The notes under the pieces: generated by a model
The model's input: the letters and a program-made list of their open reading frames with translations, nothing else
What the model was told of the DNA's origin: nothing
Databases searched by the model: none
Assembly: GCF_003061105.1 (NCBI RefSeq)
Contig: NZ_QAIQ01000007.1
Span: 1 to 37,591, forward strand
Source of the DNA: Arthrobacter sp. HMWF013
Lineage (GTDB): Bacteria > Actinomycetota > Actinomycetes > Actinomycetales > Micrococcaceae
DNA length: 37,591 bases
Direction of reading: 5' to 3'
Part shown: one piece after another, positions 1 through 37,591 of the stretch
How positions within the stretch are numbered: the stretch's first letter is position 1
How the letters are laid out: every line of letters begins with the position of its first letter
Position numbers and translations under genes: made by a program

Positions 1-826
1 GCGTCCAGGCTTCTGCAGCATCCCGGGCAAGGGCATGGGGATCGGCCCGGAGTTCTTCCAGTACTGCGGCGGCAAGACCAAAGAGGTGCGGCTTGGCGTC
101 CACAGCGGCCTGGTTGTCCTTGGCGCGCCACAACGCCAGGGGGTCCACACTGAGGACCAGCGAATCCTCCACGAAGGCGCCGTCCAGGACCACCCGGGCG
201 GTCCGGCTGCCGGCCAGGGCGGAAAGGTCCAGGGGAGTGGCCTTGAACCGGTCACTGATCGGAACCAATGCCAGGACCACCTGTTCCTGGCGGGGATCGA
301 CGCCGGCGATGAGGAGGACGTCGTTCAATCCCCAGCCGCTCACCCAGGACACCCTGCCGTGGAAGCGCCAGCCTCCGTTGGTCCGCTCGGCGGCGATGAA
401 GCGGTCTGGGTAGCGGCGCACGTCGCTCAGACCTGCCCCCGCGAAGACCCTTCCGCGCAGCAGTCCGTCGATGAGGTCGTGCTCTGGTGCCCGGCCCTGC
501 AGGGCGGCTTCCACCCGGGCGGTGGTCGAGGCGTGCTGGGCCCAGACCAGCCACGTGTTCAGGCAGGCTCCGGCAAGGTGTTCGTGCAGTCGGCGGTCCT
601 CTGCCTTGGCCAGGCCTGCGCCGTCGTACGTCGGTGAGGCCAGATGGTTCAGTGCCCCTGCCGCCCGCAACATGCTAATGATTCCGGCGGGAACCCGCTC
701 GGAGTCCGTGAGGAGCATCCTCGACTTCAAGGTGGTGCGGGCAAGGTTTGCCACCCGCGCTACGAGAGGGTGGCTGTCTGCGGGATCGGCTGCGGTGCCC
801 GGGCCAGTTACCACCGCAGCGCTCAT
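1..826 (-). CDS. Acyl-CoA dehydrogenase-like flavoprotein (3' end cut by window edge)
   Basis: Open from ATG at 826 to the window edge, 275 codons seen; the C-terminal part lies outside. The middle carries FAGAGLSDVRRYP and WRFHGRVSWVSGWGLND, which match the FAD/substrate beta-domain pattern of the acyl-CoA dehydrogenase superfamily (a GxGLS-type strand, then a 'G.k.w.tg...' strand), followed by RVVLDGAFVEDS, the usual end of that domain. Family members oxidise acyl thioesters or act as flavin monooxygenases or N-oxidases; which applies here cannot be told without the C-terminal helical domain and catalytic base. Its ATG overlaps the stop of the upstream ATP-grasp gene (ATGA), so the two are probably translationally coupled and work together. 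Family assignment is fairly safe, substrate unknown. Confidence 0.75.
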   Translation of the reverse strand, partial: MSAAVVTGPGTAADPADSHPLVARVANLARTTLKSRMLLTDSERVPAGIISMLRAAGALNHLASPTYDGAGLAKAEDRRLHEHLAGACLNTWLVWAQHASTTARVEAALQGRAPEHDLIDGLLRGRVFAGAGLSDVRRYPDRFIAAERTNGGWRFHGRVSWVSGWGLNDVLLIAGVDPRQEQVVLALVPISDRFKATPLDLSALAGSRTARVVLDGAFVEDSLVLSVDPLALWRAKDNQAAVDAKPHLFGLAAAVLEELRADPHALARDAAEAWT

Positions 827-1845
827 ACGGAAGCCGTGGCGTAGCGGGACTCCAGTTCCCGGCCCAGGAACCCGGCCAGGGCGGTCGCGGCGGCGTTTCC
901 GGTGGCGGCTTCAACGTCCGGGTTGTAGTTGGTGTTGGTGTTGATGTCGTAAGGGATGAGGCGGCCGTCCGCGGTTTCGAAGAACTCAACACCGGCTACT
1001 TCGATGCCCTGGTCCGCCAAGAACGCCCGCAACCTGACGATCAACGGGTGGCCAGCTGTGATGTCATCGCGCTTGGCGAACAACGTGGACGCTAAGGTTT
1101 CACCGGCTCCGGTGCCAGGTATTTCGCAGGCGGCGGGAGCGAAACCCTGATCAAGGCTTACCTGCCCGGGTGCTGCCTGGCCAGGTACTGCACACGCTTC
1201 AGCGGGGCACAACTCGAACGAACCCTCCGACGTATCAACCCGCACTGCGTAAACAAACTCCCCACCAACGAATTCCGCACGAGTGATGAACGGCTCAGCA
1301 GTCTGGACAAACTCCTGCAGCAGGGTAATCCCATCTGCCGGTTCTTCGAACTCGGGACCGTCAACATACGAATCAAACTCTCGGTGCGAGTCGAACCTGC
1401 GCACCCCAAGGCCCTTGCCTCCCTGGTTATGTTTGGTGATGAACGGCGCTGGAAACTCCAGTGCCCGCCGCTTCAAGTCCTCACGTCCAGCCACCACAAC
1501 GGTTCGCGGAACATCGAAGCCGGCAGCAGCCAAGGCGGCGTACTGGGCGGCCTTGCTGACCTCAAATTCAATAACCTTGCTGCCGTTAACCACGCGGAGA
1601 CCAGCAGCCTCAAGCCACCGAAACAACACACGGGCGTACTCTTTCGCGTAAACGTGGCCACGAGTGTGCGACGAGGCGCTGAGTCGTGACCAAAAGACCC
1701 CTTGCGGGGGTTGTGTCTTTAGGTCGATGGATCCGTCAGCCAGGGACCATTGCGTGTGAGGCAGCCCTGCAGAGTCTAAGGCTGCTTGTAGCGGCGGCAG
1801 CCAGTCGTAGTTCTCGTGCAGTATATGGATCCTCGGACTATTCAC
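823..1845 (-). CDS. ATP-grasp ligase, RimK-like
   Basis: A 340-residue protein of the ATP-grasp superfamily, enzymes that activate a carboxylate as acyl phosphate and couple it to an amine or thiol. Seen: FITKHNQGGKGLGVRRF (glycine-rich ATP-binding loop with the conserved Lys), a TLLQEFV strand, and EFFETADGRLIPYDINTN near the C-terminus, supplying the Glu and Asn of the Mg-binding site. Closest in style to RimK/alpha-L-glutamate ligases. I chose GTG at 1845 because AGAGGCGAGA lies just upstream; an in-frame start at 1884 would add 13 basic residues without a good ribosome site. It overlaps the acyl-CoA-dehydrogenase-like gene by 4 bases, suggesting one operon. A role in making a small amide or peptide compound is possible but only inferred. 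Confidence 0.75.
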   Translation of the reverse strand: MNSPRIHILHENYDWLPPLQAALDSAGLPHTQWSLADGSIDLKTQPPQGVFWSRLSASSHTRGHVYAKEYARVLFRWLEAAGLRVVNGSKVIEFEVSKAAQYAALAAAGFDVPRTVVVAGREDLKRRALEFPAPFITKHNQGGKGLGVRRFDSHREFDSYVDGPEFEEPADGITLLQEFVQTAEPFITRAEFVGGEFVYAVRVDTSEGSFELCPAEACAVPGQAAPGQVSLDQGFAPAACEIPGTGAGETLASTLFAKRDDITAGHPLIVRLRAFLADQGIEVAGVEFFETADGRLIPYDINTNTNYNPDVEAATGNAAATALAGFLGRELESRYATASV

Positions 1846-2340
1846 GTTCTCTCGCCTCTTCCGGGACGCGGCCGCCGTCTCCAAGAAGAGGGCCTGCGGT
1901 GCTGATTGGGGGATGTGGTGTTTTGGAGCCTAGGCGTAGAGGGAAGCCGCCTCCAACTGGGGTGACTCGGTTCGTCAACCTCGGTCACCGGAGGACCCCA
2001 ACCCGTCATCACGCATCACTTTGCGCAATATAACGGTCATCATGAAGGCCCAAACGACATCATTGATGACGAAGTCAGTACAAACACCAAGGCACGCCGG
2101 CGACTGCCGCCGTTGCTCAAAAGCCATCAATTGCTAAGACATCAAAGATGGCCAAGCGGGCAAGGGAAGAACTTTTGAACGCGGAGGACTCGAACGCTAG
2201 CTGTCAGCCTTGCGGTTAGACCGAGAAACCTGGAGCAGGTAAATGTTTTCGAGGGGGAGCCGGACGCTTCACGCAAGAAGCGCTGTTCGACGCAGAATGT
2301 CTCGGAAACGCGATAGTCAAGCGTGCTGTTATACGTTTGG
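1846..2340. other. Intergenic region without a supported gene
   Basis: About 495 bases between the ATP-grasp start and the 3' end of the next minus-strand gene. No frame here has both a ribosome site and protein-like composition. The ATP-grasp promoter should lie in the 1850-2050 part, but I cannot pick out convincing -35/-10 boxes. A tRNA-like T-loop string near 2187-2195 does not fold into a tRNA. Confidence 0.4.
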
Positions 2341-2808
2341 TCAGTCCTGGAAAGGATCTGGTCGCATGCCCTCCAAGTCGAGCTCCAAAGCCAGCTTCTC
2401 TTGGTCGGTCAGTAACCGCACCGCCCGCTCGTACAAGTGCATGCCTGCAGCCCAGTTGTCCCAGCGGCCATCACTTTTGACGACACCGGTCCTGAAGTCA
2501 AACGCCCGGACAGCAGCAGCAATCAAAATCGCAGTGACCACTTGGTCGTAGGGCTGATTCTCGGTCTTACAGGAATCATTCATCCCCGGATAGCCGGGCG
2601 CATCAATGCCCCTTAGGTGGAACGTCTCATAGCTTTCACCGGCCGCTTTAAAGCCGTTCAATCGGATGCCCTTGGTCTCGTTCATCACAGGGAGGCCTTG
2701 TCCGTTTGGACCGCAGATGGTCATGGCTGACGCGTCAATGATCTTGCCTGCATCGGCGAGTACTTCGGCTGTTACCCTCAGGCCCGGAAAGTAGTGGGTA
2801 TAGCCCAT
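2341..2808 (-). CDS. Conserved hypothetical protein of the phage-associated 'MGYTHY' type
   Basis: A 155-residue protein beginning MGYTHYFPGLRV, an N-terminus I associate with a small family of unknown function common in actinophages and prophage remnants. It has no membrane segment or signal peptide and no recognisable catalytic motif; the middle (NGFKAAGESYETFHL, then two Cys/Asp-containing turns) and the C-terminal helix are soluble-looking. GGGAGG seven bases or so before ATG gives a strong start. It stands alone, with a gap on each side, divergent from the AAA ATPase at 2988. Together with the short repeats before that ATPase, it suggests old mobile-element material. Function unknown. 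Confidence 0.65.
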   Translation of the reverse strand: MGYTHYFPGLRVTAEVLADAGKIIDASAMTICGPNGQGLPVMNETKGIRLNGFKAAGESYETFHLRGIDAPGYPGMNDSCKTENQPYDQVVTAILIAAAVRAFDFRTGVVKSDGRWDNWAAGMHLYERAVRLLTDQEKLALELDLEGMRPDPFQD

Positions 2809-2942
2809 GATCCTCCCTCAGCAGGTCATTCCTCATTATCTGCAAAGTGCATCCCGGCTATTGCCTGGAGCGATCGATCCTATCCCTCTCCCACTGATAT
2901 GGACGATCAACACCACGCTAGACCAACACGCGGTAGTGTGAG

Positions 2943-2980
2943 ATACACAGAATTCACAGGATTCATAGACATTCACAGGA
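2943..2980. repeat. Short direct repeats (ATTCACAGG type) upstream of the AAA ATPase
   Basis: Four imperfect copies in a row: ATACACAGA, ATTCACAGG (2952), ATTCATAGA (2961), ATTCACAGG (2971), with a pitch of 9-10 bases, close to one DNA turn. They end just before the ribosome site (AGGAG) of the ATPase. They could be operator repeats for a regulator, possibly the ATPase's own winged-helix domain, or chance low-complexity sequence. Confidence 0.45.
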
Positions 2981-2987
2981 GTGCTGC

Positions 2988-4085
2988 ATGGAGAACCCGT
3001 TTCGCCCCACAGCAGGGGCGACTCCGCCCGACCTCGTCGGCCGTGGCGGAGTGCTGGACGAGTTCGCTTACGGTCTCCGCATCGGGTCTGGCGCCCCGGG
3101 CCTCCTCACTATCTTCACTGGAGCCCGGGGTATCGGCAAGACCGTCATGCTGGGTGCAGCCGAAGATCTTGCACTAGCAAGCGGATGGGCTGTGGTTTCC
3201 GAAACGGCCACCGGAGGGTTCCTGGGACGCATTGGCGAGGCCATGCGTCGGCTAACGAACGAACTGGGTGCTGGGCCGACAGGCCGACGAGTCACCGCCC
3301 TGTCAGTTGCCGGCTTCGCGGTCACCACCCAACTCGCTCCCGACGAGCAGGTTGACTGGCGTGTCCGTGGTTCAGAGCTTCTGCGTCTACTGGCGCAGCG
3401 GGGCACTGGACTGGTGATCACTGTTGACGAGATCCATGCCGCTGACCGCACGGAGATATCCCAACTCGCAGCCGACGTACAGCACTTCATACGCGATGGC
3501 CTGCCCATCGGACTTATCTTCGCCGGCCTGCCGGCCGCAGTTTCCGACTTGCTCAATGAGGGCGTCGCCACGTTCTTGCGAAGAGCAGACCGCATCGACC
3601 TTCACGCAGCTTCAATCGCTGAAGTCGAACGCTCCTTTACCGAAACCTTTGAAGGCGCCGGGAAGACACTCGGTTCTGACCTGGCCAGGACCGCGGCAGA
3701 AGCAACCGGCGGCTACCCCTTCCTGATTCAGCTGGTTGGCTACTACCTCTGGCAAGAAGCTGAAAAGAGCCCGAAAGGCCTGGACGCCGCAGCTGTGGAC
3801 CGGGCCGCCACGGCTGCCCGCCGCAGAAACGAACGCGTAGTAATCGAAGCTGCACTGTCAACGACGTCTGGGAGGGATCGCGACTTCCTACAGGCCATGG
3901 CCGAGGATCCTGGGCCTTCCTCCACGACGGACATCGGCAAACGAACCGGCATGCGGCCAAACGCCGTGGGAAACTACCGAACCCGACTGCTGGACGCCGG
4001 GCTCATAGAAACTGCAGGACACGGGCTTGTCGACTTCGCAATCCCAGGATTGCGCGAATACCTCACACCGCCACCCGCTCGCTAG
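2988..4085 (+). CDS. AAA-type ATPase with C-terminal winged-helix domain
   Basis: A 365-residue P-loop NTPase. Walker A is GARGIGKT (about residues 46-53), Walker B is LVITVDE followed by IHAAD (about 144-153), and GLPIGLIFAGLPAAV is the sensor-type strand after it. The last 90 residues (from about 275) contain a helix-turn-helix region, IGKRTGMRPNAVGNYRTRLLDAGLI, typical of the winged helix ending 'archaeal-ATPase/Orc-like' proteins widespread in Actinobacteria. Such proteins are thought to be DNA-associated switches; no biochemical role is established for this subgroup as far as I know. AGGAG sits 6 bases before ATG. It is a single-gene unit, opposite in direction to the genes on both sides, with short direct repeats in its leader. 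Confidence 0.8.
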   Translation: MENPFRPTAGATPPDLVGRGGVLDEFAYGLRIGSGAPGLLTIFTGARGIGKTVMLGAAEDLALASGWAVVSETATGGFLGRIGEAMRRLTNELGAGPTGRRVTALSVAGFAVTTQLAPDEQVDWRVRGSELLRLLAQRGTGLVITVDEIHAADRTEISQLAADVQHFIRDGLPIGLIFAGLPAAVSDLLNEGVATFLRRADRIDLHAASIAEVERSFTETFEGAGKTLGSDLARTAAEATGGYPFLIQLVGYYLWQEAEKSPKGLDAAAVDRAATAARRRNERVVIEAALSTTSGRDRDFLQAMAEDPGPSSTTDIGKRTGMRPNAVGNYRTRLLDAGLIETAGHGLVDFAIPGLREYLTPPPAR

Positions 4086-4482
4086 CAGAGGGTCCCGCTA
4101 TGGTCAGCTCAAGATGGCAAGTAACGGCTGTCTCCATGCCGAAGTAGACCAGCCTGGACAAGTTCCTATCAATGGCTCAAGTCGCGTTAGGCTCGTCGTC
4201 CCGACTCAACCAGATAAAGGGTGAAGGAATTCGCTACGTAGGGTCGGCGCACTGATTCCGCCGACTACGCTTCAACATCCGGGCCGCCAGGGCTTTCTGT
4301 CAGATTTGCATCTAAGACTGTTCATCAGGGAAGTGCAAGAACTCATACTTCGACCCTATTCTGACTACTTTTGCGGAGGTCTCCTGACGTCGGTTTGGGG
4401 TGTGGTCTAGCCGGGCGGTAGGCCATGAACACCACGCAGGCAAACCCTCGAGTTCAGCGACGATGCCTTTAACCAGATGCCG
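4086..4482. other. Intergenic region between convergent genes
   Basis: Nearly 400 bases with no supported gene. It contains a 7-bp inverted repeat, GTCGGCG (4243-4249) and CGCCGAC (4259-4265), with a 9-base gap. It could end ATPase transcription, but no T-run follows, so I do not call it a terminator. Confidence 0.4.
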
Positions 4483-5406
4483 TCAGCCCGCAGCAGCATG
4501 CAAGTCTAGGGCACTTACGGCTTCCTGAATGAGGGCGACGAGTACGTCAACGGGGCTGTGAAGCGAGCGATTAGTTTCAAAGCGCCGGAGGACGATGCGT
4601 CGGGTGCCTAGGCCCGGCATGTCCAGCACGCTTACGTTATCCGGAAGCATGCCGTGCAGTGCCAGAGCAGGCTCGACAGCGATGCCCTGACCGGCGGCGA
4701 CCAGGGCGAGAGCGGTCAGCGTTTCGTAATACTCGTGAACCGAGGTCGTTTCAAGCATGGCTGCCTTTCGAAGACGTGCAATCGCTGCTGCGCTACCTGA
4801 GGAGGCGTCCACGCCTAACCAGGGCCAAGAGGATCGAGTTAGGTCGACTGGGTCTGTGCCGACAAACCAGGGCGAGGGGACAACAAGTTTCCATGGCTCA
4901 TCCAACAGCGGTTGCTCGGTGATTCCCGCTGGCAAGCGATCACTTTCGCTGGCCGAGTCCAGGTCGACCACCGCAGCGTCCAGTTGCCGGCGGCGCAGAC
5001 GGCGCGTCAACGAGTTCAGATCCCCTTCGGTGACCTGGATCAGCAACTGGGGGTACCGCTCTCGCCACTCGGCCAGCCGCGGGACGAGCAAGGTCCGAAG
5101 AAAACTCGGGATACCTCCGATCCGGACTGTTCCGCTCGGTCCATCACTTTTTTCAAGCCGGTCTCGCGCGTTGCCAATCGCGCGTTCGATTTCCTCGGCG
5201 GCTTCAGCAACAATCACGCCGGCCGGCGTGAGGACAGTGCCCCTTGGTGTGCGTTGGACCAGTGAGGCGCCGGCATCCTGTTCGAGCTTCTTTAGCTGCT
5301 GGGATACAGCGGACGGGGAAACATGAAGATCGTCCGCTGCCGCAAGCACACTTCCGGTTCTGGCTACTGCGAGCAGGATATACAGGCGCTTCGGATCTAA
5401 ATCCAT
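4483..5406 (-). CDS. LysR-family transcriptional regulator
   Basis: A 307-residue LysR regulator. The N-terminal winged helix is clear (LYILLAVARTGSVLAAADDL, then HVSPSAVSQQLKKLEQDAG), and the rest is a periplasmic-binding-protein-like effector domain (GTVRIGGIPSFLRTLLVPRL, later LALVAAGQGIAVEPALAL). I start at ATG 5406, since the family begins a few residues before this helix; upstream in-frame codons would add 62 Arg-rich residues unlike a LysR N-terminus. The ribosome site is weak. It is divergent from the small membrane protein at 5508 with about 100 bases between, so regulating that gene and itself is the natural guess. Effector unknown. Confidence 0.88.
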   Translation of the reverse strand: MDLDPKRLYILLAVARTGSVLAAADDLHVSPSAVSQQLKKLEQDAGASLVQRTPRGTVLTPAGVIVAEAAEEIERAIGNARDRLEKSDGPSGTVRIGGIPSFLRTLLVPRLAEWRERYPQLLIQVTEGDLNSLTRRLRRRQLDAAVVDLDSASESDRLPAGITEQPLLDEPWKLVVPSPWFVGTDPVDLTRSSWPWLGVDASSGSAAAIARLRKAAMLETTSVHEYYETLTALALVAAGQGIAVEPALALHGMLPDNVSVLDMPGLGTRRIVLRRFETNRSLHSPVDVLVALIQEAVSALDLHAAAG

Positions 5407-5507
5407 GTTAAGCAAAACTACACCCACAGTGTTCGAAACGTCGATTGATCTTAACTGGTGGTTGCGCTGAAATGGACTTACACACACGACGCGCGGGACG
5501 GAGGAAC

Positions 5508-5804
5508 ATGCTCGAAATGATCTTGGGGTGGCTCGGAATGGCGGGCACATTCCTGGCCTACGTGCTGCTGTCGCGTGGACGCGTCTCATCACGGTCGAAC
5601 GTGTACCTCTGGCTCAATGCTGTCGGGGGAACACTGGGAGGAGTCGGCAGCCTGCTGTATGGATCGCTGCCATCAGCGGTGTCGAACTTCCTCTGGGCTG
5701 CGCTAAGCCTGCAACCCGCTGTCTGGTCGCTGGTGCAGGCTGCATCACAGTGGCAAGGAAGCAGGCGTCTTAGCGGTGTGCAGCGGGATGAAGTACGCGT
5801 CTAA
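5508..5804 (+). CDS. Small membrane protein, CBU_0592-like
   Basis: A 98-residue protein with three predicted membrane segments (about residues 5-22, 35-53 and 57-77) and a short basic cytoplasmic tail. The pattern LGWLGMAGTFLAYVLLSRG, then SSRSNVYLWLNAVGG and GSLPSAVSNFLWA matches the CBU_0592 domain family of small actinobacterial and proteobacterial membrane proteins of unknown function. I chose ATG 5508 because GGAGG lies 3 bases before it; ATG 5472 in the same frame lacks a ribosome site and would add a charged leader. It is divergent from the LysR gene and converges on the glycogen-debranching-type gene, only 27 bases away. Confidence 0.75.
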   Translation: MLEMILGWLGMAGTFLAYVLLSRGRVSSRSNVYLWLNAVGGTLGGVGSLLYGSLPSAVSNFLWAALSLQPAVWSLVQAASQWQGSRRLSGVQRDEVRV

Positions 5805-5831
5805 ACGTTTCACAACTCTTGGGCAGTCCAC

Positions 5832-7988
5832 CTAGACCTGTCGACTTTGGCTTGCTTGGTCCAGCATTTCCGTTATCCATGGTCGGTGCCCGCGGCGGTA
5901 AGCCATTCCTTCGGGCAACCCCTGAACGGTTGGAACAGAATTGACGATGTCGATGGTGATCCGGCCGCCGGCCATGGGTGCGTTGGCGACATGCAGGTCG
6001 CCATAGGATTCTGGAAGTACTGGATTCATCCAGAACTCTCCGCGGGAGACGTTGGTGTCGTACTGCATCAGGCTTGTTATCAGCTGGATCGGTGTGGTGG
6101 CCGCCCAAGCTTGCGGTGAGCAGGCGGTGGGGTAGGGGACAGGTGCTGCGAACATGTCCCGGCTGAAGCCGCAGAACAATTCCGGGAGGCGACCGTCGGA
6201 GTATTCGGCAGCCTCAAAGAGCGCGGTGGAGATTCGCTGCGCCTCGGCTACGAACCCGTAGCGCAGGAGGCCCGCTGCGATGATCGCGTTGTCGTGCGGC
6301 CAGACGGAGCCGTTGTGATAGCTGGCGGGGTTATACGCGCCCATATCGCTTGCCAGCGTGCGAATGCCCCAGCCGCTGAACATTTCTGGAGACATCAGGC
6401 GTTCTACCACCTGTGGGGCCTTGTCCTCATCAATGAGGCCGTACCACAGGCAGTGCCCCATGTTTGAAGCGCAGGCATCGACCTGCCGTTTCTTGCCGTC
6501 CAGCGCGATTGCGTAGTATCCGCGCTCGGGGATCCAGAACTGCTCATTGAAGCGTTTCTTTAATTGCGCTGCTCGATCTGAAAGCTCCTCCGCCAGGGAC
6601 GTATCTCCGGCGTCGTAAGCCATCCAAGCTCGGGCCTGGTACGCGGTGTAAACGTACGCCTGGACCTCACAGAGCGCGATTGGGGGCTCGGGCAGTGTTC
6701 CATCTGCGAAGTTGATCCCGTCCCACGAGTCTTTCCAGCCTTGATTGATGAGCCCTTGGTCGTTGAGGCGTTGATACTCGACGAACCCGTCACCGTCCTT
6801 GTCCCCGTATTCTCGGATCCAGTCCAGGGCGCGGTCGGCATGAGGAAGCAGGGCAGCGATGGTTTCTTTAGCAAAGCCCCATCGGATGACCGAAGCGAGC
6901 GTCGCGACGAACAGTGGTGTGGCGTCTACACTGCCGTAGTAGACGGATTTACCGCCGAGGGAGAGCCCGCTGGAGACATCGAGCCTGACCTCGTGAAGGA
7001 TCTTGCCTGGTTCCTCCTCGCTCATTGGATCTATTACCGCCCCCTGGCGGTCTGCCAGCGTCTGCAGCGTCCCCAACGCCAGGGACGGATCGACGGCCAG
7101 CGCCATTTCCGAGGCCCATAGGGAGTCCCGGCCAAACAGGGTCATGAACCAGGGGGCCCCAGCGGCCACCACCACCCGGTCCGGATGATCAGGGTCCTCG
7201 ATGCGAAGGGAACCCAGATCATCGTAGCTGCGCCGCAGGGTCCGTTCGATGGACCGGTTTCCGATCTGCAGAACCGGAATTTTCGCCACCCAGTCCTGCC
7301 GGCGTCGGTCTCTCGGGGACAAGCCATCTCCGTCGCTGTGAACGAAAGCCGGGGAGATGCTGTCTTGGTCGATACTCGGCACAACGGTCAGGGCTGCGTT
7401 CCAGCTGCCGTGCGGTGGTACAGACACCTGGTACGTGAAGCCCTCCGCTGAACTACCCGCTCCAGGTGCCCGGATGGCGACACCTTTCCGGATACCGTGC
7501 CAAATGGCCTGGATAATCAGTGTGCCATCGTTGGCCTGGCGGGTCTCATCCCAGCGCCGCTGAATCCGAGCCTCTTTCACTTCAAACAGATCTGCGAAAT
7601 CTGCTTCAATCGTCAGGGAGATCACGCATTCGGCCGGTTCCCTCGAGTAGTTGCGGACAACGATCCGCTCTTGGATGCCGCTCCCGACTTCACGTAGCCG
7701 TTCGACAATCAAAGAGCTGTCTGCATACCCGTCCGAGCGGGCGACGCGGCCGACAAATTGCCCTCGGTAGGGCTCCTTCGCCTCCGCTGCGAGAGGTTCC
7801 AGCGGTTGGCCGTTAACGGTCAACCCCCAACCGGAAAGGATACGGGTGTCCTGGACGAAAAGACCGTGTGGGTGCTCGGAGTGCATGTCCCCGTTCTGCA
7901 GGGATATGCAGAAGGATGATCCTTCCACCAACGTAACCGTCCCGGCCCCCAGAGGCCCTGCCGCGGTGTCAGCATTCCATCCAGCCAT
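5832..7988 (-). CDS. Glycogen debranching-type enzyme (amylo-alpha-1,6-glucosidase family)
   Basis: A 718-residue cytoplasmic protein with two domains. The N-terminal 200 residues (VEGSSFCISLQNGDMH, HGLFVQDTRILSGW, then RIVVRNYSREPAECVISL) match the N-terminal domain of bacterial glycogen-debranching-like proteins. From about residue 260 there is an (alpha/alpha)6-barrel (WFMTLFGRDSLWASEMAL; GWKDSWDGINFADG; SYHNGSVWPHDNAII) like GH15/GH63-type glycosidases, with acidic residues in the GRDSLW and WPHDN motifs lining the presumed active site. Family members trim alpha-1,6 branches or related oligosaccharides. GAGGAGG lies 8 bases before ATG 7988. No carbohydrate genes flank it, so its physiological substrate is uncertain. 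Confidence 0.85.
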   Translation of the reverse strand: MAGWNADTAAGPLGAGTVTLVEGSSFCISLQNGDMHSEHPHGLFVQDTRILSGWGLTVNGQPLEPLAAEAKEPYRGQFVGRVARSDGYADSSLIVERLREVGSGIQERIVVRNYSREPAECVISLTIEADFADLFEVKEARIQRRWDETRQANDGTLIIQAIWHGIRKGVAIRAPGAGSSAEGFTYQVSVPPHGSWNAALTVVPSIDQDSISPAFVHSDGDGLSPRDRRRQDWVAKIPVLQIGNRSIERTLRRSYDDLGSLRIEDPDHPDRVVVAAGAPWFMTLFGRDSLWASEMALAVDPSLALGTLQTLADRQGAVIDPMSEEEPGKILHEVRLDVSSGLSLGGKSVYYGSVDATPLFVATLASVIRWGFAKETIAALLPHADRALDWIREYGDKDGDGFVEYQRLNDQGLINQGWKDSWDGINFADGTLPEPPIALCEVQAYVYTAYQARAWMAYDAGDTSLAEELSDRAAQLKKRFNEQFWIPERGYYAIALDGKKRQVDACASNMGHCLWYGLIDEDKAPQVVERLMSPEMFSGWGIRTLASDMGAYNPASYHNGSVWPHDNAIIAAGLLRYGFVAEAQRISTALFEAAEYSDGRLPELFCGFSRDMFAAPVPYPTACSPQAWAATTPIQLITSLMQYDTNVSRGEFWMNPVLPESYGDLHVANAPMAGGRITIDIVNSVPTVQGLPEGMAYRRGHRPWITEMLDQASQSRQV

Positions 7989-8188
7989 CGTCCCGGCCTC
8001 CTCAAAAAGCCAACACCAGCATGCCTTTGCATGCTGGTCAGACTGCTGCCGTAGCGTCGATTCCCCAACGACGCTACGCTTCCTTGCCCTCCACTGCCAG
8101 AGCCATTATTGGCTATCTGAGCCTCTGCGAAAAGGGCGGGCTTGTTGGCTTAGTAACCACTTTTGCTGTGGTCCGGGAGGATTTCTCG

Positions 8189-8497
8189 CTAACGGTGGCC
8201 GGCAGATTGCTTCAACGCGAGCACTTCGAGATCATGGCAGACGGCTTTCCTGGCTCTCAGGCGCTCAAGTAGCTTCGTGTCCGGCTTATCAACTGTCTTT
8301 TCGGAAACGCCAGAGGGGTGCCTTTGCCGCTTATCGGCACCCTGATTAGTCCCTGTTTGTGCTGTTTGTTTGGAAGACAGGGGGTCGTGAAATATCACGG
8401 CAGCGTTCGATTCTCCCGCTGCTGCTTTCACGCTTTCAAAAGCCGGTTGGCTAGTCATGCTCGTCTTCGTTGTGCGCGACTCGTTGTGTAAGTGCAT
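8189..8497 (-). CDS. Possible small hypothetical protein
   Basis: An open frame of 102 codons starting at ATG 8497 behind GGAG. The product is hydrophilic, Lys/Gln-rich and probably partly disordered, with a more helical end (TKLLERLRARKAVCHDLEVL). No known domain. Codon use is less G/C-biased than in nearby metabolic genes. It is the last of four small minus-strand frames between 8.2 and 9.5 kb. I keep it at low confidence because nothing but the start context and the gene order supports it. Confidence 0.35.
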   Translation of the reverse strand: MHLHNESRTTKTSMTSQPAFESVKAAAGESNAAVIFHDPLSSKQTAQTGTNQGADKRQRHPSGVSEKTVDKPDTKLLERLRARKAVCHDLEVLALKQSAGHR

Positions 8498-8715
8498 CGT
8501 AGGTTTACTCCAATCGCTAATTTCCGCTCGTTTGCCATGAAGCCCCCTAGATCAGATTTCGGGCTTGGGCGACGTTTAAGAAGTGACTAGCTTGGAACCA
8601 GGGCCTCCCAGTTGCGAGCATGGAAGGCCCTGGCGGTTAAAGGTCCGGCCGAGGCAGGATGGACTGAAGAGCTCCGGGACGAACGGATGCGTCCTCCCAT
8701 TGATCGTCTTCGGCC

Positions 8716-8982
8716 TCATGAATCAGTGTGGTTTGGGGGCTGTTGACCGTGGGTCGCTGCATGCAGTTCGTCGGGTAGGTCCTGTGGGTCAGTCCACATT
8801 TCATATCCCTCAACTGCTTCAAAGAGGGTCCGTCCTCCATTGTGATCGGCAGCCAGCCAGAGGACTGTAGCGTCCGGCATAACAGCATCGACGGTACCCG
8901 CACGCAGCAGTTGACCGTGGATGTGTACCTCGACCTCCACGCCAGTGAGGCGGCTCCAGTCATCGCATCGGTAGGACTTCAT
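8716..8982 (-). CDS. Small conserved-looking hypothetical protein
   Basis: An 88-residue protein with strong start context (GAGGAAAG nine bases before ATG 8982). The sequence alternates short hydrophobic strands (VEVEVHIHGQLLRAGTVDAV, ATVLWLAADH, RTLFEAVEGYEMW), which suggests a small beta-barrel or Sm-like fold with an acidic, disordered tail. I do not recognise a family. It lies 60 bases after the 62-residue gene at 9043-9231 in the same direction, so the small genes may form one operon. Confidence 0.6.
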   Translation of the reverse strand: MKSYRCDDWSRLTGVEVEVHIHGQLLRAGTVDAVMPDATVLWLAADHNGGRTLFEAVEGYEMWTDPQDLPDELHAATHGQQPPNHTDS

Positions 8983-9042
8983 GGCTGATCTTTCCTCTGT
9001 TGCTAGACTCTTGCGGCTCTTCGACCGGATGTGGACAGAAAG

Positions 9043-9231
9043 CTAGTCTGTTTCGGGTCCCTGGCAGTAGTGGCAACCCTCTTCACAGCCAAATTGCTGG
9101 GCAGCGGCGAGGGTGGCAGGCACGATAGGCACAGCGACTCGGATTGGCTGGGCTGCTTTTCCGCCAGTGACCGCGGAACTCGAACGCTGCACGCCTACCG
9201 AGGTGTTCTGAAGAACGATCGAGCTAGTCAA
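9043..9231 (-). CDS. Possible 62-residue peptide with C-terminal CxxxCxxC motif
   Basis: A TTG-started frame of 63 codons. CAGGAG lies about 6 bases before the TTG, and the start overlaps the end of the preceding gene (stop at 9224) by 8 bases, an arrangement typical of coupled actinobacterial genes. The product has a Ser/Thr-rich first half, an Ala/Val/Pro-rich middle and ends FGCEEGCHYCQGPETD, with three cysteines spaced CxxxCxxC plus a His. This could bind metal or be a modified peptide; it could also be a chance frame. No homologue recognised. Confidence 0.4.
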   Translation of the reverse strand: MTSSIVLQNTSVGVQRSSSAVTGGKAAQPIRVAVPIVPATLAAAQQFGCEEGCHYCQGPETD

Positions 9232-9481
9232 GGTAAGCTCCTGCGCGGGGATGGGAGTGCTTCGGCTTGAAAGGGCCCAGATCTGCGGTGACCAACGCCC
9301 AGGTGATGGACTGCCCATTGTGCGGAGGCATAATGCTCCCTTCAGCAATGAAGTGTCCCTCTCCTTCCCGGTTGACCGGGACCCACCATCCGTTGGCTGG
9401 ACAATGCTCGCCGGTTTTCGCCTCGAAGGTTTTTTCGGAGTTCTTCAAGCGGAGGTGCTGGCGGGGGATGCGTTTCTTCAT
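9224..9481 (-). CDS. Small hypothetical protein with CPxxGWW...EGSIMP motif
   Basis: An 85-residue basic protein. The core TGEHCPANGWWVPV, then HFIAEGSIMPPHNGQSITW is a compact motif I have seen in many small unknown bacterial proteins (a Cys-Pro, Gly-Trp-Trp turn and a Gly-x-x-Met-Pro turn), but no function is known to me. The ribosome site is imperfect: AAGGA 11 bases from ATG 9481 and a second AAGGA abutting it. It is first of a run of small minus-strand genes and overlaps the next one by 8 bases. Confidence 0.55.
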   Translation of the reverse strand: MKKRIPRQHLRLKNSEKTFEAKTGEHCPANGWWVPVNREGEGHFIAEGSIMPPHNGQSITWALVTADLGPFKPKHSHPRAGAYLD

Positions 9482-9736
9482 TCCTTCTTTATTCCTTAGT
9501 TTTCCGCGCTCTGGCTGGCCTTGATTTTTCCCTTGGTAGCCGCCTGTGCTGGGGGCTACAGCGTTCGTCGCTGCCCGGATCCGTCCACTGCATGGCAGTG
9601 GGCGGATCTGGGCAGCGCTTTTCTTACAGGTGAGAGCGTTTGGACTCGCAAAGCAGGGTGTTGTTATGCAGGGTGCCTGCTCGTGCCCTTCTGGCTGCCT
9701 CTGCTCTGCCCCATTGAAGGGCTCGCGATCTGAGGG

Positions 9737-10516
9737 TCACTCGGGGGTGACGTAGGCACCGGCGATGCCGCCGTCAACCAGGAAGGTTGAGGCAGTGATG
9801 AAGGATGAGTCGTCGCTGGCGAGGAACGCCACTGCTGCTGCCAGCTCTTCCGGTTCGGCGAACCGGCCCAAGGGAACGTGGACGAGGCGGCGAGCTGCCT
9901 TTTCAGGGTCTTTGGCGAAGAGTTCCTTCAGCAGCGGCGTGTTGACCGGTCCTGGGCACAGGGCATTGACTCGGATGCCCTGGCGGGCGAATTCGACGCC
10001 AAGTTCCCGGCTCATGGCCAGTACACCGCCTTTGGATGCGCTGTAGGAGATCTGCGAGGTCGCAGCGCCCATAACTGCTACGAAGGAGGCGGTGTTGATG
10101 ATGGAGCCTTTCCCCTGGGCCTGCATGTAGGGGAGTGCGTATTTGCAGCAGTAGAAGACGGAGGTCAGGTTGACTTCCTGTACCCGCCGCCAGGCGTCGA
10201 TGCCTGTGTCGATGATCGAGGCATCGTCTGCCGGTGAGATTCCGGCGTTGTTGAAGGAGATGTCGACGCTTCCATACGTTTCGTGGGTTACGGCGTAGAG
10301 GTTCTTTACTTCTTCTTCGCTGGTGACGTCGACCTTTACGTAGAGACCGCCTACTTCATCGGCAGCGCGCTGTCCTGAGGTTGGGTCCAGGTCGGCGATG
10401 ACGACGTTTGCGCCTTCTGCTGCGAAACGGCGGGCTGTCGCCAGCCCGATACCGCTGGCGCCGCCAGTGATGACAGCGCTGCGGCCCTTGAGGCGGTTGG
10501 AGATTACTTCAATCAT
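9737..10516 (-). CDS. Short-chain dehydrogenase/reductase
   Basis: A 259-residue classical SDR, NAD(P)-dependent. The cofactor motif TGGASGIG is at residues 17-24; an acidic Asp after the second strand (VVIADLD) favours NAD over NADP. NNAG, the active-site YSASK and the C-terminal LVDGG are all present, so it should be active. AAGGAAG precedes ATG 10516. It is the last gene of the gamma-glutamylation operon, 25 bases after the aldehyde dehydrogenase, so it may oxidise an alcohol or hydroxy intermediate of the same pathway. Names such as glucose dehydrogenase or 3-oxoacyl-ACP reductase often given to such proteins are not supported by anything specific here. Confidence 0.88.
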   Translation of the reverse strand: MIEVISNRLKGRSAVITGGASGIGLATARRFAAEGANVVIADLDPTSGQRAADEVGGLYVKVDVTSEEEVKNLYAVTHETYGSVDISFNNAGISPADDASIIDTGIDAWRRVQEVNLTSVFYCCKYALPYMQAQGKGSIINTASFVAVMGAATSQISYSASKGGVLAMSRELGVEFARQGIRVNALCPGPVNTPLLKELFAKDPEKAARRLVHVPLGRFAEPEELAAAVAFLASDDSSFITASTFLVDGGIAGAYVTPE

Positions 10517-10541
10517 TTTGACTTCCTTGGTTGTGGTGGCG

Positions 10542-11909
10542 TTAAAGGCTGGTGGAGATGAAAACGTTTTTTGTTTCTGTGAAGGCGTCGAGGGCGTCAG
10601 GGCCGAGTTCGCGTCCGAGTCCGGACTGCTTGAAGCCTCCGAAGGGGGTGGAGTAGCGCACTGAGGAGTGTGAGTTGACCGATAGGTTTCCTGACTCGAG
10701 TCCTCGGGCCATCCTGAGTGCCCGTCCAACGTCCCGTGTCCAGATTGATCCTGAGAGCCCATAGATTGAGTCATTGGCCAGGCGGAGGGCGTCGGCTTCA
10801 TCCTTGAAAGGAACGACAGCTACGACGGGGCCGAAGATCTCTTCGTGCATTACCCGGTCTTCGCGGGAGGGCGTCAGGACTGTAGGTGGGAACCAGAAGC
10901 CCTTGCCGGCAGGGGCCGAGCCCTGGAAAGCGATGGAAGTGCCATCCGGGACAAAGCTGGATACTGTCCGGTGCTGGGCTGCCGAAATCAGCGGGCCCAT
11001 GAAGGAAGCTTCATCGCTTGGGTCCCCGACCTGCAGGGCTTTGACTACTGGTTCCAGGAGTGCGAGGAACCTTTCATAAACGCTGTCCTGGACCAGGATC
11101 CTGGAGCGGGAGCAGCAGTCCTGTCCGGCGTTGTCAAAGGCACCGCCCGGCGCTGCTGAGGCGGCGACTTCCAGGTCGGAATCCGCGAAGATGATGTTGG
11201 CGCTTTTGCCGCCCAGTTCCAGGGTTACCGGCTTGAGCTGGTCAGCGCAGCCAGCCATAATTCGCTTCCCGACACCGGTGGAACCGGTAAAAACAACTTT
11301 CCGGACCGCAGGATGGGTCACGAACCGGTCGCCGACAATTGAACCCTTGCCCGGAATGATTTGCAGGACGCCTTCGGGCAGCCCTGCTTCCCTTGCAAGC
11401 TGTCCGAGCCGGATAGCGGTCAGCGGGGTCAGTTCCGCCGGTTTCAGAACGACAGTGTTGCCGGCAGCCAGGGCGGGTGCAAAACCCCATGCCGCGATTG
11501 GCATAGGGAAGTTCCACGGGACAATTACCCCAACGACTCCCAAGGGTTCGTGGAAGGTGACGTTTACCCCTCCAGCTACTGGGATCTGCTGGCCAAGGTG
11601 CCGCTCGGGGGCCGCGGAGTAGTAGGTCAGGACGTCGCGAACATTTCCGGCTTCCCATCGGGCGTTGCCGATGGTGTGCCCGGCATTGCGGACTTCCAGC
11701 TGGGCGAGGTTTTCAAGGTCCGCGTCTACTGCGGAGGCAAACCGGCGCAGCAGCAGTGCCCTGTCTGCGGGGGCGACGTTCCGCCAAGTTTCAAAGGCCT
11801 GGGCTGCTTTTTGGATTGCCCTGTCAGTATCCTCGAGTGTGGCGAGAGCTATGGTCTCTATGACCTCTTCCGTCGCCGGGTTCAGTACGTCAGACGTGCT
11901 GGTGGACAT
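10542..11909 (-). CDS. NAD(P)-dependent aldehyde dehydrogenase (PuuC-like role)
   Basis: A 455-residue aldehyde dehydrogenase, slightly shorter than the usual 480-500. Oxyanion/cofactor segment VVPWNFPMPIAAW, nucleotide loop FTGSTGVGKRIM, general base Glu in VTLELGGKSANII and catalytic Cys in NAGQDCCSRSRI (two adjacent Cys) are all present. I start at ATG 11909 with GGAG upstream; upstream codons would lie inside the previous gene and give a non-family Arg-rich leader. It overlaps the amidotransferase-like gene by 20 bases. In a gamma-glutamylation pathway this enzyme would oxidise a gamma-glutamyl-aminoaldehyde to the acid before hydrolysis. Confidence 0.9.
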   Translation of the reverse strand: MSTSTSDVLNPATEEVIETIALATLEDTDRAIQKAAQAFETWRNVAPADRALLLRRFASAVDADLENLAQLEVRNAGHTIGNARWEAGNVRDVLTYYSAAPERHLGQQIPVAGGVNVTFHEPLGVVGVIVPWNFPMPIAAWGFAPALAAGNTVVLKPAELTPLTAIRLGQLAREAGLPEGVLQIIPGKGSIVGDRFVTHPAVRKVVFTGSTGVGKRIMAGCADQLKPVTLELGGKSANIIFADSDLEVAASAAPGGAFDNAGQDCCSRSRILVQDSVYERFLALLEPVVKALQVGDPSDEASFMGPLISAAQHRTVSSFVPDGTSIAFQGSAPAGKGFWFPPTVLTPSREDRVMHEEIFGPVVAVVPFKDEADALRLANDSIYGLSGSIWTRDVGRALRMARGLESGNLSVNSHSSVRYSTPFGGFKQSGLGRELGPDALDAFTETKNVFISTSL

Positions 11910-12651
11910 TGGCTGGGTTCTCCGTTCGGTCTTTTCTGTAGTTGGCTGCTGCCTCAATAAATCCTTTGAAGAGCCGCAGGTCATCGGGGTTTTGTTCCGG
12001 GTGGAATTGGACCCCCAGTGCCCATCCGGCCGTCGACGTTTCAAGGGCTTCCACTGTGCCGTCGGCAGCCGCAGCCGTTACGCACAGTCCATCAGCGATA
12101 CGGTCCATGGCCTGGTGGTGGTAGCAGGGTGCGCTGGCACCCGGTCCCAGCAGGGAGCGGCTTATGCTGCCGGTCGTCGTTGTGAATTCCACTTCACCGA
12201 AGACACCAGGCCCTGGCTGGTATTTCGCTTCCGGGTTTACGTCCGGGATGTGCTGGATCAATGATCCGCCAAGGGCAACGTTGAGGATCTGGGCGCCCCT
12301 GCAAATGGCGAAGAGAGGAAGCCCGGCTTCCAGCGCTGCCTTGGTCAGGGCGATGTCGTGCTCGTCCCTGGCTGGTTGGGCCCGGGTGAGTTCGTGCGGC
12401 TCGGCTCCGTAGTGCTCGGGGCCCACGTCGCTGCCACCGGAAACGATCAGTCCGTCCAGCACCTCCAATATCGAGGGGTCAGTGCCCACCGGCGGCAAGA
12501 GGACAGGGGTGCCGCCGGCAGCGACAACTGCCTGGACGTACGTTCCCGGCAGGATTGCGGCGTCCTGCGTCCAAACACCCCAGGAAGCTTCCTGATAGTA
12601 GGTTGTCAGGCCGATCCGCGGGCGGTAGGTATCAGAGCCGTTCAAAGACAC
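11890..12651 (-). CDS. Gamma-glutamyl-gamma-aminobutyrate hydrolase-like (class I amidotransferase, C26)
   Basis: A 253-residue class I glutamine-amidotransferase-fold hydrolase. The nucleophile elbow is FAICRGAQILN (Cys), and the catalytic His and Glu are in GVQFHPEQNP. The N-terminal RIGLTTYY and GLIVSGGSDVGPEHY are typical of the PuuD/peptidase C26 branch, which releases glutamate from gamma-glutamylated products. It overlaps the upstream ligase gene by 20 bases and the downstream aldehyde dehydrogenase by 20 bases, so the three are translationally linked. Assignment to the branch is good; the exact gamma-glutamyl substrate is inferred from the operon. Confidence 0.88.
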   Translation of the reverse strand: MSLNGSDTYRPRIGLTTYYQEASWGVWTQDAAILPGTYVQAVVAAGGTPVLLPPVGTDPSILEVLDGLIVSGGSDVGPEHYGAEPHELTRAQPARDEHDIALTKAALEAGLPLFAICRGAQILNVALGGSLIQHIPDVNPEAKYQPGPGVFGEVEFTTTTGSISRSLLGPGASAPCYHHQAMDRIADGLCVTAAAADGTVEALETSTAGWALGVQFHPEQNPDDLRLFKGFIEAAANYRKDRTENPANVHQHV

Positions 12652-14014
12652 GCTTACGCTCCCAATCGGTTACGGCGCTATCGAAGGCTTTTAGTTCGAC
12701 ATCGGCTGCGAAAACATAGTGGTCCACGACTTCGTCACCGAAGGCCTTGCGTGCGATCTCGCTGTTGGCCAGCAGTGCGCGGGAATCCCGCAGGTTGGTC
12801 GGGATGCGGTCAGCATCAGATTGGTACGCGTTGCCGGTTGTGATCGGCTCAAGCGGAAGCCCGTTCTCGATCCCGTGAATGGCTGCGGCGATGAGTGCCG
12901 CGGCGGCGAGATACGGGTTGACGTCGCCACCCCCGACGCGGTTTTCGACTCGAAGACTGGGGCCGCGTCCAACGACGCGCAGGGCGCAGCTGCGGTTGTC
13001 CAGTCCCCAGGCGATGGCCGTGGGGGCGAAGCTGCCCTCCACGAAGCGCTTGTAGGAATTGATGTTCGGGGCCACGAAGTATGCCAGTTCCTTCAGTGCA
13101 GCGAGCTGGCCGGCGATAAAGTGCTCCATGACGGGGCTGAAGCCGTGTTCATGGTCACCGGCCAGGACAGGCTTGCCGTCCAAATCGGTCAGGCTGAAGT
13201 GGATGTGACAGGAACTTCCTTCACGTTCGTTGTACTTGGCCATGAATGTGATGCTTTTGCCCTGCTGCGCGGCGATTTCCTTGGCGCCGTTCTTGTAGAA
13301 AACGTGGTTGTCGCAGGCGGCCAGTGCTTCTGCGTAGCGGAACGTGATTTCCTGCTGGCCCAGGTTGCACTCACCCTTGGAGGATTCAACGACCAGGCCA
13401 GCCTTTTCCATGCCGTTGCGGATGCTGCGGATCACCGGTTCCAGCCTTGCCGTGGCCAGCAGGGAGTAGTCCACGTTGTAGCGGGTTGAAGGGGTGAGGC
13501 CTTCGTATTTCTTGTCCCATGCTTCTTCGTAGCTGTCGTCGAACATGATGAATTCAAGTTCGGTGCCGATATGCGCCCGGTATCCCAGGGCTTCCAAGCG
13601 TTCGATTTGGGATCTGAGGATCTGCCGGGGGGACTGGGCGACGGGTCGACCGTCGAGCCACAGAATGTCGCACTGGATCATGGCTGTGCCCTCCAGCCAT
13701 GGCACACGGCGCAAGGTGGAGACGTCCGGGCGCATCACCATGTCTCCGTAGCCGTTTGCCCAGGAGGACATGGCATATCCATCGATGGTGTTCATCTCAA
13801 CATCGACGCTCAGAAGGTAGTTGCAGCCTTCGGCCCCGTGCCCGAGTACGTCTTCCAGGAAGGACTTTGCTCCGCAGCGCTTACCCTGCAGACGTCCCAT
13901 GGAATCTGTGATGGCAACCACGACGGTGTCGATTTCACCTGAAGCAACCAGGTCACGCAATTCATCAACACTCAGCTGGCCTCGCTGTGATGTTCCCGTT
14001 GGTGGATTAGTCAT
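12632..14014 (-). CDS. Glutamine-synthetase-family gamma-glutamyl-amine ligase (PuuA/IpuC type)
   Basis: A 460-residue member of the glutamine synthetase superfamily. Seen are the N-terminal beta-grasp (VVVAITDSMGRLQGKR), the Glu-containing catalytic strands (HIGTELEFIMFD; GECNLGQQEITFRY), SSCHIHFSL, and C-terminal ENRVGGGDVNPYLAAAAL. The operon with a gamma-glutamyl hydrolase and aldehyde dehydrogenase points to ligation of glutamate to an organic amine (putrescine-type polyamine or a monoamine) rather than ammonia assimilation, and the adenylylation tyrosine region of GlnA is missing. First gene of the minus-strand operon; a GGACAT ribosome site precedes ATG. An 18-bp palindrome 126 bases upstream probably controls it. 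Confidence 0.88.
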   Translation of the reverse strand: MTNPPTGTSQRGQLSVDELRDLVASGEIDTVVVAITDSMGRLQGKRCGAKSFLEDVLGHGAEGCNYLLSVDVEMNTIDGYAMSSWANGYGDMVMRPDVSTLRRVPWLEGTAMIQCDILWLDGRPVAQSPRQILRSQIERLEALGYRAHIGTELEFIMFDDSYEEAWDKKYEGLTPSTRYNVDYSLLATARLEPVIRSIRNGMEKAGLVVESSKGECNLGQQEITFRYAEALAACDNHVFYKNGAKEIAAQQGKSITFMAKYNEREGSSCHIHFSLTDLDGKPVLAGDHEHGFSPVMEHFIAGQLAALKELAYFVAPNINSYKRFVEGSFAPTAIAWGLDNRSCALRVVGRGPSLRVENRVGGGDVNPYLAAAALIAAAIHGIENGLPLEPITTGNAYQSDADRIPTNLRDSRALLANSEIARKAFGDEVVDHYVFAADVELKAFDSAVTDWERKRVFERL

Positions 14015-14139
14015 TTTATGTCCGTAACTTTGATCGATTTATGAGGGAGAACTTGGGGGTAGGTGCCCTCGTCGGGGCTCCGCGTTAGGCTGTGTTGAAT
14101 CGGAGTGCGACACTGCAGTTCCATCCACTCAAATGGTAT

Positions 14140-14157
14140 TGGTCTGAATTCAGACCA
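14140..14157. promoter_or_regulatory. Perfect 18-bp palindromic operator upstream of the gamma-glutamylation operon
   Basis: TGGTCTGAATTCAGACCA, a perfect inverted repeat. The outer TGGT...ACCA fits the binding pattern of FadR/FCD-type GntR regulators. It lies between the ligase gene and the GntR/FCD gene at 14323, and an almost identical copy occurs at 15549-15566 before the transporter. TTATGG and TACCAT on the minus strand flank or overlap it at promoter-like spacing, so binding should block ligase-operon transcription. Confidence 0.75.
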
Positions 14158-14310
14158 TAAGCTCCTTCAAGTGTGTGGCAGGGCACGCCCGGCGTCAAGC
14201 TATTCCGCCCAACGTTTCCTTGACTCCATGCGACTTCGCCCGTCTTCGGCTTCCGGGACGCGCCTGCCACGCAATCCGCGGCCGCGCCAATGGCGTGTTT
14301 TTGGACCGAT

Positions 14311-14322
14311 TATGATTGGTGC
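14311..14322 (+). promoter_or_regulatory. Probable -10 box of a leaderless GntR transcript
   Basis: TATGAT at 14311-14316 ends six bases before ATG 14323, and there is no ribosome-binding sequence. This is the usual layout of leaderless actinobacterial genes, in which transcription starts at the A of ATG. The -35 region is poor. Confidence 0.5.
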
Positions 14323-15084
14323 ATGGAAGAAGAACGGTTCGACACGTCGGCCCCGGTTGTCCGGCCCGCTCGGCACGGGAACGTTTTCGAGGAAACCATC
14401 GAGCGATTGCTCCAGAACATCAAGCTCGGCCTGTTCGCAGTGGGGGAGAAGCTGCCACCGGAACGGGAACTTGCAGAGCTGCTCGGAGTCTCGCGCGCGA
14501 CCCTGCGGGACGCATTGGCTGAACTGCAGAAAGCCGGATACGTCGAGGTTCAGCGCGGTCGCTACGGTGGCACCTACGTGTGTGGCCGACCTTCGGCTGG
14601 GCCAGGATCGTTCCCGGAATTGGATCCGGCGGAAGTGGAAGACATTCTGACCTTCCGCAACGTTCTTGAACCTGCGGCAGCGTCACTGGCCGCCAAGGCC
14701 ACGTTGTCCCCTTCTCAACGCAGCCACCTGCTGAAAACCCTGGCTGAGGTGGCTAGCGCACCGGCCGAGCTGTACCGGCCAAAAGATGCACGGTTCCATG
14801 TGGCCATCGCAGAAGTGACGGGTTCTCCAAGTCTGGCCCGCGCAGTCGCGGATGTCCGTTCAAAGGTCAGTGACCTCTTGGATCGAATACCGCTTCTTGA
14901 GCCGAACCTGGAGCACTCCAACCAACAGCACCAAGCGATCATGGATGCAATCCTCCGCGGCGACGGTGAAGAAGCGTTTCGGATGGCGCAGGACCACCTG
15001 CAGGGTACCGCCTCATTGCTGCATGGCTTCCTTATATCTTCTGAGTCACAAGTGTCGCCGGAAGTGGCTGCGTCCAAGCCCTAG
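14323..15084 (+). CDS. GntR-family regulator, FadR/FCD subfamily
   Basis: A 253-residue regulator. The winged helix is clear: LGLFAVGEKLPPERELAELL, SRATLRDALAEL, GYVEVQRGRYGGTYV. The C-terminal FCD domain has its metal/effector ligands: DARFHVAIAE (Asp and His four apart), a His-rich turn around LEHSNQQHQAIMDAI, and AQDHLQGTA. Such proteins usually repress catabolic operons and release DNA when a small carboxylate or related metabolite binds. I start at ATG 14323, which fits a leaderless promoter; the in-frame upstream codon at 14290 would add a hydrophobic stretch untypical of the family. It sits between the ligase operon and the transporter and the matching palindromes before each are its likely targets. 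Confidence 0.88.
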   Translation: MEEERFDTSAPVVRPARHGNVFEETIERLLQNIKLGLFAVGEKLPPERELAELLGVSRATLRDALAELQKAGYVEVQRGRYGGTYVCGRPSAGPGSFPELDPAEVEDILTFRNVLEPAAASLAAKATLSPSQRSHLLKTLAEVASAPAELYRPKDARFHVAIAEVTGSPSLARAVADVRSKVSDLLDRIPLLEPNLEHSNQQHQAIMDAILRGDGEEAFRMAQDHLQGTASLLHGFLISSESQVSPEVAASKP

Positions 15085-15086
15085 CG

Positions 15087-15548
15087 TGAGCGCTCCCGCT
15101 CAGGCTTGAGCTGGCATATCAGGAAAAATCTCTAAGGCTTCTGCTTGAAGCCCGCGCCTGCCGAAAATCAACTCCATGATTCTCCCGCCGCGGTCAGAAG
15201 TTTCACACGCCACTGGCACGGGGTGCGGGCAGGCGTGAAGTAAATCTTTTCCGGGCATCTTTATGCCACAGCACGCACCCCGGCCGGCAGGACAGCTCTT
15301 GAGCTGGCTGTCCCGTCAGGCCCGCTGACGGTGCAGGTGGAGGCGCCCGTTACGAACTGACGTCTTCCGAACCTGAATCCTGATTGGCCCAAAAACACGC
15401 CTTTGACGTCCCTCGCGGCGAGCCCTGCACTCTCGCCCCAAACACCAGGCAGAAGCGCAGCCGTGAGAAAAATCGGGGGAGACTCGAGGATTTTATGCGG
15501 GACCGCTTGACGTCATCCGTGATCTCCCACACACTGGAACAAAGCTAA
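15087..15548. other. Intergenic region rich in inverted repeats
   Basis: No gene supported. Possible hairpins: TGAGCG/CGCTCA (15087-15102, just after the regulator stop, perhaps a weak terminator); CGCCTGCC (15155-15162) with GGCAGGCG (15228-15235); GGACAGC (15290-15296) with GCTGTCC (15307-15313); CGTCAG/CTGACG (15314-15330). Clustered stems within 200 bases could be a non-coding RNA or a long leader, or just GC-rich chance. Confidence 0.4.
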
Positions 15549-15566
15549 TGGTCTAAATTCAGACCA
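15549..15566. promoter_or_regulatory. Near-palindromic operator upstream of the MHS transporter
   Basis: TGGTCTAAATTCAGACCA differs from the perfect palindrome at 14140-14157 by one base. It lies 133 bases before the transporter start and just upstream of a possible -10 (TATATC, 15595-15600). The shared operator ties the transporter to the gamma-glutamylation operon and to the GntR/FCD regulator between them. Confidence 0.72.
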
Positions 15567-15698
15567 GACGGTAACAATCCGGAAATATTCTGGCTATATC
15601 TTTCCTACATCCTCAGATTAGACGTCGTTCCGGCCTCCTCCCCATCCAGAGCCCACCTCGTCACGCGACCCTGATTCCCTGCAGAAAGAACACTAGTG

Positions 15699-17045
15699 AT
15701 GCTCTCCAGCACATCTCAAACAACTGCCACGGTGCAGAGTGCGGCAAAGAGGCCTCTCTTTGCAGCCTCATCCGGCACCTTCATTGAGTTCTTCGATTAC
15801 GGCTCCTATTCCTACCTGGCCACCACTATCGCCGCCGTGTTTTTCCCTCCGGGCAACCCGACGGTCGCGCTCGTGCAGACTTTCGCTCTGTTCGCTCTGT
15901 CGTTCGCAATGCGTCCCATCGGTGCGCTGTTCTGGGGTCACTTCGGCGACAGAATCGGCCGTAAACGCGCTCTTGCCCTCACCATCATCGGGATTGGTTT
16001 GGCCACCACCTGCATCGGCCTGCTGCCGGGCTATGCAACCATCGGTTTCTGGGCACCTGTGCTCCTTGTGCTCCTGCGCTTCCTTCAAAGTTTCTGCACT
16101 GCCGGAGAATACACCGGCGCTGCCATTCTGGTCGTTGAATACGCCCCGGCTGACAAGCGGGCACGCTACATCAGCTCTGTAGCCATTGGATGTGCAGTCG
16201 GATTCCTTGCGGCATCTGTTGTATCGACCCTTTTGAATGGACTCCTTGATGAGGATGCGATGAATACGTGGGGTTGGCGTATTCCGTTCCTTCTCGCTGC
16301 ACCTATGACGCTGGTCGGCGTCTACCTGCGAAACCGCATCGATGAGACTCCTGTTTTCCGGGCAGCCCAAGAAAAGGGTGAGCTGGCCAAGCTCCCACTG
16401 GTTGTGCTCTTCCGCGAGCACTGGAGGGCGCTTCTTCGGACGCTGGCAATCATGGGCGTCAATGCCACCGGGTACTACCTCGTGCTGGGCTACATGCAGA
16501 CCTACCTTGAGGTGGAAGTAGGCCTGTCCGGCTTCGAAGCCAGCATCATCATGACCACCTCACTGCTGGTCTACCTGCCCATGCTCTACGGTGGCGCCTA
16601 CCTCTCCGACCGTTTTGGTCGCAAGACAATGCTCATGGCCAACGCAGTGCTCTTCCTGGTCCTGAGCTACCCGATCTTCCTGCTCTTGGGTATCAGCGGT
16701 TTCGCAGCAGCTATGGCCATCCAGATCCTGTTCGTTGGGATCTTCTCCCTCAATGACTCCACTATCGCTTGCTTTTTCACTGAGTCCTTCCCGGCGAAGG
16801 TCCGCTACAGCGGCTCGGCCATACCGACCAACGTTGGTGTCGCCATCTTCGGCGGCACAGGTCCGCTCGTAGCGTCCTGGCTGATTGCCCAAACCGGTGA
16901 CAATACGATGCCGGCCTTCGTCATGATGTTCGTCGCGCTGATCGGCGCGGTCGCCCTGATCTTCACCAAGGAAACCAAACCCACCAAAGCTGAAGCAGCC
17001 GCCCTCAACGCCGCCACTGCCGAGGCCGAGGCCAAAGTCCACTAA
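15699..17045 (+). CDS. MFS transporter, metabolite:H+ symporter (MHS) family
   Basis: A 448-residue inner-membrane transporter with about 12 hydrophobic segments. The N-terminal GTFIEFFDYGSYSYLA and the loop GHFGDRIGRKRALAL (MFS signature between helices 2 and 3), repeated as LSDRFGRKTMLM between helices 8 and 9, place it in the MHS group with proline/betaine, citrate and shikimate symporters. The Ala/Glu-rich tail is cytoplasmic. GTG at 15696 directly precedes ATG 15699 and either may be used (GAAAG lies upstream). The upstream operator links it to the ligase operon, so it probably imports that pathway's substrate, an amine, amide or carboxylate. Confidence 0.88.
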   Translation: MLSSTSQTTATVQSAAKRPLFAASSGTFIEFFDYGSYSYLATTIAAVFFPPGNPTVALVQTFALFALSFAMRPIGALFWGHFGDRIGRKRALALTIIGIGLATTCIGLLPGYATIGFWAPVLLVLLRFLQSFCTAGEYTGAAILVVEYAPADKRARYISSVAIGCAVGFLAASVVSTLLNGLLDEDAMNTWGWRIPFLLAAPMTLVGVYLRNRIDETPVFRAAQEKGELAKLPLVVLFREHWRALLRTLAIMGVNATGYYLVLGYMQTYLEVEVGLSGFEASIIMTTSLLVYLPMLYGGAYLSDRFGRKTMLMANAVLFLVLSYPIFLLLGISGFAAAMAIQILFVGIFSLNDSTIACFFTESFPAKVRYSGSAIPTNVGVAIFGGTGPLVASWLIAQTGDNTMPAFVMMFVALIGAVALIFTKETKPTKAEAAALNAATAEAEAKVH

Positions 17046-17055
17046 GAGCGCAAAC

Positions 17056-17105
17056 GTTGGCGGGAACGGCTCGACCCTCCTCGGGACGACGCTGTTCCCG
17101 CCAAC
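17056..17105 (+). terminator. Long hairpin after the transporter
   Basis: GTTGGCGGGAAC (17056-17067) pairs perfectly with GTTCCCGCCAAC (17094-17105), a 12-bp stem with a 26-base loop, eleven bases after the transporter stop. No T-run follows, as is common in high-GC organisms. Likely transcription end or 3' stabiliser. Confidence 0.65.
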
Positions 17106-17238
17106 TTGCATGCAGCACAAGGATCCCAGCGGAAGGCTGAGCTTGACGTTTTGGGCACCGCTTTACAGGGACCACCGACCCGGATTAGCCGGTCCGTGCC
17201 TCCACAAAGCATTCAGATAAGTAGACAAGGAAAGAACA

Positions 17239-18543
17239 TTGAAGTTATCCGGCAACGCCGCTTACCCGCCCGCCCCTTCGTTGGAGGCGCCGGGCACGCT
17301 GGAAATCGAGGGCAAGACATTCCTTGATGGCCGGGCCTCGGATCCGCGGGCGCTCGGCTGGATGCAGGGTTCGCCGCCGCCGGCAGAGAAACAGGTCAGA
17401 TTCGACAGTGACAGCGATACCGCTTTCCCCAAATTGCGGTGGGCGCTGTCACACATGCGCGAGCTCTCTCCGACTGTCGGTGTATGGCGCGGCACGGGAC
17501 CCAGCCAATCACTGGGCAAGCCATCTTCTGCCGATGCCGCTGCTGTGGACGCGCTGACGTTTACGGACACGACCGGGCGTGTCCGCGAATTCGAAGAGGC
17601 CCTGTTTGATAGCTACACCGACGGCATCATGGTGTTGCACCGCGGCCGAGTCGTTTACGAGCGCTACCTTGGTGCGCTGGAGGCTTACCTGCCGCATGCC
17701 TGCTTCTCGATGACAAAGTCCTACACCGGAACGCTTATGGCCTCACTGGTACACGAAGGCGTGCTGGATGAAACCAAGACGGTCGCGCATTACGTCCCCG
17801 AACTAAGTGGCACCGCCTGGAACGACGCAACGTTGCGCCAGACAATGGATATGCGAACCGGCCTTTCATACTCTGAAGATGATGATGACGAAAGCTCCGG
17901 CGCCTGGGCGTATATGCGTGCCGGCCGCACGCGACCACGCCCGGCCGGCTATGACGGCCCGCAAACCTCAAGCGACTACCTGCTCAGCGTCCTCAAGGAG
18001 GGCGCACATGGAGGAGCCTTTTCCTACAAGAGTGTGAACACCCAAGTCATGGCCTGGGTGCTGGCACGCGTCACCGGCCTGTCATTCGCGCAACTCCTGC
18101 ACGAGCGGTTGTGGGGACCACTTGGGTGCGAGGACGATGCCTATCTGGTCGTCGACCCGGCAGGCGTGCCTTCAGCCAGCGGCGGGATGAGCGCGACCCT
18201 GCGCGATCTGGCCCGCTTCGGCGAGCTCATGCGCCGCGAAGGAGATTGGGGCGGGAAACAGCTCATCCCCTCGTCGGTCGTGCGGGAGATACACGGCGCC
18301 GACCTCCCGGCCCGGCTCGAATCCGGCGCCATGTCCGGGTACACCTACCGCAACCAATGGTGGGTGCCACAAGACGAGTTTGGTGCCATTGAAGCAGTCG
18401 GCATCCACGGCCAGCGCCTCTACATCACCCCCGGCGCGGAAACCGTAATCGTACGCCTCGCCTCCCAGCCGGTCGCGGTCTACAAACACGACCCCATCAC
18501 GGACCCGATGCTGCACGCGCTGGTGCGATTGGTACGCGGCTAG
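17239..18543 (+). CDS. Serine hydrolase, beta-lactamase fold, NylB (6-aminohexanoate-dimer hydrolase)-like
   Basis: A 434-residue class-C-beta-lactamase-fold hydrolase. The catalytic tetrad SMTK gives Ser157 and Lys160, and YKSVN (Tyr263, Asn267) matches the Tyr-x-Ser-x-Asn motif of NylB. Further matches to the NylB branch are the YVPELSGTAW segment, GGMSATLRDLARFGELM, RNQWWVP and VGIHGQRLYITP. NylB cleaves the amide bond of linear nylon oligomers; relatives are esterases or amidases, so amide or ester hydrolysis is expected but not nylon use as such. No secretion signal, so cytoplasmic. It begins with TTG behind AAGGAAAG. Followed 73 bases later by the M24 gene, probably in one transcript. 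Confidence 0.85.
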   Translation: MKLSGNAAYPPAPSLEAPGTLEIEGKTFLDGRASDPRALGWMQGSPPPAEKQVRFDSDSDTAFPKLRWALSHMRELSPTVGVWRGTGPSQSLGKPSSADAAAVDALTFTDTTGRVREFEEALFDSYTDGIMVLHRGRVVYERYLGALEAYLPHACFSMTKSYTGTLMASLVHEGVLDETKTVAHYVPELSGTAWNDATLRQTMDMRTGLSYSEDDDDESSGAWAYMRAGRTRPRPAGYDGPQTSSDYLLSVLKEGAHGGAFSYKSVNTQVMAWVLARVTGLSFAQLLHERLWGPLGCEDDAYLVVDPAGVPSASGGMSATLRDLARFGELMRREGDWGGKQLIPSSVVREIHGADLPARLESGAMSGYTYRNQWWVPQDEFGAIEAVGIHGQRLYITPGAETVIVRLASQPVAVYKHDPITDPMLHALVRLVRG

Positions 18544-18616
18544 CCGGCGAGAGCCCACCATCCCGACAAGTAAGCCCGGGGACCCCGGGAAGAGAACACA
18601 AGGAAGTAGACACCCC

Positions 18617-19816
18617 ATGGACTTCAACACATACGTGAAGGACCTGACCAGCCGACCTCTCACCAAGGAACTGTCCTTTTCGGAATCGGAATATCGCTCC
18701 CGGATCGAAGAAGTCAGGAAGGTGATGGACGAACGGAACCTGGACGTCCTCCTCATCACCCACGCTCCCAGCTTGAGCTACTTGAGCGGATACCAGAGCT
18801 TTGGCACAAGCTGGGCTTCGTGCCTGATCCTGCCCCGTGAGGGGGAGCCGGTCCTGAACATGCACGGGCTGGAAATCGGAACCGCCATGCTTACCAGCTG
18901 GATTAAAGATATCCGGGGGGTGAGCTGGTCGTACGGAGGTACGGCGGACCAGATCGCGGGCATCGTCAAGGAATTCACCCTCGGCAACCAACGGGTTGGC
19001 ATCCAGGGCAAGCGGGCCGGCCTCAGCGTTGAACTCTACGAAGGACTTAAAGCGGCCTTGCCCGGAGTCACCCTCGTTGAAGCCTCAGACGTGGTCGAGC
19101 GACCCCGCCTGATCAAATCCGAAGCTGAACTGAACTACATGCGACAGGCGGCCCAGATCACAAAGAAGGGCCTCGCAGCCGTACTGCCGGTAATCAAAGC
19201 CGGTGTCACAGACAACGACATCGCGGCCGTGATCTACGAGACCTTGATAGCGGAGGGAAGCGAATACTTCAGCATCCAACCAATCGTGTCCGCAGGCGAG
19301 CGGAACACCGTCATCCACACCACATTCCGGCGCACGCCGGTTCAGGCAGGCGAGACGGTGATACTCGAATTCGGGGCAACGTATGAACGCTACACAAGCC
19401 CCCTGATGCACACAGTGGCAATCGGCACGCCGGCACCGGAATTCGAAGACAGGGCCCGAATTGTGAACGAGACCCTCGACCGGCTGTTCGAGGCAGTGAA
19501 GCCTGGCCGGAGTGCGCACGATGTAGCACGTGAAGTCGGCGTGGGGATGAGCAAGATCAGTACACTGCCTGCCGCGTCCCACGTGTACGGGTACTCGCTC
19601 GGCATTGGAATGCCTCCCTCATGGACCGAGGACACTCTCTATATCCGTGAGGGGATCGAGCAGGAGCTAAAGCCTGGCATGACGTTCCACTCGCCCATAG
19701 TGCCCGACGTGCCGGGTGAGCCGGGTGTGGGCTTTAGCGAGACGTGGGTCGTTACAGAGACGGGATGTGAAGTCCTGACCAAGCATGACCGGGACCTGAC
19801 CGTCGTCGACGTCTAA
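18617..19816 (+). CDS. M24 'pita-bread' family protein, creatinase/prolidase-like, metal ligands degraded
   Basis: A 399-residue two-domain protein: an N-terminal creatinase/prolidase domain (ERNLDVLLITHAPSLSYLSG) and the pita-bread catalytic domain from about residue 165 (IKSEAELNYMRQAAQITKKG). In metal-dependent M24 enzymes the ligands are two Asp, one His and two Glu. Here the first strand reads LEFGATYERYTSPLMHT, with Glu251 and Pro262 in the Asp positions; the His motif reads YSLGIG; only the last Glu (FSETWVVT) remains. This is like creatinase and ectoine hydrolase, which work without metal. Probable C-N hydrolase on a small nitrogen compound; substrate unknown. AAGGAAG precedes ATG. 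Confidence 0.85.
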   Translation: MDFNTYVKDLTSRPLTKELSFSESEYRSRIEEVRKVMDERNLDVLLITHAPSLSYLSGYQSFGTSWASCLILPREGEPVLNMHGLEIGTAMLTSWIKDIRGVSWSYGGTADQIAGIVKEFTLGNQRVGIQGKRAGLSVELYEGLKAALPGVTLVEASDVVERPRLIKSEAELNYMRQAAQITKKGLAAVLPVIKAGVTDNDIAAVIYETLIAEGSEYFSIQPIVSAGERNTVIHTTFRRTPVQAGETVILEFGATYERYTSPLMHTVAIGTPAPEFEDRARIVNETLDRLFEAVKPGRSAHDVAREVGVGMSKISTLPAASHVYGYSLGIGMPPSWTEDTLYIREGIEQELKPGMTFHSPIVPDVPGEPGVGFSETWVVTETGCEVLTKHDRDLTVVDV

Positions 19817-19934
19817 GAGCCGCGCACTCCAGCTGTTTCTGCTGGAGCATGTGCTGTCGGCGAGCGGGATTGCCGGGGGAGTACGGCGGGCTGGTCTTGG
19901 CCTACCAATCCGCCCGGGGGCCTGTCAGGACGCA

Positions 19935-19967
19935 AGAGGTGCCGCCCAGATTTTGGGCGGCACCTCT
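19935..19967. terminator. Bidirectional hairpin between convergent M24 and LysR genes
   Basis: AGAGGTGCCGCCCA (19935-19948) and its perfect complement TGGGCGGCACCTCT (19954-19967) form a 14-bp stem with a 5-base loop. It lies 119 bases after the M24 stop and 22 bases after the LysR stop, well placed to end both transcripts. Confidence 0.85.
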
Positions 19968-19988
19968 CAGACCAGGCCTGCCGATGAA

Positions 19989-20861
19989 TCACCTGGTGGA
20001 CCTGAGGCACCGGATGAAATCATCCACGGCGGAGGATTGGCCAAACGGGCGGGCAACGTGCAGTTCGGTCTGCGGGCGCCCGCTCATGCAACGGGTAGTG
20101 ACTCCTGGCATCTGGAAGCGCTGGACAGATTCAGGAAGGACGGAAATCCCCAGCCCGGCAGCGACCAATCCGAGGACGGTCTCTTGGTGAATGGCTTGTT
20201 GGGCCACTACCGGTGGTGTTGCGAGCGGCTCGAAGAGCTGCAGGACACGGGCAACAAAACCAGGCATCCGGCCATACGGGAACAGAACCATTGGCTCACC
20301 CTCAAGGTCCTGCGGCCGGACTTCGTCCAGCGCCGCCAAACGGTGGGATTCCGGCAGGACCACGACCAGGTCCTCGGTGTTGAGAAGTTCCAAGTGCAGG
20401 CCCGGCATGTTTCCGGGATCTCGGATGAGGCCCAGGTCCAGCTGCCCTTCCAGGAGCTGTTCAATCTGCTCCCCGCTCGTGAGGGGGTTCAGTACGAGGT
20501 CAATCCGAGGGCGCTGCTGCCGGAAGACGCGAATCGCTTCCGGGACCGTGGTGTAGCTGGCCGAACTCACGAATCCCACGCGGAGTTTGCCGCTCTTTCC
20601 AGCGGCGACGTCCACAACGTCGCTGACGGCATCGTCCAGGTCCGAGACCGCCAGCTGGACCCTATCCCTGAATGCCTGACCGGCCGCAGTCAACGCGACG
20701 CTGCGCGTGGTCCGGTCGAAGAGCTGGACCCCCAACTCCTTCTCGAGCCGCCGGACCGCCACTGTCAACGGGGGCTGCGTGATGTGCAGGCGTTCGGCCG
20801 CACGGCCAAAGTGTAGTTCGTCTGCGACGGTCAGGAAGTACCGGAGCTGGCGGAGTTCCAA
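19989..20861 (-). CDS. LysR-family transcriptional regulator
   Basis: A 290-residue LysR regulator beginning MELRQLRYFLTVADELHFG, followed by RAAERLHITQPPLTVAVRRL, a textbook winged-helix N-terminus of the BenM/CatM-like type (TQPPLT rather than SQ). The effector domain (GKLRVGFVSSASYTTVPEAI; later VLGLVAAGLGISVLPESV) is complete. It is divergent from the flavoprotein/amidohydrolase pair, and the 127-base gap holds an inverted repeat TTTGAC-N14-GTCAAA, its probable binding site. Expected role: activation of the flavoprotein operon by its substrate or an intermediate. Confidence 0.9.
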   Translation of the reverse strand: MELRQLRYFLTVADELHFGRAAERLHITQPPLTVAVRRLEKELGVQLFDRTTRSVALTAAGQAFRDRVQLAVSDLDDAVSDVVDVAAGKSGKLRVGFVSSASYTTVPEAIRVFRQQRPRIDLVLNPLTSGEQIEQLLEGQLDLGLIRDPGNMPGLHLELLNTEDLVVVLPESHRLAALDEVRPQDLEGEPMVLFPYGRMPGFVARVLQLFEPLATPPVVAQQAIHQETVLGLVAAGLGISVLPESVQRFQMPGVTTRCMSGRPQTELHVARPFGQSSAVDDFIRCLRSTR

Positions 20862-20874
20862 TGCGATTCTTTCG

Positions 20875-20900
20875 TTTGACGCTAATAATTACTAGTCAAA
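20875..20900. promoter_or_regulatory. Probable LysR binding site (TTTGAC-N14-GTCAAA)
   Basis: Inverted half-sites TTTGAC (20875-20880) and GTCAAA (20895-20900) with an AT-rich centre lie 14 bases from the LysR start and about 90 bases upstream of the flavoprotein gene, where an autoregulating activator site is expected. Confidence 0.6.
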
Positions 20901-20988
20901 TGATATTGGACGCAGTGCGGGCAGGGGTGAGTAACTGGATATCAAGAAAGCACCGGGACAAGGTGCAACCAAAGCTGAGGAGCAATCC

Positions 20989-22143
20989 GTGGAATCAATC
21001 GAACACGTAGTAGTCGGAGCAGGCCTTTCCGGCGCTGCCACCGCTTGGCATCTGGCCTCCCGCGGGCACGAAGTTGCCCTGCTGGAACGCACCACTCCGG
21101 CCAATGATGCCGGCAGCTCCCATGGATCGGCCCGGATCTTCCGCTATGCGTACCCGGAAGAGTTCTACACCGGTCTCGTCCAGGAAGCCAAGGCCGGGTG
21201 GGACGAGTTAGCCCGTCTTAGCGGCAAGCAGCTCATCACTCCCACAGGTGCTGTGGACTACGGCGCAATACGTCGGCCGGAACGCCTGGCTGCGGTACTG
21301 GACGCGTTCGGAATTGAGCACGAACTCCTCACGGAAGAGGAGGCAACCCGCCGCTGGCCGCACATCGCATTCGACACCCAAGTCCTGTGGCACCCCGGCG
21401 CCGGCGTGATTGACGCGCATGAATCGGTGCAGTCCATGGTTGACCAGGCCGTAACCCACGGAGCCCAGCTCCACACCAACTGGGCCGTCGCATCGATTAC
21501 CGGCACCACCGGCAACTACACCTTGACCTCCGAGGATGGACGTACCATCCAGGCTGCCAACGTGACTGTGGCCGCCGGGGGTTGGCTTCCCCAGTTACTG
21601 GGCTCGCTGTCTTTGCCGTCGTCCTTTGTGTCCGCGGTCCCCCGGATCGAAGTACGTCAGGAACAGGCCTACCACTTTCCCTACGCCGATGGCACGGACC
21701 CGGACACCTGGCCCACCTTCATCCATAAGCGCGAAGGCTGGCAGGCATATGGTTTGCCCGGTGGACGCGACGCCGGCTTCCGGGGCCAGAAAGTGGCCCA
21801 GTACAACGGGGGAAAGATCCTGCCCTCCGCAGCCGACCAGGACGGGCAGATCAACCCGGACAACCGCCGTCGGGTCATCGACTACGTGGAAAAGTACTTA
21901 CCGGGCCTGGTTCCGGAACCGTACGCGGAAACCACCTGCCTCTTCACGAACACACCCACGGAAGACTTCATTTTGGACCGTGCTGAGGGCATCACCATCC
22001 TTTCCCCGTGCTCAGGACACGGCGCCAAGTTTGCCCCGCTGATCGGCCAGCTTGCAGCCGATCTGGCCACCGGTGCCGGAGCAGTTCCCGAGCAGTTCCG
22101 GCTCGCGGCGCAGGCCCAGCGCGCAGCACTGGGGACCCACTGA
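20989..22143 (+). CDS. FAD-dependent amine oxidase, monomeric sarcosine oxidase/N-methyltryptophan oxidase-like
   Basis: A 384-residue flavoprotein of the DAO/MSOX family. The N-terminal Rossmann motif is VVVGAGLSGAATAWHLASRG ending in an acidic ELLER-type strand, followed by SSHGSARIFRYAY, typical of monomeric sarcosine oxidases. TTCLFTNTPTEDFILD supplies Cys317 at the place of the cysteine that binds FAD covalently in MSOX, and SPCSGHGAKFAP is the flavin-binding C-terminal motif. It should oxidise a secondary or N-methyl amine, giving hydrogen peroxide and an aldehyde. GTG start behind GAGGAG. Its stop overlaps the next gene's start (TGATG). The divergent LysR gene probably controls it. Confidence 0.87.
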   Translation: MESIEHVVVGAGLSGAATAWHLASRGHEVALLERTTPANDAGSSHGSARIFRYAYPEEFYTGLVQEAKAGWDELARLSGKQLITPTGAVDYGAIRRPERLAAVLDAFGIEHELLTEEEATRRWPHIAFDTQVLWHPGAGVIDAHESVQSMVDQAVTHGAQLHTNWAVASITGTTGNYTLTSEDGRTIQAANVTVAAGGWLPQLLGSLSLPSSFVSAVPRIEVRQEQAYHFPYADGTDPDTWPTFIHKREGWQAYGLPGGRDAGFRGQKVAQYNGGKILPSAADQDGQINPDNRRRVIDYVEKYLPGLVPEPYAETTCLFTNTPTEDFILDRAEGITILSPCSGHGAKFAPLIGQLAADLATGAGAVPEQFRLAAQAQRAALGTH

Positions 22144-23396
22144 TGGCCGCCACGACGGGACAGCCCGCCGCCACCAACCTGCCTGCCGCCACAGTCACGG
22201 GACTGTTGTCCGAAATCGCGAACACGGGCACTGACACAATCCGCGGGGGCTACACCCGCCCCGTGTATTCCACTGCTGAACTGGACCTCCGCAACTGGTT
22301 CATCGAGCAGGCCGCAAAACGTGGCCTTGCCGTCGAAACGGACCGCAATGGGGCGATCTGGGCCTGGTGGGATGTTCCCGGGGGTGACCGCAGCAACAGC
22401 CTTGTCACCGGAAGCCACCTGGACTCCGTGCCCGGCGGCGGAGCATTCGATGGTCCCCTCGGAGTCGCGTCCGCGTTAGTTGCCGTTGACATTCTTAAAG
22501 CACGGATGGCAACGCCGACCCGGCCACTGGCCGTCGTGGTTTTCCCGGAGGAGGAAGGATCCCGGTTCGGGGTCGCATGCCTGGGTTCACGGTTGATGAG
22601 CGGAGCCATCGACCCGGACAAAGCCAGGAACCTCCGGGACCAGGACGGCTCAACGTTCGCGGACGTGGCGAAAGCGAACGGCCTGGACCCCCGCTATGTG
22701 GGCCGCGATGACGAGCTCCTTGGCCAGATTGGAGCTTTCGTGGAACTGCACGTCGAGCAGGGCCGCGGACTGATCGATCTCAACCAGCCCATCGCCATCG
22801 CCTCCTCCATACTCGGCCACGGGCGCTGGCGCCTTAGCATCCACGGACAGGGCAACCACGCCGGCACCACCCTGATGGCCGACCGGCACGACCCCATGGT
22901 CTCCGCATCCAGGACAGTGGTAGCGATCCGAGACATCGCCCGGAACCAGGCCCACGCCCGCGCAACAGTGGGACGACTCCAGCCAGTGCCTGGAGGAACG
23001 AATGTCATCGCATCCCGGGTGGACTTCTGGCTGGACGTCCGACACCCCGACGACGCAGTAACAGCCGCGCTGGTGGAAAGCATCCACGCACAGGCCCGGA
23101 TCATCGCAGCCGAGGAAGGCTGCACCGTAGACCTCCGCGAGGAATCGCTCAGCCCCACCGTGCACTTCGATCCGCAGCTGCAAAAAGAACTCCAGCAGGC
23201 CCTTCCGCAAGCTCCGATCCTGGACACCGGGGCAGGGCACGACGCCGGTGTCCTTGCACCCCATGTTCCAACAGCGATGGTCTTTGTCCGGAACCCCAGT
23301 GGGGTCTCCCACTCGCCCGAAGAACATGTGGTCGATGAGGACGCCGAAACCGGTGCCCACACCCTGGCCGAAGCCCTGCGCGGACTGATGGCCTGA
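22143..23396 (+). CDS. M20-family amidohydrolase, N-carbamoyl-L-amino acid hydrolase/allantoate amidohydrolase type
   Basis: A 417-residue zinc amidohydrolase. Metal ligands are in place: His92 in GSHLDSVPGG, Asp103 in AFDGPLGV, Glu137/138 in FPEEEGSRF, His203 in ELHVEQG, and a late His in GVSHSPEEH; the dimerisation/lid motif HGQGNHAGTT is also present. This branch (HyuC, AllC, ureidoglycine-type enzymes) removes carbamoyl or ureido groups. Start ATG 22143 overlaps the flavoprotein stop, so translation is coupled and the two should act in one pathway. One consistent idea is carbamoyl removal from an N-methyl amino acid followed by oxidation; this is inference. A strong terminator follows. 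Confidence 0.85.
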   Translation: MAATTGQPAATNLPAATVTGLLSEIANTGTDTIRGGYTRPVYSTAELDLRNWFIEQAAKRGLAVETDRNGAIWAWWDVPGGDRSNSLVTGSHLDSVPGGGAFDGPLGVASALVAVDILKARMATPTRPLAVVVFPEEEGSRFGVACLGSRLMSGAIDPDKARNLRDQDGSTFADVAKANGLDPRYVGRDDELLGQIGAFVELHVEQGRGLIDLNQPIAIASSILGHGRWRLSIHGQGNHAGTTLMADRHDPMVSASRTVVAIRDIARNQAHARATVGRLQPVPGGTNVIASRVDFWLDVRHPDDAVTAALVESIHAQARIIAAEEGCTVDLREESLSPTVHFDPQLQKELQQALPQAPILDTGAGHDAGVLAPHVPTAMVFVRNPSGVSHSPEEHVVDEDAETGAHTLAEALRGLMA

Positions 23397-23410
23397 CCTG
23401 CAACCGAACG

Positions 23411-23445
23411 CCCGCGCCGACCCTTTCGGCGCGGGTGTCCTTTTG
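23411..23445 (+). terminator. Intrinsic terminator after the amidohydrolase
   Basis: CCCGCGCCGA (23411-23420) pairs with TCGGCGCGGG (23426-23435) over a 5-base loop, followed by TGTCCTTTTG. A 10-bp GC stem with a T-rich tail fifteen bases after the stop codon. It separates the flavoprotein operon from the decarboxylase. Confidence 0.85.
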
Positions 23446-23514
23446 CGGCGCGAGACGTCTTCCATAGCCGCCTTGTCGATGAGGACAAGGATTCAAACGA
23501 GAAAAGGAAAACAC

Positions 23515-26250
23515 GTGAATCCGGTCGTACCCGACCTTTACACCGCCGACGGCACCAGCGAAGCTGCCACGCATAACGTGTGGCGCGTTCGCGAGGACCT
23601 CTGGGAATATCTGATCTACACGGCGGAAAAGTTGGGTGGCAGGCACTCTTCCGCGACCAAGCGCAGGCTCAGCGACGATATCCTTCAGGTCCTCGACCGG
23701 CTTGAGCTGGTGGAGGGCCACTGGGCCACCCCTGGACTGTCCGCCGTCAACGAACTCCGGTCGCTGATCCACGATGGCGACTTTGTCGACTTGGGCGAGG
23801 CAATCGAACGGGTCAAGGTCCGCCGACGACGTCAGGCGACCGCCGCGGCATCCGGCGCCACCGGTCCTGATGCGGGCGACTCCGCGGACAACCGGCCCCG
23901 CTTTGAGGTCCTCCTGGTGGACGACTGCACTCCAGAAGACGGCGAGACGTTTGTACGGGAGATGCTCCGACAGCGGCGGCCCCAGGACCCATTCGTCTAC
24001 GAAATCAACATCGTTCCAAGCTACGAAGACGCCGTTGCAGCGCTGCTGCTGAATACAGACATTCAGGCCTGCATCATCCGCCCCGGCTTCAAGAACCGCA
24101 CCCGAAGGCCGCTGGAGCAGGACATAAGAGACTTCGTATCCGCGAACGGGCCCGACAGCGCCGATCCCCGCAGGCCGATTCAACGCATTCTTGCCCTCGC
24201 GGAAAAAGCCGCAGAGTTACGCCCAACTCTGGACCTCTACCTCGTAGCTGGTGTTTCCATAGAGAAACTGGGCGGTTCACTGACCAATCGATTCAGCAGG
24301 ATCTTCCTCCGTGCCGACAGCCTTGAGCTGCATCTGTCCATCCTCAAGGGAGTCGGCGACCGCTTCGAAACACCGTTCTTCACGGCCATCCAGAACCACA
24401 GCCGACGCCCCGGTGGTGTCTTCCACGCCTTACCGGTGTCCCGGGGCGGATCCGTCTCAAATTCCAAGTGGATCAAAGACATGGAGGAGTTCTACGGGCT
24501 GAACCTGCTGCTTGCCGAAACCTCGGCAACTTCGGGAGGGCTTGATTCGTTGCTGGACCCCCATGGGTCCATTCGCGACGCACAGCGCCTTGCGGCCCGG
24601 GCCTTCGGATCCCGGCAAAGCTTCTTTGTCACCAACGGCACCTCCACGGCGAACAAGATCGTTCACCAGGCCATGCTGGCCCCCGGGGACGTCGTACTGG
24701 TCGACAGGAATTGCCACAAGTCGCACCACTACGCCCTGCTGCTGGCAGGCGCCAAGGTCGCCTACCTGGAGGCGTACTCCATCAATGAGTTCTCCCTCTA
24801 CGGCGGTGTCCCCACGTCTTCCATCAAAAAGATGCTCCTTAACTACCGAGCGGCCGGACGGCTCGGGGAAGTGAAGATGCTCGCCCTGACCAACTGCACC
24901 TTCGATGGCATTGTCTACGATGTAGAACGGGTCATGGAAGAATGCCTTGCCATCAAACCCGACCTCGTCTTCCTTTGGGACGAAGCCTGGTTCGCCTTCG
25001 CCGGATTCCACCCGATCTACCGGCGACGAACTGCCATGGCAGCAAGCCAGGCCCTCGAACGGCGTTTTCGCGCCCCTGCCGCACGGGAGACATACGCGGC
25101 GCAGGCAGCCGAGCTATATGACCCCGAAACCGGTGAGCCCCTGGACGATGACCTCTGGCTGAAGACCAGACTGGTACCGGACCCGGACAAAGCCAGGATA
25201 CGTGTCTACGCAACGCAATCCACCCACAAAACCTTGACCTCGCTACGGCAAGGATCCATGATCCACGTTTACGATCAGGACTTCGCACACCTCAGCGAGG
25301 AAGCCTTCCGCGAGGCGTACATGACGCATACCTCTACCTCCCCGAACTACCAAATTTTGGCGTCCCTGGACATTGGACGCCGGCAGGCCGAACTGGAAGG
25401 GTGCGAACTGGTCCAGAAACAGGCAGATCTGGCCGCCAGCGTGGCCACCGCCATCGAACAGCACCCGCTGTTGAGGAGATATTTCCGCATCCTCAATACC
25501 CTAGACCTGGTGCCCGCGGAGTTCCGCGAAACCCAGTCACCCATGCCCCTGGTTGACGGCCTGGCGCGGATGGCCGAGGCATGGGGGCGCGATGAGTTCG
25601 TTGTGGACCCCAGCCGCCTGACAATGTACATCGGCGCCACGGGAGTGGACGGGGACACCTTCCGGCACCACCACCTCATGGACGGGCACGGAATCCAAGT
25701 CAACAAAACCTCCCGCAACAGTGTCCTGATCATGACAAATATCGGAACCTCCCGAAGTTCGGTGGCCTACCTCATCGAAGTGCTGGTCAAACTTGCCGAA
25801 ACCTTCGCCTCCGAGGCCGACTCCCGGAGCCCACGGGCTAAGACGGCGCATAGTCGCATGGTCGCAAAGCTCACCAAGGGAGCGCCGCCGCTTCCCGACT
25901 TCAGCAGCTTCGCGTCCCGGTTCCGCACCGACGATGCTCTCCCTGACGCCAACATCCGCACCGCATACTTTGAAACTTACAAACCGGATGCCTGCGAATA
26001 CCTCACCGAATCCGGAGTTCGAAAACGGCTGACCGCAGGAGAGGAAGTCATCTCCGCAGCATTCGTCACTCCGTATCCGCCGGGCTTCCCTGTCCTGGTC
26101 CCCGGACAGCTAATCGATGCCAACGTCTTGGACTTCATGGCCGCGCTCGACACGCGTGAGATTCACGGCTACGACAAACAACACGGGTATCGGGTGGTTA
26201 AAACTTCGGGCGACGACAACGACAGCCACCCCCCGCTGCACCTTGGCTAA
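23515..26250 (+). CDS. Large PLP-dependent Orn/Lys/Arg decarboxylase-family protein
   Basis: A 911-residue fold-type-I PLP enzyme. After a 120-residue helical extension there is a response-regulator-like wing (FEVLLVDDCTPEDGETFV, about 130-220), then the PLP domain: FVTNGTSTANKIVHQAML (phosphate loop), DRNCHKSHHYALLL, FLWDEAWFAF with Asp489 for the pyridine nitrogen, and STHKTLTSLRQGSM with Lys572 as Schiff-base lysine. A C-terminal domain follows. Longer than E. coli enzymes (about 710-760), mainly from the N-terminal part. It should decarboxylate a basic amino acid to a polyamine-type amine; which one is not visible. GTG start behind AAAGGAAA. The following hutD starts 31 bases later. Confidence 0.82.
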   Translation: MNPVVPDLYTADGTSEAATHNVWRVREDLWEYLIYTAEKLGGRHSSATKRRLSDDILQVLDRLELVEGHWATPGLSAVNELRSLIHDGDFVDLGEAIERVKVRRRRQATAAASGATGPDAGDSADNRPRFEVLLVDDCTPEDGETFVREMLRQRRPQDPFVYEINIVPSYEDAVAALLLNTDIQACIIRPGFKNRTRRPLEQDIRDFVSANGPDSADPRRPIQRILALAEKAAELRPTLDLYLVAGVSIEKLGGSLTNRFSRIFLRADSLELHLSILKGVGDRFETPFFTAIQNHSRRPGGVFHALPVSRGGSVSNSKWIKDMEEFYGLNLLLAETSATSGGLDSLLDPHGSIRDAQRLAARAFGSRQSFFVTNGTSTANKIVHQAMLAPGDVVLVDRNCHKSHHYALLLAGAKVAYLEAYSINEFSLYGGVPTSSIKKMLLNYRAAGRLGEVKMLALTNCTFDGIVYDVERVMEECLAIKPDLVFLWDEAWFAFAGFHPIYRRRTAMAASQALERRFRAPAARETYAAQAAELYDPETGEPLDDDLWLKTRLVPDPDKARIRVYATQSTHKTLTSLRQGSMIHVYDQDFAHLSEEAFREAYMTHTSTSPNYQILASLDIGRRQAELEGCELVQKQADLAASVATAIEQHPLLRRYFRILNTLDLVPAEFRETQSPMPLVDGLARMAEAWGRDEFVVDPSRLTMYIGATGVDGDTFRHHHLMDGHGIQVNKTSRNSVLIMTNIGTSRSSVAYLIEVLVKLAETFASEADSRSPRAKTAHSRMVAKLTKGAPPLPDFSSFASRFRTDDALPDANIRTAYFETYKPDACEYLTESGVRKRLTAGEEVISAAFVTPYPPGFPVLVPGQLIDANVLDFMAALDTREIHGYDKQHGYRVVKTSGDDNDSHPPLHLG

Positions 26251-26281
26251 CACCCTGGACTCTGGACGAGAAAGGACACCA

Positions 26282-26896
26282 TTGGGGACACCACCACGCG
26301 TCATCCGCCCTGATGAGCTCGCTTCCGAGCCGTGGGCCAACGGTGCCGGACGCACCAAGGTTATCCATGCTCAAACAGAGGCACATTCGAACGCTCTGCT
26401 GTGGCGTATCAGTATCGCTGAAATCACCCGTACGGCACCCTTCTCCACTTTCCCTGGCCTTGATCGTGCCTTCACCCTTGCCACTGGAGGGCCTTTGTCC
26501 CTGGCTGTTGGAGACACGAAACATGTCCTGACGCTAGGCCAAACACTTACCTTCGCCGGCGAGTCTCCAACGAAGGCCGACCTGCGAGCGGCGGGTACCC
26601 AACTCGTCCTCAACCTGATGACACGACGGCTCGCCTGTCAGGGGACAACAACCGCTCATCTCCTCAACGGCGAAATCATCCTGGATCCCGCAACAGGTGC
26701 TATTTCAGCGACTGTCCTATCAGGGTATGCAACCGTCCATGGCGGCCCTTCGCTTCCCGCGCTGGCGACCTTGATTCTGGGAGAAGGGGCGACCATACTG
26801 CAAACCCGTAACTGTCTGCTTGCTGTGTCGTCCGTCCAGATGCATCCCAAAACGAAACCTTACGCAAATGCGGCGGCCAGCCCTGACCCGACCTGA
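26282..26896 (+). CDS. HutD/Ves-family cupin protein
   Basis: A 204-residue protein beginning TPPRVIRPDELASEPWANGAG, then LLWRISIAEITRTAPFSTFPG, the signature of HutD/Ves proteins (double-stranded beta-helix fold). HutD accompanies histidine-utilisation genes in other bacteria and is thought to limit or fine-tune pathway flux; the mechanism is not settled. I start at TTG 26282 because AAAGGA lies 7 bases upstream and the family sequence begins within a few residues. It follows the decarboxylase by 31 bases and probably shares its transcript. A pentanucleotide repeat (ACCTG) runs through its stop codon. Confidence 0.75.
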   Translation: MGTPPRVIRPDELASEPWANGAGRTKVIHAQTEAHSNALLWRISIAEITRTAPFSTFPGLDRAFTLATGGPLSLAVGDTKHVLTLGQTLTFAGESPTKADLRAAGTQLVLNLMTRRLACQGTTTAHLLNGEIILDPATGAISATVLSGYATVHGGPSLPALATLILGEGATILQTRNCLLAVSSVQMHPKTKPYANAAASPDPT

Positions 26897-26911
26897 CCTG
26901 ACCTGACCGAG

Positions 26912-26927
26912 CTTCCCGTCCGGGAAG
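26912..26927. terminator. Short inverted repeat between hutD-like gene and proC
   Basis: CTTCCCG/CGGGAAG with a 2-4 base loop, 15 bases after the HutD stop. A weak hairpin without a T-run; partial termination or chance. Confidence 0.3.
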
Positions 26928-26970
26928 GGATGTTCGATAATCGCGTATTCCAACGAGCAAAGAAGGACCT

Positions 26971-27849
26971 ATGAGCGATCGAATCGCGTTCCTTGGCTGT
27001 GGATCCATGAATGAAGCTATCCTCACAGGTCTTTTAAGAGCCGGAATGGCTCCGGCGAACTGTGTCGTGACTGTTCGGCGGGCTCACCGGGCGGTTGAAT
27101 TGGCTGCCCGATACCCCGGGGTAACGGCTATTGCCGGAGAGGAAGAACCAAGCAACAACCAGCAGGCGGCAAAAGGGGCTGCCCTCATCATTCTTGGAGT
27201 CAATCCGGCAGAGACCATCGATTTGGCCCGGGAAATTGCAAACTCGTTAGGGCCCGGCACTGTCGTGATCAGTATTGCCGCCGCCGTGACCCTAGCCGAG
27301 TTGCAGGCCGCTCTTCCCAAGGACCAGCCTGTGGTTCGAACTCTTCCTAATACACCCATCAAGCTGGGGCACGGCGTTATATCCCTTTCGCCAGGCAATG
27401 GTTGCAGCCCTGAGAACCTGAAGATGGTTAGAAGAATTTTCCAAGGTGCCAGCACAATTGTGGAGGTGCCGGAGGAGCAGATAGACACTGTCTCAGCGAT
27501 CAGCGGCTCAGGCCCGGCCTACGTTTATTATCTAGCCGAAGCAATGGCTGCTGCAGGCGTGGAACTTGGCTTGGCCCCTGAGCTCGCAGGTATCCTCGCC
27601 CGAGAAACAGTAGCGGGGGCGGGGCTTACGCTAACCGAGCCCGGCGCCAATGCATCAGCCATGCTGAGGGACATGGCCCGCCCTGAGAACATCACCGCGT
27701 GCGCCATTGCCGTCTTCGATCAAGAAGGCATTCCAGCCACCATTACCGAAGGTGCGCGCGCCGCCGTAGGACGCGCGGCCGCAATGACTGTGGAAATAGC
27801 TCAGCAAAAGCAACCGCCCTTGCAGGCAATCCCCCATCCATTGCAATAA
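26971..27849 (+). CDS. proC: Pyrroline-5-carboxylate reductase
   Basis: A 292-residue NAD(P)H-dependent reductase for the last step of proline synthesis. N-terminal Rossmann IAFLGCGSMNEAILTGLLRAG, the VRTLPNTPIKLGHGVI segment (phosphoserine-phosphatase-like PNTP motif of ProC), and the C-terminal signature AISGSGPAYVYYLAEAMAAAG are all present, plus GLTLTEPGANASAMLRDM with the usual helices. Slightly longer than the typical 265-280 because of an extra C-terminal tail. AAGAAGGA precedes ATG. Next to an amino-acid decarboxylase and HutD it may serve ornithine/proline/glutamate interconversion rather than being the main biosynthetic copy; this is inference. Confidence 0.9.
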   Translation: MSDRIAFLGCGSMNEAILTGLLRAGMAPANCVVTVRRAHRAVELAARYPGVTAIAGEEEPSNNQQAAKGAALIILGVNPAETIDLAREIANSLGPGTVVISIAAAVTLAELQAALPKDQPVVRTLPNTPIKLGHGVISLSPGNGCSPENLKMVRRIFQGASTIVEVPEEQIDTVSAISGSGPAYVYYLAEAMAAAGVELGLAPELAGILARETVAGAGLTLTEPGANASAMLRDMARPENITACAIAVFDQEGIPATITEGARAAVGRAAAMTVEIAQQKQPPLQAIPHPLQ

Positions 27850-28447
27850 ACCGATAATAGTGATTTCGTCAGGCCGTTCGCTTGTTCCGGGAAGCCTACG
27901 CGATACCGCACCTTCGTGTGGCGGCGTCAGAATAGTGCGACGTCCGGATTCACTGACATTGGCTCACGACGTTCTTAGATCCCACACGGACAGTCGGAGG
28001 GGAACGAATCCGGCCGGGGGAGTGTGAAATAGCCCCATGAACCGGGACTGGCGGCGTCCCACTGGGTCAGTGTGGCTACGCCACCTGTCGTGAAGGGGCG
28101 GGGCATCGAGGAGCAGGCTGGTGCTCCACCGTCGGGCCAAGTCCTCCCCTGTCAGACGCTTTTGGCGTCAAGTTTGGGTGTGCCTCAGCGGAACGATTTT
28201 CGTGGCTGTGGGTTTTGCTGTCCGCGCGTTCCCCGTCGGGTCCTGCAGTTACTAGGTGTGTTCGACCTCGCCTATCTGTCAGTAAATTTGCCTTTTAAGG
28301 TACTAATGCAAAGCAGCGGAGTGTCGCCATGACAGCCTCGTTGAGACGGAACACGGTTTGGTGTGCGTTCATCTTGCCCTGCTTGAGGTAATCTCACGAG
28401 CAACTGGTAGTGCATCCGCGGTACTGGGATCTACGCAAGGAGGTCGT
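27850..28447. other. Gene-free boundary of the 28-37 kb island
   Basis: About 600 bases without a supported gene. An 86-codon frame (28072-28332) lacks a ribosome site and family-like composition. The segment separates metabolic genes from the island of unknown genes and could contain the edge of an inserted element; I could not identify terminal repeats or an integrase. Confidence 0.4.
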
Positions 28448-28717
28448 ATGTCGCTTATCGGTATGGATACCGACGCGCTCTACGATCAAGCAAATAGGCT
28501 GCTCAAAATCGCGCACGACTTGAGGACTGCCCAAGCGGAACTCAACGCTGCCTCTGGTGCACTTGTGACAATTTGGGATGGTGATGGGGCGAAGACGCAT
28601 CGTACTGAACTTCTCGCAGAGGCGGGCAGGCTGGGGGGGACTGCCAAGGCTATTGAGTCCGCGGCCAGATCGATCCATCAAGCTGCAGATAGACAACGCA
28701 TGATCTCTTCCTGGTAG
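28448..28717 (+). CDS. WXG100-like small protein
   Basis: An 89-residue helical protein with a very good start (AAGGAGG, then ATG 28448). Helix 1 (residues 6-36: MDTDALYDQANRLLKIAHDL onward), a turn with Trp43-Asp44-Gly45 (W-x-G), and helix 2 (about 47-85) reproduce the hairpin of WXG100/ESAT-6-like proteins, substrates or partners of type VII secretion. The usual C-terminal YxxxD/E secretion signal is missing. It is followed 14 bases later by a gene whose ATPase domain is EccC-like, i.e. of the type VII motor family, which strengthens the assignment. Alternatives: any short helical-hairpin protein acting as a regulator of the ATPase. Confidence 0.7.
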   Translation: MSLIGMDTDALYDQANRLLKIAHDLRTAQAELNAASGALVTIWDGDGAKTHRTELLAEAGRLGGTAKAIESAARSIHQAADRQRMISSW

Positions 28718-28731
28718 GTGGGCAGGCAGTT

Positions 28732-30216
28732 ATGGCTGGGACTACACGGCGTGTTTTGACAGTATTTGTGGCATCTCCGGGAGATGTTAGCGAGGAGCGC
28801 CAGACGCTTGGTGCTGTCGCGGCGCGAATCAATCGTATGGCTGCGCGCGAATGGGGCTGGGAGATTGATATTCGCGGATGGGAGGACACCCTTCCTGGCT
28901 ACGCCCGTCCCCAATCACTCATCAATCCTGACGTCGAACAGTGCGACGTTTTCATCGGGTTACTTTGGAAGCGCTGGGGAACACCGTCCGGGAGCCATTC
29001 GTCGGGCTTTGAGGAGGAGTTCAGGATCGCTCAGAGCCGTCGCCTTCAGTCGGTCGAACCTGAAATCATGATGTACTTTCGCGACATCCCGGAGTCCGAA
29101 CGGGCGGACCCGGGGCCTCAGTTGGAGCGTGTCCTTTCTTTCCGCCAGGAGGTAATGGCGGCTAGGCAGCTCCTCTACAAGGCCTACGCAGACGTGGCGG
29201 ATTTTGAAGTCATGATTTTTGACCACCTCACCAAGCTCCTCGGGCGTCGGGCAATAGAGAGTACGGCCGATAAATCGACTGATTCCACGAAGCGTCATTC
29301 GACTGTCCTTGCACAATCTTTCGGCTCTATCCAACCCATGACCATGCTTGAGTTGGCCGGCGATCCACTAATGACTCCTGACCGCTTGCTTAGTCGCTGG
29401 CGACAGGCATCCGAACTCAGTCAGATTCCGCAGATGCCTTGCGCACTTGGACCACTCGGGCTTTACCGTTTTACGGTTGTCGACTTCAGGCACTCCGCAA
29501 CATTATTGGTCGGCACCACCGGGTCGGGAAAAACTGAGGCATTGATGGCAATAGCGGCTTCTACCGTTCTTTCCCTGCCACCACCTCTTGTTCGTGTTTC
29601 ATTCATCGATCTCAAGTACTCCAGCTATATTCAAGCTTTGGAGGCTGTCGGTGCTGATGGGATCCATCTGGACCTTGGAAACGAGCCAGATGGGCTTGAT
29701 GTGCTAATTGCTGAGATTCGTGCGCGGGAGCAGATCTTGGTCGAAGCGCACTGTCGAGATGCCCAGGAGTTTTGGTCGAAATTTCCCAACGATCGATACC
29801 GGCTTCCGGTATGGCTGATATGCATTGATGAGGTGCACAGCATCACGTTTGGGCAACGTGAGGGGCTGGCGAGGCTTCTTCAGACTGCTGCGCGGGCGCG
29901 TCCGCTTGGCATTCAGTACATTTTTGGAACGCAACGACTTGCGGGTATCGGAAACATGATCCGATCAGTTAGCTCTAGGCGAATCTGTCTCCGCACTTAC
30001 GACGCACTTGAAAGCCTCGACGTCGTGGGAGTTCCTGATGCTAGTTTGATTTCAAGAACGGATGCGGGAACTGCCGTGGTCCGTGATGACATGGACGGTG
30101 AGCCACTTCTGGTGCGGTTCGCGATGGTGGACGCCAGCCTCGATGAGAGCCTATTCGATGTCCTCCAGGCCGCCCGCAAAGGGTACGACGAGGTCATGGA
30201 TGCTTCTGTAACGTAA
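28732..30216 (+). CDS. DUF4062 domain fused to an EccC-like FtsK/SpoIIIE ATPase
   Basis: A 494-residue fusion. Residues 8-165: LTVFVASPGDVSEERQTL, ARINRMAAREWGWEIDIRGW, CDVFIGLLWKRWGTPSGS, GFEEEFRIA, a DUF4062-type Rossmann-like domain usually found at the N-terminus of STAND/NACHT proteins. Residues 190-465: one FtsK/SpoIIIE ATPase closest to the motor domains of EccC: Walker A GTTGSGKT (261-268), Walker B WLICIDE (Asp366-Glu367), GTQRL (399-403), RRICLRTYDALES and VVGVPDA, both hallmarks of EccC. No membrane segments, unlike EccC, which has two and several ATPase domains. Follows the WXG100-like gene by 14 bases, presumably co-transcribed. Function not known; a cytoplasmic ring-forming conflict ATPase is one reading. 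Confidence 0.82.
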   Translation: MAGTTRRVLTVFVASPGDVSEERQTLGAVAARINRMAAREWGWEIDIRGWEDTLPGYARPQSLINPDVEQCDVFIGLLWKRWGTPSGSHSSGFEEEFRIAQSRRLQSVEPEIMMYFRDIPESERADPGPQLERVLSFRQEVMAARQLLYKAYADVADFEVMIFDHLTKLLGRRAIESTADKSTDSTKRHSTVLAQSFGSIQPMTMLELAGDPLMTPDRLLSRWRQASELSQIPQMPCALGPLGLYRFTVVDFRHSATLLVGTTGSGKTEALMAIAASTVLSLPPPLVRVSFIDLKYSSYIQALEAVGADGIHLDLGNEPDGLDVLIAEIRAREQILVEAHCRDAQEFWSKFPNDRYRLPVWLICIDEVHSITFGQREGLARLLQTAARARPLGIQYIFGTQRLAGIGNMIRSVSSRRICLRTYDALESLDVVGVPDASLISRTDAGTAVVRDDMDGEPLLVRFAMVDASLDESLFDVLQAARKGYDEVMDASVT

Positions 30217-30249
30217 CGGCCCGACATTAAGAGCCATCACGCCGATCCG

Positions 30250-30440
30250 ATCCTGCGACTGCCCTGGAAGACACCGGCGCCAACGACGCCCAGATCCGAG
30301 GACGGCTCATTGCCGCGCGCAGCGTTGGCACCCACCCCAGCGCCGCCGTCACCACAGACAAGGGTGATACAAAAGCCCGAAAGTCCCGCACAGGCGCAGC
30401 TGTGGGCGCCGAACGAGGACGGGGCAGGTTGTCTCGCTAG
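30250..30440 (+). pseudogene. Probable 3' relic of an unknown gene
   Basis: A frame without a start codon, open from about 30235 to TAG at 30438-30440, with protein-like, high-GC codon use that differs from the surrounding island. The peptide includes ALEDTGANDAQIRGRLIAAR and ends in a basic tail. It resembles the disordered C-terminus of a larger protein, perhaps from a plasmid or mobile element. I do not know the parent gene. Confidence 0.35.
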
Positions 30441-30496
30441 ACAAGAGAGGACAAGTAGGGGGATGTCACTGCTGAGGTGAAACCCCTTCCTCTGAA

Positions 30497-31522
30497 TTAG
30501 GGTTTTATAGTGTCCGCCCCAGATTTTCCGGCCACTGCTAGGAGTTCGCTCAGGAAAGAAGAGCCCAGCGTCACTCCGGAATCTTCCTTAGATTCCGGCG
30601 ACGAGCCAAACACTCGTGCAGCGAACGCTGCCCTCAAATGGTCGCGAAGAGATTCATCATGCAAGGGTTCCACATACCCGTCAAAGGTCAAGAGCTGCTC
30701 TTTGATTGTCCTGGCCCAAGTACCCAAATCGCGATGATACGCAGCTTGCCTACCAAAGTAGGTCGCAAGCCCCAGTACAGCACCTAGAAGTGAGACTTTG
30801 AGGATCGCATCTCCTGTTGTCGTTGCTCCGCCGTGAGATACCCCCGGCACGAAAGCCAGGACATACGTCCCTGCGATTCCGATAACGACGCCAACGGCCG
30901 TTAGCCAGCGGAATCTGCGTGCTGTTTTGAGATGGTCCTCCGATAACTTGTTGAACCTCTCCGTTAATTTTGATCCTGACACGAAACCGGCAGCTGTCTG
31001 TGCGCTGACCGCTGCCGCCTCGACTTCTTGGACGGTTTTTCGTGCCTTCCTCACGGCCATGCGAAGGTGCTGGGACAGCTGCGCTTGTTCAATCCGCGTT
31101 GAAAGCAACGACGCTTTACGGGAGTCGTCACGCGCTTTAGAGGCCTCTGCCTTTTCTCCGTTGCCTTCGAATCTTCCGGCTTTATCCCGGGCCGTCTTCT
31201 CCACTTTCGCAACATACTTCTGGAGAGTACCCAAGAGGTACACACTCCAGATTTCGACGTTCTTTGAGTCGCGCTGCCTTAGTACGTTTACCAGTTGCTC
31301 GACCGTGTCCTTGTGGTCATCGATGGATTTCTTGTCCCACAGTACTGAGTCTTCATAGGCCGGAAGAAAGTCGTATTCCGGGCTGAGGGCTTCCCACCAG
31401 ATAAGCAAGACGTCGCTGATAGTGGCGTTTGCCTCAGAGTCCTCCATCCTCAACTGATCGGTGACTTCGTTGTACGCCTCGTTGAGAGATTCGAGCCCGC
31501 CTTTAAATTCGCTCAGCTTCAT
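30497..31522 (-). CDS. Two-TM coiled-coil protein of unknown function
   Basis: A 341-residue protein. Residues 1-200 are charged and helical (coiled coil from about 105 to 175, Lys/Glu/Ala-rich), then two membrane segments (about 205-227, FRWLTAVGVVIGIAGTYVLA; and 239-256, ILKVSLLGAVLGLATYF), then a 75-residue soluble tail. A coiled coil ahead of two close membrane helices is reminiscent of SLATT-type effector proteins, but I see no definite family match. I start at ATG 31522, with AGAG seven bases upstream; GTG 31528 is too close to that site. It is divergent from the nuclease-like gene at 31679 with 156 bases between. Confidence 0.7.
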   Translation of the reverse strand: MKLSEFKGGLESLNEAYNEVTDQLRMEDSEANATISDVLLIWWEALSPEYDFLPAYEDSVLWDKKSIDDHKDTVEQLVNVLRQRDSKNVEIWSVYLLGTLQKYVAKVEKTARDKAGRFEGNGEKAEASKARDDSRKASLLSTRIEQAQLSQHLRMAVRKARKTVQEVEAAAVSAQTAAGFVSGSKLTERFNKLSEDHLKTARRFRWLTAVGVVIGIAGTYVLAFVPGVSHGGATTTGDAILKVSLLGAVLGLATYFGRQAAYHRDLGTWARTIKEQLLTFDGYVEPLHDESLRDHLRAAFAARVFGSSPESKEDSGVTLGSSFLSELLAVAGKSGADTIKP

Positions 31523-31678
31523 CTGCACGCTCTATTTGACCACGAGCGAGGATTAGCCCCGGGAGGCCCGTCACTTAGGAGCCACGATTTCCCCCGTTTG
31601 TGCCGTTTGCTTAGGCGCTCACACGCCGTCACGTTGTCTATGCCGTGTCACCGCGGCTCTGTCGACGATGATCAAAGT

Positions 31679-34600
31679 ATGACCAGTCGCCTCGCGCTCG
31701 AAAAGCGAATACGTTATGAGCTCAGTACCCTGGCTGAGACCAACTCTCACCACGATTTTGAAGCCATCTGCCTTGGTCTGGCGCGGAAACGCATCGCGAC
31801 CAATCTTATGCCGGCCACTGGTCCAGTCAGTGCTGGAGGGGACCAAGGGCGGGACGCTGAAAGCTTCTGGAGCAATCTCCCCACCGAGGCCACAGCCCTC
31901 TCAACCTTTGCGTTAGGTGCAACCCAGGAGAACGTTGTCCTTGCCTGCACCATCCAGCAGGCGCACGTTCCGACCAAGATACGTGCAGATCTGGGTTCCA
32001 TTTGCACACAAGGGGAACGCGTGGACAGGGTTGTCTTCTTCACCCTGAGTCCCGTCCCGGTCGCGAAGCGTCATGAGCTGCAACGCCAGGCAAGAGACCG
32101 TCACGGTATCTCCTTGGATATTTGGGATGGGGTAGCCGTAGCAAGAGAGCTTTCAGAGCATGATCTGTACCACTTAGCCGTCGATTACCTTCACCTTCCC
32201 AGCGACCTTGCCCCTGAACGGCCGGTCCCCGAAAGTCCTAGACCGGATTGGTATGTGGATGCCTTATCTCGGTGGACCACCCGCCAAGACTCACCCTCCA
32301 CGATCGGTGATCTTATTGATCTAAGGGAAGGCCTAAGGCTCGCCAGTACGGATCCTCTGTTTGCTTCGGATCTTCCGAATTGGCTGACGATGGCTAAAAA
32401 ACTTCTTAGAAACGCCAACAGCGACGATGTCACCGCTCGAGCTCAATTCGAAATCGCGTGGGCGACGATGCGCGGTACCGAAACACTAATGCCGGCCGAT
32501 GACTTGGTTAGGGAATTCTTCAACCTCGTACCCGGGACGCTGGAGGACCCAGGGATCCTTCGCGACGCGACGATGCTCCTCGATCTCGGCTATGCAGCGA
32601 TGCTTCGACGAACAACGGGCATTGATCGATGCCAGCTAGAGACGTGGCATCAGGCGTTAGCAGACACAGTCGACGCGCTACTACTCGCAAGCGATTATCC
32701 CAATACGCGAGCCATGCTGCTTTCGCTCCAGGCCTACCTGGCGCTGCACCAAAGGTACCCAGCTGGAATACTCCCTGAGCTCGGGGAAGTGCCAACCATA
32801 TCCGACACGCTTGCGGCCCTTCGCGACAAAACGTTTAGCGGCACACATCAGGGAGCGCGAGGGATCGAGTTGATGGATGTCGACAAGGGTATGGAGGCGC
32901 TGGGAGAACTCATTGAACTGCTTCCCAAAGCGCCCCTTTTCCCTGTCCGCGATACTGCAGACATTTTTGGCCTGTACACGTCTCAACTGGTGGACCACCC
33001 GCTTTATGAGAAAGTACGCGACGGCCTGGACGATGCCTTGGAACGAATTGAAGGTGAATCCGGCCGCGGGAGTCGAGCCCTTAACCGCGCGCTTCGACTC
33101 ATCGAAGTAGATCGACTACTGGATGCGCTTCATGAACTGCATGCCGCAAAAATCAATTGGTGGCATGGCGACACCCTCGAGGGCAGCATCGAAATGTTCA
33201 TGCTGATCTCGAGAATCTATTACCAATTGAATCTTCCACACGCGGGAAAACAGTACGCTTTAGCGGCAATGACGGCAGCCCAGAATGCCAACGACCCGTC
33301 CTTGAAACATTTTGTGACTCACGGTCTTATGGTCGCCGCTACCTGTGACCATCACGCCGGCCAGTCCCTTACCGCCACTCATTCCTTCAATCTGGCGCTG
33401 CTGGCTCAAAGCCACTTTGGCGATGGCTCTGCACGCTTCGAACTCCATGCGGCTATGACTAATATGCTGCAGGATCAGTGCCACATATTCCGAGCAGCGC
33501 AGTCAGTCCGGCCAGACCTTGTTCCACTCCTAACGTCATTACTCGATTCCACCACTGTCATGGACGCCATCACGGCGATGCTCGATGGTGTCCGCGGAAT
33601 TGCGCCAATGACAGAGCCGGAGATCGCGGCTGCAACGGATCGGTCCGGAATGGGGAGACTATTCAGCGACATTGGACCGACCCGCTACTACCGGTGGGCT
33701 GCCCTGGGACTTACGTGGCAGGTGCAATGTAAGAACGAACGCCAGGCAGTACTAGCAACGGAGCGCTTCATAGCCACAACTCAGATTGTCCTTACTGAGT
33801 TTGCCCGGCACGATGCACATCTCCTACTGGAAGCTTTGCGCATTGAAGTGAGTGTCGATGCACGCAACGGACAAGGGGGTGCCGGGTGGGTTGACTGGAT
33901 AGCGGATCAGCAGGGTGGGCATTGGAACCTTCACTTAACTCCCGGAGATAGTGCTGACCTTGAAGCCTTGCAGCTCGAATCACTCGGTGCAGCCATGCAC
34001 TTCCTGGCTTCTCAGTCTTTACTCAACCAAGGTGACTTCAGCAGCATAATGGACGCCTCGTTTGCAGGTGGCCTGTGGCACAAATCGTCAATTGTGCGGT
34101 CATACGACGAGCTCGCGGATCTAGCAGAAGCTTCAACCTACGCTGAGTTTTCCCAGCGTAGAGAAGTCTTCGTGGGCTGGATCCATCCATCGGAAATTCG
34201 TAACCCCAGCGCTGACATGCAAAAACGCCAAGGATTGGCCTCCTCCTACGAGGCAAACAGGAACAAGATCCTGGAGAACATCGCCTATCGGTACGCTACG
34301 CTTCCTGCGGTGATTGGCCCTGCGCTCGTGCTTCTCCATCAGGATGCTCGCTTTAGGAGTACTGTTGAGCGACTCCGCCAGGACGGGTGGCTTGACTGGC
34401 ATCTGCTTCAAGCTATCGCCAACATTGTGGTCAACGATCGCGCGGAGACACGTGGTATCCGGCTCAGTAGAAACATGACTGACAACGAAAAGCAGGGCTT
34501 CATCAACCTCATTCATGAGCCAGCCCGGACCAGTGACCCGGTACTTCCCACGACAGCATTCACCGAAGACAGGCTCCGGCTCCATTTGTCGTCCGCAGCG

Positions 34601-34747
34601 GTGTCGGGACTAACGACATTGGGCCTTACCCTTCACAAAAAGGCTGTTCCCACCGAACCAATCCTGAATTTCCTGGGAGAAAGATACCGCTACTGGGTCG
34701 ACGATTCTCCCCATCAGCCCTACTTTCCGGGTACATCCGCGTCCTAA
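31679..34747 (+). CDS. Large protein: restriction-endonuclease-fold N-terminus and helical-repeat body
   Basis: A 1022-residue cytoplasmic protein. The first 175 residues look like a PD-(D/E)xK nuclease-fold domain: a helix with Glu28 (HDFEAICLGLARKRIA), then GPVSAGGDQGRDAESF (Asp55, Asp59) and the strand NVVLACTIQQ with Gln93 in place of the usual E/QxK, followed by RVVFFTLSPVPVAKRHELQ and LDIWDGVAVARELSEHDLYH. The remaining 850 residues are helical repeats (TPR/HEAT-like) with no second catalytic motif visible. Start chosen at ATG 31679, where the domain begins; the ribosome site is weak. Sensor-plus-nuclease architecture is common in defence genes, so that is a plausible role, but the catalytic Lys is not obvious and the domain may be inactive. 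Confidence 0.72.
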   Translation: MTSRLALEKRIRYELSTLAETNSHHDFEAICLGLARKRIATNLMPATGPVSAGGDQGRDAESFWSNLPTEATALSTFALGATQENVVLACTIQQAHVPTKIRADLGSICTQGERVDRVVFFTLSPVPVAKRHELQRQARDRHGISLDIWDGVAVARELSEHDLYHLAVDYLHLPSDLAPERPVPESPRPDWYVDALSRWTTRQDSPSTIGDLIDLREGLRLASTDPLFASDLPNWLTMAKKLLRNANSDDVTARAQFEIAWATMRGTETLMPADDLVREFFNLVPGTLEDPGILRDATMLLDLGYAAMLRRTTGIDRCQLETWHQALADTVDALLLASDYPNTRAMLLSLQAYLALHQRYPAGILPELGEVPTISDTLAALRDKTFSGTHQGARGIELMDVDKGMEALGELIELLPKAPLFPVRDTADIFGLYTSQLVDHPLYEKVRDGLDDALERIEGESGRGSRALNRALRLIEVDRLLDALHELHAAKINWWHGDTLEGSIEMFMLISRIYYQLNLPHAGKQYALAAMTAAQNANDPSLKHFVTHGLMVAATCDHHAGQSLTATHSFNLALLAQSHFGDGSARFELHAAMTNMLQDQCHIFRAAQSVRPDLVPLLTSLLDSTTVMDAITAMLDGVRGIAPMTEPEIAAATDRSGMGRLFSDIGPTRYYRWAALGLTWQVQCKNERQAVLATERFIATTQIVLTEFARHDAHLLLEALRIEVSVDARNGQGGAGWVDWIADQQGGHWNLHLTPGDSADLEALQLESLGAAMHFLASQSLLNQGDFSSIMDASFAGGLWHKSSIVRSYDELADLAEASTYAEFSQRREVFVGWIHPSEIRNPSADMQKRQGLASSYEANRNKILENIAYRYATLPAVIGPALVLLHQDARFRSTVERLRQDGWLDWHLLQAIANIVVNDRAETRGIRLSRNMTDNEKQGFINLIHEPARTSDPVLPTTAFTEDRLRLHLSSAAVSGLTTLGLTLHKKAVPTEPILNFLGERYRYWVDDSPHQPYFPGTSAS

Positions 34748-34781
34748 CAGCTAACGAAGGCTATTAGGAATGGGACCCTAT

Positions 34782-34852
34782 TGGAGACCCGAGAATGACA
34801 AGGGAGTTTGAGAACTCCCTGCAGGACTGGTCCGCAGGACTGGGGGTCTCCA
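34782..34852. other. Compact structured element (closing stem, inner hairpin, direct repeat)
   Basis: TGGAGACCC (34782-34790) pairs with GGGTCTCCA (34844-34852), 9 bp. Inside, AGGGAGTT/AACTCCCT (34801-34820) makes a perfect 8-bp hairpin with a 4-base loop, and GCAGGACTGG occurs twice (34821-34830, 34834-34843), with a possible GGA/TCC stem. Together this could fold like a three-way junction. It lies 35 bases after the nuclease-like gene and may be a terminator or a small RNA. Confidence 0.5.
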
Positions 34853-35018
34853 CAGAGGGTGCTGGCTGCCGGCAGACGATTCGTGTCGGACATAGCTTCC
34901 CCCAATCGATGGGCCGGGCCAGGGTGGCGTTGACCCCCGTAACTCCTACGATCCACCTCTGCCCGGGATGCACCGCTGAACCGGCGACCATCGCAGGGGG
35001 TGTGCGTCACAACCACGT

Positions 35019-35029
35019 ATGCTGCTCTG
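35019..35029 (+). promoter_or_regulatory. Possible -10 box of a leaderless transcript
   Basis: TATGCT (35019-35024) ends five bases before ATG 35030, which has no ribosome-binding sequence. The layout fits a leaderless start like that of the GntR gene. No clear -35 box. Confidence 0.35.
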
Positions 35030-36352
35030 ATGGCGCAACAGGATCGACAGCAGGACACTGACCAAGACAAGCACCCAAAGCATGACAAAGGTGTAGCACT
35101 GCTTAACCTCATTCTTCAATCGCAGACTTGGGTGCACCGACGAGTGGATGCCCTTCGGCTTGATTCCGAGGGAACGACGCGACGCCACGTCTCCATCGAC
35201 ATGACGGCCCCTGGTGAATTTATGATCGCAGGATCGGAGGGCAGGTTCATACTTCCACTCGCAGTGCTAGAGAAAGGTGTTAAGAGGCGTTTAGATGCGA
35301 CGCAGGGTGGAAAGTCGATCTCCGTACTGGGCCGCGAAGACAATGGTGCACTGGCCATCGCAATGCTTGAATCTGCTCTTGTCTTCCTGTTGGATCTCGA
35401 GGGCGACTCCGTCACCGTGGCGCGAAGTCACCTCACAAAAGTCGTCTACTCCGCGGGTAGCAATGATGCCGACACGAGCTTGGCGGCGTACAAGGCGTGG
35501 TTTGAAAGCACAAAGGGAAGCGTCCCTGGTGACCGCCAGAAGATGTTGGATATTACGAACTCAGTAATTGAGCAATTGGCTCATAATTTTCTGCTGTTCG
35601 TTGAGTTGGACTGCGAGTTGTTGGATACACGCACGATAGTGAAGTACGCCCTCAACCAAGAGGCCCCTCAGGTTCACCGACGTGGCTATAAATTGGTTCG
35701 TTTTGACTACCAAATACCGGACTTCGGTTTTGCTGCAAGCCAGCATGTCGAAATTGAGGTCCCCGCAGGCTTGATGGTTTCAAGCCTGGAAATCATTGAG
35801 GCGGGTCCCGACGACATCGTCACCAACACGGACTTTGATGCTTCCGCGTCGGGACAACGACTAGGGCATGTTGCGTTGAACCCTTCTCAGCGCTTCTACA
35901 AGGGGCGCGCTTCCGTTGAGGTAGTACCTGCAGAGCAGGGGTTGTTTGTTTTCACGAAATTAGCTGTGGTCTCCATCGCTGTCATGGTTGTTCTGGCCCA
36001 GCTCGTGCGAATGTACAACGAGGACATCCTGGGTCCGAAGGCTGAAATACCTTCTCCTTCTGCCTCGATCCTACTGATTGGTCCAGCGCTACTTTTTTCT
36101 TGGATGAGTCGCAACCAGGAGCATAATCTTGTTGTTGAACTCCTGTCGCCTCTAAGGCGAGTTCTCGCGCTCTGCGCGCTTGTCCTCCTGGGAACTGCAG
36201 TCTTGGCTGCCATTCCCGTCACTCCCCCCGTTTGGTGGGGAGGATGGTTCGTCATCGGACTGCTTACTGCCGCAGCTGTTTTCGGGCTGATAAAGTTTGA
36301 CCAAGGTGATGAACTACCAAAGCGGTTAGCTCGGGCATTCCGACGCAGCTGA
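35030..36352 (+). CDS. Four-TM membrane protein with N-terminal soluble domain, unknown
   Basis: A 440-residue protein. The first 300 residues are soluble with mixed strands and helices (HVSIDMTAPGEFMIAGSEGR; VHRRGYKLVRFDYQIPDFGF; VEIEVPAGLMVSSLEIIEAG), followed by four membrane segments at about 305-327, 345-359, 377-396 and 401-421 and a basic cytoplasmic tail. Start ATG 35030 fits a leaderless promoter; GTG 35000 in the same frame adds ten residues. I recognise no family. It is followed 50 bases later by a small hydrophilic gene. In the island context a membrane-targeted conflict function is possible but unsupported. Confidence 0.65.
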   Translation: MAQQDRQQDTDQDKHPKHDKGVALLNLILQSQTWVHRRVDALRLDSEGTTRRHVSIDMTAPGEFMIAGSEGRFILPLAVLEKGVKRRLDATQGGKSISVLGREDNGALAIAMLESALVFLLDLEGDSVTVARSHLTKVVYSAGSNDADTSLAAYKAWFESTKGSVPGDRQKMLDITNSVIEQLAHNFLLFVELDCELLDTRTIVKYALNQEAPQVHRRGYKLVRFDYQIPDFGFAASQHVEIEVPAGLMVSSLEIIEAGPDDIVTNTDFDASASGQRLGHVALNPSQRFYKGRASVEVVPAEQGLFVFTKLAVVSIAVMVVLAQLVRMYNEDILGPKAEIPSPSASILLIGPALLFSWMSRNQEHNLVVELLSPLRRVLALCALVLLGTAVLAAIPVTPPVWWGGWFVIGLLTAAAVFGLIKFDQGDELPKRLARAFRRS

Positions 36353-36402
36353 TCAGTGTCAGTCCTAAGCCGTAAGGTACAGATCATCCGAGGAGGCACA
36401 AC

Positions 36403-36648
36403 ATGAGCAATGAGACTGAAACGCGGCGTACCCAAGGCAGAGCCAAAGTTGGCGAGACACGGACTTCCGATTATGCCCGTGGTGCCGACTACGAGATCAA
36501 GTCAGGCGGCGGGTCCATCGTTGGTGCTCTCGACTTTGAAAGTAAAGAACAGGCTGAAGCTGTACTCAAAAATTTTCTGTCGAGCATGATGTCGACATCG
36601 AGCCGTCGGGAATCCGGAAACCACCGTGGCGGGCCCTTGCCGGCTTAA
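36403..36648 (+). CDS. Small hydrophilic hypothetical protein
   Basis: An 81-residue protein with a strong ribosome site (GAGGAGG, then ATG). N-terminal 30 residues are charged and probably disordered; the core YEIKSGGGSIVGALDFESKE, then QAEAVLKNFLSSMM looks like a short beta-hairpin followed by a helix. The C-terminus is again disordered. No family recognised. It follows the four-TM gene by 50 bases in the same direction. Confidence 0.6.
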   Translation: MSNETETRRTQGRAKVGETRTSDYARGADYEIKSGGGSIVGALDFESKEQAEAVLKNFLSSMMSTSSRRESGNHRGGPLPA

Positions 36649-36754
36649 CATGCAGCGACTGGGGAGGGATCGACAGAGCACTATCGGTTGCCAAGCTCGG
36701 CCTAGGGTGACAACGCAGAATCACCTCAGTTCCTGCTGCAAGAGCTGATGGAAG

Positions 36755-37591
36755 CTACGGGCCCTCGACTGGTTCTTTCTTCGCGCCTTTCGCGTCGTCC
36801 AACCTTTTGAGTAGTTCTCTTGCCTCGGGGGAGGGCGATGAAGACGATAGAAGCCGCTCGCCCAGCCCACGTGTCTCAGGGGCAATCACCGAGCCGATTC
36901 TCGTTTCTTCGAGTGCCCACAGGAGGGCGGCCGCAGCGGCATCCGCCCGTCTAGACGATTTCAAAAGCCCCTCAACGGCCTTCCGATACGACTCGCGCCC
37001 AGCTGCTTCGTTACCTTCACGGAACGCAATGAGCCCCCGTGTAGCGAGAAAGACAGGGTAGTCGTCATCATCCGAACCGGGAAGGTGAACTAGATGAAAT
37101 CGTGCGTCCTCCGTTCGACCTAGGTTGGCTAAGGCAAAGGCGGCATTGTTATGGAGCATCGGGTCGGTGGGATGAGTCGAGAGCCCAAGGTCAGCTATGG
37201 ACAGCGCCCCCTCATAGTCCTGCGCGCCCAAGGATGCATAATAGGAGCCATACATTGCGGCCCGAAGGTCGAAAGGCTGATCTAGCTGCCACTTTTGGCT
37301 TTCGTATGCGGCTTCCTTCCAGCGACCATTCTGAGCCCAAGTGATGGCACGAGCCTCATAACCCCTGTCAACGGTAAGAGCGTCGGAAGTCAGTTGTAAC
37401 GATTTGTTCTCTGAGGCCCAGGCGGCTTGGGCGACTGCGTTCTCGTTCGGTTCGAGGAGCGCTTGAGCAAAGAACTTCTGGGCCTTGCGATCACTCCCGC
37501 GATGTAATTCTCCAGTCGCCACCTCGCTTGCCAATTCACTCAGTGCGTGGGGGCTGAATTGTTGGCTGACGAGTAGCTCGCGAGCTACTCG
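36755..37591 (-). CDS. TPR-repeat protein (5' end beyond the window)
   Basis: Open from the window edge to the stop at 36755, 278 codons seen, no start within the window that is needed: the frame and the repeat pattern continue to 37591 (ARELLVSQQFSPHALSELAS precedes the first in-window TTG). Consecutive 34-residue helical hairpins are visible (AQKFFAQALLEPNENAVAQA; ARAITWAQNGRWKEAAYESQ; YEGALSIADLGLSTHPTDPM; NNAAFALANLGRTEDARFHL), typical tetratricopeptide repeats for protein binding. The beginning may carry an effector domain, as in the nuclease-like gene at 31679; that cannot be judged here. Convergent with the small gene at 36403. Confidence 0.75.
   Translation of the reverse strand, partial: RVARELLVSQQFSPHALSELASEVATGELHRGSDRKAQKFFAQALLEPNENAVAQAAWASENKSLQLTSDALTVDRGYEARAITWAQNGRWKEAAYESQKWQLDQPFDLRAAMYGSYYASLGAQDYEGALSIADLGLSTHPTDPMLHNNAAFALANLGRTEDARFHLVHLPGSDDDDYPVFLATRGLIAFREGNEAAGRESYRKAVEGLLKSSRRADAAAAALLWALEETRIGSVIAPETRGLGERLLSSSSPSPEARELLKRLDDAKGAKKEPVEGP

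Follow-up and report, generated by a model that had tools for sequence, protein, structure and literature searches.

The window analyzed here, a stretch of 37,591 nucleotides from Arthrobacter sp. HMWF013, harbors two adjacent genes that we interpret as a candidate two-gene, horizontally acquired and intracellular abortive-infection module, a reading to which we assign a probability of about 0.45. The first gene (P0001) encodes a small helical hairpin protein and the second (P0002) a DUF4062 domain fused to a single ATPase domain of the EccC type. Their coordinates are compiled in Table 1. Both reading frames are intact and lie where the original prediction had placed them. The start codon of P0001 is found 4 nt past an AAGGAGG motif and that of P0002 14 nt beyond the stop codon of P0001, so the genes form a tight pair with the small one in front. 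By codon position, the GC content of P0002 (0.64/0.46/0.58) follows the pattern of a coding sequence. A hydropathy scan with a 19-residue Kyte-Doolittle window revealed no segment at or above 1.6 in either protein, in agreement with the predicted lack of membrane helices in P0002.

Table 1. Features of the P0001-P0002 locus. Positions refer to the forward strand of contig NZ_QAIQ01000007.1 (window 1-37,591; the contig ends at 37591).
Feature	Position	Strand	Basis
AAGGAGG ribosome-binding site of P0001	28437..28443	+	sequence
P0001, 89-aa WXG-type helical hairpin (moderate confidence)	28448..28717	+	ORF, HMMs, model, Foldseek
WDG turn of P0001, residues 43-45	28574-28582	+	model
P0002, 494-aa DUF4062-EccC-D1 fusion	28732..30216	+	ORF, Pfam, NCBIfam
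DUF4062 domain (predicted TIR/NDT-like) and following long helix, P0002 residues 1-199	28732..29328	+	Pfam, alignment, model
E95-E96 of SGFEEEF	29014..29019	+	alignment; putative catalytic role of E96 by analogy with KpSwz E97 (PMC13174449)
Single EccC/EssC domain-1-like ATPase with N-terminal helix, P0002 residues 205-472	29344..30147	+	HMM, tblastn, alignments
Walker A GTTGSGKT (K267) of P0002	29512..29535	+	sequence, alignment
D320 of P0002, in the column of an Arg in EccC-D1 (proposed R-finger)	29689..29691	+	alignments
Walker B D366-E367 of P0002	29827..29832	+	sequence, alignment
Remnant: 3' end of a conjugative-plasmid gene, flank outside the system	30262..30448	+	plasmid matches

The N-terminal domain of P0002 was assigned to DUF4062 (PF13271) by Pfam (residues 11-100, E = 7.2e-8, 33.0 bits versus a gathering score of 24.7), and its first 170 residues match the PADLOC candidate family PDC-S60 (2e-22), whose model comprises 906 positions; this match stops where the DUF4062 domain ends. 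A structural model derived from a 68-row alignment shows a pLDDT of about 95 for residues 1-185 except for some dips. The top match of this model among PDB chains in VIA-align is DNPH1 (Z 13.3, rmsd 2.6, 130 residues), and further matches are RPPT-TIR (Z 12.8, rmsd 3.4, 139 residues), the SPARTA TIR (Z 12.4), AbTir (12.3) and RUN1-TIR (11.9). The matches span residues 7 to 175 approximately, with 125-139 aligned residues and an rmsd of 2.6-3.4 in the top seven rows. Because Z scores within 1 of each other count as tied, the TIR and NDT-like folds share the first rank for P0002, and both are likewise reported as structural kin of DUF4062 (PMC13174449). The corresponding Foldseek list is mixed: three rows have E values of at most 0.001, one of them a TIR chain (7xoz), and flavodoxin-like and Ras-like chains are among the next ones. 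A search of the DUF4062 profile against PDB sequences returned three matches (E 0.37-0.45) that we judged to be due to chance. The original prediction of a Rossmann-like effector thus gains a more specific form, i.e., a domain whose predicted fold is TIR/NDT-like and whose family is reported to comprise NADases, so that a putative NADase activity can be assigned to it.

Both E95 and E96 of the SGFEEEF stretch (motif SGxxEE) are invariant across a five-row DUF4062 alignment, which was established before the genome scan that used the motif as a pattern. The presence of SGxxEE in 86 of 87 ORFs is not independent evidence, as the genome scan had relied on this very motif. By analogy with E97, the reported catalytic glutamate of KpSwz (PMC13174449), E96 is the presumed catalytic residue of P0002, preferred over E95 on the basis of its position. 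The domain is followed by a modeled helix of 42 residues (155-196), which resembles the helical stalk of KpSwz as far as the two descriptions, rather than the structures, are compared.

A preprint from May 2026 describes the DUF4062 family as TIR-like NADases, with an anti-phage function for some members ("Swarozyc"), and reports that bacterial members act by glutamate-dependent, NAD-depleting abortive infection and that the enzymes become active once oligomerized (PMC13174449). According to the same source TEP1 is active in vaults. Human NWD1, NWD2 and NPHP3, in contrast, are reported to have shown no NADase activity, so the domain of P0002 need not be active. The sensing of infection is worked out there for one bacterial architecture, which binds the phage portal; FtsK, WXG and HerA go unmentioned in the main text. 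Our own scan with the DUF4062 alignment retrieved 176 stretches from genome_contigs, corresponding to 140 relatives of which the best 80 were analyzed further, and 56 stretches from viral contigs (IMG/VR), corresponding to four loci; together with L012 and L013 they make up a set of 86 DUF4062 loci, in which L013 and L069 look like one gene. By E-value, the top relatives stem from a Nitrospinae MAG, with 51% identity, and from a Nitrospirota MAG and Cellulomonas, both with 48%. Pfam detected HEAT-like matches below the cut-off in two of four relatives and no FtsK, NACHT or STAND domain in any of the four, so that the earlier view of DUF4062 as otherwise known from STAND/NACHT proteins turned out to be too narrow. 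PDC-S60 was matched by all five relatives tested in PADLOC, within their first 150-212 residues.

The effector-like nature of the second gene, the position of the small gene at the head of a tight operon, its strong ribosome-binding site and the plasmid-derived flank would also fit a toxin-antitoxin pair, in which P0001 acts as an antitoxin-like inhibitor of a constitutively toxic DUF4062-D1 enzyme and defence results from the loss of the small partner. The DUF4062 domain of KpSwz, however, is reported to be autoinhibited without any partner and to require the portal for activity (PMC13174449), and we regard this arrangement as unlikely.

The C-terminal part of P0002 carries the motifs GTTGSGKT, WLICIDE, RRICLRT and VVGVPDA on which its assignment to the EccC ATPases had been founded, and profile searches bear out the proposed fusion. 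FtsK_SpoIIIE matches residues 230-364 above the Pfam cut-off (8.2e-10, 38.9 bits), and the NCBIfam model EccCa aligns to residues 258-455 (1.4e-17) with 63.7 bits versus a whole-protein cut-off of 509.15. Models for STAND or other AAA proteins scored far weaker than FtsK in Pfam, and a reading of the ATPase in these terms was rejected. The PADLOC model mad8 matches residues 255-466 in the ATPase region alone (8.3e-13, 46.5 bits, below EccCa), thus indicating that FtsK-like ATPases of the kind seen here also occur in defence systems. A tblastn comparison of residues 190-494 with 21 EccC-like or FtsK-like loci, several of which carry only part of the gene, revealed one best region in each, which we read as D1, and a clear second match (D2, 6e-5) in a single locus. 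The ATPase is 24-32% identical to nine other D1 sequences, with which it shares a leading helix before Walker A, and K267, D293, D366, E367, R390 and Q401 are conserved in the D1 alignments. P0002 comprises one ATPase domain with neither D2, D3 nor a membrane helix, and it misses the curated EccC score. Judged from its sequence, the ATPase is a single EccC/EssC-type D1 module. Its structural model is poor (pLDDT mostly below 55), and nothing is claimed from it for this reason.

The module deviates at residue 320, an Asp in P0002 and an Arg in all nine other rows of the D1 alignment. Among close D1 rows (i-E of at most 1e-50, a cut that P0002 itself misses with 1.9e-34), all 45 carry Arg in this column; they correspond to 37 distinct segments because eight genes occur under two locus ids. 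In a wider mixed set that includes P0002, Arg is found in 68 of 147 aligned rows. The column aligns with the corresponding Arg of YukB, and we take it as the site of R734, which has been proposed as the D1 R-finger of Staphylococcus aureus EssC (PMC9436818); the D1 arginine finger would accordingly be absent from P0002. Two residues are missing just before this position, so the local alignment is possibly slightly off, and the nearest other Arg (R330) is located in the next helix.

This replacement bears on the idea of a ring-forming motor, according to which the ATPase would translocate DNA or protein in the style of SIR2-HerA or DUF4297-HerA and thereby activate the fused effector. Its membership in the FtsK/HerA superfamily, its intact Walker A and B motifs and the coupling of an ATPase to an effector in Nezha and DUF4297-HerA (PMC11559045, PMC11291478) are compatible with a motor. 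Yet the Asp at the proposed arginine finger weakens this idea, the effector is fused rather than separate, and the kinship to HerA originally suggested was not supported, since the PADLOC HerA model matched at 0.028 (11.2 bits) over 21 residues, which does not place P0002 in the HerA family. A translocating motor is improbable in our assessment, and a D1 that has lost its putative arginine finger is better reconciled with a nucleotide-dependent assembly switch.

The genomic surroundings of the pair are foreign in appearance. GC3 amounts to 0.56-0.60 in the seven measured genes from the second proC onward versus 0.67-0.74 in seven genes to the left, and the 17 proteins scanned on the left are mainly metabolic or regulatory and contain no T7SS family. 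About 45 bp downstream of P0002 lies a truncated gene that is a remnant of a conjugative plasmid: it matched Arthrobacter-group plasmids in 19 records, 18 of them typed as conjugative, with 71-78% identity among the ten matches listed, and in two plasmids inspected the matching part is the 3' end of a gene located behind mobC and the relaxase. Further along on this side, a 343-aa protein with membrane-type stretches is followed by a gene of 1049 codons with 43% identical relatives on plasmids of Mycobacterium gordonae and Streptomyces laculatispora, a membrane protein, and finally a TPR protein cut by the contig end, which is located 6.5 kb on from the pair and matches the PADLOC family PDC-M71B (3.7e-50). 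No VWA match was obtained by Pfam among the window proteins scanned, and none of the established defence systems was detected in complete form next to the pair. The right part of the window is hence foreign-looking and partly plasmid-derived and harbors at least one additional defence candidate, but it is not a proven defence island. The proC gene of the window was considered as a synteny anchor for an empty-site test and discarded, because it is a second, diverged copy that is 63% identical to the one on contig C416. Taken together, the PDC-S60 and mad8 matches, the low GC3, the plasmid remnant and the PDC-M71B-like gene speak for an abortive-infection system, whereas the sub-threshold WXG100 scores of P0001, the poor ATPase model and the mixed Foldseek list speak against it.

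A second instance of the fusion was sought in overlapping genome samples of different taxonomic rank. Full-length P0002 matched two of 396 genomes in the order sample (its own and G568, the latter in the DUF4062 domain only), three of 396 in the phylum sample (its own and two with EccC only) and, at 1e-18, 125 of 198 in the genus sample including its own; among the genus matches listed, none besides its own starts before residue 173. The N-terminal part was recovered from two of 395 genomes in the family sample (its own and G182, which combines it with another C-terminus) and from one of 206 in the genus sample. None of the 48 plasmid and six phage records matched by P0002 covers 80% of it, and a scan for the fusion pattern as a single protein yielded nothing in viral_contigs and 38 stretches in genome_contigs, none of which was confirmed. 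Among the 86 DUF4062 loci, phmmer detected neither residues 200-494 (E ≤ 0.01) nor P0001 (E ≤ 1); the sole EccC-D1 HMM match in them (0.0011, weak) has a sequence that reads as an ABC transporter. Stand-alone D1 proteins were searched in the class sample with the ten-row D1 alignment, and 287 of 296 genomes were matched. Frames shorter than 600 aa among the matches listed are the gene itself and a 398-aa frame (G511), which was rejected as a stand-alone D1 since it is an EccC-like gene broken by frameshifts. The literature searched, supplements not included, holds neither a DUF4062-EccC fusion nor a WXG-regulated NADase. The fusion is a singleton in the collections searched, and with one copy only, the fusion and the pairing have no backing by conservation. 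We classify P0002 as a new architecture within the DUF4062 TIR-like proteins, with a putative function in defence.

A DUF4062 gene joined by chance to an EccC fragment, and left without function in a decaying plasmid remnant, would account for this single occurrence as well as for the lost R-finger and the truncated plasmid gene next door. Such a leftover would hardly be expected to retain two intact reading frames, a coding-type GC profile in P0002 and a proper ribosome-binding site for P0001, nor the Glu motif and the Walker residues, and the ATPase part is delimited as expected of a complete D1 including the leading helix. We consider it a rather poor explanation.

P0001 had been described as a WXG-like hairpin without a secretion signal, and this description agrees with our results. 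Its model, predicted from the single sequence with a pLDDT of 90, consists of two helices (residues 3-42 and 46-88) joined by the turn W43-D44-G45, and no YxxxD/E motif was found in a scan of its sequence. The YxxxD/E motif is absent from some WXG100 proteins. The profile matches, in contrast to those of DUF4062 and FtsK_SpoIIIE in P0002, stay below the cut-offs (WXG100 in Pfam, E = 0.0021, 18.7 bits versus 27.3; TIGR03930, 4.2e-5, 23.7 bits versus 44.85), and P0001 is not among the matches of a genome-wide WXG100 search (E ≤ 0.01). A Streptomyces atratus protein that is annotated as WXG100 and located beside an EccC-like gene is also below the Pfam cut-off (24.7). The first 36 rows in Foldseek are all Esx/WXG100 chains (TM 0.60-0.84, E 0.04-0.3), while an ESCRT-III chain ranks best in VIA-align (11.8 versus 10.2 for the best WXG100 row). 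As other helical hairpins score equally or higher there, the fold alone is no proof of WXG100 kinship; it is the combination of the W-x-G turn, the weak HMM matches and the EccC-like neighbor gene that supports it, and we classify P0001 as WXG-type with moderate confidence. P0001 had no match in the plasmid collection and none by phmmer (E ≤ 10) among the ORFs of 60-600 aa in six WXG100 or WXG-like loci.

EccC-like genes are common in the genus, mostly as open frames of about 1,340-1,590 codons, and the genome of strain HMWF013 contains two others on contigs C592 and C613, so that the host or a plasmid offers a ready source of the D1 part. The same genome yielded four WXG100 matches on four other contigs, two of them at or above the cut-off. 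On a Streptomyces atratus plasmid, an EccC-like gene is immediately preceded by a WXG100 gene, and the P0001-P0002 pair exhibits the same gene order. Pfam detected no T7SS component (EccB, EccD, EccE, MycP) in the 24 other proteins scanned from the window, which ends with the contig, consistent with the reported absence of EccB/C/D/E and mycosin genes nearby; that the pair is not a secretion system is therefore likely and, in view of the EccC-like and WXG100 proteins encoded on other contigs, not proven. The least probable explanation is a secretion-linked pair with P0001 as substrate or chaperone of a T7SS-like EccC of the host and P0002 as accessory or immunity-type ATPase, for which the host genes just mentioned and plasmid loci such as a Streptomyces plasmid with WXG100, EccC-like and putative secreted-protein genes together or a Rothia plasmid on which an EccC-like and an RHS gene lie near each other can be adduced, but which is at odds with the missing YxxxD/E tail of P0001, the missing membrane helix of P0002, the lack of P0001 relatives in the six loci and a genome search for EccD that was empty, with a control that likewise had no match anywhere.

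For the abortive-infection module we propose the following mechanism. The DUF4062 domain would be a TIR-like NAD(P) glycohydrolase that is held off at rest, and the EccC-type D1 would bind ATP and stand in for the sensor part of other DUF4062 proteins. Together with its partner P0001, which may serve as a clamp or as a ligand in the D1 pocket, it would govern oligomerization, with P0001 and ATP keeping the TIR-like domains either separate or joined. This state might then be shifted by a phage cue, whereupon the TIR-like domains would assemble, NAD would be lost and the infected cell would stop. The D1 and D2 pockets of EccC/EssC are reported to bind the interdomain linker and to be auto-inhibited by it (PMC6954902); with linker and D2 lost, the D1 pocket of P0002 would be free to accommodate P0001 or the C-terminal helix of P0002 itself. 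As the Walker A and B motifs are retained and the putative arginine finger is missing, an ATP-dependent assembly, not translocation, is the simplest scheme. A contact between P0001 and D1 is a guess, because the recognition of WXG substrates has been reported for D3 of EccC (PMC6954902) and for the isolated D2 of EssC (PMC9436818), not for D1. It is conceivable, though we put it forward tentatively, that a T7SS ATPase module has been repurposed, together with a WXG100 hairpin, for sensing and assembly in a TIR-like NADase, with the WXG protein as a regulator that stays inside the cell. If this holds true, ATPases of the secretion type can function as switches in immunity, WXG100-type proteins gain an intracellular role, and a small two-gene system becomes available to ask how a TIR-like NADase is switched. 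The pair might perhaps work like other NAD-depleting abortive-infection systems.

A comparison with known systems places P0002 within the DUF4062 domain family, as neither a Swarozyc system, judged by its auxiliary domain, nor an EccC. The Swarozyc/DUF4062 NADases such as KpSwz and TEP1 (PMC13174449) resemble P0002 in domain, predicted fold class and Glu motif, and a mobile and defence-like context is common to Swarozyc and the P0001-P0002 locus. The C-terminal auxiliary domain of Swarozyc is of the HTH/winged type and binds the phage portal, whereas P0002 has an EccC-D1 ATPase in its place, is accompanied by a WXG partner gene and is a NADase by prediction. PDC-S60 candidates are similar to the N-terminus only; in the four DUF4062 relatives examined, Pfam showed no FtsK domain and, in two of them, HEAT-like matches below the cut-off. 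The likeness to mad8 of the MADS defence system is confined to the ATPase region and does not extend to DUF4062. D1 of EccC/EssC shares its sequence, leading helix, Walker A and B motifs and a WXG-type gene directly upstream with the pair; P0002 differs by one domain instead of D0-D3, by the lack of a membrane part and of a D1-D2 linker, by D320 at the position of the putative R-finger and by the fusion to DUF4062. SIR2-HerA (Nezha), for which NAD loss is reported, and DUF4297-HerA couple an effector to an ATPase of the FtsK/HerA superfamily as P0002 does, but they consist of separate proteins with a HerA proper and a SIR2 or nuclease effector (PMC11559045, PMC11291478). Type III-A CoCoNuTs combine a soluble EssC-like ATPase with WXG100 proteins in a predicted defence locus (PMC11090510); they are described with three ATPase domains including an active D2, an N-terminal coiled coil, two WXG100s and genes for a nuclease and a VWA protein, in contrast to the one D1 fused to a TIR-like domain and the one WXG gene of the P0001-P0002 pair.

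The ATPase region (residues 255-466) of P0002, the DUF4062-EccC fusion protein of the pair, was also matched by the PADLOC models mad8 (8.3e-13) and SspH (1.2e-5). The TPR protein at the contig end is, judging from its profile match, a further defence candidate near the P0001-P0002 pair. The Pfam scan of the 1049-codon gene product retrieved zero families above the cut-off; plasmids of Mycobacterium gordonae and Streptomyces laculatispora carry relatives that are 43% identical to it, and its N-terminal GGDQGRDAE motif may be reminiscent of restriction-type nucleases.

Features discussed in the text
Feature	Position	Strand	Remark
Second, diverged proC	26971-27849	+	Low GC3
P0002	28732-30216	+	DUF4062-EccC fusion
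Plasmid-gene remnant	30262-30448	+	Matches to plasmids of the Arthrobacter group
1049-codon gene	31598-34747	+	Plasmid relatives; Pfam scan
TPR protein	36755-37591	-	Cut by contig end; match to PADLOC candidate family PDC-M71B (3.7e-50)

Of the 19 Arthrobacter-group plasmids matched by the plasmid-gene remnant, 18 are typed conjugative; in both plasmids inspected, the remnant corresponds to the end of a gene located after mobC-relaxase. The proC copy on contig C416 of the same genome is 63% identical to that of the window.

Related genes were also observed at other loci. On plasmids of Calothrix and Nostoc (L032, 2800-5425; L033, 2974-5440) an integrase gene is directly followed by a DUF4062 gene, and frameshifts split the EccC-like gene of genome G511 (L219, 3716-6559) into three frames. 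A Streptomyces atratus plasmid (L007) harbors genes for WXG100, an EccC-like protein and a putative T7SS-secreted protein together, and in Rothia terrae (L008) a plasmid-borne RHS gene lies near an EccC-like gene; both represent compact toxin-linked EccC loci.
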